From Microbulbifer aggregans (GTDB taxonomy: Bacteria; Pseudomonadota; Gammaproteobacteria; Pseudomonadales; Cellvibrionaceae), in NCBI RefSeq assembly GCF_001750105.1, contig NZ_CP014143.1, forward strand, positions 2,449,501 through 2,513,500: DNA of 64,000 nucleotides, given 5' to 3'. How positions within the stretch are numbered: the stretch's first letter is position 1; each line of letters opens with the position of its first letter. Position numbers and translations under genes: made by a program. This document shows, piece after piece, positions 1-64,000 of the stretch. Below the pieces are notes generated by a model. The model did no database searches. It saw only the letters and a program-made list of their open reading frames with translations, and was not told the DNA's origin.

Positions 1-54
1 GTACAGTTCATGGAGCTGGACTGATGTGGTGGTCGCTGGTTGGCCGTCGGCGGC

Positions 55-1512
55 TCAGATAATGACTTTTTTCTTGAGCGTATCTGTGGCTTTTTCCAGA
101 GAGCGCAGCACCTTTTCCCGGTCGTAATTGCGGATCTTGTCCAGATCCATGTGCATGGAGAAACCGGGAGCATGTTCTTCCAGGTAACTCTGCTGGCCTC
201 CCAGGTTTTTACGCAGGTCGGTGACCTGGTAGACCTTCACCGGCGTGCTGAAGCCTTTCACGTTTACCAGGCCGCGGTCGCGGCACATGACCGAGTGCTT
301 GATCAGCGCCCAGGTCTCATGGCTGATCAGAATCTCGCCGGGTTGCGCCGCGCCTTCGAGGCGCGCCGCCAGGTTCACGTGGGTGCCCATTACCGTGTAG
401 GACTGATGGTTCGCGGTGCCGAAAATACCCACGGTGCAGTAGCCAGTGTTGATGCCCATGCGCACCTGCAGCGGGCGAGAAATGCCCTTGTTGTACCACT
501 CCTGCTTCATCTCGGTGACGCGCTTGCGCATGGCCAGCGCCATGGCGACACAGCGGAGGGCATCGGACTTCGGTCCCTTGCTCTCGTCGTCCCCGAAGAC
601 CACCATCACCGCGTCGCCGATGAACTTGTCGATGGTGCCACCATACTGACCAGCGATTCGGGCCATTTCTGACAGGTAGCCATTCAGCAGCTCGGTGAAT
701 GTCTCCGCCTCCAGCTCTTCCGTCAGCTGGCTGAAATCCTTGATGTCCGAGAAGAACACGGTCAGCAGCTTGCGCTCGGTGACCAGTTCACTCTCCTTGC
801 CGTTGGTGACGGCGCGCCACAACCGCTGGGGCAGGTACTTGGAGAGCTTGTAAGTGCGCATCTTGCTGACATGCTGATCCGCGGACAGGGACTGGTTTTC
901 CTGCTTCAGGGCCGCGATCTGCTTGTGGGTATAAAACGCATAGGCGCAGAAATAGGTGAAGACGCCGATCAGGCTCGCCGCACTGATGGTCAGGTCTGCA
1001 TTGACCACCATGGCTGGCTTGTGGATCAGGTAGCCGGTTCCGACTCCGAGTAGCAAGCCGGTGTTGTGTTCAAACCAGCGTCGGCCACCACCCGCGGTAA
1101 GGGCGTTGAACTGCACCATGGTGACAAACAGCAGGGCCGGCAGCAGACTGAAATTGGTCAGGGCGATAGCGATACCGATCAGGACGGCATCGGTGAATGA
1201 GAGCCAGCGCTGTACTGCGCCTGCGTTGCCCGTCGAAGCTCGACTGGAGATGCGGTAGGCGAGGCCGATATAAATGAGCAGAACGGCTGCCATGCCCAGT
1301 GTAAGCGCTTTGTCCAAATCCCACGGGGCGGACCAGTTCACAGCATTTACAAGGGTGCCCGCCGCGGCAAAACAGATCAAACCGCGAAAATAGAAGGGGT
1401 AGCGGGAATCAATGTTCCGCCCGGGTGCTTCCTTTGGCCGGTCCTGCATTGGGTTGTCTTTATCCGATGTGTGCAGATAGCGCTCGATGGCTGGCGCTAT
1501 CGAGGGGGACAT
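55..1512 (-). CDS. Membrane-anchored class III adenylate/guanylate cyclase
   Basis: Predicted to make cyclic AMP from ATP in the cytoplasm. The first ~215 of 485 residues hold about six hydrophobic segments. After them comes a complete class III catalytic domain with the first metal-binding Asp in FFSDIKDFS, the second in DKFIGDAVMVVFG (whose Lys is the usual purine contact), and the transition-state Asn and Arg in VNLAARLE. The residue normally Asp in the purine pocket is Thr (SYTVMG), as in class IIIb enzymes related to bicarbonate-responsive soluble cyclases; whether this one responds to bicarbonate is unknown. A short basic tail ends in KKKVII. An alternative start at residue 22 (MQDRPKEAP) is possible. 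It stands alone and is divergent from the nitroreductase gene. Confidence 0.9.
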   Translation of the reverse strand: MSPSIAPAIERYLHTSDKDNPMQDRPKEAPGRNIDSRYPFYFRGLICFAAAGTLVNAVNWSAPWDLDKALTLGMAAVLLIYIGLAYRISSRASTGNAGAVQRWLSFTDAVLIGIAIALTNFSLLPALLFVTMVQFNALTAGGGRRWFEHNTGLLLGVGTGYLIHKPAMVVNADLTISAASLIGVFTYFCAYAFYTHKQIAALKQENQSLSADQHVSKMRTYKLSKYLPQRLWRAVTNGKESELVTERKLLTVFFSDIKDFSQLTEELEAETFTELLNGYLSEMARIAGQYGGTIDKFIGDAVMVVFGDDESKGPKSDALRCVAMALAMRKRVTEMKQEWYNKGISRPLQVRMGINTGYCTVGIFGTANHQSYTVMGTHVNLAARLEGAAQPGEILISHETWALIKHSVMCRDRGLVNVKGFSTPVKVYQVTDLRKNLGGQQSYLEEHAPGFSMHMDLDKIRNYDREKVLRSLEKATDTLKKKVII

Positions 1513-1690
1513 GCCCCGGATTTATTCTTGTGCTCCCGCGTAATGCGGTGCCTGAAGTTTACTCCGGGCGGAATGATAATGCGACAGGGGAGTCGTCTTT
1601 GGTCAAAAACGGACAGATCGGTGAGGCTGTCGCCACCATGCAGTAGAATGCGCCTCCTTGATGAAAGCGAATTCAGTAGGGGAGAGACTG

Positions 1691-2257
1691 ATGGAAGCCT
1701 TGGAGGCTCTTCATAACCGCGTATCCGTGGGCAAGCTGACTGATCCGGCTCCGACCGAGGCTCAGCGCCAGAATATCTTCCGCGCCGCCTTACGTGCCGC
1801 CGACCATGCCGCCCTCCGTCCCTGGCGCTTCCTGCAGGTGGAAGGGGAGGAGCGCCGCAAGCTGGGCGAGCTGTTCCTCCGTGCCGCCGAGGCGGAGAAT
1901 AACGGCCCCCTGCCGGAGGCCAAGCAGGAGAAGACCCTGGCTATGCCGCTGCGGGCCCCCTTGATCCTGGTCGCCATCACTCGCCTGCAGGAGCACCCCA
2001 AGGTTCCCTATATCGAGCAGCATCTTTCTACTGGTGGTGCTGTCCAGGCCATGCTGACTGCCGCCTTTGCCGAAGGGGTAGGGGCCTACTGGCGCACCGG
2101 CCCGCTTGCCTACAATCCGGTAGTGGCTGAGGGCCTGGGACTGGCCGAAAATGAGCGTGTCGACGGCTTCATCTACCTGGGCACGCCCGCCAAACCACCC
2201 CGCCAGGCCCCGGTACTGGCTACCGATGACTTTTTTTCACATTGGAAAGCCCCTTAA
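1691..2257 (+). CDS. ydjA: YdjA-like nitroreductase family oxidoreductase
   Basis: An FMN-dependent NAD(P)H oxidoreductase of the small nitroreductase family; the physiological substrate of YdjA is not settled. The frame is open from a TTG at 1658, but the ATG at 1691 is preferred. It has a purine-rich ribosome site (AGGGGAGAG) a few bases upstream and gives an N-terminus, MEALEALHNRVSVGKL, matching the typical YdjA start. The 188-residue product is close to the family's ~183. Visible family features are the N-terminal Arg-containing FMN motif, the RAPLILVAI strand and the C-terminal VDGFIYLGTP block. No operon partner; tRNA-Ser follows on the same strand. Confidence 0.88.
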   Translation: MEALEALHNRVSVGKLTDPAPTEAQRQNIFRAALRAADHAALRPWRFLQVEGEERRKLGELFLRAAEAENNGPLPEAKQEKTLAMPLRAPLILVAITRLQEHPKVPYIEQHLSTGGAVQAMLTAAFAEGVGAYWRTGPLAYNPVVAEGLGLAENERVDGFIYLGTPAKPPRQAPVLATDDFFSHWKAP

Positions 2258-2338
2258 GGGTTGCACCCGGGGCCTGCATTCTGTAAAGTGCGCCCTCGCT
2301 GAACGGGACGTATGTTCCTGATTAGCAAGACAATTTTC

Positions 2339-2426
2339 GGTGAGGTGTCCGAGTGGTCGAAGGAGCACGCCTGGAAAGTGTGTATGTCGCAAGGCATCGA
2401 GGGTTCGAATCCCTCCCTCACCGCCA
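2339..2426 (+). tRNA. tRNA-Ser(GGA)
   Basis: A complete cloverleaf can be drawn. The acceptor arm GGTGAGG pairs with CCTCACC, the anticodon arm is CACGC/GTGTG with loop CTGGAAA (anticodon GGA at 2373-2375, reading UCC and UCU), a long variable arm typical of class II tRNAs is present, and the T-arm loop is GGTTCGAATCC. The 3' CCA is encoded (2424-2426). Its 3' end marks the left edge of an accessory region whose repeats copy part of this tail. Confidence 0.96.
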
Positions 2427-2433
2427 CTAAATG

Positions 2434-2465
2434 AAAAAGCCCGGCTATACGCCGGGCTTTTTCGT
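2434..2465 (+). terminator. Rho-independent terminator after tRNA-Ser
   Basis: A 7-bp GC stem, GCCCGGC/GCCGGGC, with loop TATAC is preceded by a run of A and followed by TTTTT. This is a canonical terminator about 10 bases after the tRNA. The same hairpin is repeated exactly at 2768-2791, and its 3' half is repeated again at about 2623-2638. Confidence 0.9.
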
Positions 2466-2593
2466 TTAGCGGTTCTGCGGGCGGGTGAGAACCCTCGCGG
2501 TTCGACCAACTCGCACAGCGAGTTGGGACCGAGGCGTAGCCGAGCCCGCGGGGTCAAAACACGTTTCAGCGTGTTTTGAGTCCATCCCTCCCG
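2439..2593 (+). repeat. tRNA-Ser-proximal structured repeat, type A, copy 1
   Basis: A 155-base unit starting with the terminator hairpin and ending CCATCCCTCCC, which resembles the 3' tail of the adjacent tRNA-Ser (ATCCCTCCCTCACC). Inside it a long-range helix (CTGCGGGC with GCCCGCGG) encloses hairpins AACC/GGTT and CAACTCGC/GCGAGTTG. A further hairpin AAAACACG/CGTGTTTT follows. Copy 2 lies exactly 329 bases downstream and keeps these pairings despite several base changes. Confidence 0.8.
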
Positions 2594-2672
2594 TATTTTC
2601 ACTCCGAACTTGATCAGTCCTCACGCCGGGCTTTTTCGTTTAGCGGTTTTGAGGGGGATTAGGATGAGAACT

Positions 2673-2732
2673 CCCGTTCGAGCCGGAGGCAGCAACGCTG
2701 CCGGAGACCAGCGAGCGCAGCGAAGCTAATCC
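2673..2732 (+). repeat. tRNA-Ser-proximal repeat, type B, copy 1
   Basis: About 60 bases beginning CCCGTTCGAGCCGGAGG and containing the hairpin GGCAGC/GCTGCC. An essentially identical copy lies at 7237-7296, about 4.6 kb away. The second copy is followed by CATCCCTCCCGTATT, the sequence that ends type A copy 1, so the two repeat types share parts. Confidence 0.8.
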
Positions 2733-2767
2733 CTGCCCGCAAATTGCTTCATGCGTGACGACCTACA

Positions 2768-2925
2768 GCCCGGCTATACGCCGGGCTTTTTCGTTTAGTG
2801 GTGCTGCGGGCGGGTGAGAACCCTCGCGGTTCGACCAACTCGCGCAGCGAGTTGGGACCGAGGCAATGCCGAGCCCGCAGGGTCAAAACACGCTTTAGCG
2901 TGTTTTGAGTCCATCCCTCCCTCAC
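2768..2925 (+). repeat. tRNA-Ser-proximal structured repeat, type A, copy 2
   Basis: Second copy of the 155-base unit, again starting with the GCCCGGC/GCCGGGC terminator hairpin. Here the long helix is perfect (CTGCGGGC/GCCCGCAG), and the last hairpin differs from copy 1 only in its loop region. Its end, ATCCCTCCCTCAC, extends the match to the tRNA-Ser acceptor tail by a few bases. No start-to-stop gene is supported between 2427 and 3080. Confidence 0.8.
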
Positions 2926-3080
2926 ACCACTTTCAAGTAGTCTCTAGTTTTAAAGACCTAGGCGAATCAAGGGTGACAATGTTGCCCCATCAACGGTCCC
3001 TTCTCGGGGCCGGTTTTGTTTCTGGTCCACTGGTGTATCTGCCTCTATGACTCCACCGTCAGTGGCAAGGGGAGTCGACT

Positions 3081-3530
3081 TTACCTAAGTGAATTAGCGA
3101 CCTCTTTGAGTAATGCTACGTATTCATCGTGCTGCTTGCTTCCGAACTTGATTTCGCACGTTGGCATCAAATAGGTGAATTCGGCACCGGAAAACTCTCG
3201 TTCCAATTCCGCCATCGCCGTATCAACAGGCTTTTCGTAAATCACGCACAGCCAGTCCTCGCCGTCGACGCTTATAGTCACATGTGCTTGGTCAGCGTGA
3301 TCTCCTGCACCAACTTCAAATCCGTATTTTTTATTGTTCTCTCGTTCCTGGCGGGCCTGCTCAAAGCGGGATGGTCCCTCGTAGGAGGTTGATGGGGCCT
3401 CAAAATATTCGTTGTCATCATCGTCCTCCCGGTAAAGTGCATGGTCAGGATTGTTGTAGTCTGCCTTCCTGTAATGCTTCCACGTCGGATTGAAGTGTTT
3501 ACTACGGTCGTCGTTTGATCGATTCCCCAT
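3081..3530 (-). CDS. Hypothetical acidic protein (MGNRSND N-terminus)
   Basis: Not recognised. The frame is open from 3572, but a strong AAGGAGG ribosome site lies five bases before the ATG at 3530, giving 149 residues starting MGNRSNDDRSKHFNPTW. The N-terminal half is hydrophilic, rich in Asp, Asn and Tyr and probably disordered. The C-terminal ~75 residues look like a small alpha/beta domain (HVTISVDGEDWLCVIYE, then a helix, then a final CEIKFGSKQHDEYVALL segment). Small proteins with a similar MGNRxxDxRSKxxNP opening occur in other gammaproteobacteria, so the gene is probably real. No signal peptide or membrane segment is seen. Confidence 0.6.
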   Translation of the reverse strand: MGNRSNDDRSKHFNPTWKHYRKADYNNPDHALYREDDDDNEYFEAPSTSYEGPSRFEQARQERENNKKYGFEVGAGDHADQAHVTISVDGEDWLCVIYEKPVDTAMAELEREFSGAEFTYLMPTCEIKFGSKQHDEYVALLKEVANSLR

Positions 3531-3572
3531 CATGCCCTCCTTGGCTGCTCGCCGCATAAGTGTACTAGACAC

Positions 3573-4231
3573 ACAGTAGACTACGGTTTGAATACAAGTG
3601 AGCCGGCTTTCCGGGGAAAAATAGTTGCAAGCTGGATAACGTTATAGAGAGGCATTCATCGCCAGCCTATACGCTTGGACAACCTTAGGGGTGTGCTGGA
3701 AGTTATCGAACAGAGTCGATGCCTAGCTGTACGATCCAGGTGGTAGGCCTACTGTCCCGGCTCAAGGCGATGCGCTCAAGAGATCACCTCATTGATATCG
3801 ACATCAAGATCACCGCTGCGCTCCATCACTTCATTGATCTCACTGGCAGCGGCCTGGGCCATGCGGTGCACCCTTGCCAAGACTACCAAGCACGCTCAAT
3901 TGTTTCGCTTTAGAGATAATTGAGTGCTCTGCAGTTAAGCCCTTATTTTGGTCAATTGCGAACCGTATAGCGCAACTGCGTCGAGACAGAGCTATCCCCT
4001 CCGAAGGTAAAGCCCGAATGGGTAATCGCGCCAGCCTCCCCGTATGCGAACCTTAATATCTGGCACGTGAATCTACGCAAGGAAACTGAATATGGCTAGC
4101 AAGGAGAGAAACTTGGGGTAGACTACCAACGGGTTTTGCCACGCAGGTTCCTTCAAGCTTCTCCCCCCGGTTCATGGTGAGACCCTGTACCATATGCCTC
4201 CCCCTCAAATATAGGCCCAAGGTAGCTTATC
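3573..4231. other. Intergenic region without a supported gene
   Basis: No ORF here has a convincing start and composition. One minus-strand segment around 3785-3860 reads MAQAAASEINEVMERSGDL and ends shortly after in NEVIS; it could be the decayed 3' end of a lost gene but is too short to assign. The base composition is more mixed than in the neighbouring core genes, in keeping with an accessory region. Confidence 0.4.
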
Positions 4232-5005
4232 GTGAGATATGTTATCGACCCGGTATCGGTGAATCTCAGAGGAACAGAATCTTTGGTTAAATGGCTGCTC
4301 AGCATCGGCTTTGCTCTATTTAGCCACTTTTCAATCTCTCAGCCAGATTTTGTTCCCGCTGTGATTCAAGATGAGGTTACCACTTTAAAAAACCTCCCCT
4401 TTCCTGATCATCCAGAAGATTTCATTGCGGCGGTCAGGTGCTCAGTGCTAACAAGCAGCGATAGGCTCACCCCAGTACGGCTGAGCCCAATGCAGTGTAC
4501 TAGTGGAAATAAAACAGTTCCGAACATTGAGGAAACTGTTTTAAAACACATCAAGTCCAAGCTCTCTATATCTCCCGCATATCTCAACGGGGAGAAAATT
4601 CGCGTTTTACTCAAATTTACTGTCACATTTGAAAAATCTAACGGGAAAAAACATATATCCATTGTTCAGAATTATGCAATCGACTCGCTGCCAGCAACAG
4701 AATATTTAGGCCCCCAAAGAATAGCCCCACCTCGAAAAGGATTTGAGAGAGAGCGCGGGTCATGCAGGACTTGCCCAAGTGACATCCCTATTTTGGCCCT
4801 CTCTAGAGTAAATTCTCTTGGCCAAGTGACAGGAGTGGACATTCTCACTGAAGGATTAAGCACCCCTTGTCTTGATGGCATCACCAAGTGGGCCAAATTT
4901 CAAAGATATATACCTGCTCTGCACCAGGGTAAGTATGTCGACTCCATAACTGCAGATGTCTTTAGAAAAAAACTCTACGCATCATACTACTACAGCTGTC
5001 ACTGA
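4232..5005 (+). CDS. Hypothetical exported protein with TonB C-terminal-like end
   Basis: Not firmly recognised. The 257-residue frame may start later, since the hydrophobic stretch VKWLLSIGFALFSHFSIS near residues 19-36 looks like a signal peptide. The last ~60 residues follow the pattern of TonB-type C-terminal domains: a glycine turn (SLGQVTGVDIL), a Cys/Asp helix and WAKFQRYIPALHQGKYVDS, similar to the usual W-x-F-x-P-A-x-x-G-K-x-V signature. There is no proline-rich spacer or N-terminal ExbB-interacting segment, so a role as an energy transducer is not claimed. Six Cys in the mature part fit a periplasmic protein. The DNA is clearly AT-richer than the flanking core genes, suggesting transfer. 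Confidence 0.55.
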   Translation: MRYVIDPVSVNLRGTESLVKWLLSIGFALFSHFSISQPDFVPAVIQDEVTTLKNLPFPDHPEDFIAAVRCSVLTSSDRLTPVRLSPMQCTSGNKTVPNIEETVLKHIKSKLSISPAYLNGEKIRVLLKFTVTFEKSNGKKHISIVQNYAIDSLPATEYLGPQRIAPPRKGFERERGSCRTCPSDIPILALSRVNSLGQVTGVDILTEGLSTPCLDGITKWAKFQRYIPALHQGKYVDSITADVFRKKLYASYYYSCH

Positions 5006-5043
5006 AGTTACGTTAGTGAGTGCCACCCCCAAGTAGGTAGGCC

Positions 5044-5427
5044 TTAGATGGCAGAGTGGGACAGCCCTTGGTGTAGTCTCATGGCCGCAATTTTGGAGAC
5101 CTCGAAGAGGGCAGCAGACCTACTCGCGGAGCTTCCGTCTAGCTTCATGTATGCCACGACACGCTCACGGCTCTCCGGGTCTGTCCGGTTGCCTCGCTTC
5201 TGGTTGGCAGCAAGACGGCGCTTGGCTTCCTGCTCCTGCTGCAGGGCAAGAGCCATTAGCTCACAGTGCCTTTCTGGCTCACGGATGAGCTGGTGTGTTG
5301 CATCGATGACAGACTGACCACGGAGCTGTGTGAGCTTGGTCGTGTCATTCTCCATCGCTGCTGGGTCACCGTAGACAACAGTGATCGCGATGAGGGATGC
5401 CTTTTGGTAGGTAAGGTAGGTATTCAT
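5044..5427 (-). CDS. Hypothetical protein, possible HTH at C-terminus
   Basis: Not recognised. It has 127 residues, starts MNTYLTYQKASLIAITV, and an AGGAG ribosome site lies about ten bases upstream of the ATG. The middle is strongly helical and charged (LMALALQQEQEAKRRLAAN). The C-terminus, from ERVVAYMKLDGSSASRSAAL onward, has the spacing of a resolvase-like or phage-type helix-turn-helix. It lies convergent with the preceding exported-protein gene in the accessory region beside tRNA-Ser, so a phage or island origin is plausible but unproven. Confidence 0.5.
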   Translation of the reverse strand: MNTYLTYQKASLIAITVVYGDPAAMENDTTKLTQLRGQSVIDATHQLIREPERHCELMALALQQEQEAKRRLAANQKRGNRTDPESRERVVAYMKLDGSSASRSAALFEVSKIAAMRLHQGLSHSAI

Positions 5428-5560
5428 TGATTCATATCTCCTGAGAGACAGCCACAGGCAATCCCGCGCAGTGAAGCGACGACCTGTGGTGTCTTGGTGT
5501 TTAAGTCTTGGAGGTGTTAATGGGCAGCAGGACGCTGCTCAAAGTCGATACAGAAGGGAG

Positions 5561-5836
5561 CTAGTCGATGGCCGCGCTGGGGGACTTCCAGCGTTCACAG
5601 CCGCCATAGCGCTTGGTCGGGTAGCCCAGTCGGCCCCAGACCGCCACAGCCACGGCAGAACTCTCGGAAGTGTCTGGCTTGTGGTCTCTCGTCGCATACC
5701 AGGCATGGGTGCCTGACAGGGCAGAAGCAGCCTCAAGTTGGTCTCCGGGTTGTGTTGCTTCGTGTTCACAGATTGATGATTCTCCATGCACAGACAAGTC
5801 CCAGTAGCTACTGGGAGCCACCGGTAGCGGTGTCAT
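5561..5836 (-). CDS. Small hypothetical ORF, weak support
   Basis: A 91-codon frame beginning MTPLPVAPSSYWDLSVHG and ending KSPSAAID, upstream of and in the same direction as the 5044-5427 gene. It has reasonable codon composition (GC-rich third positions) and an aromatic/glycine patch VWGRLGYPTKRYGGCERW. There is no clear ribosome site and no recognised domain, and overlapping frames on both strands are also open. A Cys-rich reading (CLVC and CRGCGG) exists in another frame but lacks a start codon. Confidence 0.25.
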   Translation of the reverse strand: MTPLPVAPSSYWDLSVHGESSICEHEATQPGDQLEAASALSGTHAWYATRDHKPDTSESSAVAVAVWGRLGYPTKRYGGCERWKSPSAAID

Positions 5837-6087
5837 GGTAGTTACTAGGTCATGGGGTGCCCGTCATTAAGGACGGGGCTGCCCCCGGGAAGGGGCATAC
5901 CCGGCATAGTTTTTGCGCAAGTGCTCAGACATGCTGGAGGACGCGCGCATAGACAGGATGGCAACTAGCTTATCGTACCACCAGTTGACCCGGCAGTTCC
6001 GGCCTCCTAACCTGTCGGATACAGAGAGATAAGACCTTTCAGATGTATTCGGAGGTACATCTAAGAACAAGAATGGAATCACGCTCA

Positions 6088-6462
6088 ATGCACAAGACCA
6101 AACTCGTTGTTACCACAATGCTACTCAGCGCTTGCGCATCCATGCTTCCGGAAGAGCAACAAAGCAAGCTCAATCAATGGAAGGGGGCTCACGTTAACGA
6201 ACTAACCTCCTCTTACGGTCCACCGCATAAGCGCAGGACACTTCGGGACGGCAGCTGTATTTACACTTACAGTTACAACTATCCCGGTAAGACCCCCCTC
6301 ACTGCCCAAGAGTTCGGTTATTTTTATTCATATAAATGCGAAGTTAGATTTACCCTCAACTCAGAGGGCCATGTCGTGTCAGCGGCCCTACCGTTTGGCA
6401 GTTGCAAAAAGTACGTAATTGAGCGCCCAGCAGTGTCAGCAGATACATCAGCTGCCCGCTGA
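6088..6462 (+). CDS. Small lipoprotein, copy 1 of a tandem pair
   Basis: A 124-residue lipoprotein precursor. The start MHKTKLVVTTMLLSAC gives a short signal peptide ending in the lipobox LSAC; the frame is also open to 6043, but that adds a charged extension before the signal. After the Cys comes a linker and a WKGAHVNELTSSYGPPHKR block, then DGSCIYTYSYNY, a YYSYKCEVRFTL-type strand and a terminal SAALPFGSCKKY. This W-G-x5-L-x3-(W/Y)GxP ... C ... C layout is shared by small outer-membrane lipoproteins of unknown role in many gammaproteobacteria. Copy 2 lies 273 bases downstream. Confidence 0.7.
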   Translation: MHKTKLVVTTMLLSACASMLPEEQQSKLNQWKGAHVNELTSSYGPPHKRRTLRDGSCIYTYSYNYPGKTPLTAQEFGYFYSYKCEVRFTLNSEGHVVSAALPFGSCKKYVIERPAVSADTSAAR

Positions 6463-6734
6463 TTCGTGCCTTCTCCGTTACTTTATTGCTTCACCTGCTG
6501 AGAGCCACCCGTAGCGCTGTCATGGAGGTTAATAAGTCATGGGGTATCCGCCATGTGCGTAACCCAAAGAAGGGGCACCCGCTGCAGGGCGACTCCATAG
6601 CCAAGATGGCAACGGGCTTATGTCGCAATTTATTGACCAAGGGGGTTTTGGCCTCCTAACCTCTCGGCTACAGAATATAAGACCTGCTAGAGGTAGTCAG
6701 TGCTGTATGTAAGGACAACAAGGAGTCTCTACCT

Positions 6735-7103
6735 ATGCACAAGGCCATCCCAGCATGCTGTTTAGCTCTCCTCAGCGCCTGTGCCGCGATTGGCATAGAA
6801 GACCAACAGGGCGCGGTCGATAAATGGAAGGGGGCTCATGTCACTACCCTAGTCTCATCTTATGGTCCTCCGCACATGGCGAGGGCGCTTCCGGATGGTA
6901 GCTATATCTTCACTTACAGACACTCGCGAGGTGTGTCTGCCCCTGCCGGTGCTGCTGGTACTACTTTTTATTCATACGATTGTGAAGTTGAATTTACCCT
7001 CAGCCCCAAGGGCCATGTCATCTCAGCAGCCCTCCCGTTAGGCAGTTGTAAAAAATACGTGCTTGATCGTCCAGCTTCTTCTCAGACATCAGTTTCCCGC
7101 TGA
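6735..7103 (+). CDS. Small lipoprotein, copy 2 of a tandem pair
   Basis: Paralogue of the 6088-6462 gene, 122 residues, with start MHKAIPACCLALLSAC and lipobox LSAC. A good AAGGAG ribosome site lies about nine bases before the ATG, better than in copy 1. The WKGAHV, SSYGPPH, YSYDCEVEFTLSPKGHV and GSCKKYVLDRPAS blocks are conserved between copies, while the middle loop differs (RHSRGVSAPAGAAG here). Both copies keep an open frame and all key Cys residues, so both appear functional. Confidence 0.72.
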   Translation: MHKAIPACCLALLSACAAIGIEDQQGAVDKWKGAHVTTLVSSYGPPHMARALPDGSYIFTYRHSRGVSAPAGAAGTTFYSYDCEVEFTLSPKGHVISAALPLGSCKKYVLDRPASSQTSVSR

Positions 7104-7466
7104 TTCAAGCCACACTCCCTACGTTATTGCTTCACATTCTAGACATATACTGCTTCACGCAAGCAAGTTTCCGCAATCAAGAAGACTCATAACCGATTGA
7201 TTTTAAATCTCTTTGTGTGTTGTCAAAAACGAGAGCCCCGTTCGAGCCGGAGGCAGCAACGCTGCCGGAGACCAGCGAGCGCAGCGAAGCTAATCCATCC
7301 CTCCCGTATTCTCACTCGGACTTAAATCGTTGCTAGCGCAGCAGAGACACAAGACGACTACTGGTCATGCCGTAGCTTGTGGTAGCGGGAGAGCGCGGTT
7401 CCGTCAGATCTGACAGTTGATCACTTGCCCAAGCTGACTTTGTTGTGTATTTTTCGATCTCAGTCT
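7104..7466. other. Intergenic region with type B repeat copy
   Basis: Non-coding stretch between the lipoprotein pair and the guanidine riboswitch. It contains the second type B repeat (7237-7296), followed by CATCCCTCCCGTATT (7297-7311), the tRNA-Ser-tail-like sequence that also ends the first type A repeat. This is the right-most repeat of the family in the window and may mark the right edge of the accessory region. Confidence 0.6.
7237..7296 (+). repeat. tRNA-Ser-proximal repeat, type B, copy 2
   Basis: Near-identical to 2673-2732 (CCCGTTCGAGCCGGAGG ... GCGAAGCTAATCC), preceded here by GAGAGC instead of GAGAACT. It lies 4.6 kb from copy 1, which together with the tRNA gene brackets the accessory genes. 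Confidence 0.8.
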
Positions 7467-7510
7467 CAGGGACGACCCTGGGGCGATGATTAATCAGCGG
7501 GGACGGCCCC
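7467..7510 (+). promoter_or_regulatory. Guanidine-II (mini-ykkC) riboswitch
   Basis: Two hairpins with the diagnostic ACGR tetraloops: CAGGG-ACGA-CCCTG (7467-7480) and GGGG-ACGG-CCCC (7499-7510), joined by an 18-base linker. The second hairpin ends about ten bases before the ribosome site (GTGGAG) of the next gene, a guanidinium exporter of the SMR family. This matches the known arrangement in which guanidinium stabilises both stem-loops and frees the ribosome site for translation. The structure is seen directly; the ligand follows from the known class. Confidence 0.92.
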
Positions 7511-7530
7511 TCACCTTAAGTGGAGCCGTT

Positions 7531-7851
7531 ATGAACTGGTTAATTCTTATCTTCGCTGGTTTGCTGGAAGTGGTCTGGGCAGTAGGGCTCAAGTTCACCG
7601 AGGGCTTTACCAGGCCAATCCCCTCTCTTGTAACTGTGGCCGCTATGGCTGCTAGCTTGTACCTTCTCAGTATCGCGATGCGCTCGTTACCCCTGGGGAC
7701 CGCCTATGCAATTTGGGTTGGCATAGGCATGGTGGGTGCGGTTGTCGTTGGCGTTGTGATGTTTCACGAGTCGTTATCAGTGATCAGGGTGGTCAGCCTG
7801 CTTTTTCTCGTCATCGGTATCATGGGCCTAAAATTTTCAAGCGGCGCATAG
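7531..7851 (+). CDS. gdx: SMR-family guanidinium exporter Gdx (SugE)
   Basis: A proton-coupled small multidrug resistance protein that exports guanidinium through the inner membrane as an antiparallel dimer. The 106-residue product from ATG 7531 (GGAG six bases upstream) has four transmembrane helices. It carries the conserved first-helix Glu in FAGLLEVVWAVGLKFTEGF, where the WAVGLKxTxGF signature separates Gdx from EmrE-type drug exporters, and the GTAYAIWVGIG block of helix 3. An upstream in-frame start at 7486 would run through the riboswitch and is rejected. Control by the preceding guanidine-II riboswitch supports the functional call. Confidence 0.95.
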   Translation: MNWLILIFAGLLEVVWAVGLKFTEGFTRPIPSLVTVAAMAASLYLLSIAMRSLPLGTAYAIWVGIGMVGAVVVGVVMFHESLSVIRVVSLLFLVIGIMGLKFSSGA

Positions 7852-8052
7852 TGAGTCAAGGTTGGTAAGGCGCAGAGGTACAGGTCAAACTATTGCCCTG
7901 GGCTTCTGCGCCAAAAAAGATGCGGTTTCATATCCTGGCTGTCATAGGGACTGCGCATATCCTCTACTTGGGGTTAAGCCGGTCCGGCGCAGAGGCTAGC
8001 TAGGTATCTCCGCGCCAGGACATTCCACCAGAACTTCAACAGCAAGACGCCC

Positions 8053-10635
8053 TTATTGAACCCCAAGGGCGGCCTTCTTCATTCCCTCCTCCAGCTTCTT
8101 GATATCCTCCGGCGACAATTGCGGGCGATCGATCTTGATCGTCAGTTTGTTGAACTCCGCCGTCAGCGGGAAGGGTGGCAGATAGTCGGAATCATCGATG
8201 CCGGTGATCGTGTCGGAGCCGATGTCGAAGCTCTCGTCCCACTGCAGGATGATCGGGATGGTTTTCTCCATCCGTTTCTGGGCCACCACTTTGCCGTCCA
8301 CTTTTAGCGTGCCGGTACCGCCCTTGCCGACACCGGCGAAGCTGTTGAACTTGATGGTACCCAGACCGAGGCCGTCGTATTTGAAGTCGAACTCGATGGT
8401 GTGCTTGCCGGGTGTCAGTGCCTGCGGGGCCTCCCATTTCACCCATTCGAGGTTCAACAGGTTCCAGTTGAATACCGGCTTGCCGTCCAGCAGATAGAAG
8501 CCCCAGCCCGCAAAACGGCCACCGGAGGTGGCAATCATGCCCTCGGCGCCTCCCTTTGGCACAGTGATCTCCGCTGTCAGTGTGTAGGAAGTGTTGAGCA
8601 GGAAGGGCGCATCACCCTGGGGAACACCGGTCATCGGTCTTGTATACACCAGCTCGGTACGGCCTGCAGTCAGGCTTGGACGCGCGGCGGCGACCCTCGC
8701 TGCCACTGACGCGTTGAGTGGGAAGACCTGATATTTCTTGGCCTCGTCGACAAACATCTTGCGCATTTCCTTGACCTTGTCCGGATGCTGCGCGGCGATG
8801 TCTTCAGACTGGTTCCAGCTTTTGCTCAGGTCGTAGAGCTGGAACACCTGATTGTTCAATGGGTCCGCGTTTGCGGCCTCGAACGCTTGCCAGGGTGCGC
8901 GATTGACCTTGGTGCTCAGCAGCCATCCGTCATGATAGAGCGCCCACTGGCCCATCATTTCGAAGTACTGGGTCTTGTGCCGTGACGGGGCCTTGGCGTT
9001 CTTCGCGTCGAAGGTATAGGCGAAGCTGGTGCCCTCGATGGGTTTCTGCTTGATGCCGTCAACATACTCGGGCGCCGGGATGCCGGTGACTTCGAGCAGC
9101 GTCGGGGTGACATCAATGACGTGCATAAACTGTTCGCGCAGGCCACCTTTGGCTTTAATCCCTTTCGGCCACGAGACAACCATGTTCTGGTTGACGCCCC
9201 CGAGCCGAGAGGCGTTTTGCTTGAACCAGTCAAACGGGGTGTCGAAAGCCCAGGACCAGCCCGCAGACATATGGTTGTAGGCAAACTCGGTGCCCCAGGC
9301 CTCGTAGTATTTCATCTGCACATCGACCGGTGGCAGGACACTGTTAAAGAACGCGACTTCGTTGAAGGTGCCATCCGGTCCACCTTCGGCACTGGTACCG
9401 TTGTCGCCGTTGATATAGATGATCAGCGTATTATCGAGCTTGCCGAGGTCCTCAAAGGCCTGGATCACCCGGCCGATCTCGTGGTCGTTGTAGGCCACGT
9501 AAGCAGCGAACACCTCGACCTGACGGATGAACAGCTTCTTCTCTTTGTCCGAGAGCTCATCCCAGGGTTTGAGTACTTCCTTAGGCCATGGAGTTAGCTT
9601 CAGGTCTTTGGGAATGACACCGAGCTTCTTCTGGTTTTCGAAGATGCGCTCACGCAGCTTTTCATAGCCATCGTCGAACAGGTGCATCGCCTGAATTTTC
9701 TCCACCCACTCCTTTTTCGGGTGGTGGGGTGCGTGCGACGCACCGGGTACGTAATGCACGAAGATCGGCTGGTCCGGGTCGGTCTGGTGGATCCGGGAAA
9801 CCCAGTCGATGGCATCGTCCGCCATTGCCGTAATCAGGTTCCAGGTGGGTTCTTTGCCGGTGACCGGCCAGATTTCTGCATTTGGATTCGAGCGGTCCAG
9901 CTTGAGGGAACCTTCGTGTCCCTTCCAGGGGTAAATCTGTGTCGTGTTACGGAACAGGTTCGGCCCCCACTGGTTGGCATCGCCGCCGACAAAGCCGTAG
10001 AAATAGTCAAACCCCAGGCCGGTGGGCCATTGGTTGAAGGGCCCGACCTGGCTGGCCTGATAGGTCGGTGTGTTGTGATTCTTGCCGAACCAGCTGGTTG
10101 CGTAGCCGTTGTCGCGCAGGATGCGACCGATGGTCGCGTTGTCCGCGCCGATGATGCTGTCGTAGCCGGGGAAGCCGGTGGCCTGCTCGGCGATTACTCC
10201 GAAGCCGACCGAGTGGTGGTTGCGGCCGGTGATCAGTGCGGCGCGGGTCGGCGAGCAGAGGGCGGTGGACATGATCCGGTTATAGCGCAGCCCGTTCTCG
10301 GCGATCTGGTCCATGGTCGGTGTCGGGATGACACCACCAAAGGTGCTGGGGACGCCGAAGCCGGCATCGTCGGTCATGATTAGCAGGATATTGGGCGCGC
10401 CTTTTGGCGGTACCACCCGGGACGGCCACCAGGGGGTGGACTGCAGTGCACCTTCCTTGATCACGCCGCCGAACTTCGGTGGCGGCGGGGGGAGTTGTTT
10501 GCCACTGATGGTGGTCGTGGCGCCGGGAGAACCGGGTTTGCCCGTGGTCTCTTCCGCAACCACTGCAGAGGTGAAAACGAGGAGAAAAGCGCTGAGCAGT
10601 GCTGCGCTTTTTCTGCGTAAAACTCGACGAAACAT
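8053..10635 (-). CDS. Exported type I sulfatase (arylsulfatase family)
   Basis: Hydrolyses sulfate esters in the periplasm or outside the cell; the substrate cannot be told from sequence. From ATG 10635 (AGGTGA just upstream) the product has 860 residues with a signal peptide (FRRVLRRKSAALLSAFLLVF ... AVVA). The frame is open to 10719, but that extension is hydrophilic. The sulfatase fold starts with PNILLIMTDD (Asp pair for calcium, residues 89-90). The formylglycine motif is CSPTRAALITGR with Cys127. FVHYVPGASHAPHH and the DNGTSAEGG block follow. The last ~180 residues form a beta-rich extra domain. No formylglycine-generating enzyme gene is in this window. Confidence 0.9.
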   Translation of the reverse strand: MFRRVLRRKSAALLSAFLLVFTSAVVAEETTGKPGSPGATTTISGKQLPPPPPKFGGVIKEGALQSTPWWPSRVVPPKGAPNILLIMTDDAGFGVPSTFGGVIPTPTMDQIAENGLRYNRIMSTALCSPTRAALITGRNHHSVGFGVIAEQATGFPGYDSIIGADNATIGRILRDNGYATSWFGKNHNTPTYQASQVGPFNQWPTGLGFDYFYGFVGGDANQWGPNLFRNTTQIYPWKGHEGSLKLDRSNPNAEIWPVTGKEPTWNLITAMADDAIDWVSRIHQTDPDQPIFVHYVPGASHAPHHPKKEWVEKIQAMHLFDDGYEKLRERIFENQKKLGVIPKDLKLTPWPKEVLKPWDELSDKEKKLFIRQVEVFAAYVAYNDHEIGRVIQAFEDLGKLDNTLIIYINGDNGTSAEGGPDGTFNEVAFFNSVLPPVDVQMKYYEAWGTEFAYNHMSAGWSWAFDTPFDWFKQNASRLGGVNQNMVVSWPKGIKAKGGLREQFMHVIDVTPTLLEVTGIPAPEYVDGIKQKPIEGTSFAYTFDAKNAKAPSRHKTQYFEMMGQWALYHDGWLLSTKVNRAPWQAFEAANADPLNNQVFQLYDLSKSWNQSEDIAAQHPDKVKEMRKMFVDEAKKYQVFPLNASVAARVAAARPSLTAGRTELVYTRPMTGVPQGDAPFLLNTSYTLTAEITVPKGGAEGMIATSGGRFAGWGFYLLDGKPVFNWNLLNLEWVKWEAPQALTPGKHTIEFDFKYDGLGLGTIKFNSFAGVGKGGTGTLKVDGKVVAQKRMEKTIPIILQWDESFDIGSDTITGIDDSDYLPPFPLTAEFNKLTIKIDRPQLSPEDIKKLEEGMKKAALGVQ

Positions 10636-10986
10636 GCCTGTCACCTGACTAACGGGAATTCCGAGAATTCCGGGAATTTCTTCAGTATTGGTGACTGACA
10701 TCTCCGCCGCTATAGTCACTGGAGGTATTCGGTGACGACGCTTGGATCTTGTCAGTGGGATGACCGCTTTCGCCTGCGTTTAATCGCAGGCGTTGTGTCG
10801 AAATTCAACCAGCGGCATTCATGCGCCATCTCACCATTGCGGATGAAAGCTCCCGGCTTGATCTAGGTCAGTAAAAAGCCATTTATACGACAGTGAATAC
10901 CGTGATGAACTTAACCACCGGCTCGTTTGCAGTATGCTGGCTGTATCGGATATTGAAGCGAGATCAGGCGCTGCCGGGAGCTTCCT
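10636..10986. other. Divergent intergenic region with inverted repeat
   Basis: Lies between the sulfatase (-) and the GCS2-like gene (+) and must hold both promoters. It contains a perfect 8-bp inverted repeat, CGCCTGCG-TTTAAT-CGCAGGCG, at 10771-10792. With no T-run on either side this looks more like an operator or stable hairpin than a terminator. No gene is seen here. Confidence 0.45.
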
Positions 10987-12432
10987 ATGGGACAGGAAAT
11001 AGCCAGTACAGAATTCAGCGACGCGGATGAAAAGGAATTTCGGCGAAGGCTCCGGGAGGAGACCAATATTCTCAACCGCTGGTTCCAGCAGGAGCGGTTT
11101 GAGGTTCCGGAGAGCCCCATGTGTGGGCTCGAGCTCGAGGGCTGGCTCACCGACAGCGATTTTGTGCCAGCGCCGGAGAGCGAGATCTTTCTGGCAGAGG
11201 TCAACAATGAGCTGGTCGTGCCGGAGATCTCACGCTTCAATTTCGAGCTTAACAGTGTTCCCATGCCGATCCAGAAAACGGTGTTCAGTGACCTGAACCG
11301 GAGCTTGTCCACGCTCTGGAAGACCTGCACCAGGCAGGCCGAGTCCATGGGATTGCGCGCCATTGCGATCGGATCTTTGCCTACTATCCGCGCCAATATG
11401 CTCACACTGGAACATATCTATCCGAGTAAACGCTACTTCGCTCTGAACGACCGGGTGATGAAGCTGCGCCGCAATCAGCCGACCGTGCTGTCTCTGGAAG
11501 GCAAGGAGGTATTGCGGGTATCCCACCCGGACATCATGCTCGAGGCGGCGGCGACTTCGGTGCAGGTGCACCTGCAGGTGGCACTTGCCGAGGGCAAGCG
11601 TTTCTTCAATGCGTCCACCATTGCCTCGCCGTTCATGGCGGCAGTTGCGGCCAATTCTCCTTTCCTTTATGGCAAGGCACTCTGGAGCGAGACCCGTATT
11701 CCGATCTTCGAGCAGGCGGTCAATCTTGGCAGTTTCCGCAACCTGGATGGCTCCGTGGCGAAGCGGGTTTCCCTCGGCAATGGCTATGTGCGGGAATCGC
11801 TATTGGAGCTGTTTCTGGAAAACCTGGATGGCTATCCGGTACTGCTACCAGACAACTACAACCGCACGCCGGAGGAACTCAGCCACCTGCGTCTGCACAA
11901 TGGCACTATCTGGCGCTGGAACCGGCCGCTGATTGGCATTGGCAGTGACGGCACGCCGCATCTGCGCATCGAGCACCGCGTACCTTCGTCCGGGCCTTCC
12001 ATGCCCGATGTGATTGCCAATACGGCGTTTTTCCTCGGGCTGGCCACCCACCTTGCGCGCATGCCGGAGCCTCCGGAAGACCGGCTGTCATTTGCTGCGG
12101 TTAAAAGGAACTTCTTTCAGGCTTGCAAGTACGGTCTGAATGCCGAGATTGAATGGATCGATGGCAAGCTCTGGAATCTACAGCGTTTGGTGCTGGATGA
12201 ATTGGTTGGCCCGGCAGAAGAGGCGCTGGAGTCCCTGGGCGTCGACCGGGACGATATCTACAAGTACCTCACCAGGATCATCCGCCCACGGGTGCTGACC
12301 GGGCAGAACGGTTCCAACTGGCAGCGTGCCTATATCAATACCCATGGCGCCAACTTCCAGCGCTTGCTGGAAGAGTATTACCAGTACCAGAAACAGGATA
12401 TTCCGGTGCATGAGTGGAAAAGTGAAGCTTAA
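10987..12432 (+). CDS. Glutamate-cysteine ligase-like (GCS2 family) protein
   Basis: A 481-residue carboxylate-amine ligase of the GCS2 superfamily, predicted to join a glutamate-like carboxylate to an amine using ATP. Seen are the acidic ATP/metal motif CGLELEGWL near residue 46, FNFELNSVPMP near 84 (second acidic strand), a central HNGTIWRWNRPLIG and the LRIEHRVPSSGPSMPD block near 329. The protein differs from gshA and from plant-type ligases, so glutathione synthesis is not assumed. Its last 23 bases overlap the next gene, an aspartoacylase-like amide hydrolase, which points to translational coupling and a shared substrate or product. Confidence 0.85.
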   Translation: MGQEIASTEFSDADEKEFRRRLREETNILNRWFQQERFEVPESPMCGLELEGWLTDSDFVPAPESEIFLAEVNNELVVPEISRFNFELNSVPMPIQKTVFSDLNRSLSTLWKTCTRQAESMGLRAIAIGSLPTIRANMLTLEHIYPSKRYFALNDRVMKLRRNQPTVLSLEGKEVLRVSHPDIMLEAAATSVQVHLQVALAEGKRFFNASTIASPFMAAVAANSPFLYGKALWSETRIPIFEQAVNLGSFRNLDGSVAKRVSLGNGYVRESLLELFLENLDGYPVLLPDNYNRTPEELSHLRLHNGTIWRWNRPLIGIGSDGTPHLRIEHRVPSSGPSMPDVIANTAFFLGLATHLARMPEPPEDRLSFAAVKRNFFQACKYGLNAEIEWIDGKLWNLQRLVLDELVGPAEEALESLGVDRDDIYKYLTRIIRPRVLTGQNGSNWQRAYINTHGANFQRLLEEYYQYQKQDIPVHEWKSEA

Positions 12433-13423
12433 TTTCCTCGAGGTTCTACCTGATTCTTTTTTCGATATCGAACATCCCAGCAGGCTGCACGAAGTTTTCG
12501 ATGGGCCCACCCTGATCTCTCTGGAGGGGGATGCCCCGGAACCGCTGATGATCAGCACACTGTTGCATGGCAATGAGACCACCGGATTCTTCGCCCTGCA
12601 GCGGTTGCTGAAAAACTATCGGGCGAGGCTGCCCCGTTCCTTACTGATTTTCTTTGGCAATCTGGAAGCAGCGGCGCAGGGTGTCAGGCACCTGCCAGGA
12701 CAGCCGGATTTCAATCGGATCTGGGGTGGGGGAGAAAGCCCGGAGGCGCGGATGGCGAGAGAAGTGCTCGGTTATGCGCGCCGCAAACGGGTGATCGCCA
12801 ATGTCGATATCCACAACACCACAGGCAGAAATCCGTATTACGCCTGCGTGAACCGGACCTCAGAGGATTTCCTGCGCCTGTCCTCCGGCTTTACCGATAT
12901 CGTGATCTACTTCACCGAGCCGCACGAGGTGAACTCGAATGCCTTCGCGAAGATTTGCCCCTCCGTCACTCTGGAATGCGGGTTGCCCGGGGAGGCGGAA
13001 GGGATTGCGCATCTTTACCAGTATCTGGACAAACTGCTGGTCAGTGTCGGCAGCGAGGGCAGGGCAGCGGATGACTGCCGTATTTATCACACTGTGGCGC
13101 GCCTGAAGGTACCCTACTATTGCGAATTCGATTTTGAGTTTGACGAGAACACCGACAAGGACTTCTCGTTTATGCGCTCGTTTGATCACTTCAATTTTCA
13201 GCGCATCGCCAAGGGCACCGTTATTGCACACAGGCGGGCCAATGGACCTCACCTAGCGGTATTGGACAACTGTGACAGGCTGGTAACCGAGCAGTATTTT
13301 GGCTTCCAGGACGGCAGGGTGATTGCCCTGCAGGATCTGATTCCGTCCATGTTCACCACGGTGAAAGATGTGGCCCGGGAGGATTCCCTCGGTTATCTGA
13401 TGGAGCCCTATGTCGGCGAATAG
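12410..13423 (+). CDS. Aspartoacylase/succinylglutamate desuccinylase-family M14 hydrolase
   Basis: A zinc-dependent hydrolase of N-acyl amino acids or small amides. Start ATG 12410 (MSGKVKLNFLEV) overlaps the upstream gene by 23 bases; the frame extends to 12326, but that part is a shadow of the upstream gene. The zinc ligands are H53 and E56 (LLHGNETTG) and H135 (NVDIHNTTG), the catalytic Glu is E189 (PSVTLECGLPGE), and the substrate-binding DFNRIW motif is at 100-105. All are intact in the 337-residue product. AstE is unlikely as there are no other arginine succinyltransferase-pathway genes nearby. The coupling to a GCS2-type ligase suggests a make-and-break pair on one amide. Confidence 0.85.
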   Translation: MSGKVKLNFLEVLPDSFFDIEHPSRLHEVFDGPTLISLEGDAPEPLMISTLLHGNETTGFFALQRLLKNYRARLPRSLLIFFGNLEAAAQGVRHLPGQPDFNRIWGGGESPEARMAREVLGYARRKRVIANVDIHNTTGRNPYYACVNRTSEDFLRLSSGFTDIVIYFTEPHEVNSNAFAKICPSVTLECGLPGEAEGIAHLYQYLDKLLVSVGSEGRAADDCRIYHTVARLKVPYYCEFDFEFDENTDKDFSFMRSFDHFNFQRIAKGTVIAHRRANGPHLAVLDNCDRLVTEQYFGFQDGRVIALQDLIPSMFTTVKDVAREDSLGYLMEPYVGE

Positions 13424-13513
13424 GTAGGAGTTTTGTTGCTGCACTGCGCGTTAATACGCGCTGCTCTCTCAGCGGCCGGAACCCTGTGTCGGGCTCCGGC
13501 CACCTCTCAGCTG

Positions 13514-16500
13514 TCAGGTATTGGCAGAGGCCTGGCCGGTTGCGGGTACCTCATCTCGCTTCAGGAACCCTTTGATCCGTGCCGCGCCCGCACTCATGTC
13601 CAGGCCGATTCCGTATAGCGCCGGCACCAGCAGCAGCGTGACAAAGAAGGCCACGAATACCCCGAATGCCAGTGCCACGACGATGGGCTGCAGGAAAGCG
13701 GCCTGAATACTGCGCTCCATCATCATCGGCATCAGACCAACGATGGTGGTGACGGTAGTCAGCAGGATGGGGCGGAAGCGCGCCACACCGGCTTCTACGA
13801 TCGCTTTCATCGGGGCCATGCCCTGGTCCCGCAGACGGTTGCTGTGGTCCATCAACACCAGGTTGTCGTTGACCACCACCCCGGCTGCCGCGGCGATACC
13901 GAAGTAACTGAAGATGGCCATGGTCATGCCGGTGACGGCGTGGCCGAAGATGGCGCCGACGAAGGCAAAGGGAATGGCAATCAGGATCAGGATCGGCTGG
14001 AAGTAACTGCGGAAAGCCACCGCCAACAGGCTGTACATGGCGAAGAAGGCCATGATGTACAGTCCGAGAACTTCCTGAATGAAGCGCTTCTCGCCCTCGG
14101 CCTGACCCACGGCGCCGCGGATGATACCGGGGTAGCGTTTCTCCCACTCGGGGAAGAAGTTCTCGTTCAGGTCCTTCATGATCTCGCCGCGGACATCATC
14201 CTTCAGGTCCGCCATCACCCGCGCAGCACGGTTGCCGTTCCAGCGCTGGATACGCTTGATGCCCGGTGCGTACTCCAGATCTGCGACTGCCAGCAGGGGC
14301 ACTTCACGGCCGTCCGCAGTGCGCACGCGGAAATCCTTCAGGCTCTCGATGGAGCGGCGGGATTCCAGCGGGTAGCGCACCATTACCTTCACGTCCTGGC
14401 CGGCGCGGGGCAGGCGCTGGACCTCTTCACCGAAGTACGCCTGGCGCACCTGGCGATTCACGTCTGCCAGAGTCAGGCCCAGTTTTGCCGCACCGGGCTT
14501 GAGGTCGATGCGGATTTCCTCCGAAGCGCCTTCCAGGTTGTTGCGTACGTCGTATAGGCTCTCGTAGGTACGCAGCTGGGTTTCCAGGTCGGCGGTCGCA
14601 GCACGCAGAACATCGAGATCCGGGTGGCGAATGGACAGCTCGAAACCGGGTCCGTTATTACCCATCGAATACTGTACCGAGACTTCTTTCGCATCCGGAA
14701 TATCGCCCAGCAGTTCCCGCAGGCGCAGGGCCGCGTCTTTGGCGGACATGTCGCGCACTTCCGGCGGGGCCAGCTTGACGATGGCCAGTACGCTGTCGCG
14801 TCGTGAGCGGGTGTACCAGTTCTCGATCAGTACGCCTTCACCGCCGGTGCGCTCGTTGACCTCATGCTCGAGGCGCTTTTCCGCAGCCTGCAACTGTGCC
14901 AGCACTTCCAGGGCGCGGCTGTAGGGCGCACCCTCCGGCATGACGACATTGACGATCACCTCATCGGATTCGATATCGGGCATAAAGCTTTTTTTCACCC
15001 AGCCACTGCCGAACATGCCAAAGCCGATCATCAGTGCCGCGAGAAAAATGCTCAGTGTCAGATAGCGGCGATTGACCGCCCACTGGCCGATGCCGCGGTA
15101 ATGGGTTTGTGCAAAATGCACGATGCGGTCGGCGATGCCTTTCTGGATGCGTCCGAAGCGGCCCAGGTTGGTGCGCGGCTTCAGCTTGCGCAGGTGAGCC
15201 GGCAGGATGAACAGGGATTCAATCAGGGAGAACACCAGTGCCAGGATCACCACCCAGGTAATGTGGCGGGTGAACTCGCTGGTGGAGCCGCTGATAAAGA
15301 TCCACGGCAGGAACGCGAGGATGGTGGTGATGACCGCAAAGATCACCGGCTTGGCCACCAGCTGCGTGCCCAGTACCGCAGCCTTCAGACCGCCGCCCTC
15401 ATGCTGGAATTCCGGATTGTGGGACTGGGTATGGATACTCTCGCCCACGACAATGGCATCGTCCACCACGATCCCCAGTACCAGCAGGAAGGCGAAGGTG
15501 GACAGCATATTCAGGGATACACCGACACTCGGCAGCAACACAAAGGCGCCGGCATAGGCGGTCGCGATACCGATCGCTACCCAGAAGGCGACGATCGGAC
15601 GCAGGCTGAATACCAGTACCAGCAGCACCAGCAGCAGACCCTGGAAGGCGGAGCTACCGATGGTATCCAGGCGGCCTTTGAAGTCCTCGGCGTTATCGGT
15701 CCAGAGGGTGAGCTTGGCACCGGTAGGGAGTGTCTCCTCGCGCTCACCGATCCATTTGCGAATGGACTGGGAGGCGGTGAGGATGTCCATGGTTTCGGTG
15801 CTCATCACCTGCAGCAGTACCGCCGGTTCGCCATTCAGGGTGGCGAGGATTTCGTTGTCCTCGAAGCCGTCCACCACGGTGGCCACATCGCCGACGCGGA
15901 TGGTGCCACCGTCTGCCGTCTGGCGCACGATGATATTGGCGAACTCCTGCTCGCTGTCCGCCTGGTTGCGAACCTTCAGCTGGTAAGTACCAACCTCAGT
16001 GCGTACGGTGCCGGCGGACTGGTTGAGGGAGCTGGCGCGAATGGCATCGGCCACTTCCTGGAAGGTAATGCCATAGCGGCGCAGGGCCTGCTCGCTGATC
16101 TCGATGGAAACTTCTTCCATGCGAGTGCCGAACAGATTGACCACTGAAACAGCCGGCAGGGTAGCGGCCTCACGCCGCAGTTGTTCCGCCAGTCGTTTCA
16201 GTTCGCGCTCGCTCAGGTCGCCGTGCACCGCCACGCGGATAAATTCCTGGCGGTTCACCCACTGCTGTACCTGCGGTGGCTCGATGTCGCGGGGGAACGA
16301 GGAGATGCCGTCTACACGGATCTTGATGTCGTTCATGAAGCGGGCGAAATCCACATTGGATTCCGCGAGGATGTAGACCTCACCGAATCCCTCGGAAGAC
16401 GTTGAGCGCACCCACTCGATATTGTCCAGGTCGCTGACGGCTTCTTCGATGCGGGCGACGATCTGTTCTTCCACTTCCTGCGGTGCGGCACCTGGCCATG

Positions 16501-16651
16501 AGACGCGGATTTCCAGGCCGGGGAAGCGGACCTGCGGATCCATTTCCCGTTCCATCATGCCGAAGCCGAGAATACCGGCAACGAAAATTCCCACCATGGC
16601 CAGATTGGCGGCGACGCTATTGCGTGCCCACCATTCAATCAATTTATTCAT
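13514..16651 (-). CDS. RND efflux transporter permease subunit
   Basis: Inner-membrane proton-driven pump of the AcrB/HAE1 superfamily, 1045 residues, the normal full length. The first helix is followed by a large periplasmic porter region, then helices 2-6 with the central proton-relay segment ATAYAGAFVLLPSVGVSLNM ... LVLGIVVDDAIVVGESI (Asp-Asp pair in helix 4). A second periplasmic region and the final helix bundle ending in VALAFGVFVAFFVTLLLVPA follow. It starts 12 bases after its adaptor gene with GGAG before the ATG, so the two form an operon. No outer-membrane partner is adjacent; a TolC-like channel from elsewhere is assumed. Substrate unknown. Confidence 0.93.
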   Translation of the reverse strand: MNKLIEWWARNSVAANLAMVGIFVAGILGFGMMEREMDPQVRFPGLEIRVSWPGAAPQEVEEQIVARIEEAVSDLDNIEWVRSTSSEGFGEVYILAESNVDFARFMNDIKIRVDGISSFPRDIEPPQVQQWVNRQEFIRVAVHGDLSERELKRLAEQLRREAATLPAVSVVNLFGTRMEEVSIEISEQALRRYGITFQEVADAIRASSLNQSAGTVRTEVGTYQLKVRNQADSEQEFANIIVRQTADGGTIRVGDVATVVDGFEDNEILATLNGEPAVLLQVMSTETMDILTASQSIRKWIGEREETLPTGAKLTLWTDNAEDFKGRLDTIGSSAFQGLLLVLLVLVFSLRPIVAFWVAIGIATAYAGAFVLLPSVGVSLNMLSTFAFLLVLGIVVDDAIVVGESIHTQSHNPEFQHEGGGLKAAVLGTQLVAKPVIFAVITTILAFLPWIFISGSTSEFTRHITWVVILALVFSLIESLFILPAHLRKLKPRTNLGRFGRIQKGIADRIVHFAQTHYRGIGQWAVNRRYLTLSIFLAALMIGFGMFGSGWVKKSFMPDIESDEVIVNVVMPEGAPYSRALEVLAQLQAAEKRLEHEVNERTGGEGVLIENWYTRSRRDSVLAIVKLAPPEVRDMSAKDAALRLRELLGDIPDAKEVSVQYSMGNNGPGFELSIRHPDLDVLRAATADLETQLRTYESLYDVRNNLEGASEEIRIDLKPGAAKLGLTLADVNRQVRQAYFGEEVQRLPRAGQDVKVMVRYPLESRRSIESLKDFRVRTADGREVPLLAVADLEYAPGIKRIQRWNGNRAARVMADLKDDVRGEIMKDLNENFFPEWEKRYPGIIRGAVGQAEGEKRFIQEVLGLYIMAFFAMYSLLAVAFRSYFQPILILIAIPFAFVGAIFGHAVTGMTMAIFSYFGIAAAAGVVVNDNLVLMDHSNRLRDQGMAPMKAIVEAGVARFRPILLTTVTTIVGLMPMMMERSIQAAFLQPIVVALAFGVFVAFFVTLLLVPALYGIGLDMSAGAARIKGFLKRDEVPATGQASANT

Positions 16652-16663
16652 ATGGGGACTCCC

Positions 16664-17848
16664 TTACTTCTGGGCCAGCTGGGTGATGGGCTGCACTTCC
16701 ATTCCATCGACAGGATTGGCGATGGTGGAGGTCACCACGCGCTCGCCATCGCTGACACCGGAGGCGACTACCACCCGGTGCTCGGAGGTGGACAACACCT
16801 CGACGGTACGAATATCCAGGCGATCTTCCTCATTGATCACGTACACCTTGTCCGCGTTACGCAGCGCGTTGCGGGGCAGTACCAGCGCACGGTGTTCCTG
16901 CACACCCTCTGCCTGGGCGGTGACGAAGAGTCCTACCGCCAGGGGAACGCCGTCGCTGGCGCCTTTGCCATAGGGATCCTGCACTTCGGCTACCGCGTAA
17001 ATCAGGCGGGTCTGCTGGTCCACCGCCGCCTGGGTGCGCACGATGCGCCCCTGCCAATCGCGCAGCTCGCGACCAACCTGGGCTGACAGAGTGACGGTGG
17101 GACCGGGGTTTTCAGCTGTGGAAACAAACCCCATGGGCAGATCCAGTTCCTGCAACTGGGAGTCGGTGAGCGGCAGGCGTACTTCCACCCGGTCGGTGGC
17201 GAACACGCGACCCAGAGGGGTATTGGCGGTGACATACTGACCCACACCCACATCGCGTCCGATAACACGTCCGCGGAAGGGCAGCTTGATCTGGGTTCGG
17301 GCCAGGTCGAGTTTGGCATCGGCGAGCTCGGCTCTGGCGGAGCGCAGGCGGGCTTCAGCCTCATCCACCTGAGGCTGGTTGACCTGTAAGGGGGTGGGTT
17401 GTTTGTTGGGATTGATGGACAGCCACTGCTTGCGCTTTACGTCGGCGGCGGCTTTCGCCTGCAGCAGCAGAACTTCGGCCTGGGCCACACCGGCTTCAGC
17501 CTGGGCCAGGGCCAGGCGATAGTCGGCGTCGTCCAGCTGGATCAGTGTCTCGCCTGCCTCGAACCCGGCACCCTCGGCAAAGCTTTCGGAGATCGAGACG
17601 ATACGGCCGGCGACCTGCGGAGTAAGGTCGATCTCAGTGTGCGGGCGAACCTCCCCCTGGGTGGTCACGGCAAGATGCACTGAGTCCTCGCGGGCTTCGG
17701 CGTAAAGCAGCGAAACCCGGCGCTGTTCTTCTTCTTTTTTCTCGGGAGCGGGCTTGGCAGCGCTCATGAATTGTACAGTCGCGAAGCCCAGCGCCAGCAC
17801 CATGACGGGTGCTGCAGCTTTCAAGTATTTGTTCTTCATTGCTCTCAT
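16664..17848 (-). CDS. RND efflux periplasmic adaptor (membrane fusion) subunit
   Basis: A 394-residue adaptor linking the RND permease to an outer-membrane channel. An N-terminal hydrophobic anchor (AAAPVMVLALGFATVQFMSA) is followed by a lipoyl/barrel-sandwich half (GEVRPHTEIDLTPQVAGRIV), a short alpha hairpin (residues ~110-180), the second lipoyl half (KLPFRGRVIGRDVGVGQYV) and beta-barrel and membrane-proximal domains. ATG at 17839 is an alternative start three codons in. It is the first gene of the operon, transcribed away from katG. Confidence 0.92.
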   Translation of the reverse strand: MRAMKNKYLKAAAPVMVLALGFATVQFMSAAKPAPEKKEEEQRRVSLLYAEAREDSVHLAVTTQGEVRPHTEIDLTPQVAGRIVSISESFAEGAGFEAGETLIQLDDADYRLALAQAEAGVAQAEVLLLQAKAAADVKRKQWLSINPNKQPTPLQVNQPQVDEAEARLRSARAELADAKLDLARTQIKLPFRGRVIGRDVGVGQYVTANTPLGRVFATDRVEVRLPLTDSQLQELDLPMGFVSTAENPGPTVTLSAQVGRELRDWQGRIVRTQAAVDQQTRLIYAVAEVQDPYGKGASDGVPLAVGLFVTAQAEGVQEHRALVLPRNALRNADKVYVINEEDRLDIRTVEVLSTSEHRVVVASGVSDGERVVTSTIANPVDGMEVQPITQLAQK

Positions 17849-20542
<2,694 letters not shown>

Positions 20543-20585
20543 TGCAGTGAAATAGCTACGCTGCATTTCTGATGCAGTCGGCATG

Positions 20586-20615
20586 AAAGGGGCGGCCTGT
20601 AGGTCGCCCCTTTTT
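20586..20615 (+). terminator. Rho-independent terminator after katG
   Basis: A strong hairpin, AGGGGCG ... CGCCCCT, with inner pairs CCT/AGG, followed directly by TTTTT, 43 bases after the katG stop codon. Confidence 0.9.
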
Positions 20616-20703
20616 CGTTCCCCGGCACAATGAGGCTTAGCGCTACGTCTAGAATTATTGCGCAAATCCTTGCCCTCATGTCCTGTACTCAGATAAAGCC
20701 ACA

Positions 20704-21915
20704 ATGAATTACGCGGATCTCACCATTCTGGCGCTTTTTGTATTCGTCTACTGTGCGATCAGTGGGCGAGCGGATCGTACACCGATCAATGGTGCGCTGG
20801 TCTATACCCTGTTTGGCCTGGCCGTGGGGTCTTATGGGCTGGGATTATTCAGCGCTGAGGTCGACTCTGGTGGACTGCGTACGATCGCGGAGCTGACTCT
20901 GGCCCTCGTATTGTTTTCCGATGCGGCCAAGGCTGATCTGAGTGTTTTAAAGCAGACCATCGCTGTACCCCGTCGTCTGCTATTGATCGGGTTACCCATG
21001 ACCATTGTTCTGGGAGTGCTCGTCGGGGTAATACTGTTTCCTTCACTTTCTTTTTTCGAGGTGGCGGTGCTGGCGACAATGCTGGCGCCGACCGATGCCG
21101 CACTCGGAAAAGCTGTCGTCTCCAATTCGGCCGTACCCGCCTATATCCGCCAGGGGCTGAACGCTGAAAGTGGCCTTAATGACGGAATTTGTGTGCCAAT
21201 CCTGTTTGTTTTTCTCGCGCTGGCGACTGGCGAGGCCTCCGCGCAGGAGTCCGGCGGTCTGGCTCTAAAGTTGGTACTGGAAGAATTGGGTATTGGTTTG
21301 GTCGTCGGCTTGGGGCTGACTGTAATCCTGACGTACCTGCTGCGGGCCGCCATGCATCTCGGCTGGATTCTTAAAGACTGGCGCCAGATTCCGGTGGTTG
21401 CGATGGCGCTCGGTTGTTTTGGCGCGGCTCAGTGGCTCGGCGGTAGTGGTTTTATCGCTGCGTTCAGTGGGGGACTCCTGTTTGGTTGGCTTATTCCCAC
21501 AGGCAAGCAGCGGTTGCTGGCTGAGGCGGAAAGTGCTGGCGATGTGCTGGCGTTGATCACCTGGGTTGTATTCGGTGCTGCTGTGATTGGCCCTTATCTC
21601 AATGCGATCAGCTGGCAGGTCGTGCTGTATGCCGTGTTGAGCCTGACCGTTGTGCGTATGCTGCCGGTTTTCCTGTGCCTGCATGGGACCATTGCCAGCA
21701 AACCGGAAAAGCTGTTTATGGGCTGGTTCGGCCCGCGTGGTCTGGCGAGTATTGTATTTGGTGTGATCGTTCTGGGAGAGAAACTGCCGGGCGGTGACAC
21801 AATTTCACTGACGGTTGGCATCACAATACTGCTCAGCGTGATCGCGCACGGCCTGACGGCCAACCCTCTGGCGAGTCGTTTGGGGAGCAGGGAGCACCTT
21901 GACCCTGGTGGTTAG
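20704..21915 (+). CDS. NhaP-type (CPA1) cation/proton antiporter
   Basis: An inner-membrane sodium or potassium/proton antiporter of 403 residues with about 12 hydrophobic helices. The signature APTDAALGKAVVSNSAVP, followed by RQGLNAESGLNDGICVP, holds the Asn-Asp ion-binding pair typical of CPA1 proteins. The late GWFGPRGLASIVFGVIVL block, with its conserved Arg, is also present. No cytoplasmic regulatory tail is seen. The stop codon lies inside the start of a decayed K+ channel fragment on the same strand. Confidence 0.9.
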   Translation: MNYADLTILALFVFVYCAISGRADRTPINGALVYTLFGLAVGSYGLGLFSAEVDSGGLRTIAELTLALVLFSDAAKADLSVLKQTIAVPRRLLLIGLPMTIVLGVLVGVILFPSLSFFEVAVLATMLAPTDAALGKAVVSNSAVPAYIRQGLNAESGLNDGICVPILFVFLALATGEASAQESGGLALKLVLEELGIGLVVGLGLTVILTYLLRAAMHLGWILKDWRQIPVVAMALGCFGAAQWLGGSGFIAAFSGGLLFGWLIPTGKQRLLAEAESAGDVLALITWVVFGAAVIGPYLNAISWQVVLYAVLSLTVVRMLPVFLCLHGTIASKPEKLFMGWFGPRGLASIVFGVIVLGEKLPGGDTISLTVGITILLSVIAHGLTANPLASRLGSREHLDPGG

Positions 21916-21919
21916 ACTG

Positions 21920-22108
21920 TACTGCATGCGTGTCTCCGCAGTGACGTTCACCACGCTCCGCGACGGCAGTGTGGTGCAGGAGGAGAACAGGCAACTGCTG
22001 GCTTCCTTTCAAGCCGTCAGCGCCGTCATCATGTTCGGCTGCACCACGGCAGTGGTTATGACAGTGGGGCAGGGTGGTTACGTCTGGAGCGGCTCTGGAG
22101 AGCAATAG
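21920..22108 (+). pseudogene. Decayed K+ channel C-terminal fragment
   Basis: The translated segment VTFTTLRDGSVVQEENRQLL, then ASFQAVSAVIMFGCTTAVV, aligns without gaps to the C-terminal half of the intact channel at 41604-42035. About 27 of 47 positions are identical. The selectivity filter TLGYGD has become TLRDGS, which cannot coordinate K+, and the first transmembrane helix is missing. The frame overlaps the 3' end of the antiporter gene. It is best read as the remnant of a second copy of the channel. Confidence 0.75.
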
Positions 22109-22241
22109 CGCAACAGGTTGAGACCGTCCACATCGAGCGTGCAGTAATCCTTCCTGCTCGGCATTTTCCCGCTCATCAAAGGCAGTTATCGCTGCTCATT
22201 TATTGCGCTTCCGGGTAATGCTGCTGACGTGTCGGTCTGTC

Positions 22242-22271
22242 TTGACCAGTGTGTGAGCGCGGATGCAAAAT
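22242..22271 (+). promoter_or_regulatory. Putative umuDC promoter
   Basis: A -35-like TTGACC (22242-22247) and a -10-like CAAAAT (22266-22271), spaced 18 bases apart, sit directly upstream of the LexA box. Transcription would begin near 22278, at or next to the umuD start codon, implying a leaderless or nearly leaderless message. This is a position-based prediction. Confidence 0.5.
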
Positions 22272-22272
22272 A

Positions 22273-22288
22273 CTGGTCATGTATACAG
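22273..22288 (+). promoter_or_regulatory. LexA (SOS) box of umuDC
   Basis: CTGGTCATGTATACAG fits the CTG-N10-CAG consensus with the AT-rich right half TATACAG. It overlaps the preferred umuD start codon (22279-22281), so bound LexA would block the predicted start of transcription. Confidence 0.85.
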
Positions 22289-22932
22289 TAGTACCCGTCC
22301 CCCTGTTACCCGTTACCGTCTCGGCCGGATTTCCGTCGCCGGCGGCGGCGTATGCGGCCAAACCGCTGGTATTGGATGACTGGCTCTGGCCCGGTCGCGC
22401 CAGTTGTCAGCTGGTCTGTGGGGAGGACGGGAGCCGCTGTTACCTGGTGCTGGACCAGTCATTGCGGCCGGTAGCGGGCGACTGGCTCTGGGGTGGGGAT
22501 GGGCAGCCCCTGTTGCAATGGCCCGGGGTACCGGACAGCCGCATAGCAGACAGTGCGGAAGCCATCGTTGTTGCCGCTTCCATCCAGCTGTTCCGACGGC
22601 GCCCGGATCCCGGTCATCAGCCGCCCTCAATCCATGACTGGTTGGTGCGTCGTCCCCATGCCACTTATTTAGTGAGGGCTGACGGTCGTTCGATGATTGA
22701 CCATGGAATAGAGCACGGCAGCCTGCTGGTGGTGGATCGCAGCAGCGAGCTACACGATGGCGATATCGTCATTGCTGGCTGCACCGACGGCTTCCTGGTC
22801 AAGCAGTACCGGACCAGGCCGCCACGACTGGTGGCAGGGAACGCGGCGTACCCGGATATCGTGCTCGAGCGTGCGCCCCAATACGATCTCGATGGGGTTG
22901 TGATTGCCAGCCTGACCAGGTATCGAGGGTAG
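22279..22932 (+). CDS. umuD: UmuD-like SOS protein with duplicated UmuD' domain
   Basis: Accessory subunit of DNA polymerase V, normally ~140 residues and activated by RecA-stimulated self-cleavage. This one has 217 residues. The cleavage site A16-G17 (VSAGFPSPAAAY) is followed by a degenerate UmuD'-like domain (residues 17-108). Its segments LDDWLWPGRASCQLV, LVLDQSLRPVAGDWLW and AEAIVVAASIQLFRR mirror those of the second domain (119-217): IHDWLVRRPHATYLV, LVVDRSSELHDGDIVI and LDGVVIASLTRYRG. Only the second domain keeps the dyad S138 (RSMIDHG) and K175 (FLVKQY), spaced 37 apart as in E. coli S60/K97. The frame is open to 22249. UmuC follows after one base. Confidence 0.88.
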   Translation: MYTVVPVPLLPVTVSAGFPSPAAAYAAKPLVLDDWLWPGRASCQLVCGEDGSRCYLVLDQSLRPVAGDWLWGGDGQPLLQWPGVPDSRIADSAEAIVVAASIQLFRRRPDPGHQPPSIHDWLVRRPHATYLVRADGRSMIDHGIEHGSLLVVDRSSELHDGDIVIAGCTDGFLVKQYRTRPPRLVAGNAAYPDIVLERAPQYDLDGVVIASLTRYRG

Positions 22933-22933
22933 C

Positions 22934-24214
22934 GTGAAGCGTTGGGACCTTCAGCCCACCCAGATTGCCCTGGTGGATGTGAACAATTTCTATGTGTCTT
23001 CCGAGCGGGCCTTTGACCCCGCGATTCGGCGCAAGCCCGTGGCGGTGTACTCCAACAATGATGGCTGTGTGATTGCGCGTTGCGCGGAAGTCAAAGCCAT
23101 GGGCGTGAAGATGGGCGTGCCGGTGTTCGAGGTGCGTCAGTTATTCAAAGCGCGAGGGGTAGTGACCCGCAGCAGTAACTACGAGCTGTACCACGATATG
23201 TCGACACGCTTTACGGCGTCACTGGAACAGTTCTGCCCGGAGGTGGAGCAGTACAGTATCGACGAGAGCTTCCTGCACTTTCACGGGTTCGGTGAACAGC
23301 TGTCGGAGCATTGCCAGCGCCTGATTGCCGCGGTGCGCCAGTGGACCTCGATGCCGTGCTGTGCCGGCATTGCACCCACGCGCACGCTGGCCAAGGCCGC
23401 CAATCATTTCGCCAAGACGCTGGGAGTGCCCGGCGGCGTGTTGCAGATCGGTAGTGAATACCATCGCCAGCAGTTGCTCCAGCAGATGCCGGCCGGTGAA
23501 GTCTGGGGCGTCGGCCGCCGACTGGCCAAGCGGTTGGCCATGCTCGATATCCACACCGCCTGGGACCTGGCGACGGCGCACGTGCCGACTATTCGCAAGG
23601 CCTTTGGTGTGACCCTGGAGCGTACCGTGCGGGAACTACAGGGCGTTTCCTGCATTGAACTTGCGCCGCTGGATCAGGCCAAGCATGAAATCGTCTCGGG
23701 CCGTATGTTTGGCCGGCTGCTCACACAGTTTGAGGATGTAATGGCGGCGGTGGCCAACCACGTACAATTGGCTGCTGAGAAGCTTGCCGCACAAGACGGC
23801 GTCACCGGCCGTCTCACCACCACCGTGCAGGCCAGGGAGTCCGGTGGAGGTTGGCGTCATCTATCCGCCCATGCGGAGTTCCGGCCAGCCACGAAAGACA
23901 CACAAGCGCTGACCGCTGCGGCACGGCGCGCTCTCAATGAAGTCTTTGTGGCGGGGCGGGAATACAGGCGCGCCTCTGTCTGTTTCTCGGCCCTGGAGCG
24001 GGCGCAGGAGCAACAGGACGATCTGTTTGGAATTACCAACGATGGCAAAGATCGCCTGACGGATTGCCTGGCGGATATCAATCGGCGTTTCGGGCGGGGT
24101 GGGGCGGTGCTGGCCAGTGCCAGGCTGTCGGACGAGTGGCAAATGAAACGGGAACATCTGTCACCGGCTTATACTACTGACTTTCGGCAGCTGCCAGTGG
24201 CGCGGACCGAATAA
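22934..24214 (+). CDS. umuC: DNA polymerase V catalytic subunit UmuC
   Basis: Y-family translesion DNA polymerase, 426 residues, full length. A GTG start lies one base after the umuD stop codon, with GAGGG five bases upstream, so the two genes are co-transcribed. The polymerase palm motifs are intact: ALVDVNNFYVSSER (first catalytic Asp) and QYSIDESFLHF (Asp-Glu pair). The conserved YSNNDGCVIARC and the helix-hairpin-helix/thumb region around GEVWGVGRRLAKRL are present, as are the little-finger domain and a C-terminal tail. Expression is expected after DNA damage through the LexA box upstream of umuD. Confidence 0.96.
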   Translation: MKRWDLQPTQIALVDVNNFYVSSERAFDPAIRRKPVAVYSNNDGCVIARCAEVKAMGVKMGVPVFEVRQLFKARGVVTRSSNYELYHDMSTRFTASLEQFCPEVEQYSIDESFLHFHGFGEQLSEHCQRLIAAVRQWTSMPCCAGIAPTRTLAKAANHFAKTLGVPGGVLQIGSEYHRQQLLQQMPAGEVWGVGRRLAKRLAMLDIHTAWDLATAHVPTIRKAFGVTLERTVRELQGVSCIELAPLDQAKHEIVSGRMFGRLLTQFEDVMAAVANHVQLAAEKLAAQDGVTGRLTTTVQARESGGGWRHLSAHAEFRPATKDTQALTAAARRALNEVFVAGREYRRASVCFSALERAQEQQDDLFGITNDGKDRLTDCLADINRRFGRGGAVLASARLSDEWQMKREHLSPAYTTDFRQLPVARTE

Positions 24215-24452
24215 CGGGCTGTGCTAGCAGGTGCGCTCAGGGCGCCGATGCGGGCTTTGACAGGCGCTAGCAGGTGAATTCCACCCCGGCAAAGACCGGG
24301 TTCAGGTTTGAATCCGCGAGCAGGGGAAAAGTCGCAATCCAGGTGTATTCCTGGGGTGATGGTGTGCTTTTCTCTGTCGTGCGATGACGATGGTTCCGGT
24401 AGGGATCATCCATGCATTCAAGCACAGACGATCCCATCAAGGCTGGCAGATG

Positions 24453-24773
24453 CTAGTCTCTTGTCGGTGCGACGGTGTGGATGCTGTTAAAGCTTAACGT
24501 CTTTATTTCTCCCGTAATGACATCCGCGAGGTCCTCGCTCTGTTTGGCGCGCACCGGACTGTTTTGCCATTCCTTATAAGCGGCTTCATCCACCCAGGTA
24601 CACATGACGCAGAAGAGATCGGGGTCTTCTGCCGACAGCATTGTTTCGCCATGCAGGAATCCCGGTATCGTCTCTGCCGCTTCCTCAACGCAACGGCGCT
24701 TGATATGAGCCTGCGCCGCGGCTTCGCCGTTACCGTCCTGGGGTTTAATCATCAACATTGTCCAAAAACTCAT
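24453..24773 (-). CDS. Antibiotic biosynthesis monooxygenase-fold (ABM) protein
   Basis: A 106-residue dimeric alpha/beta-barrel domain of the ABM superfamily. The layout is typical: a first strand (FWTMLMIKPQDGNGE), a helix, PGFLHGETMLSAEDPDLFCV, then WVDEAAYKEWQNSPVRAKQS. Members include small quinol monooxygenases and haem-degrading enzymes, but the haem-binding residues of IsdG-type enzymes are not evident, so the activity is left open. AAGGCG lies before the ATG. The COG0523 GTPase gene is 66 bases upstream in the same direction, so the two could be co-transcribed. Confidence 0.75.
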   Translation of the reverse strand: MSFWTMLMIKPQDGNGEAAAQAHIKRRCVEEAAETIPGFLHGETMLSAEDPDLFCVMCTWVDEAAYKEWQNSPVRAKQSEDLADVITGEIKTLSFNSIHTVAPTRD

Positions 24774-24839
24774 TTCGCCTTGCCTCTTTCAACTCGGTCC
24801 GGACTGATTTTCGTGATAACAGCCTAGTCGGCGGGAGAC

Positions 24840-25934
24840 CTAGGTATTGTTGTCGGCACAGCACGCGTCGAGCTTTTCTTCCAGCGTGGCCTGATCAAGA
24901 GCACCGGCAGGCCCGATAAGAACCAGGCTGGAGTGGGGGCGTTCATCATTCCATGGTTCTGCCTCGGTATAGCTCCAGCGCTGACCAACCCGCTGGTAGA
25001 TCGTCCGGTGCGAGGGCGCTTCCGTCAGGTTCAGTACACCCTTGGCACGCAGCACTGACGTGGGCAGCGCGTCGAAAAACGCCTGTAGTCTTTCTCTGTT
25101 GAGTGGGGCATTGATCGTGAAGCTCAGGCTTTCGAAATCGTGGACATGATCGGTAGATTGAGTGGTTGCGGCCTTGGGATCACGCGTTGTCTCAATGCCA
25201 AGCACGATATTGGTCTGCACATCGCCCCTCACGGCTTCGATCACGCGCTTGCCCGGGTAGTGGGCGGTGAGCCAGTGATGCGCAGAGCTTCGCTGTAAAT
25301 CATCCGCCAGATCGACCTTGCTGAGCACGATGAGGTCGGCTGCGGAGATCTGATTGCGGAACAGCCTGCCTGTCAGCGGACTCGCGGCGAGGTCCTGCAG
25401 TGTCTCCGCATCCACAACCACGAGGCTGCCATCCAGTCGAATGGCAGGATTGGAAAGGGCGACTTGTACAATCCCGTTGGGATCTGCGATACCACTGGCT
25501 TCGAGCACAATGGCATCCGGTGGATCGTCGCGCTCTGCGATTTCGATCAGACTATTGGTCAGGTCCGCGGACACCGCGCAGCAGGCGCAACCGTTGGTCA
25601 GTTGGATCATGTCCGCCGTTTGTGACGCCACCAGCGCGGCATCGATATTGATACGACCGAAGTCGTTGACCAGTACTGCCAGTCTGCGGCCGTGCGGCGA
25701 CCTCAGTAAGTGGTTCAACAGGGTGGTCTTGCCCGAGCCCAGGAAGCCACCGATGATGGTTAATGGCAGTGAACCTTCAGCGGCGCGAAGCTTGCGCCCA
25801 CGCAGTTGGTACGCCGCGAAAAGCAGACCCATGATGCCCCGGTGCGCCTCATTAAACCGGTCCTCGACGTCTCTGTCATCTTCAGATACAGACTTTTCGG
25901 ATTGCTCATCCTGCTGTGTCTTGTTCGTCATCAT
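24840..25934 (-). CDS. COG0523 (CobW/ZNG1-family) metal-handling GTPase
   Basis: A G3E-family P-loop GTPase thought to deliver zinc or another metal to client proteins. The Walker A motif is IGGFLGSGKTTLLNHLL near residue 62. The CXCC metal site of the family is NGCACC, followed by the Walker B region DAIVLEASGIADP and the base-recognition motif LSKVDL. The C-terminal CobW_C domain covers about residues 265-360, and the tail ends in CCADNN, a further possible metal ligand. The N-terminus carries an unusual acidic, hydrophilic extension of ~55 residues before the first strand. The ATG pair at 25934/25931 has no clear ribosome site. No Zur box was recognised. Confidence 0.88.
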   Translation of the reverse strand: MMTNKTQQDEQSEKSVSEDDRDVEDRFNEAHRGIMGLLFAAYQLRGRKLRAAEGSLPLTIIGGFLGSGKTTLLNHLLRSPHGRRLAVLVNDFGRINIDAALVASQTADMIQLTNGCACCAVSADLTNSLIEIAERDDPPDAIVLEASGIADPNGIVQVALSNPAIRLDGSLVVVDAETLQDLAASPLTGRLFRNQISAADLIVLSKVDLADDLQRSSAHHWLTAHYPGKRVIEAVRGDVQTNIVLGIETTRDPKAATTQSTDHVHDFESLSFTINAPLNRERLQAFFDALPTSVLRAKGVLNLTEAPSHRTIYQRVGQRWSYTEAEPWNDERPHSSLVLIGPAGALDQATLEEKLDACCADNNT

Positions 25935-26390
25935 GATGCCCGTGTTGTGCCAATATTATCGCCACGCTACGTACCCCAGACCTCGCGGCAAGAGCTTGCA
26001 TCGTCCGGCTGGAGTGAATTTCGCAGAACATCAAAGCCTAGTTTCCGGCCTCAGACAGTGAGCGCAGGCAGGCAGAGTCATGTCTGTCGCCCAAACACTC
26101 GGCGATGTGCCTTCAGCGATCATGAACAACCTACTCTATATCTTTGTAGCGGCTGTTCCCGATGCCGCCTGCCTGCAAGATGTAAGACGATTTATAGCGG
26201 TTGTGACGAAAGTTGGGCCCTGCCACAAGATGAGAAAGCTCGGAGTGACTCTCGACCGGGAAGAAGACTTCGTTAAGCCGGCAATGGCGGAAGAGATTAA
26301 GTCTGGGCCGGGCCATGAAATGGATCCGTAAACAGAATGGCTACCCAATATAGGAAGCAATGTATTCATCTTGACTGAAAGGAGAAAACT
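25935..26390. other. Intergenic region without a supported gene
   Basis: Divergent region between the COG0523 GTPase and the amide hydrolase. An 83-codon frame at 26080-26331 is open, but it has no recognised domain, no ribosome site and several open competing frames, so it is not called. The AAAGGAGAAAACT ribosome site of the next gene closes the region. Confidence 0.4.
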
Positions 26391-27407
26391 ATGTGTTCGA
26401 GGATACAATGGAATTCGAAAGGACAGCCCGTTCTCGTTGGGCGGAATATGGATTGGACGGACTGGCAGACGAAGATGGGAACGAAACTTCGAACCATGCC
26501 CGCGGGCGTGGAGCGCGAGGGGCTAGTCGATGAGAATCCTCTCAAATGGACTTCCAAGTATGGCAGCGTGATCACAACGGTATGGGACTGCGCGACCGCC
26601 GATGGTCTCAACGAGGCAGGACTGGCGGCGAATCTTCTCTATCTGGCCGAGGCCAACTACGGTGAACGGGATTCTTCCCTTCCAGGCGTCTCGATTGCCC
26701 TCTGGGTGCAATATTTCCTCGACACCTGCGCGACAGTCGCTGAGGCGGTGGAAGCCGCCAAGGCGTGCCAAGTGGTACCGTTCCAGCTCGTGCATATGGG
26801 AGAAAACGTGAATGCGCCGCTTCACCTATCGCTCTCGGATGCCAGTGGCGATTCCGCCATCATCGAGATCCTGGACGGTAAACCGCATATTCACCACGGG
26901 CCGGAGTTTACGGTGCTGACTAATTCGCCGGTCTATGATGAGCAACTGGTTCTGCTGAAACAGTACGATGGCCTGGGTGGCACGAAACCGATTCCCGGCA
27001 CGATGTCGGCCGAAGACCGCTTCGCTCGCAGCGCCTACTACCTGACGAGGTTGCCGGAACAGCCCGCGTCCTATCAGGTCGCTGTTGCCGGGGTACTGAG
27101 CGTTATCCGGAATGCGGCCACGCCATTCGGGGGCAGTGACCCCGCACAACCAAATAACGCGACCACCATCTGGCGCACAATCTGCGACTGTACCAATAAG
27201 CGCTATTACTTTGAGTTTTGCCACATGCCCAACGTGGTTTGGGTCGATCTCGATGATCTCAAGCTCAGTGCCGGCGCCTCTGAGCAACTGTTTGACCTTG
27301 ATGCGGATAATGACGCTGCTGGGGATGTTTCAGGGAAATTCAAGCCCGCAGAACCCTTGGTATTTCAGAAGGCCAACACGCCTGTCACCTGGACGCCCGC
27401 TGCATAA
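26391..27407 (+). CDS. Choloylglycine hydrolase/penicillin V acylase-family amidase
   Basis: An Ntn-type linear amide hydrolase, 338 residues. Cys2 of MCSRIQW becomes the N-terminal nucleophile after Met removal. Other family residues are the RNMDW block (Arg19 and Asp22 equivalents), NEAGLAANLLYL, the LTNSPVYDEQL block with the conserved Asn, and the late Asn/Arg pair (NNATTIWRTICD). No signal peptide is present, so it acts in the cytoplasm unless exported otherwise. An AGGAG ribosome site is well placed. Possible substrates include bile-salt conjugates, penicillin V and acyl-homoserine lactones. It faces a group of amidohydrolase and amino-acid exporter genes on the opposite strand. Confidence 0.88.
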   Translation: MCSRIQWNSKGQPVLVGRNMDWTDWQTKMGTKLRTMPAGVEREGLVDENPLKWTSKYGSVITTVWDCATADGLNEAGLAANLLYLAEANYGERDSSLPGVSIALWVQYFLDTCATVAEAVEAAKACQVVPFQLVHMGENVNAPLHLSLSDASGDSAIIEILDGKPHIHHGPEFTVLTNSPVYDEQLVLLKQYDGLGGTKPIPGTMSAEDRFARSAYYLTRLPEQPASYQVAVAGVLSVIRNAATPFGGSDPAQPNNATTIWRTICDCTNKRYYFEFCHMPNVVWVDLDDLKLSAGASEQLFDLDADNDAAGDVSGKFKPAEPLVFQKANTPVTWTPAA

Positions 27408-27670
27408 TCATGGCGACAAGCTGCGAGCAGGATGTCTAGCTCGTTGTACCACTGATCGATTGCCGGCGCCGCATATGGGGTCGGCAGTCTTCCCGCCAAA
27501 TAGGACTCTCTCGGACAGCCACACCGGTTGTTGGATGGTTTCAGATGTTTGGGTGGCCGCGTCGTGCTGTTGTCTCCAATACTTCTACTAAAACCCGAAT
27601 CATCGCGCTAACACGGCAGCCGATCACAAGCCCGGAACCGGCCTTCCAGGTAGCGCGACGGGTCCGATCC

Positions 27671-28798
27671 TTATCTGCCACCAAACAGCGGCTTCTGGAT
27701 CAAGGATGGAATCACCGGCGTGATGTTAAGCCGGAATTGTGCCCGTTTCCCAAAGTCATCCTGGGATACCACCGAGTACTCGACACCTCCCAGAATTTTG
27801 ACCGGATGTCCGAAGATTGGAAACGTCTTCCCGACCAATATACCGACGGGCACGTTCCACTTGTTGGCGGGAGGCGCCTTATCGTTGTATGTGATTGTCG
27901 GTGCCGCAGTGATCTCCCACCCGTCTCCCAGCCGATAGGAGAACTGGTACAGCATGCTCCCCTTGCTTGTGTCGGGCCTGTCGCCCTGGCCATTGTCCGA
28001 GACGTGCCAGAAGTAGTTGGGAAAGATCAATGCGGTGATTTTCTCGTTGGCGTACCCCAGGGCCATGGCAATCCCGGCGGACGTCTGGTTGGAACCGAGA
28101 TCGTCCGAAGTGGCCGTTGGGAATTCGAACACCGGCCCGCCAGCGAGGATCCACTTCCCGCCCGGCGGATTGAAGCTGTCGGTGGGCGGGGCGAGCAGGA
28201 GGGGAAGCTGGATGTCCCCAATGGCCGCCTCCTTGTCGAAGTCGTTAAATCCGATGGGAACGGGCTGCCGGAACAGCAGCGGGATGATCGGCCGGGTGAT
28301 CAGCCTCCACTCGTTGTCGCCCTCGCCGTATAGCGGTATGGGCAGGACCGGTTGTGCCGTTGCACTTAGTCCGACTTTGGGATTACCTAGGTTGATGTCG
28401 CCATCGTAGAACGTTGGCAGGCCCCAGGCCACAGTCAGGGCCCAGATATCCGATGTCGGATTGGACAGCTTCTTGCCCACGGTGGCCATGCTGCCGTGCT
28501 CCGGATGCTCATGTTCGGCGGCGCTCTGCGGCGCCTCTGCGGCCGGTGGTGGAGAATGGGAGTCGGCACCAGACTGCGCCAACGTCATTAGTCGAGAACT
28601 GAGATTGGCACCAGACTGCGCGAGTGTCGGCGGTGGAGAATCGGGATCGACGACAAACTGCTCCAACGTCGGTGGTGGAGAATTGGGATCGGCGCCAGAC
28701 TGCGCCAGTGCCGGTGACGACAGGCACAGGGCTGTCAGTGGAATGAGCAAACCCAGAGCTGGGATCACGCGGCGCTTGCTGAGTTGTTTATGACGCAT
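27671..28798 (-). CDS. Outer-membrane beta-barrel protein with 14-residue repeats
   Basis: A 375-residue exported protein. ATG 28798 has AAGGAAGGA eight bases upstream and is followed by a signal peptide (RVIPALGLLIPLTALCL ... ALA). The frame extends to 28954, but that part is charged and improbable. After the signal come four 14-residue repeats of the form QSGADPNSPPPTLE. From about residue 105 alternating amphipathic strands form a barrel (LTVAWGLPTFYDGDIN, KWILAGGPVFEFPTATSD, MLYQFSYRLGDGWEITAAP), ending in Phe-Gly-Gly-Arg. Proteins of this type are often annotated as putative transporters. It is the last gene of a run of four co-oriented genes (amidohydrolase, ThrE-like, AspT-like, barrel), so it could be the outer-membrane route of the group. 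Confidence 0.7.
   Translation of the reverse strand: MRHKQLSKRRVIPALGLLIPLTALCLSSPALAQSGADPNSPPPTLEQFVVDPDSPPPTLAQSGANLSSRLMTLAQSGADSHSPPPAAEAPQSAAEHEHPEHGSMATVGKKLSNPTSDIWALTVAWGLPTFYDGDINLGNPKVGLSATAQPVLPIPLYGEGDNEWRLITRPIIPLLFRQPVPIGFNDFDKEAAIGDIQLPLLLAPPTDSFNPPGGKWILAGGPVFEFPTATSDDLGSNQTSAGIAMALGYANEKITALIFPNYFWHVSDNGQGDRPDTSKGSMLYQFSYRLGDGWEITAAPTITYNDKAPPANKWNVPVGILVGKTFPIFGHPVKILGGVEYSVVSQDDFGKRAQFRLNITPVIPSLIQKPLFGGR
28531..28700 (-). repeat. 42-bp tandem repeats inside the barrel gene
   Basis: Four in-frame copies of an imperfect 42-base unit encode 14 residues each: QSGADPNSPPPTLE, QFVVDPDSPPPTLA, QSGANLSSRLMTLA and QSGADSHSPPPAAE. They form a proline-rich linker between the signal peptide and the barrel. 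Spacers are absent, so this is not a CRISPR array. Confidence 0.8.
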
Positions 28799-28969
28799 GG
28801 ATGTCCTTCCTTTGACCGGTTCTTCGTCGAGCAGGCTGTTGCGTTCGTCCCCCTTCGGTGTGGCGAAATGCCTGGCTCCCTTCTTTCGACCTGGTTGATG
28901 TTGCGGCCGGCAATCGCCGGTTGTCTGTTTGCTGTGTATGCGGTTCTTGAGCACATTGGCTTTTCCTTC

Positions 28970-30652
28970 TCATAGAACCGTCATCAGCACCAGCGCCACA
29001 ACGATGAAAATAAGGTTACTGACCGCCGATGGCAGCGCGTAGGCGACCGCGGGCGCGCTGCTCCTGGCATCCTTGCAAAATTCATCGGGGGCGGCACCGG
29101 TCATGGCGCCATAGGTGGCCCCGGAGTTGTAGGCAACATTCAGCCTCAGGACGAAGTGGCCGAACAAGAAGGTGGCAATCGTGCAGAAGGTGGTAACGAT
29201 GGCGCCGGCGAGAATCAGCTTCGGACCCTGGGTCTGCAGAAGCTCGATCAGAGTGCCGCCGGCACCGATCGCCACGCAGGCGATGAAGAGGCCGAGGCTC
29301 AGGGACATCAGCGCATCGCCGGCAGGTGCGGCCACCGAGCCCCAGCGCGGACTGCGCGAGCGCAGCCAACCGAGTATCACGCCACCGAGCATTGCCCCCA
29401 TGGCGGCGCCGCCCAGCACCGCCAGCTTGACGCCGGCGATGGTCACGGTGATTGTGCCCAGCGCGCCGAACAGGGCCAGGAAGATGCCCAGGTTGATCAG
29501 GTCGGTCTTGAGCTGATCCTCGACCACGTAGCCCACCTGTTCGGCAAAGGCATCCAGTTGCCGCTGGGGGCCGCTGGCGAAGAGGACATCGCCGGCGACG
29601 ATCGGGGTATCCCCGCGCACCGGCAGCTCATTACCAGTGCGGGCCATGCGCTCGACGGTCACGCCGCGCCCATGCTCGCGGACGAACTCGCCAAGGGTTT
29701 TACCGACAATTTTCCGGTTCGTCACCACCAGTTCCGACGAGGCGAGCTTGACGCTCAATACCTTGGGGTCGGTGACCTCCTCGCCTAGCACCTTGGTGCC
29801 GAATACGAGAATGCCAGGCGTTGCCCACGCGGCCACCACATCACCGGACTTGAGTTTGAGGTCGGGGCTTGGCTCAAGCAGTTTACCGTCGCGCAGCACT
29901 TTCTCGATCAGGGTCGGTATGCCATGTTCGGCTTCGTGTTTGGCCGCGCCGGCCTCCAGGTCGGCGATGGTCTTGCCGATATAGTCGGGGGCGGTCACCT
30001 TCCATGCCCGGATGCTGGCGCTCACCATCTCCGCGTTAGCGCCGGCGTCGCTCTCCAGTTTGGCGGCTTCCTCGGCGATGTCCTTGCCGACAAGCCTGGG
30101 ACAGATCTTGACCAGCAGGATCAGTCCGAAGGTGCCGAACAGGTAAGTGAGAGCGTAAGCGCCAGCCATCAGGTCACTGGCAGCTTCGAGGGACATACCA
30201 TCTGGGAGCTTGTATGCGCCCCCCGCGATCATGTCCTGGCCGGCGGCCAGCACGGCTGAGGTAGTCATCGCACCGGCGGAAAGACCGCCCACGACGATAC
30301 CGTTGAGATCGAAGGCCTTGGCAACCAAAAACACGCTTACCGCCATGGCAACACCGGCGAAAAGTGACATCGCGAGGTACTTGAACGCCGCCCGCGTCGA
30401 GAGGAGGTGGACCAGACTCGGCCCCACAGAGATACCGATCACGAACAGGAAGAGTGTAAAGGCCACCCCCTTGACGGTCGGCGATACGGTTAAGTGCAAC
30501 AACCCGAAGGCGAGACCGACGATAAGGATGCCAGTGGTCGGTCCCAGTGCCAGCGAGCCGATCTTCAGTTTCCCGACCAGGGATCCCAGACCGATCACCA
30601 GGAACAGGACCAGAACGATGTTCGCCTGCAGGTATGCAACAATCGTGTCCAT
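28970..30652 (-). CDS. AspT/YidE-family amino acid exchanger
   Basis: An inner-membrane protein of the aspartate:alanine exchanger family, about 560 residues from ATG 30652 (the frame extends to 30715). Two blocks of five to six helices flank a cytoplasmic region with two TrkA-C-like domains (about residues 205-375). The family repeat appears twice: GLSAGAMTTSAVLAAGQD in the first half and NSGATYGAMTGAAPDEFC in the second. Related proteins exchange aspartate for alanine or export other amino or dicarboxylic acids; the substrate here is unknown. The neighbours are a ThrE-type exporter upstream and a barrel protein downstream on the same strand. Confidence 0.85.
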   Translation of the reverse strand: MDTIVAYLQANIVLVLFLVIGLGSLVGKLKIGSLALGPTTGILIVGLAFGLLHLTVSPTVKGVAFTLFLFVIGISVGPSLVHLLSTRAAFKYLAMSLFAGVAMAVSVFLVAKAFDLNGIVVGGLSAGAMTTSAVLAAGQDMIAGGAYKLPDGMSLEAASDLMAGAYALTYLFGTFGLILLVKICPRLVGKDIAEEAAKLESDAGANAEMVSASIRAWKVTAPDYIGKTIADLEAGAAKHEAEHGIPTLIEKVLRDGKLLEPSPDLKLKSGDVVAAWATPGILVFGTKVLGEEVTDPKVLSVKLASSELVVTNRKIVGKTLGEFVREHGRGVTVERMARTGNELPVRGDTPIVAGDVLFASGPQRQLDAFAEQVGYVVEDQLKTDLINLGIFLALFGALGTITVTIAGVKLAVLGGAAMGAMLGGVILGWLRSRSPRWGSVAAPAGDALMSLSLGLFIACVAIGAGGTLIELLQTQGPKLILAGAIVTTFCTIATFLFGHFVLRLNVAYNSGATYGAMTGAAPDEFCKDARSSAPAVAYALPSAVSNLIFIVVALVLMTVL

Positions 30653-30761
30653 GTTCGTTACTGCCTGAATTCCCGTGTTGCGTCGAATGTCACTTCGAAT
30701 TCGATGTGACACCAATCCGTGTTGACCGACGGCGGAAGAGATTTATGCGGTTCAGTCTGGC

Positions 30762-32018
30762 TCAAATTCGCTTCCTTTCCCTGAACCAGATCCATCGCCG
30801 ACCGATGATGCTCCCGACCAGCATCCCCATGGCGATGGCAAGCAGGGTGGCTGCCGCCGTCTGGAAATCGTTAACCCCGGTGATGCTCTCCCCGCTGAGC
30901 CATGTTTCAAACTGGCGCAGGCCGCGGGAGCCGGGTGAGAGCATGAAGACCAGCGGAATCACCATGACAAAGGCCGGAATCTGGTATGGCTTCCGCGATA
31001 GCCAGAGGGCCAGAATGGTACCGGCGGTCATAGCCAGAAAAATGCCTGCGGTCTCGCCGTAGGCCATGGTGGCGAGCTGAAGCACCGCGGTCGTGGCCAA
31101 CATGGTCAGCAGTCCCTGCGGGAAGTGTCGCCAGCGCATCTGGAAGGCAAGCAGGATGCCGAGCAGCATCAGCGCATGACCCGGATAGGCAGCCCACCAG
31201 GGAAAGGCGTCGTGGGGGCCGGTCGGCAGGAGTTCTTTGATTGTGGTACCGGTGAACATGGCCGCGAGAAACGCGCCGGTGACCATCAGCACGAGTGTCA
31301 TAATGGAGTAACCCAAGCGAGCTATGCCGGCGGACCATTTGCCCTCAGCCAGCTCGAATGCCTGGGTACTGATCGAGTCACCCGGCAGGAAGACAAATGT
31401 GGAAGCGATCAGCAGGAGGCCGGGCGCGGCCGTGGTCCAGCCGAATTTGAAAGCGAGCATCACGATGATGCCACTGACGAGTGTGGCCGTGAGCTGGCCG
31501 ATCTTGCTGAATGTGGGAATACGATCGGCGGCGAGGAAAACCAGTCCGGTGGCCATGGCCGTGATCCCAGCCCACAGCAGCCCCTCCCAGGTCCCGACGA
31601 TATCCACGGCGAAAGCCACAGAGATAAGGATAACGCCCAGCCAGACGAGAAACGGCGAGTAGGGCGGTTCCTTTTTCTGAATACCTTTCAGTGATTCCCG
31701 CGCTTGATGCACGGAGAGTTTCCCGGCGTAGATGTCTTCCAGTAAGTTCCTTATGTCCTGGGTCTTTGCCAGTGGTGGGAACCCCGGGATTCCGCATTTG
31801 ACAAACGTGATTGGCGCGTCCGGGTCTAGCTTGATCATCGCGGATTGCGCATCCATATTCACGGTGGTGTCGGGGTAGCCATAGCAGCGGCCTACCCGTT
31901 CAACCATTTGCTCGTAGCCAGCCACACCCTCCCAGCTCCATGTCAGTAATTGCTGACTCAGTTCACGGAGCAACGCCTGTAACTGCGCTTCGTCTGCGAT
32001 TCTTTCGTTGCCATCCAC
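30762..32018 (-). CDS. ThrE-family threonine/serine exporter
   Basis: A 418-residue fusion of the two ThrE parts: an N-terminal ThrP/DUF1212-type region (about residues 20-240, starting LLRELSQQLLTWSWEGVAGY, with four to five helices) and a C-terminal DUF3815-type region with four or five more helices. This matches the single-chain exporters of Corynebacterium type, which export L-threonine and L-serine with the proton gradient. It starts 14 bases after the stop of the upstream amidohydrolase gene, so the two share a transcript. The conserved cytoplasmic loop CGIPGFPPLAKTQDIRNLLE is present. Confidence 0.85.
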   Translation of the reverse strand: MDGNERIADEAQLQALLRELSQQLLTWSWEGVAGYEQMVERVGRCYGYPDTTVNMDAQSAMIKLDPDAPITFVKCGIPGFPPLAKTQDIRNLLEDIYAGKLSVHQARESLKGIQKKEPPYSPFLVWLGVILISVAFAVDIVGTWEGLLWAGITAMATGLVFLAADRIPTFSKIGQLTATLVSGIIVMLAFKFGWTTAAPGLLLIASTFVFLPGDSISTQAFELAEGKWSAGIARLGYSIMTLVLMVTGAFLAAMFTGTTIKELLPTGPHDAFPWWAAYPGHALMLLGILLAFQMRWRHFPQGLLTMLATTAVLQLATMAYGETAGIFLAMTAGTILALWLSRKPYQIPAFVMVIPLVFMLSPGSRGLRQFETWLSGESITGVNDFQTAAATLLAIAMGMLVGSIIGRRWIWFRERKRI

Positions 32019-32032
32019 TGCGCTTTTCCCAG

Positions 32033-33697
32033 TTAAATAGGTTTTGCCTGGAAAGGCTTGCCCCCGAGTACGGTACCCCAGATCCTGATCTTTTCGATCT
32101 TGACGGGGTCCACTTCGAACGGGTCCTCTTCAAGAATGGTGAAATCGGCAAACTTCCCCTGTTCCAGACTGCCGATCTTGTTTTCCAGGCCGAGGATATA
32201 CGCGGCATCAATGGTTATGGCCCGCAGTGCGCGCTCCACGCCGATGGCCTCGTCTGGGGCGATCACCGTCTTGCCGTCTTCGGCGATCCGGGTCACCGCA
32301 CCGGCGACCGCTGACAGGGGCAGCATCGGCACCACTACTTGTGGGTAATCGGAGTGGAAAGCGAAGGTCACACCCTCCCGTTCGAGGCTGCTCAGTCGCG
32401 CTACAGTTTCCGCACGATCCGGACCATACGCGTGGGTGCGGTGGAGCAGGCTGCGGTAATGAATGAAGTAGACATTCACGCTGGCGACCCCGCCCAGAGC
32501 CTTTAGCCGCCGCGCCTGCATCGGATTACTCATGGAGTAGTGCTCAACAGAGAAACGGTGATCGAAGCGCGGATGCTCTTTCTGCAGTTCAGCGAGCGCA
32601 TCGAGGGTGATATCGATGGCCATATCGCCATTGGCGTGCGTGTGAATCTGGTATCCCGCCTTCCAGAACGGCTTCATCGCTTCCAGCATGTTGGCATCGC
32701 CGTGCTGCCCCTGGCTGCCGTCCAGGTACCCGGGGAAATTCACCAGCGACCCCAGTAGTGGATAGGACCCGTCACTCCAGAACTTGATCGCATCGATGAA
32801 GAGTCGGTCTGTCTGCAGCTTCTGCGTATCTTTGACCACGTCGACCGCCTTGTCACCGTGCTTGGCGAGCAGACTCAAGCCAATCGGCGTCAAGCGGATG
32901 CGTAACGGGAAATCGGCGGCGCTGGTGGCATCCTGATGGTCTTTGAGTTCCGCATTCCAGTCGAGGGCGCCGAAAGCGAGGTCTGCCACCGTGGTGACAC
33001 CGGCGCGATTGGCGACCCCGGCAAGGAAATAGAGGCCTTTGAGTCCACCGGCTTCGGCGAGCTGACCCAGAACCGGTGTCATCGCCATGGTTACAGCTTG
33101 CGGCTCAGCCAGCACACCGTTCAAACTTCCATCGTCATACTTCTGGATGTGCGGATCCTTGCTGTCTGTCGGAACCTTTGATAGTGCCAGGGCCGGAGTG
33201 TTGAGGTAAATGAAGTGTGGTGCCCAGGCCAGGATGTAGACCGGTCTTGTCGTGCTCACCTTGTCGAGTATTTTGCGGTCGAGGGGAGCGCCCTGCTTTG
33301 CTGCATCATACCCCCAGGCAAAGATCGGTTTTTTCGGGTCTTTCTCCTTTGCATCCAATTCCTTGAGATAGTCCACGATAGCGTCAACGGTTTCGAGCGG
33401 CTGGTTCATCCCAGTCGGGCTGGGCCATGCCAGGGGGCCAACGAAGGGCAGCGCCATAAAACCCGCCGACATCCAGCAGTGTGAATGGGGCTCGATGAAG
33501 CCGGGCATGATGACCTTGTCTTTAAATCTGTCGTCCACGGTGACGTCGTAATGCGCGAGCCATGGCTGCATGGATTCCATCGTGCCGGTGGAGAGCACCT
33601 TGCCGTCTAACACGGCGACAGCGTCCACCACCGGACGGCCTGGGTCCATGGTCCGTACTGTGCGGGCAGTGAACACGGTCACTTTCTTTTTGGGCAT
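32033..33697 (-). CDS. YtcJ-type metal-dependent amidohydrolase
   Basis: A 554-residue amidohydrolase-3 family enzyme hydrolysing an unknown amide or related bond. The composite beta-sandwich is formed by both ends (TARTVRTMDPGRPVVDAVAV and the terminal SLEQGKFADFTILEEDP). The TIM barrel carries HxH in MPGFIEPHSHCWM, the His of YQIHTHANGDMAIDITL, the His of FSVEHYS and the late catalytic Asp in FAFHSDYPQV. No signal peptide. It is the first gene of a likely operon with the ThrE-type exporter, suggesting that its product is an amino acid or amine that is then exported. Confidence 0.85.
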   Translation of the reverse strand: MPKKKVTVFTARTVRTMDPGRPVVDAVAVLDGKVLSTGTMESMQPWLAHYDVTVDDRFKDKVIMPGFIEPHSHCWMSAGFMALPFVGPLAWPSPTGMNQPLETVDAIVDYLKELDAKEKDPKKPIFAWGYDAAKQGAPLDRKILDKVSTTRPVYILAWAPHFIYLNTPALALSKVPTDSKDPHIQKYDDGSLNGVLAEPQAVTMAMTPVLGQLAEAGGLKGLYFLAGVANRAGVTTVADLAFGALDWNAELKDHQDATSAADFPLRIRLTPIGLSLLAKHGDKAVDVVKDTQKLQTDRLFIDAIKFWSDGSYPLLGSLVNFPGYLDGSQGQHGDANMLEAMKPFWKAGYQIHTHANGDMAIDITLDALAELQKEHPRFDHRFSVEHYSMSNPMQARRLKALGGVASVNVYFIHYRSLLHRTHAYGPDRAETVARLSSLEREGVTFAFHSDYPQVVVPMLPLSAVAGAVTRIAEDGKTVIAPDEAIGVERALRAITIDAAYILGLENKIGSLEQGKFADFTILEEDPFEVDPVKIEKIRIWGTVLGGKPFQAKPI

Positions 33698-33929
33698 TTG
33701 GGACCTGTACTTCGTGTCGATAGTTGTCCTGAAGAATTTAACAAGACTAGCAGCGTAACTATTTTCACCACAGCGATAAGAAATCAGTTGTCGTCAGGCT
33801 TATCGGGGAATTGCGGGATTTTTAACGTGAGGGCATCGATGATGCCAGCGTGTTCAACTTGGTACGTTGAATGATGTTCGACTATGTGCGGTGTAGTGCT
33901 TCCGTATCGGACCTCTTAGCGGATCCTGT

Positions 33930-34571
33930 TTACGGCTGTGTTGGTTTGGTCAGCATCCAGTTTGGCACACGCAGGTCCCAGTAAATGGCGGCAGAGCGCA
34001 GGCAGAAAATAAGCATGATGGAAAAAAAGCCATTTTCTATCGCGGATTCTGATGAGAAATTCATCAAGGTGTAGTAGGTGATGCAGCCTACGGTGACGGG
34101 TATGGCATACAACTCGTTGCGCATCAACAGCGTAGGGCTGTTGGAAAGTACATCTCTTATCAGGCCGCCACCGATAGCAGTAATGATCCCCAGTAACACC
34201 GGACCGAGTGGCAAGCCGAAGTCGTACTGCATGACCTTATGTGTGGCCTGAATCGCAAACAGGGATACACCCAGTGCATCCAGATAGAGCATGCTGCGAT
34301 AGATTTCCCGCCGCGTCATCATGCGGTTGGCAATGAATGTCACGAGGCTGGCGACAATTGCGACCCAGATATAATTGAGGTCCAGAGACCAAAAGACCGG
34401 AACATCCAAGATAACATCACGAATGGTGCCGCCACCGATTGCGGTAATGATCCCCATTACTATGGCACCGAAGAAATCGATACCCTTAGGTGCTACAGCA
34501 GCCACGGCGGTTGCGGCAAACGCAACCGTTCCTGCCATTCCAAGAAAATACTGGAGGTCACTAACATTCAA
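33930..34571 (-). CDS. TRIC-family (UPF0126) cation channel
   Basis: A 213-residue membrane protein with seven helices formed by an internal repeat. The family signature occurs in both halves: GIITAIGGGTIRDVILD and GIITAIGGGLIRDVLSN. Bacterial and animal TRIC proteins form trimers with a pore in each subunit and pass monovalent cations. The only upstream start giving the full first helix is a TTG at 34571 (an ATG lies 11 codons later). It is near the ClC gene on the same strand, separated by a ~170-base gap. Confidence 0.9.
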   Translation of the reverse strand: MNVSDLQYFLGMAGTVAFAATAVAAVAPKGIDFFGAIVMGIITAIGGGTIRDVILDVPVFWSLDLNYIWVAIVASLVTFIANRMMTRREIYRSMLYLDALGVSLFAIQATHKVMQYDFGLPLGPVLLGIITAIGGGLIRDVLSNSPTLLMRNELYAIPVTVGCITYYTLMNFSSESAIENGFFSIMLIFCLRSAAIYWDLRVPNWMLTKPTQP

Positions 34572-34738
34572 TGGCGGGGTTCCCGAGCAAATAGTAGCAG
34601 TACAAGACTAAATGAAAATTCGCCTCACTGAATCTGCAATGTGGCTGAAATCATCCCGGCTAGTGAGGCTGCTAGTACAGCTCTCTGTCACGTGAATGGC
34701 TCAATATCTATTTGATCGTCAATTTTCCCGTCCCGACT

Positions 34739-35998
34739 TCACATGAATTTTGGAGGGTTTGCATTCAGTGCTTGTTCCAGGCCGTGCGTCAGCGTCGGTT
34801 GATGTAACAAACGACCAACCGCTACCGCGCCGAGAACGGCGACAGTCATTGGTAATGATAGGGAAAACGCTCCGGTTGTTTCGATGACGAGCAGAATGCC
34901 AGTAAAAGGGGCGTTGGCAACGGTTGCCAGGGCGACTGCCATGCCAGTCAAAGCGAACACCGTTGGAGAGATGTCTGTCATGGGTATCCACTCGTTCGCC
35001 ACGCTTCCAAACATGGCACCAAATGCCGCACCAAGTAGCAGTACAGGCGTAAAGTAGCCGCCGGGAACGCTGGCGGCGAGGGACAGGGGGCCAAGAAGAA
35101 ATCGGATGAGGAACACGATCACAAGCGCCCGAAGATCCAATCCGCCATCAAGGATCGACTGTGTCATCTGCTCGCCGGTGCCAACCAGCGCCGGCGCATG
35201 CCAGGCCAATATCCCAAAGAGACCGCCGATCAGTGCTGCCCGAAGCACTGGGCGAGGCATGGCGCTTATGAGCCCCCGGCTGGTAACCATAATGAGCTGA
35301 AGGTGCAGCTTGGCAAAGAACGCCATCAGGCAGCCGAGGAGCAGGCACAGTAATAATTGTGGTGGCTTCACCCCGCTAATCTCCCCTACCGGGAAATTTA
35401 TCGCATTCCCAGAGATCAAGCGTGCAACGGCGACGGAGATACCGCCCATACCGAGCGCAATCACGGAGCGCTTGAAATCGACGCGTTTGAGCACCGCTTC
35501 CACAGTGTAAGCGGCGCAACCGAGGGGGGAATTGAACATGGTGGCAACGCCTGCACCGCCGGCCGCGGCCGTGAAAATGTCGCGGTCGGATGCTTTCAGC
35601 CTGAGGATACGGCACACCGTGCGCCCAACGATGGCCCCCATCTGAATGGCGGGGCGTTCGGGGCCAAGGGCGAATCCCGCACCCACCGCAAGGCTCGTGC
35701 CGGCAAAATTTGCCGAAAGACCTCCAAGTTGGGAGGCGGGCGTTGCGGTCTCTTTACCGGGCCTGTCCAGTGAAGTCTGGGGAGCATCGGGTGCAAGACG
35801 GTAGGCGAGATATGCTGCCACTGCAGCACCCGTGAGGCAGACAAGGACTGCAGCCAGCCATGGGGGAAGGGAGGAGGTGCCGGCGAGATTAATTGCGGCT
35901 ATGCGGGCTGAGTCAGCGAATTTAAGCGCGGACAGGAATAGAGCGCCCAAAGTACCGATCAGCGTCCCACACAGGATGATGGCCAGAGTTTGTCGCAA
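34739..35998 (-). CDS. ClC-family chloride channel/transporter homologue
   Basis: A 419-residue ClC-fold membrane protein. Recognisable ClC landmarks are the gating-Glu motif GPERPAIQMGAIVGR (usual GREGP), NSPLGCAAYTVEAVLKR, VPGGYFTPVLLLGAAFG (GxFxP motif) and the late APFTGILLVIETTG. The GSGIP serine motif that should follow YRLAPDA is replaced by PQTSL and a polar loop, so the usual central anion contact is missing. No CBS domains. The furthest upstream start is TTG 35998, immediately preceded in frame by a stop codon. Confidence 0.82.
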   Translation of the reverse strand: MRQTLAIILCGTLIGTLGALFLSALKFADSARIAAINLAGTSSLPPWLAAVLVCLTGAAVAAYLAYRLAPDAPQTSLDRPGKETATPASQLGGLSANFAGTSLAVGAGFALGPERPAIQMGAIVGRTVCRILRLKASDRDIFTAAAGGAGVATMFNSPLGCAAYTVEAVLKRVDFKRSVIALGMGGISVAVARLISGNAINFPVGEISGVKPPQLLLCLLLGCLMAFFAKLHLQLIMVTSRGLISAMPRPVLRAALIGGLFGILAWHAPALVGTGEQMTQSILDGGLDLRALVIVFLIRFLLGPLSLAASVPGGYFTPVLLLGAAFGAMFGSVANEWIPMTDISPTVFALTGMAVALATVANAPFTGILLVIETTGAFSLSLPMTVAVLGAVAVGRLLHQPTLTHGLEQALNANPPKFM

Positions 35999-35999
35999 T

Positions 36000-36517
36000 A
36001 TTCACAATCCTTAGTTAGCCGGATTGGCACCTTGCAGGCCTTCCATGCCGTTTCTGATGGATGTTCCGGGCCGGAGGCGCGAGCCGTGATCTGGACCTGC
36101 ACCAATTTCGAGAGAAAGAGTAATGCTGCGTGACCCGTAATGCCAGACTATTGCCATCGGGGTATTGCTCGATTTGACAGTTAGTGAACGGGAAGCAATC
36201 AGCGTGTCGATAGAGCAGCGTTGGTAAAATCCAATTGCTTATGAGAATAACCTGCTTGAGCTCCAGACCTGAGGTCCCGCTGATCCTTTGAATTTCTGAA
36301 GCGGGTATCAGTCATGAAAGGCGATGCTGCCAGGGAGAGTGGCTTTCGCGGCGAAGCAGGTTTTGAGCAGTGACCTGTTAGCGCTTGCGTAAACATCACA
36401 TGGGCTTTTCTCATGTCTCCATTTCCATGTGCGCCGGGGTTGTCAGCTGCAAATTTCGCCGCTGCTACAATCATGGCAGGAAAAAATGACAACGCTCAGG
36501 ACTGGTGAGGCGATCCA
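36000..36517. other. Divergent intergenic region
   Basis: About 518 bases between ClC (-) and the FUSC efflux gene (+). A 97-codon minus-strand frame at 36199-36492 is open but has no recognised domain. No LysR-type regulator gene is present, unlike many aaeXAB loci. No further element was recognised. Confidence 0.35.
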
Positions 36518-38731
36518 TTGGCTATGCCGCAGCTGGCGCTAACCCGTACCACCAAGGAATCCCTCAAGATTGCTCTGGCAATGGTGGTTACTTATGCCAT
36601 CGTGCTCAGTGCCAACTGGGGGGAAACCATGTGGGCGGGACTCGCTGTCACCATGGTGAGCCAGCCCAGCATGGGACTGTCCCTGAACAAGGGGGCATTG
36701 CGGCTGTGTGGAACGGTGCTGGCACTGATCGTATCCCTGACATTGATGAGTCTGTTTCCGCAACAGCGGTGGATGTTTATGGTCGCCCTTTCCCTGTGGG
36801 TTGGCCTGTCAATGTACATGATGCTTGGTTCCCGCCGGCCTTACTTCTGGGATATTTGCGGCTTTGTCACTGTGATTGTCTGTGTGCACGCGGCACTGGC
36901 TAACACCGATCCCTTCTATATCGCCATGCTGAGGGCGCAGGATACGACGCTGGGGGTCCTCGTCTACAGCATCATAGCGATGCTGATCTGGCCCCTCCGC
37001 AGCAGTAGCCGGTTCAGCCAGGCGTGCGCGGCGTTGCACGATAGCCAGACAAAGCTGCTGCAGCAGTGTCGCCTGGCCTTACAAGATCCTGATGCCGCAA
37101 AAGATATCCAAAAAATCAGGGATGAGATGATCCGAGCCCAGTCCGGGTTAGGTGAGCTGCTACAGGCTTCCGAGTCTGATAGTTACGATATATGGGAGAG
37201 CCGTCAGCGGTGGCGCCAGTATCTCTCCGACGCGGAAAAGGTTACTCAGATTCTGGCGCAACTATCGGACAGCCTGGATAGAGTGTCCCAATTGCCATTG
37301 AAACAGCTGTTGCCGAACCTCGCGGAATACATCGACAAGCTCGAGAGCCGGTTGGCGCAGTTGAACAATATGCTGGAAAACCAGCAGAAAAACCCGGTAG
37401 TAGAAGTGGGTAAGCTGGATGTGGCAGAGCAGCAGGCAAAGCGACTGCCGATGCTCGATGCGGGATCGCTGACACTGCTGCGGCGCAAACTGGCAGACCT
37501 GGAAGAGCGGTCCCGCACCATGTTTTATTCGTTGCAGGGGGCATTGGGCGGTGCGACCGGCCAAAACACTGGCGCCGCGGTCGTTACGGCTCCTCAGCAA
37601 ACCCTGTTGCCCGATCCCGATCGTGTGGCAGCGACCCTGCGCATCATGCTGACGTTGTGGGTCGCTTATCTGGCGTATCTATATGTTGATGGAATTCCCG
37701 GCGGACCTGTCTTCGTAATATTGACCATCGCCCTGGGAATGAATCTGGCCAGGGCACCCCAGGTGCCACCATTGAAGCTGATCATTCCAATGCTGATCAG
37801 CATCACATTGGTCGGCTTTGTTTATATCTTTATTATGCCGAAGCTCGCGGGATTTACTGAACTCGGCATACTAATATTTTTGTTCACATTTTTTATTTGT
37901 CAGGTTTTTTCGGCGCCAGAAAAAGAGGCGGGGCGGGTGGTTACCCTGGCCGTCTTTGTAGGTATGACAAGTATCAGCAATAGCCAGGGTTACAGTTTTC
38001 TGGTCGTGGCGAATATGGCGCTGCTATTTCCTATGGCGCTGCTTTTGCTGGGGATTACCGCTTATTTTCCTCGCTCACTGAGACCGCAAACAGTGGTTCA
38101 GCGATTGCTGCAGCAATTCTGCAGCAGCGCTGTCTGTCTGCTAAGACTGACATTGCGTGGCGGCAAGGATCCAGCGCATTCCTCGCGTGTGCGGGGTTTC
38201 ATAGACCAGTGGAGGCTGCGTTATCACTACCACCTGCTGTCAACAATTCCGGCCAAAATTGCCACCTGGTCGCCCAAGGTCGATGCGCATTTCTTGCCAG
38301 GCAAGTCCGCCGATGACCTGCAGTCACTGGTTTCTGCGCTGATGCCGCTTGGTTACGAGATTTGTAGCATGGTTGATGAATGGCAATCCAGCGCAACCGT
38401 CGGTGCAGAGGTTAGGGGCGACACGGCTCAGCGCTTATGGCGTCAGAGAGTGGCAGCGGAAGCTGCGCGGCTTTCCAGTGTGATCTCGTCAGTTGGCGAT
38501 TATGTGTCGGGTAACGATGGAGAGAGCGCCGTCGTAGGGGAGGGATCAGCCGTAGGGGAATCCGAAGCCCTATCGAGTGCGGTTGAGATGGAAGGCCCGG
38601 ACTCAGCTGAGATAGAGCGCCTGCTGAACCTTGTTGGCATGGCACGGGAGGCGACTGAATCTTCCCAGTCCCTGGAGAATACGGTGCGCCGTATCGATTG
38701 GACGCGCTGGAAAAGCGAGATCTTTCTATGA
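36518..38731 (+). CDS. FUSC-family inner-membrane efflux protein (AaeB-like)
   Basis: A 737-residue transporter built of two repeats, each of five to six helices followed by a cytoplasmic helical domain, the normal FUSC layout. It begins with the GAMxxA-like segment WAGLAVTMVSQPSMGLSLNKGALRLCGTVLAL; the second repeat starts near residue 370 (VAATLRIMLTLWVAYLAYLY). A coiled-coil region lies at about residues 220-330. Relatives export aromatic acids or other organic anions together with an HlyD adaptor. The track begins at a TTG; ATG 36524 is equally possible. First of four genes: FUSC, DUF1656, HlyD, outer-membrane factor. Confidence 0.88.
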   Translation: MAMPQLALTRTTKESLKIALAMVVTYAIVLSANWGETMWAGLAVTMVSQPSMGLSLNKGALRLCGTVLALIVSLTLMSLFPQQRWMFMVALSLWVGLSMYMMLGSRRPYFWDICGFVTVIVCVHAALANTDPFYIAMLRAQDTTLGVLVYSIIAMLIWPLRSSSRFSQACAALHDSQTKLLQQCRLALQDPDAAKDIQKIRDEMIRAQSGLGELLQASESDSYDIWESRQRWRQYLSDAEKVTQILAQLSDSLDRVSQLPLKQLLPNLAEYIDKLESRLAQLNNMLENQQKNPVVEVGKLDVAEQQAKRLPMLDAGSLTLLRRKLADLEERSRTMFYSLQGALGGATGQNTGAAVVTAPQQTLLPDPDRVAATLRIMLTLWVAYLAYLYVDGIPGGPVFVILTIALGMNLARAPQVPPLKLIIPMLISITLVGFVYIFIMPKLAGFTELGILIFLFTFFICQVFSAPEKEAGRVVTLAVFVGMTSISNSQGYSFLVVANMALLFPMALLLLGITAYFPRSLRPQTVVQRLLQQFCSSAVCLLRLTLRGGKDPAHSSRVRGFIDQWRLRYHYHLLSTIPAKIATWSPKVDAHFLPGKSADDLQSLVSALMPLGYEICSMVDEWQSSATVGAEVRGDTAQRLWRQRVAAEAARLSSVISSVGDYVSGNDGESAVVGEGSAVGESEALSSAVEMEGPDSAEIERLLNLVGMAREATESSQSLENTVRRIDWTRWKSEIFL

Positions 38732-38747
38732 GGGGTTGCCGATAAGT

Positions 38748-38960
38748 ATGATGAGAATTCCCCACGAGTTTTCCATTGCCGGTATCTACCTGCCGCCCTT
38801 ACTGGTCGCATCGATTCTGGGCTTGATTGCTGCAGTTACGACTGCCTGGTTGCTGGATCGTTATCGGCTTTCACGGTTCTTTATCCATCCGCCATTGGTT
38901 CTCTGCGGCCTGAGTGTCATCTACACCATCCTGATCGGTTCGATCTTCATAGGGATTTGA
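38748..38960 (+). CDS. DUF1656 small inner-membrane protein (AaeX-like)
   Basis: A 70-residue protein with two transmembrane helices (IYLPPLLVASILGLIAAVTT and HPPLVLCGLSVIYTILIGSI), conserved in efflux cassettes next to FUSC and HlyD genes. Its exact role in the pump is unknown. The start MMRIPHEFSIAGIYLPP at 38748 is chosen because it reproduces the family N-terminus (P-x-E-x-x-I/F-x-G-x-Y-x-P-P). The longer frame to 38631 overlaps the FUSC gene in another frame. Three bases separate it from the adaptor gene. Confidence 0.88.
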   Translation: MMRIPHEFSIAGIYLPPLLVASILGLIAAVTTAWLLDRYRLSRFFIHPPLVLCGLSVIYTILIGSIFIGI

Positions 38961-38963
38961 GCC

Positions 38964-40088
38964 ATGAAGATCAACCGAAAATATCTTTTTTCCGGACTGG
39001 TAGTAGCTCTAGCGGCACTGCTAGTGCTATTGAAATACTGGGATCATTTGAGAAACCCCTGGACCCGCGATGGACAGGTGCGTGCTCAGGTGATCTTGGT
39101 TACACCGAATGTTTCGGGTCAGGTTGTTGATTTATCGGTACGCGATAACCAGTTTGTGCAGAAAGGCGACCAGCTGTTGCAGGTAGACCCGCGACCTTTT
39201 GAGGCCAGTCTTGCCCGTGCACGAGCCAGCTATGATGAAACGGGCGACGGATACCTGGCGCGGGAGCGCCAGGTGGAGGCTGCGGCTGCGCAGCTCGAAA
39301 TTGCCCAGTCCGCGGTGCGGGAGGCGGAGAGCGGGATCAAGGAAGTTGATGCAGTGATCAAAAAGAACCGCGCAGAACTACAGCGGCAGAAAGAGCTGTT
39401 GCCACAGCGGGCCACGTCGAAGAGATCGGTCGAATTCGCCCAGGCGCTATATGACGTGTCGCTGGAACAACGCAAGATCGCTGAGGCCCGTTTGATTCAG
39501 GCCCACTCGCAAGTCCAGGCAGCCGAAGCCGAACTTAAGCAGACCCAGGCGATCTTGGGGGAACTTGGGCAGGGGAATGCCAGTATTCGTGCAGCGCGAG
39601 CTGCAGTGCGCGAGGCAGAGCTGAACCTGGGCTATACCCGCTTGCATGCACCGGTTGATGGCTATGTGACAAACCTGAATATGCGCGAGGGAAGTCACGC
39701 AGTGGCACACCACCCGGTGTTGGCATTGGTCGACGTCAATAGTTATTGGATCGATGGCTATTTCAAGGAGACCCTGGTTGCGCGCATCGAACCTGGTGAT
39801 CGGGCGGTGGTTACCCTGATGGCGTATCCGGATACGCCGCTGGAGGGATATGTAGAAAGTATTGGCTGGGGAATCTCTCAGAGAGATGGCAGCACCGGCA
39901 ATGACTTGCTGCCTAATGTAAGTCCTACTTTTGAGTGGATTCGCCTGGCGCAGCGGGTGCCCGTGCGCATTAAGCTGGACCAGGTCCCCGAGGGCATTGA
40001 CTTGCGGGTGGGGACGACTTGTTCGGTATTGGTCAAGAGCGGTACTGCCGCTGAAGAAGAAAATGTGTCGTTGTCCGTCAGCCAATGA
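38964..40088 (+). CDS. HlyD-family periplasmic adaptor (AaeA-like)
   Basis: A 374-residue adaptor with an N-terminal membrane anchor (YLFSGLVVALAALLVLL). The family motif NPWTRDGQVRAQVILVTPNVSG is followed by the first lipoyl half, a long alpha-helical hairpin (residues ~75-205) and the second lipoyl half APVDGYVTNLNMREGSHA, then a beta-barrel domain ending near VGTTCSVLVKSG. It bridges the FUSC protein to the outer-membrane channel encoded next. Tightly packed in the four-gene cassette. Confidence 0.92.
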   Translation: MKINRKYLFSGLVVALAALLVLLKYWDHLRNPWTRDGQVRAQVILVTPNVSGQVVDLSVRDNQFVQKGDQLLQVDPRPFEASLARARASYDETGDGYLARERQVEAAAAQLEIAQSAVREAESGIKEVDAVIKKNRAELQRQKELLPQRATSKRSVEFAQALYDVSLEQRKIAEARLIQAHSQVQAAEAELKQTQAILGELGQGNASIRAARAAVREAELNLGYTRLHAPVDGYVTNLNMREGSHAVAHHPVLALVDVNSYWIDGYFKETLVARIEPGDRAVVTLMAYPDTPLEGYVESIGWGISQRDGSTGNDLLPNVSPTFEWIRLAQRVPVRIKLDQVPEGIDLRVGTTCSVLVKSGTAAEEENVSLSVSQ

Positions 40089-41583
40089 GCGCGGCTATGT
40101 CGCCCGAGTGCAGCGCCTCGCCACTCTGGTGCTATTGGTGCCCCTGGTACTTGCAGGATGCATGCTGGGCCCCGACTATCAGCCACCAGCTGTGCCGATG
40201 GAGGATAACTGGATTCGCCGTGACAGTGCGAGGATCGACACTGCTCAGGGCGTCAACCCGGTCTGGTGGGAGGACGTGTTTGCCGACCCGCTTCTCGATG
40301 AACTGGTAGCACTGGCACTGGCAGAAAACCTGACGTTGCGTTCCGCGGCATTGCGTATGCTGCAGGCGCAGCAGCTATTGGCGATTGCCTGTGGCAATCA
40401 GTATCCGCAACTGCAACAGCTGACAGGGTTAGCCTCGAGAAACAAAGAGGCCAATATCATCTTCGATGAATACAGCGTGGGGTTTAATCTGACGTGGGAA
40501 CTGGATATGTGGGGCAGTTTGCGACGTCAGGTGGAGACAGCCTCCGCGGAACTCGAGGCTAGTGTCGCCGAGTACGATGGTGTTCTCGTTTCTACCGTGG
40601 CACAAGTGGCCCAGACTTACATTCTTATCCGGACCACGCAGGCGCGCCTCGAGGTAGCGCGTCAGAATATTGCATTACAGGAGCAAAGTTTACGCATTGC
40701 CCGGGCAAAATTCGACGCGGGTGAAGTCAGTGCGCTGGATGTCGATCAGGCGGAGACGCTGCTGTATAACACCATGGCGACGGTGCCGGATCTGGAAACG
40801 GCCCTGCAACAGCTGAAGAATACGCTGGCCGTATTACTGGGTTTGCCGCCCCAGCAGCTGGAGCAGAGATTTGGTACCTATGGAAAGATCCCCCAGGCTC
40901 CGCCGACCATCGCTGTGGGCATGCCCCAGGATCTGCTACGCCAACGCCCGGATATTCGCGCTACCGAGTGGCAACTGGTCGCACAGGGTGCCCAGATCGG
41001 TGTGGCGCAGGCAGAGCTGTATCCAGCTTTTTCCATCGGCGGCTCGATCGGTTCCCTGGCATTGGAGGCAGGTGATCTGTTTGAGGGGGAGAGCGAGACC
41101 TGGAACCTGTTCGGTGCTTTCCAGTGGAATCTGTTTAATTACGGCCGGTTGCGCAGCAATGTTCGCTTGCAGGACGCCCGTTTTCAGCAGTTGCTAGAGG
41201 ACTACCGCCAAATAGTGTTGCAGGCCCAGGCCGATGCTGAGAATGCCATTGTTGCCTACCTGAATTCCCATGACCAACTGGCCCACTATCGACAAGCCGC
41301 GGCGGCCTCGACGCGCGCTGTAGATGTTTCCACGGCCCAGTACACCAATGGCCTTGTCGACTTCAATACCGTGATCAGTACCCTGAGGGCTGATGCTCTG
41401 CAGCAGGACCTGTTGACCGCAACGCAGGGACTGGTGGCGGTGAACCTGGTGCAGGTTTACTTATCGCTGGGCGGCGGCTGGCAGATACGAGAAGGAACCT
41501 CTTTGGAAAACCTCTTGCCGTATGAAACTAAAGAGCAGATGCGGGAGCGGACAAAATACTGGCGAAAGATTTTTCAAGAATGA
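40063..41583 (+). CDS. NodT-type outer-membrane efflux lipoprotein
   Basis: A TolC-fold trimeric channel of the RND/FUSC outer-membrane factor class. The signal peptide ends in a lipobox (RLATLVLLVPLVLAGC), then MLGPDYQPPAVPM. Two OEP repeats follow, each with long periplasmic helices (about residues 60-260 and 270-490), with conserved RPDIRATEWQLVAQGAQIGVAQAELYPAFSI in the second. ATG 40063 overlaps the adaptor gene by 26 bases; GTG 40108 would give a more compact signal peptide and is the main alternative. The open frame back to 39931 is a shadow of the adaptor gene. Confidence 0.9.
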   Translation: MCRCPSANERGYVARVQRLATLVLLVPLVLAGCMLGPDYQPPAVPMEDNWIRRDSARIDTAQGVNPVWWEDVFADPLLDELVALALAENLTLRSAALRMLQAQQLLAIACGNQYPQLQQLTGLASRNKEANIIFDEYSVGFNLTWELDMWGSLRRQVETASAELEASVAEYDGVLVSTVAQVAQTYILIRTTQARLEVARQNIALQEQSLRIARAKFDAGEVSALDVDQAETLLYNTMATVPDLETALQQLKNTLAVLLGLPPQQLEQRFGTYGKIPQAPPTIAVGMPQDLLRQRPDIRATEWQLVAQGAQIGVAQAELYPAFSIGGSIGSLALEAGDLFEGESETWNLFGAFQWNLFNYGRLRSNVRLQDARFQQLLEDYRQIVLQAQADAENAIVAYLNSHDQLAHYRQAAAASTRAVDVSTAQYTNGLVDFNTVISTLRADALQQDLLTATQGLVAVNLVQVYLSLGGGWQIREGTSLENLLPYETKEQMRERTKYWRKIFQE

Positions 41584-41603
41584 CGAAAGTCTGAGACGCG
41601 GAA

Positions 41604-42035
41604 ATGCTCGTCAAAGTCCTGCTACTTGCATCGGTATTATTGGTAGTGAATACGGTGATTCACGCGATGGCTATGACTTTGGCCATCCGCTGGAGCCGCC
41701 ATATCGCCGGTTTGCATCCTTCGCACCCATTCTTCCCGACAGGAAGGCCGATGGTGGTTTCCGCAGTCGTGCTGCTGATGTTCTTTGCCTCCGTTGCCGA
41801 AGTGATGGTGTGGGCAGTGGTTTACAAATGGCTCGGCGCATTCAGTGAGGGGGAGCCGGCGATCTATTTCTCGATGGTGACCTATACCACGCTGGGTTAC
41901 GGCGATATCGTATTGGGGGAAAATCTGCGCCTGTTATCCTCGTTCCAGGCAGCCATCGGTATCATTATGTTCGGCTGGACCACCGCAGTCGTCTTGGCGG
42001 TTGTGCAGCGCCTTTACCAGAATCGCAGTGACTGA
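41604..42035 (+). CDS. Two-helix potassium channel family protein
   Basis: A 143-residue membrane protein of the ion-channel-2 type. Hydrophobic helices lie near residues 1-30 and 48-75; then comes a pore loop with an intact selectivity filter, SMVTYTTLGYGDIVLGENLR, and a last helix SFQAAIGIIMFGWTTAVVL. A K+ channel or a small conductance coupled to the neighbouring pump are both possible. It starts 20 bases after the efflux cassette and may be co-transcribed. A damaged relative of its C-terminal half lies at 21920-22108. Confidence 0.85.
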   Translation: MLVKVLLLASVLLVVNTVIHAMAMTLAIRWSRHIAGLHPSHPFFPTGRPMVVSAVVLLMFFASVAEVMVWAVVYKWLGAFSEGEPAIYFSMVTYTTLGYGDIVLGENLRLLSSFQAAIGIIMFGWTTAVVLAVVQRLYQNRSD

Positions 42036-42482
42036 TCGCCCTTCATAGCTAAGAAGTAGCGAATTACATTTTTATTCCCCGTGCATTCACCAAGTTAGTG
42101 AGTCTTGTGCTCGCTTGTGAATGCTTACCGGCATGATAGGTGAAGACTGGGGAATAGAGGAGAACCGTTGTCGATTGGCAAGCCCTAGAGTGGATATCAG
42201 GATGTTGAGTCTGTGAAAAAAGGCGCCTTGATACTGTATAAATATACAGTTTTTGTTGGATGCACTCTTGTTCTCTCATCCGCGTTAGAGAGTTAATTTT
42301 CCTTGGAGAAGATCCGTTTCTACCTGGCGCAAATTTCGATCAGATCCACGTGGAACAAGAGTTTTGAAGTGCCAAGTTCCACGGTTCTGAATGCCGAGTG
42401 ATTCAGTTATCAAATAATAGGCATATATTATCGATCGGTGTGATCTAATAGTTTCTGTTGGTCTTCCTGGTCTGGCGCTCAG
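42036..42482. other. Intergenic region with orphan LexA box
   Basis: About 450 bases between the K+ channel gene (+) and marC (-). No conventional gene is supported. It contains the LexA box at 42234-42249 and a short plus-strand frame at 42260-42367 (35 codons, MHSCSLIRVRELIFLGEDP...) that begins 11 bases after the box but has no ribosome site. A 71-codon minus-strand frame (42064-42279) also covers the box. Either a small SOS peptide, an RNA or a lost gene could explain it. Confidence 0.5.
42234..42249 (+). promoter_or_regulatory. Orphan LexA (SOS) box
   Basis: CTGTATAAATATACAG is a perfect palindromic-end match to CTG-N10-CAG with an AT-only centre, closer to the E. coli consensus than the umuDC box in this window. 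It is flanked by TA on the left and TTTTT on the right. No recognised SOS gene starts within 300 bases on either strand. Confidence 0.8.
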
Positions 42483-43088
42483 TTAACTTGCGGCAAAAAA
42501 TTCCTTTATTCCTACCAGTCCGAACTGAAATCCCATTGCCAGTACGATCAACCCCATAAACCGAGTATTCAAGTCGTGCATCAAGCCACTACGTTGTTTG
42601 CCGTCAGCCATCCCCGTCAAAAGCAGCGCGATCCCCGTAACGCTGACGGCAATGACGATGCCGACCAGTGCCGTGGTGGGTAAGGCGGTTCCGGTGTGAG
42701 TAGCCGCCAGGGTGATGACCCCGGTGATGGTGCCGGGGCTGGCGGCGAAAAGAACAAGGGGGGCGAGTGAATGGCCAGAGTCCGGCCCTGCTTCCCTGGA
42801 TGGAGTGGTTGTACCGCCTGTTCCCCGCAGCATGGCAAAGCCCATCCACACCAGTACGACACCACCGGCCACACGGAAAACCTGCAGGGAAATCCCGAAA
42901 ACATCCAGCAGGCGAACACCGACCAGGGCGGCGATACCCAGCACGACGAGAATAGCGATCAGAGCCTGTATGGCATCTGTGAAACGCTCTTTGCGGGAAC
43001 GGCTGTGCTCGATTTCATTGAAGATCATCGCGCTAACCAACGGGTTGATCAGCGAGAGAAGGGTGATGGTCGCCTGTAGGTATTTCAT
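42483..43088 (-). CDS. MarC-family (UPF0056) inner-membrane protein
   Basis: A 201-residue membrane protein with six helices in two repeats. The N-terminal INPLVSAMIFNEIEHSRSRKER and the central SPGTITGVITLAA are the family marks. MarC proteins were once linked to multiple antibiotic resistance, but that role was not confirmed, and their substrate is unknown. The loop between repeats (RGTGGTTTPSREAGPDSGHS) is longer and more polar than in most relatives. It is a single gene, convergent with the K+ channel gene. Confidence 0.88.
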   Translation of the reverse strand: MKYLQATITLLSLINPLVSAMIFNEIEHSRSRKERFTDAIQALIAILVVLGIAALVGVRLLDVFGISLQVFRVAGGVVLVWMGFAMLRGTGGTTTPSREAGPDSGHSLAPLVLFAASPGTITGVITLAATHTGTALPTTALVGIVIAVSVTGIALLLTGMADGKQRSGLMHDLNTRFMGLIVLAMGFQFGLVGIKEFFAAS

Positions 43089-43524
43089 GTCGGGGGTTCC
43101 GGCCTGACCTCTTGTTTGCGCAGACAGTGGTTCGGGCTCAATTTCGCGGTCATTACGGAAAACTTGTATTGCTGCAGCGCTGCGCTTCCTCGGTAACGAC
43201 GAGTCATCCGTTCGTTTCCACCAGTTTCAGAGAGCATAGCTTTGCGGGGCTCTCCTTTACTCTGGCAACTTGGTCTGGGAAGCGACTGTGAGCACTCAAG
43301 TCAACGTCTTGCCTGTGAAACTGATCGGAGGATAGGAGAATAAAGGGTGGTTGGAGAGGGATTACACTCAGGGGAGCTGCCGGATGGTAGAGCAGCACGG
43401 TGTGAAAGTGTCGATGGTAACTAGAGAGTCTTGGGGTCAGCCCGACACGCGGTGAGGGGTGGCGCAGTAGCACGATTGGCGGCAAAATCCACAAATATTG
43501 TGATCGAATATTTTTGGATAATTT
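43089..43524. other. Intergenic region without a supported gene
   Basis: Divergent spacer between marC and the endonuclease gene. The open minus-strand frame 43204-43692 lies partly antisense to the endonuclease signal peptide and has low-complexity composition, so it is not called. An AT-rich stretch (43495-43525) immediately precedes the endonuclease start. Confidence 0.35.
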
Positions 43525-44355
43525 ATGCCGTGGTTGTTGTTTCTCTGGTTGTTTCCTCTCCTTGCACTGGCCCACGGCGGTGGCCTTGATGCCAGCGGAT
43601 GTCACAGCGATAGGGCGCGGGGCGACTATCACTGCCACCGGCAGGAGAGCACGAACGACAGGGCGTCTAATGGGGCCGCGCCTGCAGCGCAAACCGGCGG
43701 GCGCACAATAACCAGCTTCCGGCAGGCCAAACAGGTTTTGCGCGAATCGGTCTATGTTACTCCGGAATTCCAGGTTGGTTTTTATTCAAACTGTCGATTC
43801 GTTGCCCAGGGGAAAAAACTGGTCCCTGAGTGGGCCAGTTGTGGCTACCGGCCGCGCAAGAATGCCAACCGGGCGAGCCGCATTGAGTGGGAGCACGTGG
43901 TGCCGGCCTGGGCAATCGGTCACCAGAGACAATGCTGGCAGAGAGGAGGGCGGCGCAATTGCACACGCAACGATCCGCTTTTTGCCATGGCCGAGGCCGA
44001 CCTGCACAACCTGGTGCCGGCGATTGGTGAGCTGAACGGGGATCGCAGCAATTACCGTTTTATGGAGTTCGGCAGTGGCGGTGGCTATCCCTCGGGGCAG
44101 TACGGGGCAGTGGAGTTCCGGGTGGACTTCAAGCAGCGCGCGGTGGAGCCGCCCCGGCACCGGCGTGGTGATATCGCGCGCACCTATTTCTATATGGCTG
44201 AGACCTACGAGCTAGCAATCTCCAGGGCGCAGCTGAAACTGTTTGAAGTCTGGCACCGCGGTGACCCGGTCGATCCCGCAGAGTGTGAGCGGGATCGCCG
44301 GATCGCTGCGGTGCAGGGCAATCACAACCCGTATGTAATTTCCGCCTGCCGTTGA
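43525..44355 (+). CDS. Secreted endonuclease I with N-terminal YHYH-like domain
   Basis: A 276-residue extracellular or periplasmic DNase. The signal peptide PWLLFLWLFPLLALA is followed by a short Cys/His segment, HGGGLDASGCHSDRARGDYHCHR, as in small YHYH-type domains. The endonuclease I domain starts near residue 70: RIEWEHVVPAWAIGHQRQCW holds the catalytic His of the HH motif region, and DLHNLVPAIGELNGDRSNYRF holds metal ligands. Paired Cys (CW...C; C near the end) fit the disulfides of Vibrio Vvn/Dns-type enzymes. The protein likely degrades environmental DNA. Single-gene unit. Confidence 0.88.
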   Translation: MPWLLFLWLFPLLALAHGGGLDASGCHSDRARGDYHCHRQESTNDRASNGAAPAAQTGGRTITSFRQAKQVLRESVYVTPEFQVGFYSNCRFVAQGKKLVPEWASCGYRPRKNANRASRIEWEHVVPAWAIGHQRQCWQRGGRRNCTRNDPLFAMAEADLHNLVPAIGELNGDRSNYRFMEFGSGGGYPSGQYGAVEFRVDFKQRAVEPPRHRRGDIARTYFYMAETYELAISRAQLKLFEVWHRGDPVDPAECERDRRIAAVQGNHNPYVISACR

Positions 44356-44401
44356 GAGAGCAGGCGGAGATATCGGTCAGGCCGTAATTTCGCGGTGTCA
44401 G

Positions 44402-45082
44402 CTATTGGCTTAACCGTTTCAGCAGGGCTTCCGCTGTGGCATCGGAGGAAGCCGGGTTCTGGCCGGTGATCAGCAGGCCGTCCTCCACAACATGGCTCTG
44501 CCAGTCGTCCGCCTTGGAGTATTTGCCTCCGTTTTCCTTCAGCATGTCCTCGACCAGGAAGGGCACCACATCAGTCAGTTCCACGGCGGCTTCCTCGGAG
44601 TTACTGAATCCGGTCACCTGTTTGCCGGCGACGAGAGATTTGCCGTCGGCACCCTTGGTGTGACGGAAAACCCCAGGTGCGTGACAGACCGCGGCAACCG
44701 GCTTGCCCGCCTGGTAGAACGCCTCGATCAGGGATCTGGAGTCTTCGCTCTCGGCGAGATCCCAAAGAGGACCGTGGCCACCGGGGTAGAAAACGGTATC
44801 GAAATTCCCGGCACTGACCTCGCTCAGGCGTACAGTGTTAGCCAGCGCCTTTTGTGCTGCCTCGTCCTTTTTGAAGCGCTCGGTAGCGGCGGTCTGGAAG
44901 TCGGGTTCGTCACTCTTGGGGTCGAGGGGCGGCTGGCCACCCTTGGGGGAGGCCAGGGTGATTTCGGCCCCCGCGTCTTTGAACACGTAATAGGGGGAGG
45001 CGAATTCCTCGAGCCAGAAGCCGGTTTTATTGCCGGTATCGCCTAGTTGATCATGAGATGTAAGGACCATCAGGACTTTCAT
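44402..45082 (-). CDS. DJ-1/PfpI-superfamily protein (Hsp31-like)
   Basis: A 226-residue protein from ATG 45082, which has a GGAGGT ribosome site three bases upstream; the open frame to 45124 is discounted. The nucleophile elbow AVCHAPGVF carries the family Cys. NKTGFWLEEFASPYYVFKDAG and FDTVFYPGGHGPLWDLAES (with the conserved Glu/Gly-Gly-His block) place it in the Hsp31/YDR533C-like branch of type 1 glutamine amidotransferase-fold proteins. Related proteins act as glyoxalase III or deglycase/chaperones; which applies here cannot be told from sequence. Confidence 0.9.
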   Translation of the reverse strand: MKVLMVLTSHDQLGDTGNKTGFWLEEFASPYYVFKDAGAEITLASPKGGQPPLDPKSDEPDFQTAATERFKKDEAAQKALANTVRLSEVSAGNFDTVFYPGGHGPLWDLAESEDSRSLIEAFYQAGKPVAAVCHAPGVFRHTKGADGKSLVAGKQVTGFSNSEEAAVELTDVVPFLVEDMLKENGGKYSKADDWQSHVVEDGLLITGQNPASSDATAEALLKRLSQ

Positions 45083-45355
45083 ACAACCTCCGGTGGTACG
45101 GTTTGAATGTGGGTGCAGAGACATCGGTTCAGCGCAGCACCCGGAACTGGATCCGGGTCAGTTGCCATGGATGGTAGTGTCGCTGGAGAGATTCATGAAG
45201 TTGAAAGTTTAGATTGGAGTTATCAATCTGGAGAATATCCAGAGGGGCACGGTGACTCGCATCGCACGGCAAAATCGACTTTCTCCGCCGGGCGCAAAGT
45301 GCTACTAATATGCCCATAGAGCACATCGAAAAAGACAATAAGAGAACGCATCAAT

Positions 45356-46390
45356 ATGAAACTGTTCCGCTCCCTGAGTATTGTACTGATGGCTTCCCTG
45401 GTGTGGGCCGAGACCGCGATGGCAGAGGAAAGTCCCATTGCCATCGCCATTCACGGCGGAGCCGGCACCATCGAACGAAGCAAGATGACCGATGACCAGG
45501 AGCGCGCCTACCGGGAGAAGCTCACGGAGGCTGTCAATGCTGGCTATCAGGTGCTGGAAAAGGGCGGTGACAGTCTGGATGCAGTGACCACGGCGATTCG
45601 TATCCTCGAAGATTCCCCTCTGTTCAATGCCGGTATCGGCGCTGTATATACCTACGAGGGGCGCCACGAGCTGGATGCCTCGATCATGGAAGGGAAGAGC
45701 CGCCGTGCAGGCGCTGTGGCGGGGGTCACCAGTGTACGCAACCCGATCGACCTGGCACGGATGGTAATGGAAGATTCCCCGCACGTGATGCTGGCGGGGC
45801 CGGGTGCGGAGACGTTTGCACAGTCCCGCGGCGTGGAGAGGGTGGACAACAGCCTCTTCGATACCGAGCGCCGTCGCAAGCAGCTGGATGAGGCCAAGAA
45901 GAAGATTCAGAGCGAAGAGCGTCGGCACGGCAATGAGCAGGCCGCGGTCGAGGCGCTACCCGTTGCATTCCGCATGGGCACTGTCGGTGCGGTGGCTCTG
46001 GATAAGAACGGTAACCTGGCGGCCGGCACGTCCACTGGTGGCATGACCGCGAAGCGCTACGGCCGCATCGGGGATTCCCCGGTCATTGGCGCAGGCACGT
46101 TCGCCGATAATGCGTCCTGCGCGGTCTCCGCCACAGGCCATGGCGAATACTTCATTCGCTTTAATGTGGCTGCGGATATCTGCGCGCGGGTGCGGTACCA
46201 GGACAAGTCTGTCGGCGAGGCGGCGGATGCCGTCATCAATGATGTGCTGCGCCCCGTTGGGGGCACTGGCGGCGTTATCGTATTGGATGCGGCCGGAAAC
46301 ATCGCTCTCACGTTCAATACGCCCGGTATGTATAGGGCGAGCCGCTCCAGCGACAGTCCGCTATATATAGGTATTTTCGACAAAGAATGA
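45356..46390 (+). CDS. Exported isoaspartyl peptidase/L-asparaginase (plant type)
   Basis: A 344-residue Ntn hydrolase that cleaves isoaspartyl dipeptides and L-asparagine after self-cleavage into alpha and beta chains. The signal peptide RSLSIVLMASLVWAETAMA sends it to the periplasm. IAIHGGAGTIE starts the mature chain, and self-cleavage is at G208-T209 (FRMGTVGAVALD), making T209 the nucleophile. The oxyanion/substrate motifs LAAGTSTGGMTAKRYGRIGD and TGHGEYFIR follow. E. coli IaaA lacks a classical signal peptide, so the periplasmic location is a notable difference. A GC hairpin (46389-46410) overlaps the stop codon. Confidence 0.93.
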   Translation: MKLFRSLSIVLMASLVWAETAMAEESPIAIAIHGGAGTIERSKMTDDQERAYREKLTEAVNAGYQVLEKGGDSLDAVTTAIRILEDSPLFNAGIGAVYTYEGRHELDASIMEGKSRRAGAVAGVTSVRNPIDLARMVMEDSPHVMLAGPGAETFAQSRGVERVDNSLFDTERRRKQLDEAKKKIQSEERRHGNEQAAVEALPVAFRMGTVGAVALDKNGNLAAGTSTGGMTAKRYGRIGDSPVIGAGTFADNASCAVSATGHGEYFIRFNVAADICARVRYQDKSVGEAADAVINDVLRPVGGTGGVIVLDAAGNIALTFNTPGMYRASRSSDSPLYIGIFDKE

Positions 46391-46410
46391 GGGCTGCGAT
46401 CACAGCCCTC
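46389..46410 (+). terminator. Hairpin at the end of the asparaginase gene
   Basis: GAGGGCTG-CGATCA-CAGCCCTC forms a perfect 8-bp stem starting within the stop codon. The T-run (GATTTTTCTG) follows only 12 bases later, so it is a weak or factor-assisted terminator rather than a canonical one. Confidence 0.55.
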
Positions 46411-46445
46411 GGTGGTGCCGGATTTTTCTGTAGAAGGGTTTGGTT

Positions 46446-46574
46446 ATGAAAACTGCCAGTAAGAAGTCCCGTAAATCCCCGCGCCAGATCGAGCGTTCAG
46501 TGCGCCAGTTCTGGGGCTGGGTTTTTCTCGTCGGTCTGGGTGCCGTGCTGTTGATGTATATCGCCATGGCCTGA
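46446..46574 (+). CDS. Small single-helix membrane protein (42 residues)
   Basis: A short gene with an AGAAGGG ribosome site before ATG 46446. The product starts MKTASKKSRKSPRQIERSV (a very basic, cytoplasmic N-terminus) and continues into one transmembrane helix, WGWVFLVGLGAVLLMYIAMA, ending at TGA 46572-46574. The N-in/C-out pattern with a Lys/Arg-rich head is typical of small bitopic membrane proteins. No family was recognised. It lies between the asparaginase and MscS genes on the same strand. Confidence 0.6.
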   Translation: MKTASKKSRKSPRQIERSVRQFWGWVFLVGLGAVLLMYIAMA

Positions 46575-46743
46575 AGACGGCTCTTTCAGGGAAAATACCG
46601 TCAATTCCCTCCAATGAGCCGCTGCAGGTGCGGCTCGGTACTGCCTTGTCGGCTATGTTTTGAGCAATCGTGTCGGGAACCGTCGCTCGCGCGTCATTCC
46701 CGGCATACATCGCTCAAGTTGATGATCCGGCAAAGGGACCTGT

Positions 46744-48858
46744 GTGCGGAGATCTCCCAGGTATTCAAATCCATGGCGATGGATAGTCGCCACCGGCGTG
46801 TGCCTGCTGGTGAGTTTTGCCCTTGCCCAGACGGATCAACCGACCGAGGATGTTGACGCTGGAATAGAGAGAGCTGACCAGCGAGAGAGTAAAGGCTTCA
46901 GAAGTGGAAGGCTTGAAAAGCCCCAAGAGGAGGGCGCTGAAGCCCCTCCTAAAAAAAGTGAGCTGGCAGTCCACCCCCTCAGCCCGCTCGAGCACTCAAC
47001 GCCGCGGGCGGCCATTGAGTCCTTCCTGACTGAAACCGATGCCATTGGCGAGTTGGTCGTAGAGCAGTTCTGGGACGAGCCGACACAGGAGGTCTCCCAG
47101 GAAATACGCCGCCGTATGCAGAAAGTGATGCAGTTGCTCGACCTGAGCCAGGTTCCCCCGGCAGCGCGGGAAGACAAGGGCAGTGACGCCCTGATCTATC
47201 TGTACGAGGTACTCAATCGCATCAAGCTGCCGCCGCCAGAGGAAATACCCGGCGCGGAAGATATGTCGGATATGGCCGCAGTCGCGGTACAGAAGGGGGA
47301 TCTGGCCGATCAGGCCGCTGCAGCCAAGAAGAGTACTAAAAGTGCCAGCCCTCTGCCCAAACCTGCCGCTAAAGCAGATGGGGAGCAGGGGGTGGCCAAG
47401 TCCGTCAGCTGGACGATACCGCACACCGATATCACCCTGGTCCGGGTGGCCGAGGGCCCTCAGACCGGGAAGTTCGTTTTCTCTGCCGACACGGTGGCCC
47501 GCGCAGCGGAGTTTTACGAGCGCACCCGCCACCTTCCTTATCGGCGTCAGATTCCATTGCGTAACTATGCCGACATGCGCCCTTACCTGAGCATGTCCGG
47601 TTGGCTGGTCCCACCGCGCCTGATCCAGAGCTTGCCGGAGTGGATGAAGCGCAGCATCTTTCGTCAGGCAGTCTGGAAATGGCTGGCTCTGGGAGCCGTT
47701 ATTCTGCTTTACTGGCTTGGTCTGGCCATTGTCCGCCGCCTGGCGCTGCGTATGCAGCAGCGAGGTGCCTATTGGCGGCATGTCAGTCGCTTTTTGCTCC
47801 CGCTAAGCCTGTTACTCACCATCAGGCCATTGGTGTCGTCTGTCAGCCAGCAACTGACGTTGATTGACGTCGTGGGTGAGTGGTTGTCCCTGGGCGCCGA
47901 GGCACTCTTTTACTTTGCTCTGGCCTGGTTTATCTGGCAGCTGCCGTTGGTAATCACTGAGATTTTTATCAGCCGCTCCCCCAAAGTCGAGGGGCACAGC
48001 CTCGATGCGCATCTGTTGCGTTTCATCGCGCGAACGTTGGGTGTGATCGCCATCATCATCATCCTTTTTCTTCTCAGTGCCCGGTTGGGCGCACCATTAT
48101 TCAGTCTGCTAGCGGGTTTCGGTGTCGGTGGTATCGCGGTGGCGTTGGCCGCACAGGGCTCGATCGAGAACTTTATCGGCAGTCTCAACCTGTTCGGGGA
48201 CAAGCCGGTGCGGGTTGGGGATTTTTGCCGCTATGGAGAGGATTCCGGGCCTGACTTCCAGCGCATTGGTACTGTGGAAGCCATCGGTATGCGCTCCACT
48301 CGGATCAGGGGCATCGACAACACTCTGACCACCATCCCGAATGCTGACTTCTCCAAGATGCATATCGTCAACTACAGTACCCGCTCCGCGATCCTGTTCC
48401 TGACGATACTGAGCCTGCGTTACGAAACCACGGAAGATCAGCTGCGTTTCGTGTTGGTGTCGCTGCGGGAAATGCTGGTGGCGCACCCCCTGGTGGTGGA
48501 TGAAGAGCCTTCGGTACGGTTGATCGGGATGAGCGACAGCTCTCTGGATATCGAGGTTCGGGTTGATATCAATACCATTGACCACTTTGATTTCCGTGCC
48601 ATACGTGAGGACATCCTGTTACGGATTCTTGGTATCGTACGGGGCTCGGGAACCGGGTTCGCGTTTCCCTCCCAGACACTTTATTACTCCAGGGATTCAG
48701 GACTGGATAAGGAGCGGGGCGAAGCGGCGGAAGCGCGAGTGCGCGAGTGGGCCGCTGCCCATGAAATGCCATTCCCGACCTTTACGCCGGAGCAGCGCAG
48801 CAAACGCAAGAATACCCTGGACTACCCGCCGGAGGGCTCTCCACTGGCGGATCGCTAA
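46744..48858 (+). CDS. Large MscS-family mechanosensitive channel
   Basis: A 704-residue inner-membrane channel that opens under membrane tension to release solutes. A signal peptide (WIVATGVCLLVSFALA) precedes a ~300-residue periplasmic domain, then about five membrane helices. The MscS pore helix is LFSLLAGFGVGGIAVALAAQGSIENFIGSL, with the Gly/Ala packing pattern, followed by the beta domain (DNTLTTIPNADFSKMHIVNYST) and a cytoplasmic alpha/beta cage. The only in-frame start near the signal peptide is GTG 46744, with AAGGG upstream. The periplasmic part begins with a low-complexity Glu/Lys/Pro stretch. Confidence 0.92.
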   Translation: MRRSPRYSNPWRWIVATGVCLLVSFALAQTDQPTEDVDAGIERADQRESKGFRSGRLEKPQEEGAEAPPKKSELAVHPLSPLEHSTPRAAIESFLTETDAIGELVVEQFWDEPTQEVSQEIRRRMQKVMQLLDLSQVPPAAREDKGSDALIYLYEVLNRIKLPPPEEIPGAEDMSDMAAVAVQKGDLADQAAAAKKSTKSASPLPKPAAKADGEQGVAKSVSWTIPHTDITLVRVAEGPQTGKFVFSADTVARAAEFYERTRHLPYRRQIPLRNYADMRPYLSMSGWLVPPRLIQSLPEWMKRSIFRQAVWKWLALGAVILLYWLGLAIVRRLALRMQQRGAYWRHVSRFLLPLSLLLTIRPLVSSVSQQLTLIDVVGEWLSLGAEALFYFALAWFIWQLPLVITEIFISRSPKVEGHSLDAHLLRFIARTLGVIAIIIILFLLSARLGAPLFSLLAGFGVGGIAVALAAQGSIENFIGSLNLFGDKPVRVGDFCRYGEDSGPDFQRIGTVEAIGMRSTRIRGIDNTLTTIPNADFSKMHIVNYSTRSAILFLTILSLRYETTEDQLRFVLVSLREMLVAHPLVVDEEPSVRLIGMSDSSLDIEVRVDINTIDHFDFRAIREDILLRILGIVRGSGTGFAFPSQTLYYSRDSGLDKERGEAAEARVREWAAAHEMPFPTFTPEQRSKRKNTLDYPPEGSPLADR

Positions 48859-48944
48859 GTCGCCTTTGCTTTCTCCGGTGGCTGCGTCATACATGCCCTT
48901 GGCATTAACTGCAGTCAGCCGCGACTGCAACGATACGGGGCTAT

Positions 48945-50435
48945 TCAGAAGGCGAGTTCAAACTCTGTATTGAGCACGACACCGTTACCGCCCAGGGCGA
49001 AGGGCACACTGTTGTAACCCACCGGAGAATCATCCAGGTACAGTAGCTGTGTGGTCCAGCGCACCTCGCGTCGCTTGAATGGGTAGTACTTGAGGCCAAA
49101 GGCCATGTCCCAGGGGTCGCCATACTCTCCGTTGATCTTGGATCCGGATAGGTACATCTGCAGGGTCTTTGGCACGAGCATAGTGGAGGCCTGGATCTGC
49201 AGCCCGTGGTCGGTGAGTCGTGTTACCGGCAGCATTGCATCGGGTTCTGCGTCCGGTAGCAGGACAGCTGAGAAGCTATCGACTTCCCGGTAGTAGTACT
49301 CGACGTCGAGAGAGTAGCCGCGATACTTCACCCCGGCATTGAGGGCTGCCATCTGGTAGGTGGCGCGACGAATGTTGATGCCGACGTCGAAGGGATCGGG
49401 AGAAAAGATCCGAGTGCCATCCGACAGCCGGATCTGGCTGTTGTCGAAGCTGTTCACTTCGGGTTGGCCCTGCGCATCCTCGCGGCTGTGGGTATAGTGC
49501 AGCCCGAACAGGGTGGCGGGTTCGGTATGGAACTCGTAGTCACCGAAGCCGTTGCCGGGCCCGTATTCGCCAGTAGTGGGCATCCACCAGACCGCCGCGG
49601 AAAGGGTTTCGAAGTGGTCGTCGAGCTCATCGGCGCTGACACCCAATTGGCTCAGATTATTGCCGAGCATGATGCGGTAATCGGACTTCTCGGTGATATC
49701 TCCCCAGGCAAAGATGCCAGTCGTATACGAACCCCGGAAGAATTCGTCAGTGATGGTACGGTGGTCGGTCCGGAACCAGGTTGGGAAGGTGCCGTTGGTG
49801 GAGCGGGTTGTGGGCAAAGCATCGATGCCGGCACCAAGGTTGAAGTGCTCATCGAATGCGTAAGACAGCTTGCCGGCCACCACTACCTGGGCGGACTGGC
49901 CCTGGTTTGAGTTACTGGTCCAGGTGTAGAAGCGGTACTGGAACTTGGGGTCGAAGATCCAACCCTTGAAGGTTAAATTGACCTTTTGCAGTTGCATCTG
50001 GTTCAGGATGAGCACATCAAACGTGCGGTCGAAGGAGTCTGTGTATTCATCCTCGAGATCGTTCTGGTCCAGGTAGCGGACATAGGAGTAGATCGAGAAG
50101 TTCACCTCGCCCAGGTCGGAGCGCAGCAGGACGAAACCCTTGCCTGGCTCGTAGTTTCCCCAGGTTTTCTGCTCCGGTTCGTCGTAGCTGATCTGCGATG
50201 CTCGGGGCTGGGCTGGGATCTTGTTGCCGCGATGAGCCGCATCGTATTCCAGCTGCTCGATACGTGCGTCGCGACGTCGGACCTCGACTTCGAGTTGCTG
50301 TTGCCGGGCTTCCAGTTCCCGCAGCCGCGCCTCGGTCTCCGAATCCTGGCGCTGCTCTTCAGCAGCCCATGCCTGCGTGCCGGCGATTGCGAGAATCGCG
50401 AGCAACAGTATCGGTGATTGGGTTTTGCGTCGCAT
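48945..50435 (-). CDS. Coiled-coil outer-membrane porin-like protein
   Basis: A 496-residue exported protein from ATG 50435 (AGGGAG upstream); the frame to 50537 overlaps the upstream gene. After the signal peptide (SPILLLAILAIAGTQAWA) comes a coiled coil of ~35 residues (EARLRELEARQQQLEVEVR...), then an outer-membrane barrel whose strands alternate aromatic and polar residues (KFQYRFYTWTSNS, YSLDVEYYYREVDSFSAVLL) and which ends in the barrel-type ELAF. The layout resembles phosphate-selective (OprP/OprO) porins, though the specificity is unknown. It begins 22 bases after the amidohydrolase stop, so the pair forms an operon. Confidence 0.82.
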   Translation of the reverse strand: MRRKTQSPILLLAILAIAGTQAWAAEEQRQDSETEARLRELEARQQQLEVEVRRRDARIEQLEYDAAHRGNKIPAQPRASQISYDEPEQKTWGNYEPGKGFVLLRSDLGEVNFSIYSYVRYLDQNDLEDEYTDSFDRTFDVLILNQMQLQKVNLTFKGWIFDPKFQYRFYTWTSNSNQGQSAQVVVAGKLSYAFDEHFNLGAGIDALPTTRSTNGTFPTWFRTDHRTITDEFFRGSYTTGIFAWGDITEKSDYRIMLGNNLSQLGVSADELDDHFETLSAAVWWMPTTGEYGPGNGFGDYEFHTEPATLFGLHYTHSREDAQGQPEVNSFDNSQIRLSDGTRIFSPDPFDVGINIRRATYQMAALNAGVKYRGYSLDVEYYYREVDSFSAVLLPDAEPDAMLPVTRLTDHGLQIQASTMLVPKTLQMYLSGSKINGEYGDPWDMAFGLKYYPFKRREVRWTTQLLYLDDSPVGYNSVPFALGGNGVVLNTEFELAF

Positions 50436-50457
50436 AAGCACTCCCTGCTGTAGCGAA

Positions 50458-51576
50458 TCAGTTGCTTCCTTTCTGCTTGACGTTCTTGGCCTCCCAGGCT
50501 CGAACCTTGCGTCGCGCCTCATCAAACAGGCGATCATAGTTTCCCTTGAGGATCTTCTCTTTCGCCTCTGGCGTCAGCTTTGCGAATACCGGGTCCCACA
50601 TATGAAAGACCTTCAGCTGTGTTTCCTGGTCTGCCGGGGCCACGTTATCGGTGCCGAACAGAAAGCGGTCGGGATATTTGTTCAGTAGCCTCGCCGTACG
50701 TTCGATCGCTTCCGGGGAGGCGATGGCATATTTGGCGACTTCATCCCACGAGATATCAAAATTGACATGTTTGAGCTTGGGATCCCGGAGCATCCCCTCG
50801 ACAATTTCGAGGTGGCGCGGGCTCCGCTCCGTTGAACTGGCGGAGGCCTGGGCGGGATGGACAACCCGGCCCAGACCGGTGTGGGCCCAGATGATCGTAG
50901 TCTCCGGATGATCTCTGAGCGTCTCCTTCATCTGCTCCAGATAGACGGGCGTCGCGCCCTCCTTGGCGAAGGGAATGTCGATATCGTTATGGAGAATGAC
51001 GACCAGTCCGACATCGCCGGCAAAATCAAACACCCGGTCCAGCGCCGGATCGGTAAGGCTGGCGACATCACCAGCCACCTTGGGGGAGACAAATTCCTTG
51101 TGAATAGTGAACTCACCGATACCGGAGAAGACTCCGGGATAGGTTTCCAGTACCCGGCGGATATGGTCCACCGCATACATGTCCGCTGGGTTGAAGCCGG
51201 TAATCATCGGGTCCAGGCGTGCCCGTTGCTCTTCCGGCAGGGACAGGTACGCATTGGCGATAAATGCATCGGTGAATGAGTAGTAATACAGCGGGGCATC
51301 GGACTGCAGATAGTAGGTAGGCGCATAGTCGCCGGAATTTTCGTAAGACCAGGTTTGCTGCAGGGGGATGCCGAACAGGGTCGAGCGGCCAACCTTATTC
51401 CCCATGATCTCCATGTACTTCTCGATAGGCGTACCTTTCTGCACATAGTTGGTCAGGTGGAAGTGGGAATCGTTGAACAAGTAATCATCCGAGCCCTGCT
51501 CCTGAGCCGGTGTGTTCGCCGATATCGAGAGCGCCAGGGCGAGCAGGGTGCCCGTTGCCAGAAACCGTAGGTCCAT
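50458..51576 (-). CDS. Exported amidohydrolase-2-type metal hydrolase
   Basis: A 372-residue TIM-barrel hydrolase of the PF04909-like branch. It has a signal peptide (LATGTLLALALSISANTPA), then the first metal-binding motif FNDSHFHLTNY (HxH). VVILHNDID and IIWAHTGLG supply further His ligands, and RFLFGTDNVAP carries the conserved Asp. Relatives include decarboxylases and lactonases; the substrate here is unknown. AAAGGA precedes the ATG. It is the first gene of an operon with the porin-like gene, so hydrolase and porin probably work on the same compound in the periplasm. Confidence 0.85.
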   Translation of the reverse strand: MDLRFLATGTLLALALSISANTPAQEQGSDDYLFNDSHFHLTNYVQKGTPIEKYMEIMGNKVGRSTLFGIPLQQTWSYENSGDYAPTYYLQSDAPLYYYSFTDAFIANAYLSLPEEQRARLDPMITGFNPADMYAVDHIRRVLETYPGVFSGIGEFTIHKEFVSPKVAGDVASLTDPALDRVFDFAGDVGLVVILHNDIDIPFAKEGATPVYLEQMKETLRDHPETTIIWAHTGLGRVVHPAQASASSTERSPRHLEIVEGMLRDPKLKHVNFDISWDEVAKYAIASPEAIERTARLLNKYPDRFLFGTDNVAPADQETQLKVFHMWDPVFAKLTPEAKEKILKGNYDRLFDEARRKVRAWEAKNVKQKGSN

Positions 51577-53442
51577 GATCGAAGTCCTTTTCGCTGTTTC
51601 CCTTCCGGAGGGTTTGCCTGTTGCCGGTGCCGGCAGCGCAGACAGTCCCCGAAGCCCAGACGGATTGAGGGGCCTGATCAGGATAGAAGACGCTCAGGAG
51701 GGTTGTGGGGATTAGGGAGTCAGGGCGTGGCAGAGGGCCAAATGACGCTTTCGCCAGAACCCAATAGATAGCGTGTAACGTAGATAAAACCGGAGTTTGG
51801 TTCGGACCAGGCCGAGAAAACCCATCAATGTCTCCATCATCTCATATCCCGTACCGTTTCCCGCCCCCCCCTCATCCAGGTAGGTCATAACCTGTTGATT
51901 TATTATGTTTTTTAGCAGCGACCGGAGGGCGTATAACCGCAAATCCACTCGTTAGGTCACTCATCCACCTCTCCCAGGGCGGCTGTTACCCGAGGTTAAT
52001 GTCCTCAACTGGTGTCCGATTGAGCGGTTCATTGATGATGGCATCGCCTTCACCGCTATTTACCAGTACCCCCGGCAACTCAACCTGATACTGGCAGTGG
52101 CTCTTCCTGTCATGATCGGGGTCACATGCCTGGGCAGTATCGCAGTTCTCATCCGAGGTATTACCAGCTAATTCAGAAGCACCGGAAATAGGCGTTGTAC
52201 CGGTACGGTGACAGTCGCATTCCATGCGGGCGTACAACCAAGACTGCCGGGATCGTCGGGGGCATCACCAGCGTCATCCAAGTCGTTGCAGAGCTCGCAT
52301 TTGTAACTATCAGTTGAGTAAGGGCAGTAGTATTCGACTATGACTTCACCGGTTTTCACAACGTCGTCGGCATACACAATTACTCGTAGTTAGGCGGGAC
52401 TGATGGGTAGTCCTATAGCCCAGTGCACGTTCGGAGCCAATCATTTAGGCGAAAAGGGTGGGCAAAGGTGTAGCTGGTGCTATTGTTCCGTTTATCACCA
52501 GTATCGGTGCCGTCGTTGAGTTTTAGTGTCAGGGGCTCGACCGAGTCGTTTTCAGCGACACCAGGCCTTCCTAGCCTTAGCGAAGACTGTTGGGACCTTA
52601 TGAGTAAGCAGGGCGTTTGCCGGTGGTGGTGTAAATATCCTGGTTAAAGTAGCACACAAGAATAGAGTCCTTGGGCATCTAATATTTGGCCATGTTCACC
52701 CATGCGTGACACCACCCAGGCCATCTTGAGGCCGCTATGTCTTGCAAGGCATGGTCCACAAGCTCACACCAGCCCTCTGGCTTTACTACATTTTTTCAAT
52801 GATCTCGTAGATAGGCCGATGCTACGGAGAAAGGTAGCTATACAAGGACTTCAGGCGGCGGTTCTATTCATCTAACTTCTTCAGGTACTTGAATTCGGAA
52901 GCCTCGATGCCTCTATATTTGCCTTTTTAGTAGTAATAGGTATGCATGGGCGATGCCATTCTCTCGGAACATTTCGTATACCGGCCGTTCCGTTTATCTT
53001 CCGTCAGAACCTTGGTAATCCGAGTTTCGGCATGTGTCATTTCTTGATTCTTCGGTCCCCGCACTGTGTAACTGTGCTGAGGAGCGACCTAACTTGTCAT
53101 CTCCGTATTATGCGGGGTTTTTAAGTAGCGTCTCACTCCTGAAAGTGACAGGAGATTCTCGAGAAGGTAGTTGTCACCATATGATAATTATGTGTCTGGC
53201 TGCGAGGTTATTCACGCCAAAAGTATTTAAAACATAGCAATTACTTTACCGTAAACTAAAAAAATTATAAAAGACTTAATTAGCAACCTTTATCGTAAGA
53301 TGTGAGACGAGAAAAAATGGGGCTGTGAATAAGCGCTTCGTAGTTACTTAGACGTAATAATATCAGTAAGAAATTGTATGTTTTTAAATGTTGCTAAGCT
53401 CCTTTAAATAAATGGAAAATTTAACCTCTAAAAGGATAAAAA
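51577..53442. other. Gene-poor accessory stretch with decayed sequence
   Basis: About 1.9 kb without an intact recognisable gene. A 78-codon minus-strand frame from GTG 51948 (MDLRLYALRSLLKNIINQQV) lacks a ribosome site and is not called. Minus-strand fragments between 51986 and 52590 look like one broken gene (listed separately). Composition becomes steadily AT-richer to the right, towards the large lipoprotein gene at 53443. Confidence 0.5.
51986..52590 (-). pseudogene. Broken Cys-rich gene, fragments in several frames
   Basis: Reading right to left on the minus strand, three pieces follow one another. The first (about 52590-52413) contains GVAENDSVEPLTLKLNDG and ends at a stop codon. The second (52377-52168) begins YADDVVKTGEVIVEYYCPYS and carries CELCNDLDDAGDAP. 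The third (52237-51986) carries MECDCHRTGTTPIS and several more Cys and ends VEDINLG. The pieces have protein-like composition but are separated by stops and frame changes, as expected for a decayed exported protein. The family was not recognised. Confidence 0.4.
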
Positions 53443-56109
53443 ATGAAAATTCTTAAGGTGGTGGGGTTTTCAGTATTACTGTTTTGTATTGTGTCGTGCA
53501 CTTCAAAGATTTTTTATATCGAACAGCTGGAAGCTAATGTTGATTCTGGTGACGCAGGTCAATCTTGGAAGCATCTGCGGCAAGCAATATCTGTAAATAA
53601 TGCCTATGGAAGGAATAGTAGAAATATAGATCTTCTAGAGCAGTATTTGAGGAATCATCCTGAAAGTGAATATGTCCCGTTCGTCAACATTGAAAAGGCT
53701 AGACAGCTTTCACTTAATGGAAGCAGTCAAGAGGCGGCATCTTTATTGGAGGGCGTGATCAGAGAAGACTTTGTATCTTTAGATCTTAAGCATAAATCTC
53801 TCGTCTATGAAAGATTGTATGAGCTCAATAAGGCTCAAAATGAAAGAGCATTGGATATACTGGAAAGGTATACCATAGACAGGCCTATTCAGGAGTGGGA
53901 TGCAGCTTTCCTTTTAGATGTAAATGAATTCGCATTGAAAAACGCTAATCTCAGTCTTTCTGAAAAAGTTTCTCTGGTTCTTCGGGAAAGAAGTGAAGAT
54001 TTTGTAGGGGTGCATGATATTGATCTAAATTCTTACTTGGAATTGACTGCTGCTATCACTGCTGACATGAGAGCTAATAGGAGGCCAGCTTGGATCAGTG
54101 CTAGCTTAGAGGAATTATACGAAAAGATTGAGTTGGCAATAGAAAAGAAAGATTTGAGTGCTCTTAATAATTTGCTTGCTCCTGTAGGGGGGAGGTTTTT
54201 TGTTCGTGGGTCTGAAGTCCCGGAGTATCGCGGCAAAATCATAGACTACTTACAGTCGAATATCCCCGATTCTGTTTCTATCGAAAGGCCAGAAAATCTG
54301 ACTCTTGCCAGTAATAATGGAAATTTGCATTCAATTGTGCTTGCTGGGTGGGAGGGTTTGAATAGTCTTTCGCGGCTGGAGCTTATTGTAAGAAAAAATC
54401 CTTTAGGTTGGTCATGGCATGATGTTGGGCTATCGATAGATTCATCATATGCAAACGCCTCCAACCAAGTGGCTTCAGGGTTGGGTTTGGATCTAGACAG
54501 TGGAATGAAAATTTGCGATAGAAATAGCTGTCAGGGTGTATGTGTAACTGATCCAGAGTTGCCGGACTCCGAGTTCTGCCTTAGTGATACAGAGAGTGAT
54601 GCCATTAACTATTTTTTGGGTGATGATCATGGCATAAAAGCACCATGGAAGAATGGAAGATCATATGCCAGTGGAGATGAGTTAACCTACATTAGTGTTC
54701 GCTGTGGAAATGGATTTCATGGTAACTACTATGGTGAAGATACCCATCTCGGTAGTGATTATTATGCAATCGACTTTAACCGTGTAGGGGCGCAAGCCGA
54801 GGCTGTTTCAATCTTGCCAGGACGTGTTACAGATGTGAATTTTTCAAATGGTCAGGTCTGGATTGAACATTGGGATACACATGGAAATAGATTAGATATT
54901 CGAAGTACATATGCTCACATGAATCCTATCCATGTTAGTGATAACGACTGGGTTTCTCAGGGGCAACCTCTAGGCAAGATTTCAGACAAGGGTAAGGCAT
55001 TTGGAAAGCACCTTCATTTTGAAGTCGAGCGGCAGGACTCAGGTGGGAATTGGGTGTCTGTGATGCCGAAAAAGATCGAAGGTGTTTCGAGAACAAGGGT
55101 GAATAATAGTTCAAAGTGTATAACTTCTACGAACGTTTTGACCATCTCCGATAGCGATGGTGATGGAGTATTTGCTCCAATGGATAATTGTCCTGATATC
55201 TCCAATGCTGACCAAAAGGATAGTGACAATAACTTGGTCGGTGATGTTTGTGACGATAGTGATAATGATGGGGTCGCCTATTATTGGGACAATTGCCCGC
55301 GAGTCTCGAATCCTAACCAGGGGGATAGAGATGCTGACGATATTGGCGATGCCTGTGATAGTGATGATGATAATGATGGTGTTGCTGATGTTAAAAGGGT
55401 TTGTGATTTTGTCGGTAACCCGAGCTTTCGTTTTCCTGAGAATTGCGAGTACCATCCTCTAGATAACTGCCCCTTGCATCCTAATGGTGACCAGATTGAT
55501 TCTGATGGAGATTCTTTTGGTGATGCATGTGATAACTGTGCCTTGATTGCGCAAAACGACCAAGAAGATAGTGATGGCGACGGTGTGGGTGATGCTTGTG
55601 ATTTGTGTGTAGGAAAGTTTGATGGTGGTGATTTAGACAATGATGGAACCCCAGATGGGTGTGATCCTGATATAGACGGCGATGGTTTGGCAAATGATGA
55701 AGATGGCTGCCCTTACGATAAGGATCGAACCGATCCCTTAGATTGCCTCCGACCCTTTGAGAGTTATGCCATTGAGGTTATCCCGGTTATTCCAAATCTT
55801 GATGTTGATTTGCCGCCGATCTGCCCCATTGATGCTTGCCCGATCAAGCCACCCTTTGAATTTGTTAGAGAGATTCAGTTTGAAAAGGGAGTCTTTGATT
55901 TCAACTTTACCCTTAAAGGTAGGGATGGAAAACATCTCAATTATGAGGAAATTAACAAAGATGGTAGGTTGGTAATTAGGTTCATGCAGAGCACCATTGA
56001 ATCTCCTGTTTTATCAATGGAAAAAGGTGTTAATAATAAACTTCCAAGATACTTTCAGGTCAAAAATATTGATCAGTCACTAATTCCTACTCTAGGAAGA
56101 AAAGATTAA
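53443..56109 (+). CDS. Lipoprotein with M23 peptidase domain and TSP3 repeats
   Basis: An 888-residue precursor, possibly cell-wall-active. The signal peptide ends in a lipobox (VLLFCIVSC, Cys19); AAGGA precedes the ATG. Residues ~25-330 are mostly helical. The M23 metallopeptidase domain (about 415-545) has zinc ligands H435 and D439 (THLGSDYYAID), H492 (TYAHM) and H525 within HLHFEV (H523/H525), so an endopeptidase on peptidoglycan cross-links is chemically possible. Residues 567-767 are calcium-binding thrombospondin type 3 repeats (units like DNCPDISNADQKDSD and DSDGDGVGDACD) with paired Cys. The DNA is much AT-richer than core genes here, suggesting acquisition. Confidence 0.85.
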   Translation: MKILKVVGFSVLLFCIVSCTSKIFYIEQLEANVDSGDAGQSWKHLRQAISVNNAYGRNSRNIDLLEQYLRNHPESEYVPFVNIEKARQLSLNGSSQEAASLLEGVIREDFVSLDLKHKSLVYERLYELNKAQNERALDILERYTIDRPIQEWDAAFLLDVNEFALKNANLSLSEKVSLVLRERSEDFVGVHDIDLNSYLELTAAITADMRANRRPAWISASLEELYEKIELAIEKKDLSALNNLLAPVGGRFFVRGSEVPEYRGKIIDYLQSNIPDSVSIERPENLTLASNNGNLHSIVLAGWEGLNSLSRLELIVRKNPLGWSWHDVGLSIDSSYANASNQVASGLGLDLDSGMKICDRNSCQGVCVTDPELPDSEFCLSDTESDAINYFLGDDHGIKAPWKNGRSYASGDELTYISVRCGNGFHGNYYGEDTHLGSDYYAIDFNRVGAQAEAVSILPGRVTDVNFSNGQVWIEHWDTHGNRLDIRSTYAHMNPIHVSDNDWVSQGQPLGKISDKGKAFGKHLHFEVERQDSGGNWVSVMPKKIEGVSRTRVNNSSKCITSTNVLTISDSDGDGVFAPMDNCPDISNADQKDSDNNLVGDVCDDSDNDGVAYYWDNCPRVSNPNQGDRDADDIGDACDSDDDNDGVADVKRVCDFVGNPSFRFPENCEYHPLDNCPLHPNGDQIDSDGDSFGDACDNCALIAQNDQEDSDGDGVGDACDLCVGKFDGGDLDNDGTPDGCDPDIDGDGLANDEDGCPYDKDRTDPLDCLRPFESYAIEVIPVIPNLDVDLPPICPIDACPIKPPFEFVREIQFEKGVFDFNFTLKGRDGKHLNYEEINKDGRLVIRFMQSTIESPVLSMEKGVNNKLPRYFQVKNIDQSLIPTLGRKD

Positions 56110-56120
56110 CATCTGTCAGT

Positions 56121-56158
56121 GAGGCGATGATGTTCTACCTTCATCGCCTCTTTATTAT
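56121..56158 (+). terminator. Rho-independent terminator
   Basis: GAGGCGATGA-TGTTCTACCT-TCATCGCCTC followed by TTTATTAT, 11 bases after the M23/TSP3 lipoprotein stop codon. A perfect 10-bp stem. Confidence 0.88.
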
Positions 56159-56261
56159 GATTTTTTATAATCATTTTATGGGCAGCAAGCAATTTCTCTA
56201 AGAATCTAATGCTGTCTTTTTATTAAATGGATTATTCAGCGAACCACATATCGGAAATGTA

Positions 56262-58751
56262 ATGAAAACATTAGAAGAAGCCCTTCGTTGGTCCATGATT
56301 TCCACTGCTCTTGTGTGTTTAATTGTTGGTTGTACTGTTGGTCGGGTCCAAGATACAAGCGGCTCTCCAATTAGCGGTGCAGATATTGTTGCATATGGTC
56401 AGTGTGCAGGAGATGGTTGTGAAGCAAACAAGGTTGCAACAGAAGCTCCCTCTGGGACCTTGACCGGCTATCACGCCTCGACAAATGCTAATGGCCTATT
56501 TTTCTTTGACCCCTATGCCGAACAGGTTCCTCCTTCAGAGGCGATGGCAATCGTGGTGCCGGAAGGTTCTTCCGATAATTATTACAAGATGCAGATATCT
56601 CAGGTTGGCTTTCAAGATGTGTGGCGGGATTACACGCCAAAATTTGAACAGCATGTCCACGATGGCAGCACCTATCTTATCTCTCAGGTCCCAGACACGT
56701 TTCTATGCCGATTTGATGAAGTCGATACTGATGGTGATGGTATCTGCGATGCTGCAGAAACGCTCTATGGTATGTCTTCAGTTGCGGCAGATACCGACAG
56801 TGACGGGACTTACGATGACCAGGAGCTTTATGGTACGGGTTCCCCCTTTAAGATAAATACCCGTAAGCTGATACGTTACTCTATCAATGTCAGCGATATT
56901 GAATCTTCTAAAGCCTTCTATGAACGGCTTGGCTTCCAAAGCTCGGTGGAGAGCACGCTCGATATCAGCGATCCAGATCAGGCACAAGCACTCAATCTTG
57001 CCCCCTATCAAGTAGAGTCGGCCATTATGGTGCTGGACGATGGGTTTGTCGTCGAGCTTAATCAGTTCATAACCCTTTATGATTCGGAGCCTGTGAATAC
57101 TGGTGTGGCGCTCGGAATGACAGGCCTAACACTGGACACGGAAAACCTCGTCGCGGATATGGCGTCACTCGACGCTGTCGGCGTCTCCTACGATGTCGTC
57201 TCTGAATTGTATGGTGATCCGTTGGCGATTACCTTGACGGATCCAGATGGCATTGGGGTAATGCTCATTCAGCGCGCAGGCCCCACGAATACTTCAGCAG
57301 ACTATGCCCATGGTATTGCTGGGCCCACGATCTATGTTAGCGACTACCAGTCCTCTCTAGAGTTCTACCAAAACTTGGGGTTTCGACTCAAAGAGCGTGC
57401 GAATCAGCCTGATACGCTATCGCTTGGAAATCTCCGCGAAGTGACGCTCGTCGAGACAAGCAGTAGTAGTGGTCCGTATGAAGAGGCGAACCACCTCGGA
57501 ATATCCCGGCTAGCGATTGAGACGACCAATCTTGATCAAGACATTCAAATCCTGCAGGAGCAGGGGGTGTCGTTCTACTCGTCACCAGTCACACAGCCAG
57601 TGCCGTTCGAGGAACTGCGTAGTGTCGCGTTCGAAGATCCCGATGGAACAATTATCGAACTTGTTCAATACAGCTGGGCGGATCGACCTGCACGGCTGGG
57701 GGATGGTTCGGGTGCGGGCCGGGAGTCATTGCCGCTTGGTGAGATGTGCGACGGAACTCCAGAATCCTTTTACGGCGAGCGGTTGTTCGAGCCTGTCCTC
57801 TGCGGCGATACTGGGCTCCCAGTGCCTGTGCCTCGTCTAGAGGCTGCTCCACGGCATCAAGCCCTCTACGCGTCCGAGCGATGTGGCACTCCCCTTATCT
57901 TCCAAACTGCTGAGCAGCGTTTTGACTGTGCCACAGTAGAGTTTTTCCTTGGCCTGCAAGATGGTCGCAAGAGTGAGCGAGAGCACTCAATGAGATATAT
58001 ATCGAAGGCGATCCAGCTTGCCGAGGGGGATGCTTCCACCATGACGGACGAGTACAAGTACAACCTAGCACGGATGTATGAGTATCGAGCCATCGGTAAG
58101 AACGGTATGGGACTTGAAAACGGCGTATTTGAATACCTGGTGTATCCAGAGCTCCATGCTGGTGCCGATTTCGCTCGTACCGAGGAGCTCAATCCAGGCA
58201 ATATCCCTGCAATAGCATTCGGGTTGTCCAACGATCTGACGTCGGCTCGTATCGCTGGCGATGAGGAGCTTGCCGTTGCAAAAGCTTGGGAGATCCTAGA
58301 GTTTGCCGAGACTGCAGGAAATCCAAATACTCTGGAAGCTATTAACGTCGGTGTGATCTTGACGCTCATGGGGATCGTTGCAGACTTCCCAATGAACACT
58401 GGCCTTCCACAGCGGATGCTAGAGGATTTTCTATGGGCTATGAGTTTTGACGGGGACCTTGACTACTTTACCGTTAATACGAAGAAGGCACCTTTCATTC
58501 GCCCGGGCCTCGAGTATGCTCTGGCATCACTTTATGCGCGTAATGGTCTGCGAGACGAGTACATAGCCCAGCTCGAGGTGGTTGCGGCTCAACCTCGCTA
58601 TGAAGAATGGGCTTGGTATGACTTTGTTGAAGCGCAGCGGGCGAACCCCAATAGAATGCTAGCCAAGTTCGAATCGTTCGGAGGCGACGGTTATTCCGAT
58701 ACGTATGCTGGTTCGAATAATGGCTGCATGGTATGCCACGGTAATCAGTAG
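56262..58751 (+). CDS. Lipoprotein with two VOC domains and terminal CXXCH motif
   Basis: An 829-residue precursor with lipobox Cys24 (LVCLIVGC). Residues ~25-120 resemble a carboxypeptidase-regulatory-like beta domain (GRVQDTSGSPISGADIVAYG). An acidic calcium-binding-type segment follows (DTDGDGICDAAETLYG ... DTDSDGTYDDQELYG). Two vicinal-oxygen-chelate (glyoxalase/dioxygenase-fold) domains come next, starting IRYSINVSDIESSKAFYERL (about 205-340) and PTIYVSDYQSSLEFYQNL (about 350-465). The C-terminal ~270 residues are helical, TPR-like. The last residues, CMVCHGNQ, contain CXXCH (C822, C825, H826), a c-type haem attachment motif. No such domain order is known to me. The start has no strong ribosome site. 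Confidence 0.8.
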   Translation: MKTLEEALRWSMISTALVCLIVGCTVGRVQDTSGSPISGADIVAYGQCAGDGCEANKVATEAPSGTLTGYHASTNANGLFFFDPYAEQVPPSEAMAIVVPEGSSDNYYKMQISQVGFQDVWRDYTPKFEQHVHDGSTYLISQVPDTFLCRFDEVDTDGDGICDAAETLYGMSSVAADTDSDGTYDDQELYGTGSPFKINTRKLIRYSINVSDIESSKAFYERLGFQSSVESTLDISDPDQAQALNLAPYQVESAIMVLDDGFVVELNQFITLYDSEPVNTGVALGMTGLTLDTENLVADMASLDAVGVSYDVVSELYGDPLAITLTDPDGIGVMLIQRAGPTNTSADYAHGIAGPTIYVSDYQSSLEFYQNLGFRLKERANQPDTLSLGNLREVTLVETSSSSGPYEEANHLGISRLAIETTNLDQDIQILQEQGVSFYSSPVTQPVPFEELRSVAFEDPDGTIIELVQYSWADRPARLGDGSGAGRESLPLGEMCDGTPESFYGERLFEPVLCGDTGLPVPVPRLEAAPRHQALYASERCGTPLIFQTAEQRFDCATVEFFLGLQDGRKSEREHSMRYISKAIQLAEGDASTMTDEYKYNLARMYEYRAIGKNGMGLENGVFEYLVYPELHAGADFARTEELNPGNIPAIAFGLSNDLTSARIAGDEELAVAKAWEILEFAETAGNPNTLEAINVGVILTLMGIVADFPMNTGLPQRMLEDFLWAMSFDGDLDYFTVNTKKAPFIRPGLEYALASLYARNGLRDEYIAQLEVVAAQPRYEEWAWYDFVEAQRANPNRMLAKFESFGGDGYSDTYAGSNNGCMVCHGNQ

Positions 58752-59076
58752 TACTGCTTGCTATTGGCGGTGATCGTGAGGCCGCTTTGGTGTGCGGTCT
58801 CTGCTCTTCCACTGCTCCCAGGAAACTATGGCAACAGGGAATGGGGGTGTGACCCGTAAAAATACATAAGAAGCGAGGGTCTGTGGCGACCTAGAGTTAA
58901 GTCTTGCTCCGCCATTCCTTGGGCCTATTGCGCTTATCCCGGGCTAGTGATAGCGGCTCGTGTAAGGCTCCTATAACAACTTGCTGAGGACTGGCTGTCG
59001 CGCTGAGGTTTATCTGCTGAAGTTGGAAGGCAGCAGCCAATACGCCCTTCGTAAAGCTTGGTGCAAAGAGCTGAGT
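58752..59076. other. Intergenic region left of tRNA-Arg
   Basis: About 325 bases with no gene. A hairpin GAGGCCGC/GCGGTCTC (58778-58801, one G-T pair) followed by CTGCTCTTCC may end the lipoprotein transcript. This is the 3' side of the minus-strand tRNA-Arg, where island junctions would be expected. No repeat of the tRNA 3' end was found by eye. Confidence 0.4.
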
Positions 59077-59152
59077 TGGCGCCCCCGGCAGGACTCGAAC
59101 CTGCAGTGCGGACTTAGGAGGTCCGTGGTTTATCCTGTTAACCGACGGGGGC
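59077..59152 (-). tRNA. tRNA-Arg(CCU)
   Basis: On the minus strand the acceptor arm is GCCCCCG/CGGGGGC, the anticodon arm is CGGAC/GTCCG with loop CTCCTAA (anticodon CCU, reading AGG), and the T arm is GCAGG/CCTGC around TTCGAGT. The 3' CCA is encoded at 59077-59079. The layout and sequence resemble E. coli argW. Its 3' end faces the gene-poor, AT-rich accessory stretch to its left. Confidence 0.95.
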
Positions 59153-59632
59153 AGGCTTTGGCTCTGGGTGACAACAATGGAGCTGTCCTGCCAAAGGAGG
59201 GGGGCTATTCTAGCGCCATCAGCGGCCTGTGTCATGGGGGAGGCCCGCTGCTTTCGCGGCGAGATCGGAGCCGTCAGTGGAGGGGTGAGGTTGCTGGAAG
59301 TTCGGTCAGCTGGCGGAGTCCTCACAGGGGTGTAACTCACGGTAACAGTGGCGGCGGTGAGGTAACGTTTTTGCCGGTCCTACATCTTCATACTCCAGTC
59401 GAAAAACTGTCGTAAATACGTCACGGAATAGCGCTATTTTGGCGCTGAAAGGGGCGTAGGAAAGAAAACGTTTTTCCCGTCTCTAACCGGTGGCTCCTGG
59501 TTCCGGAATAAAGTTGTTTCCCCGAAGAAATTTTTCTTGACCGCGCATCTAGGAGCTGATTAATCTGCAGTTGCATAACAAAAACAACAAGGGTGTTTCT
59601 GCCTCTGGCAGATCGAGATTTTGGAGTTTCGT
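59153..59632. other. Intergenic region, promoter side of tRNA-Arg
   Basis: About 480 bases between tRNA-Arg (-) and the PA3496-like gene (+). Long open frames here run across or antisense to the tRNA and are artefacts. No further RNA, repeat or gene was recognised. Confidence 0.4.
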
Positions 59633-59815
59633 ATGAGCGGCAACGTTAACGAAAAAGACTTTGATTTTGATCACGATGACATCCCCCAGATTGCCAACGA
59701 AGTCCTTCGTCAGGCAACGTCCCAACCACCTACGGATGCCCGTCGGATGGTAGAGGACAGACTGGAAGAAATGCGCCTCAGGCGCGAACTCATGGACTAC
59801 GATTTCGAGTTTTGA
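59633..59815 (+). CDS. PA3496-like small protein
   Basis: A 60-residue acidic, probably partly disordered protein. Start ATG 59633 (MSGNVNEKDFDFDHDD) has TTGGAG seven bases upstream; the frame opens four codons earlier at a TTG. The C-terminal helix ARRMVEDRLEEMRLRRELMD followed by YDFEF fits the conserved R-x-x-(I/V)-E-D-x-L-E-x-x-R-L-x-R-E-L pattern of the Pseudomonas PA3496 family, described as putative envelope-integrity proteins. Function unproven. Ends at a strong terminator. Confidence 0.7.
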   Translation: MSGNVNEKDFDFDHDDIPQIANEVLRQATSQPPTDARRMVEDRLEEMRLRRELMDYDFEF

Positions 59816-59828
59816 TGAGAGAAGCAGG

Positions 59829-59856
59829 GGGCGCCGGAGACGGCGCCCTTTGTCAT
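59829..59856 (+). terminator. Rho-independent terminator
   Basis: GGGCGCCG-GAGA-CGGCGCCC, a perfect 8-bp stem with a stable GNRA-type GAGA loop, followed by TTTGTCATTTT. Located 13 bases after the PA3496-like gene. Confidence 0.88.
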
Positions 59857-60153
59857 TTTGGCTGGCGGCAGGATAAAAATTTCTGAGGGGTTCTGGGCCC
59901 CGTCCGTCCCAGTATTTGAGAGTCTGGATGCGGGGCGACTCGAGCCAGCTCTCATTCCATTGACCGCGGTCAGGAATCGGCCAGCTTGGCAGGTAACGAC
60001 TGCGGGTCTATGGCCCTGAAAAATAATAACAAGTCGAATCCGATCCCTGTGGGCGGAATTCGGCGCCAACAAAGCCGACGCAAAATAATAAAAAACAGCG
60101 TAGGTTTTCAATAAGGTTCAAGAGTGAATCGGCCTGGGAAAGGGAACTTCCGT

Positions 60154-60498
60154 ATGGCGAGCTATACATCCGATGCACCGAGGGTGACCTCGGAACTCTC
60201 TTCGTGTGGGAGTCACCTGACAATCCGGGTCTACGGTGCTTTTAACTTCAATCTGCACCGCGATTTCCTCGACAGCTATAGCGCTCTTCCTGAGCAGCCT
60301 TCGAGCTTCAGTATCGATCTCGCCCAGGCCACGCATCTCGATAGTGCAGCCCTGGGTATGCTGTTACTGCTTCGTGACCACTGCTTTGGCGCTGAGGCCG
60401 AAGTCTCATCGGGTGCGGTCTCCCTCCTGAATGCCAACGAGCACGTGGCAACCATCCTCGAAGTATCAAATTTCGATCAGCTGTTCGATATCCGCTGA
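60154..60498 (+). CDS. STAS-domain anti-sigma factor antagonist (HsbA-like)
   Basis: A 114-residue single STAS domain. Strand SHLTIRVYGAFNFNL is followed by a helix, SSFSIDLAQATHLDSAALGM and LLLLRDHC. The phosphorylation site is Ser64 in HLDSAALG. In Pseudomonas the equivalent protein HsbA is phosphorylated and dephosphorylated by its partner HsbR and controls flagellar anti-sigma factor FlgM or diguanylate cyclase activity. ATG 60154 (AAAGGGA upstream) is preferred; GTG 60124 with AAGG is the alternative. The regulator gene follows after two bases. Confidence 0.88.
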   Translation: MASYTSDAPRVTSELSSCGSHLTIRVYGAFNFNLHRDFLDSYSALPEQPSSFSIDLAQATHLDSAALGMLLLLRDHCFGAEAEVSSGAVSLLNANEHVATILEVSNFDQLFDIR

Positions 60499-60500
60499 CT

Positions 60501-62261
60501 GTGGCGTCCATGCTCAGATTATTGATCGTGGAGCCGGTTGAGAGCGAAGCTTCGCTGTTGGCGGGCGCGCTGCGGACAGCCGCAGAGGAATCGTCGGAGC
60601 TTGCCACAGTTGCCATTGCTATTGAGCGCAATATGGCGGCTGCCCTCAGCAGTTTTACCACCCGCAAACCCAGTATGGTCCTCATCGGTCCTGGTGCTGC
60701 TGCAGAAAGCGAGCCCGGTGAGCTGGACAGATTGCGCGCGCTGGCGGGAATGGAGCCCGTACCCACCATTCTTGCTGGCGACGAGCGCGACAGGCTTCTC
60801 GAGCGGGCATTGGCGATGGGGGCGGACGAGATAATGGCGAAACCCTACGACCCGCGTGATGTGCGTTTGAAATTGGAGACCCTCGGCAGGCTCGCCCGCT
60901 TTGGCTCCTCTCTGCTGGCCCAGAGGGATCATTTCCGGCAGAGCAATGACGGCTTTCTACAAGAGCAGGCATCGGTCAGGCGGATGTTCAGCAACCTGAG
61001 CCGGGAAAGCTGCCTCAACGGGAGTCGGGCGATCCGGCATCACCTGTCACCGCAGGCACTGCTGAACGGCGACGTTGTGGCCGCCGCCTGGGGCCCGGGT
61101 GGCAAGCTGGTCATGCTGCTTGGGGACTTTACCGGCCACGGACTGGCTGCCGCTATCGGTACGGTGCCGTTGACGTCGGTCTTCTACTCCATGGTGCCGA
61201 AGGGCTTTTCTCTTGTCCGCATTCTTCAGGAGCTAAACGGAAAGCTGCACCGTCTTCTGCCGGGAAACATGTTCTGTTGCGCGATATTGCTCGAGCTGGA
61301 TACGCACAAGCGACGGTTGCGGCTGTTCAATGGCGGTATGCCCAGCGCCTGTCTACGCCGAGGATCCGGGCGCGTCCGGCAGCTGGAGTCTCGCCAGTTA
61401 CCGCTCGGGGTGTTGGCGGAAATAGATGCGGCGTCGGCTATCGTTCATATCCCGGTAGAGGCCGATGACACGCTTTACCTGTGGAGTGATGGTCTGTCCG
61501 AGCTGCGGTCTGCTGCCGGTGAGGTGCTTGGGCAGCGACGGATCGTGGAAGCGGTTTCCCGCATTGAAGATGAGGAGGAGCGATTCGATCGCATCCTCGA
61601 TGAGGCTTTCCGCTTCGCTGCCCGCCAGGCGGATGATCTTTCGCTGGTGGAGCTGCGCTTCGGAGCGGCGTTTGCCGAGGCAGCAATGCGAGCGCCGGTC
61701 TGCCCGCGTTTGCCGGTTCGCCGGGTGGGGGAGTGGTCGGTAAAGTTCACGCTGGGTCCGCAGGAGCTCCGCGACGCGGACCCCCTGCCGCCACTTCTCG
61801 ATGTACTGGCCCAGACTCCCGGAGCAGCCCATTTCCGTGATGCCCTGACGGTCGTATTGGGGGAGTTATTCCGCAACGCGCTGGAGCATGGTGTCATCGG
61901 TCTGGACAGTGCGATGAAAGCCTCGGAGGTGGGCTTTGCCGAGTACTATCATGAGCTCCATCGTCGTCGCCGTGACTTGCGGCACGGTTGGATACAGGTG
62001 GCTGTACGGTGTCAGGGCCGGGGGGCTGGCGGTGTGCTCGAGGTGGTTGTGGATGACAGCGGCTCGGGCTTTCCGGCCAACTGGTCCCGGCGAGGAAACT
62101 ATGCGGGCCGGGGGCTGCCGTTGCTGCGATCGTTCTGCAGGATCCTGGAAGTGCAGTATGGCAGTAGCCGTGTAAGGGCGGTACTCGAGTGGGGGCCGGT
62201 CGACGGCGATGGTCGCCTTCGACCGGGCGGCTCGGAGTTCTCTCTCCGGGTGCCGGGCTAG
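60501..62261 (+). CDS. HsbR-like phosphatase/kinase with degenerate receiver domain
   Basis: A 586-residue three-domain regulator of the STAS protein encoded just upstream. Residues 1-125 have a receiver fold (LRLLIVEPVESEASLLAGAL ... MAKPYDP), but the acidic pair is EP and the acceptor Asp is replaced by Gly (PSMVLIGPG). Residues ~165-395 form a PP2C/SpoIIE phosphatase with metal motifs GDFTGHGLAAA, LWSDGLSE and QADDLSLVEL. Residues ~420-586 form a GHKL Ser-kinase domain (LGELFRNALEHG, VDDSGSGFP, GRGLPLLRSF). This combination matches HsbR. Start GTG 60501 or ATG 60510. Confidence 0.9.
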   Translation: MASMLRLLIVEPVESEASLLAGALRTAAEESSELATVAIAIERNMAAALSSFTTRKPSMVLIGPGAAAESEPGELDRLRALAGMEPVPTILAGDERDRLLERALAMGADEIMAKPYDPRDVRLKLETLGRLARFGSSLLAQRDHFRQSNDGFLQEQASVRRMFSNLSRESCLNGSRAIRHHLSPQALLNGDVVAAAWGPGGKLVMLLGDFTGHGLAAAIGTVPLTSVFYSMVPKGFSLVRILQELNGKLHRLLPGNMFCCAILLELDTHKRRLRLFNGGMPSACLRRGSGRVRQLESRQLPLGVLAEIDAASAIVHIPVEADDTLYLWSDGLSELRSAAGEVLGQRRIVEAVSRIEDEEERFDRILDEAFRFAARQADDLSLVELRFGAAFAEAAMRAPVCPRLPVRRVGEWSVKFTLGPQELRDADPLPPLLDVLAQTPGAAHFRDALTVVLGELFRNALEHGVIGLDSAMKASEVGFAEYYHELHRRRRDLRHGWIQVAVRCQGRGAGGVLEVVVDDSGSGFPANWSRRGNYAGRGLPLLRSFCRILEVQYGSSRVRAVLEWGPVDGDGRLRPGGSEFSLRVPG

Positions 62262-62267
62262 AATCGC

Positions 62268-62957
62268 TCAGGTTGTCACGGCGTCACTTTTGCCCCCAAG
62301 CCTGCCCAACAGGGCTTTCAGTTTGTGCGCAAACCGGCCGCGCTTTGCCTTGCGTGCCTTGTCTTTTGCGCTGACCAGCCAGGCTACCTGAATGACCAGA
62401 CGCTCACCTTGGTAGGGCAGGTGGCCGTGAAAAGAGTTGTCTGCCCGCTTGAAGGCCGCCAGGGTGCCGTACTCGGGTTTGATCTCCGGCACCACCGTAT
62501 CCTCGAAATCATCAATACTTTTCAGGAGGCGCAGGCAGCCGTCGCTCGTCGTCGGCCAGTCAGTGTTGAGATAGAGCAAAGCGGTGGCAATCTTGGATTT
62601 CCCGTCTGTGTGAATATTGCCGTGGCGTTTTTTCAGACTGCGGGAAATGGAAATGAAGGTCGGGTACTGAGCTAGGTTGTCGATCCCCAGGTGCTCGCCC
62701 AGAGCGTTGGCAAACTCTGTCGAGGTCATTTCCTCAATGAGCTGATTGATGCTCTCCCCGCAATCCTCCTTTTCGTAGGGAAGATACCCGGCGCCCTTCA
62801 GTTTGGGAAAATGTTCCTGAAGTTCGGCAACAGAGTCACGTGGGAGCAGGTTGCGGGCAACCAGGAAGGAAAATGGTTCGGACCTGACCAAAAGTTTTTC
62901 CTGGTTCAGGGCCGGCAGCGTCAGGTACTGGCAAGTATCTGCAGAGATCGTTGTCAT
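62268..62957 (-). CDS. 2OG-Fe(II) oxygenase superfamily protein
   Basis: A 229-residue non-haem iron dioxygenase. Iron ligands are in GNIHTDGKSK (HxD) and the distal His of NSFHGHLPYQG; the 2-oxoglutarate-binding Arg is in GERLVIQVAW. It resembles the prolyl-hydroxylase-like 2OG-FeII_Oxy_3 group, whose targets are proteins or small metabolites. ATG 62957 (MTTISADTCQYLTLP) is preferred; the open frame to 63128 has a poor extension. The C-terminus is very basic (KARKAKRGRFAHKLKALL). It lies convergent with the HsbR-like gene, six bases apart. Confidence 0.87.
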   Translation of the reverse strand: MTTISADTCQYLTLPALNQEKLLVRSEPFSFLVARNLLPRDSVAELQEHFPKLKGAGYLPYEKEDCGESINQLIEEMTSTEFANALGEHLGIDNLAQYPTFISISRSLKKRHGNIHTDGKSKIATALLYLNTDWPTTSDGCLRLLKSIDDFEDTVVPEIKPEYGTLAAFKRADNSFHGHLPYQGERLVIQVAWLVSAKDKARKAKRGRFAHKLKALLGRLGGKSDAVTT

Positions 62958-63186
62958 TATTGTGTCTCTTGTTTCGAGGATAGGTTGGCCAGATATGCTC
63001 TGGGCCACGGGTACTTGAAACCGACCTCTCAAAAGTACCAGACTCTTTGTCAAGGGCCAATTACAAGCGATAACACGCAAAGAGACGGGCGCTAACCGGA
63101 TAGGCGCTGAAATAGGATTTTCATGCAATTGCTGTCACAGCCGGTATAATGCCGCTCAGTTTTTCATCAATTCGGCATGCCCCTTC

Positions 63187-63867
63187 ATGATGGCTCCAAA
63201 GTCACTTCCCGCCCCATCGCTGCGAGTCCGCCAGCTCTCCTGTGAGCGGGACGGGCGCGTGTTGTTTGCGGGGCTGGACTTTGACCTGGGGCCCGGCCAG
63301 GCGCTGCAGATCGAGGGCGCGAACGGGGCCGGTAAGACCACCCTGCTGCGGACCCTGATCGGCAGCGCCACTGACCATAGAGGCGACATTAGCTGGAACG
63401 GCCGCGCATTCCCGGCCGGCCTGCAGGAGCTTCGGTCACACCTGCTTTACATCGGCCATGGGGCAGGGGTCCGGCGCGGCCTTACGCCACTGGAGAATCT
63501 GGCCTGGTATGGTGCCAGTCGCGATGACGCGATGCGGGCGCTGGAACAGGTAGACCTCTTCGGCTTTGAGGACAGTCTGTGCCAGCAGCTTTCCGCAGGC
63601 CAGAATCGGCGGGTCGCGCTCGCGCGGCTGTTCCTGCCTGCGGCACCACCACTGTGGATTCTCGATGAGCCGCTGGCGGCGCTGGACGTCGCCGGCGTTT
63701 CCGGGCTGCAGGGACAGATGGCCTGTCACCTGAGTCGTGGCGGCAGCATCCTGTTTACCTCTCACCAGCCAGTGGCTCTGGCGGGGCTGTGTACGCTGAA
63801 CCTGAGCGAGTTCACGAGCTCGGCGTTGGCCGCGTTTGATCAGGAGGGCGCCGATGTCCTCGCCTGA
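63187..63867 (+). CDS. ccmA: Haem exporter ATP-binding subunit CcmA
   Basis: ATPase of the CcmABCDE system that releases haem-loaded CcmE for cytochrome c maturation. The 226-residue product has Walker A (EGANGAGKTTLLR), a Q-loop region, signature LSAGQNRRVALARL and Walker B WILDEPLAALD, with the switch His in TSHQPVAL. Family length is about 205-220. ccmB begins within its last 14 bases, the usual overlap. A c-type cytochrome maturation system in this strain fits the CXXCH lipoprotein found 5 kb upstream. Confidence 0.95.
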   Translation: MMAPKSLPAPSLRVRQLSCERDGRVLFAGLDFDLGPGQALQIEGANGAGKTTLLRTLIGSATDHRGDISWNGRAFPAGLQELRSHLLYIGHGAGVRRGLTPLENLAWYGASRDDAMRALEQVDLFGFEDSLCQQLSAGQNRRVALARLFLPAAPPLWILDEPLAALDVAGVSGLQGQMACHLSRGGSILFTSHQPVALAGLCTLNLSEFTSSALAAFDQEGADVLA

Positions 63868-64000
63868 AACCACGGCCCAAAGCTTCGCGCCCGCAGCCCG
63901 CACTGTGCCGGGGTTTGCTCCGCTCTTCCGCAGCGAGCTGCTGCTGGCCCTGCGGCGCCGCGCCGATATCGCCAATCCGCTGCTGTTTTTTGTCACGGTG
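63854..64000 (+). CDS. ccmB: Haem exporter permease CcmB (5' part, cut by window end)
   Basis: Only the first 49 codons are present. Start ATG 63854 overlaps ccmA by 14 bases, and the product begins MSSPETTAQSFAPAARTVPG. It continues FRSELLLALRRRADIANPLL with FFVTV at the window end, the typical CcmB first-helix region. The N-terminal tail before the first helix is longer than in E. coli CcmB. Confidence 0.85.
   Translation, partial: MSSPETTAQSFAPAARTVPGFAPLFRSELLLALRRRADIANPLLFFVTV

Follow-up and report, generated by a model that had tools for sequence, protein, structure and literature searches.

UmuD is a self-cleaving protein, and its processed form, UmuD', works with UmuC as a homodimer. 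The arrangement of the Pol V complex has been hard to establish. The homodimeric nature of UmuD' means that its two copies in E. coli are not easily mutated separately. The mixed UmuD/UmuD' dimer of E. coli is the form targeted to ClpXP. According to the accessible part of PMC5342242, the arm of E. coli UmuD can be cleaved by the active site of its partner, and efficient cleavage in trans occurs when UmuD S60A is combined with a UmuD lacking 18 arm residues; the same part describes the mixed dimer as being under proteolytic control and refers to a 2011 paper on monomeric UmuD. In the accessible part of PMC11791011, an asymmetric arrangement of Pol V is offered as a computed AlphaFold model, in which one UmuD' puts its arm in UmuC while the other binds the UmuC tail at S36, T71, and K73, leaving the second arm exposed. 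After renumbering, UmuD' S36 and K73 are UmuD S60 and K97, the catalytic pair.

The window analyzed here, a stretch of 64,000 nucleotides, corresponds to positions 2449501-2513500 of the plus strand of the 3.86-Mb genome of Microbulbifer aggregans, and contains a umuD gene with an additional domain (Table 1).

Table 1. Features of the tandem umuD locus, in positions of the window
Feature	Position	Strand	Remarks
Promoter-like elements	22242..22271	+	TTGACC (22242-22247), 18 nt, CAAAAT (22266-22271); by eye
LexA-box-like site	22273..22288	+	CTGGTCATGTATACAG; overlaps the umuD start codon
Tandem umuD	22279..22932	+	open reading frame, 217 aa plus stop
Cleavage arm, residues 1-26	22279..22356	+	predicted cut A16/G17 (22324-22329); GFPSPA motif
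Domain 1, residues 27-108	22357..22602	+	S24-derived; without catalytic Ser/Lys
Linker PDPGHQPP, residues 109-116	22603..22626	+	in place of a second arm; cleavage motif absent
Domain 2, residues 117-217	22627..22929	+	complete S24; Ser138 (22690-22692), Lys175 (22801-22803)
umuC	22934..24214	+	426 aa, GTG start; 1 base past the umuD stop

The 217-aa protein carries the S24 domain with Ser-Lys and the arm with GFPSPA that are hallmarks of UmuD, and its gene lies directly 5' of umuC. The hallmark that it misses is a single S24 domain right after the arm, in a protein of about 140 aa; here, an S24-derived domain of about 82 residues intervenes. In HMMER alignments, the arm matches residues 12-40 of E. 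coli UmuD through GFPSPAA, and the S24 alignment picks up again only from residue 118. The original prediction had read the gene as a UmuD built from two consecutive UmuD'-like domains; its open reading frame, its A16-G17 junction, and the sequence blocks that it quoted were all found as described. Regarding Pfam, of the two halves the second is recognized and the first is not: the Peptidase_S24 match in the 217-aa protein covers residues 120-207 only (E 2.3e-15), and residues 1-113 searched alone gave no S24 match. S24 is the sole family recognized in the Pfam scan of the complete protein, which returned no DNA-binding or HTH family. The NCBIfam UmuD model NF007621 scored 93.3 bits over two stretches, under its curated cut-off of 110 bits, and the umuC product matched NF002955 with an E-value of 1.3e-106 and 357 bits, under the cut-off of 431. 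The best PDB matches of domain 2 are UmuD and UmuD'. An AlphaFold model built from three sequences presented a pLDDT of 39.6 and was uninformative.

To keep GFPSPAA from carrying the score, the ancestry of domain 1 was evaluated on sequences stripped of the arm. The reference set comprised 59 ordinary UmuDs, drawn from 95 S24 matches in 718 ORFs and defined as distinct, non-tandem proteins with the arm motif 8-22 residues ahead of the S24 match. Against the cores of these proteins, the armless eight-row profile of domain 1 scored 32.3 (P 1.5e-5), a value matched by none of 300 column shuffles (mean 11.1, sd 2.5, maximum 21.6); the reversed profile scored 10.8. The profile alignment pairs LVLDQSLRPVAGDWL of domain 1 with LVVDRSLEARHGDVV of the UmuD core. 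The last block of domain 1, VVAASIQLFRRR, falls on the final UmuD strand, in the correct order, and is significant when taken alone (17.9; none of 150 shuffles as high, maximum 16.8). The blocks of domain 1 had been claimed to mirror those of domain 2; the first of them, DWLWPGRASCQLV versus DWLVRRPHATYLV, is not significant by itself, since 58 of 150 shuffles equal it.

An HMM of the armless domain 1 was also searched against the 59 UmuD cores, their 59 reversals, and 2264 non-S24 ORFs. Ranks 1-11 were all UmuDs, from 17.6 to 12.8 bits, and the top decoys were a non-S24 ORF with 12.0 bits and a reversed UmuD with 0.7. When the eight armless domain-1 sequences were scored singly with the UmuD HMM, they reached between 2.0 and 9.1 bits, two of them being over the HMMER inclusion threshold, and the direct comparison of Microbulbifer domains 1 and 2, as two shallow profiles, gave an E-value of 0.018 and a probability of 2.5%. 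Judged from these profiles, the derivation of domain 1 from an S24/UmuD' domain is well supported, as originally predicted, and is favored over an origin unrelated to S24. The predicted lack of Ser and Lys is borne out by the alignment, in which both dyad columns are gaps in all eight Microbulbifer rows. Many other elements of the S24 core are missing from this domain, and because so much of the core has been lost, it may no longer be able to form the UmuD' dimer interface.

The full-length tandem occurs at nine loci in eight of the 48 Microbulbifer genomes, with two tandem umuDC loci in M. aggregans. At least ten other genomes of the genus have short-type matches only (approximately residues 108-217), and the remaining genus matches listed are LexA-like. 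Eight distinct proteins are encoded by the nine loci (the L009 protein equals that of L008 and was counted once); they present 64 to 84% identity to the window protein and align along its length. The arm motif V14-S-A-G-F-P-S-P-A-A-A-Y25 is invariant in the eight rows. Inside domain 1, the motifs DDWLWP, LxLD, and RRRxDPG do not vary, and the invariant residues W35, W37, W71, W81, and RRR106-108 are missing from ordinary UmuD; the rows also differ in length in this domain. Over 28 pairs, uncorrected pN/pS averaged 0.43 in domain 1, where it did not exceed 0.58, compared with 0.19 in the arm and 0.20 in domain 2. From these values, domain 1 is translated and under purifying selection, looser than that of its neighbors. 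Around positions 21925-24219, the similarity with loci L003-L009 and L032-L034 mostly ends at the operon edges; since it ends at the tandem umuDC, the position of the operon varies across the genus.

TTGACC and a stretch reading AAAAT(A/G)CTG were recognized by eye 5' of the gene in all nine Microbulbifer loci. A loose LexA-box pattern is found 24 times in the 64-kb window, for 21.9 expected, and a single LexA-box-like match therefore carries little weight. Conservation is more telling: a CTG-N10-CAG site lies across the ATG in nine of nine Microbulbifer loci, as CTGTATATGAATACAG in three of them, and resembles two LexA boxes found 5' of lexA in the same genome. The promoter-like elements end about 7 bases ahead of the ATG, and the box spans the ATG, in all nine loci; owing to this short distance, the mRNA of the tandem umuD may be leaderless. 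Elsewhere in the window, a perfect LexA-like palindrome, CTGTATAAATATACAG, is located at 42234-42249, with no SOS gene evident beside it, and is overlapped by a 71-aa minus-strand ORF (42064-42279). The short ORF ahead of umuD (21899-22108) is similar by eye to the end of a K+-channel-like ORF at 41604-42035 (LLxSFQA..IMFG.TTAVV), as if it were the remnant of a broken channel gene.

Tandem UmuDs are also present on plasmids of Vibrio and Alteromonas. Five protein searches over 72,556 records found at least five of them, which is a lower bound; four were translated and the fifth, NZ_AP024090, was matched at 100% by tblastn. The Alteromonas mediterranea tandem (245 aa) matches 90% of the query in tblastn and has a BLASTP E-value of 4e-19. 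Its domain 1 scores 76.3 bits over the whole UmuD model, with Ser replaced by Ala and Lys by Arg, and its domain 2 is intact. The Alteromonas macleodii tandem is 95% identical to it and has the same two replacements in domain 1. Queries made from the junction found the tandems of Vibrio campbellii (256 aa) and Vibrio nigripulchritudo (249 aa). Domain 1 of the latter has Ser changed to Glu and Lys to Arg; the former keeps Ser and Lys in both domains, which are 65% identical. The second arm of the V. campbellii protein is still visible by eye (LESSEMEYQHLQFSI beside FESPAADYLQPQLSI), with its Gly-Phe and Pro-Ala gone. The Gly that precedes the domain-1 Ser of this protein (L188, 2917-3687) is changed to Asp. 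With both dyads, the V. campbellii tandem seems to represent the fusion at an early stage.

The dead domain 1 of the Vibrio and Alteromonas proteins is full-length, with UmuD HMM scores of 58 to 67 bits, and two S24 stretches are recognized by Pfam in each of the three plasmid proteins scanned. Such unmistakable pairs strengthen, at the level of sequence, the original prediction, which as a whole is partly supported. The umuC gene lies directly 3' of the tandem gene in all five operon types seen, from Microbulbifer and plasmids, and a CTG-N10-CAG box is placed 27-29 bases ahead of the start in the four plasmid tandems. Among the 12 distinct tandem proteins, the dyad is present in domain 2 of all and in domain 1 of V. 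campbellii only (1 of 12), and GF[EP]SPA occurs once per protein, at the first arm. Dyad losses are always in domain 1, in every lineage with a loss (11 of 12 proteins). The plasmid and Microbulbifer tandems display stages in the loss of the domain-1 dyad. We propose to group as tandem UmuDs the proteins with one arm, two S24-derived domains, a dyad in domain 2, and an adjoining umuC; a single arm and a domain-2 dyad were found in 12 of 12.

Tandems were also searched for outside these groups. Among the 293 genomes of the order, and likewise among the 100 of the family, a full-length match to the domain-1 profile was found in two Microbulbifer members only; the other matches in the order were partial, mostly to the first 58-64 positions. 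In 369 genomes of the class, the genome under study was alone in having a full-length match to profile A1 among the matches listed, and profile A7 (E 1e-18) gave no tandem, its two longest spans being interrupted by 7 and 8 stops. Zero matches were obtained at E 1e-26 in 151 genomes of the family of G580, a result without weight given that the search had no positive control, and every match in 24 genomes of the family of G549 lies in a reading frame of 132-154 aa. In viral contigs, queries A1 and P0002 gave zero relatives; with an ordinary UmuD as query, 75 arm-bearing ORFs were found among the best 80 of 525, all measuring 112-121 aa from the arm to the end. No tandem was present among the phage matches listed (21 of 21 records in one search, 15 of 20 in another). 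Two groups of candidates were discarded. The first comprises Klebsiella and Enterobacter plasmid matches to query residues 39-217; in record H1, the N-terminal part of the match belongs to a separate group II intron ORF, which precedes an ordinary umuD, and the other records share this pair of annotations. The second is a Pseudoalteromonas protein (H116), placed high by the junction query, which proved to be an ordinary UmuD of 137 aa.

In a UmuC tree of 47 rows, 11 of them tandem-linked, the starred branches force at least two origins of the tandem, and none of 200 bootstraps (0%) had a single origin; a single clade (100/99) united the four Vibrio and Alteromonas rows. The second UmuC tree combined six plasmid UmuCs with 15 of the 27 ordinary UmuCs sampled and left out the nine family rows; the G038 UmuC, from a short contig, was excluded from both trees. 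In this second tree, the Alteromonas tandem has as its sister an ordinary operon of Alteromonas (100/96), and a different clade (98/95) holds the Vibrio tandems together with ordinary operons of Vibrio and Shewanella, a split that suggests either more origins or losses. Domains 1 and 2 of V. campbellii are sisters in both domain trees (98/92 and 99/98), which may reflect a separate duplication or a conversion; the domain trees were used for this pair only, as Microbulbifer domain 1, with its very long branch in trees of few columns, is unplaceable. As far as these trees indicate, the tandem UmuD is natural and recurrent, with at least two origins.

We consider that the 217-aa protein is probably a tandem UmuD, which would leave a single-chain UmuD' pseudo-dimer for one UmuC. 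An ordinary umuD would have been duplicated in frame, the first copy retaining the arm and losing the protease, and the second retaining the protease and losing the arm motif. During the SOS response, the RecA filament would trigger domain 2 to cut the sole arm at A16-G17, much as, in the ordinary UmuD dimer, one subunit cuts the arm of the other. Residues 17-217, released in this way, would be the pseudo-dimer, in a 1:1 ratio with UmuC; its computed mass is 22.0 kDa, instead of the value of about 21 kDa first estimated. The arm of domain 1 would then enter the UmuC cleft, and the catalytic groove of domain 2 would grip the C-terminal tail of UmuC. By analogy, the lone arm of domain 1 and the intact groove of domain 2 would fit both jobs that UmuD' has in the Pol V model. 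The cleavage, the pseudo-dimer, its stoichiometry, and this division of labor are what we infer, and a four-domain assembly, a tandem of tandems, may also form. Beside the Microbulbifer tandems, the UmuC tail, to which UmuD' is said to bind, has an altered motif, [LP]SP.YT[TS] followed by DF or NV; ordinary UmuC tails mostly have, at the DF/NV position, an R/K/S/C-type residue (basic or small) and W. This W is missing from seven of seven Microbulbifer UmuCs (L001, L003-L006, L008, and L033) and from at least two of the 27 ordinary ones.

With a pN/pS of 0.43 versus 0.20 for domain 2, domain 1 is the faster evolving of the two, and it could therefore be conceived as a spacer rather than a specialized subunit, that is, as a decayed remnant that keeps the spacing of the arm while dimerization occurs via domain 2, as in ordinary UmuD. 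Its length changes and its many missing core elements agree with this reading, which we nevertheless hold to be unlikely: pN/pS is at most 0.58 in all 28 pairs, DDWLWP, LxLD, and RRRxDPG are invariant, and Vibrio and Alteromonas retain a full-length dead domain, at 58 to 67 bits. The four invariant tryptophans and RRR106-108, foreign to ordinary UmuD, could instead belong to a domain with a new job: it might offer a surface on which RecA, the clamp, or a protease docks, or cover domain 2 as an inhibitory lid until freed by cleavage. We regard such a job as rather improbable, given that Pfam recognizes S24 alone and that the independent tandems have in common only the loss of the dyad and one retained arm.

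UmuDAb is longer than ordinary UmuD, as is the tandem protein, which could on this view be a repressor resembling UmuDAb or LexA, with an N-terminal domain of unrelated origin. This identity is highly improbable: the LexA model TIGR00498 scores 37.6 for a cut-off of 110.95, on the S24 part only, the Pfam scan has no DNA-binding domain, and the genome encodes a separate LexA-like protein, from a gene with two LexA boxes. The extra region might also have been created by a sequencing or frame error, as the original prediction had considered, or by a fusion artefact. Nothing was found in favor of this, and practically no room is left for it by an ORF that is unbroken at nine loci of eight genomes, with 64 to 85% identity and predominantly synonymous changes.

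Returning to the tandem UmuD with a single-chain product, the fusion in this activator of the error-prone polymerase of some marine bacteria may fix the role of each copy in the Pol V complex. A need of Pol V for two dissimilar UmuD' subunits may have led a single-chain UmuD to evolve repeatedly in marine Gammaproteobacteria, an idea put forward tentatively, as possible rather than probable. If true, the fusion would fix the roles, set the 1:1 ratio with UmuC, and eliminate the UmuD/UmuD' mixed dimer, and tandem UmuDs would allow the asymmetric Pol V model to be tested in proteins provided by nature. As their copies are joined and diverged, mutations confined to one domain or the other can probe each role separately. 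Should the mechanism be right, the mixed dimer and its proteolytic control would be skipped, and SOS mutagenesis would be regulated differently. No description of a tandem UmuD was found in the full-text literature searched, a collection that has most subscription papers outside its scope.

Compared with known systems, the tandem shares with E. coli UmuD and UmuD' (PDB 8gmt, 1umu, 1i4v, and 1ay9) the GFPSPAA arm, the S24 Ser-Lys dyad, the gene position directly 5' of umuC, and a LexA-box-like site. On the other hand, E. coli UmuD has one S24 domain per chain, whereas the tandem has two, with one arm for the domain pair and, in Microbulbifer, the dyad in the second domain only. The mixed dimer of UmuD S60A and UmuD-delta-18 described in the accessible part of PMC5342242 similarly combines a dead, arm-bearing unit with an armless, active unit that cuts in trans, but it consists of two chains in vitro and the tandem is one natural chain. 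Acinetobacter UmuDAb, a relative of UmuD, likewise has additional sequence at its N terminus; in the accessible parts of PMC4807011 and PMC11332147, its N-terminal domain is required for repression, while the extra domain of the tandem is S24-derived and lies past the cleavage site. For the YqjX/YolD proteins of YqjW-type polymerases, one small-subunit chain per polymerase has been proposed, as would be the case here; according to the accessible part of PMC12926913, YqjX is modeled as a single domain, whereas the tandem UmuD has two domains per chain.
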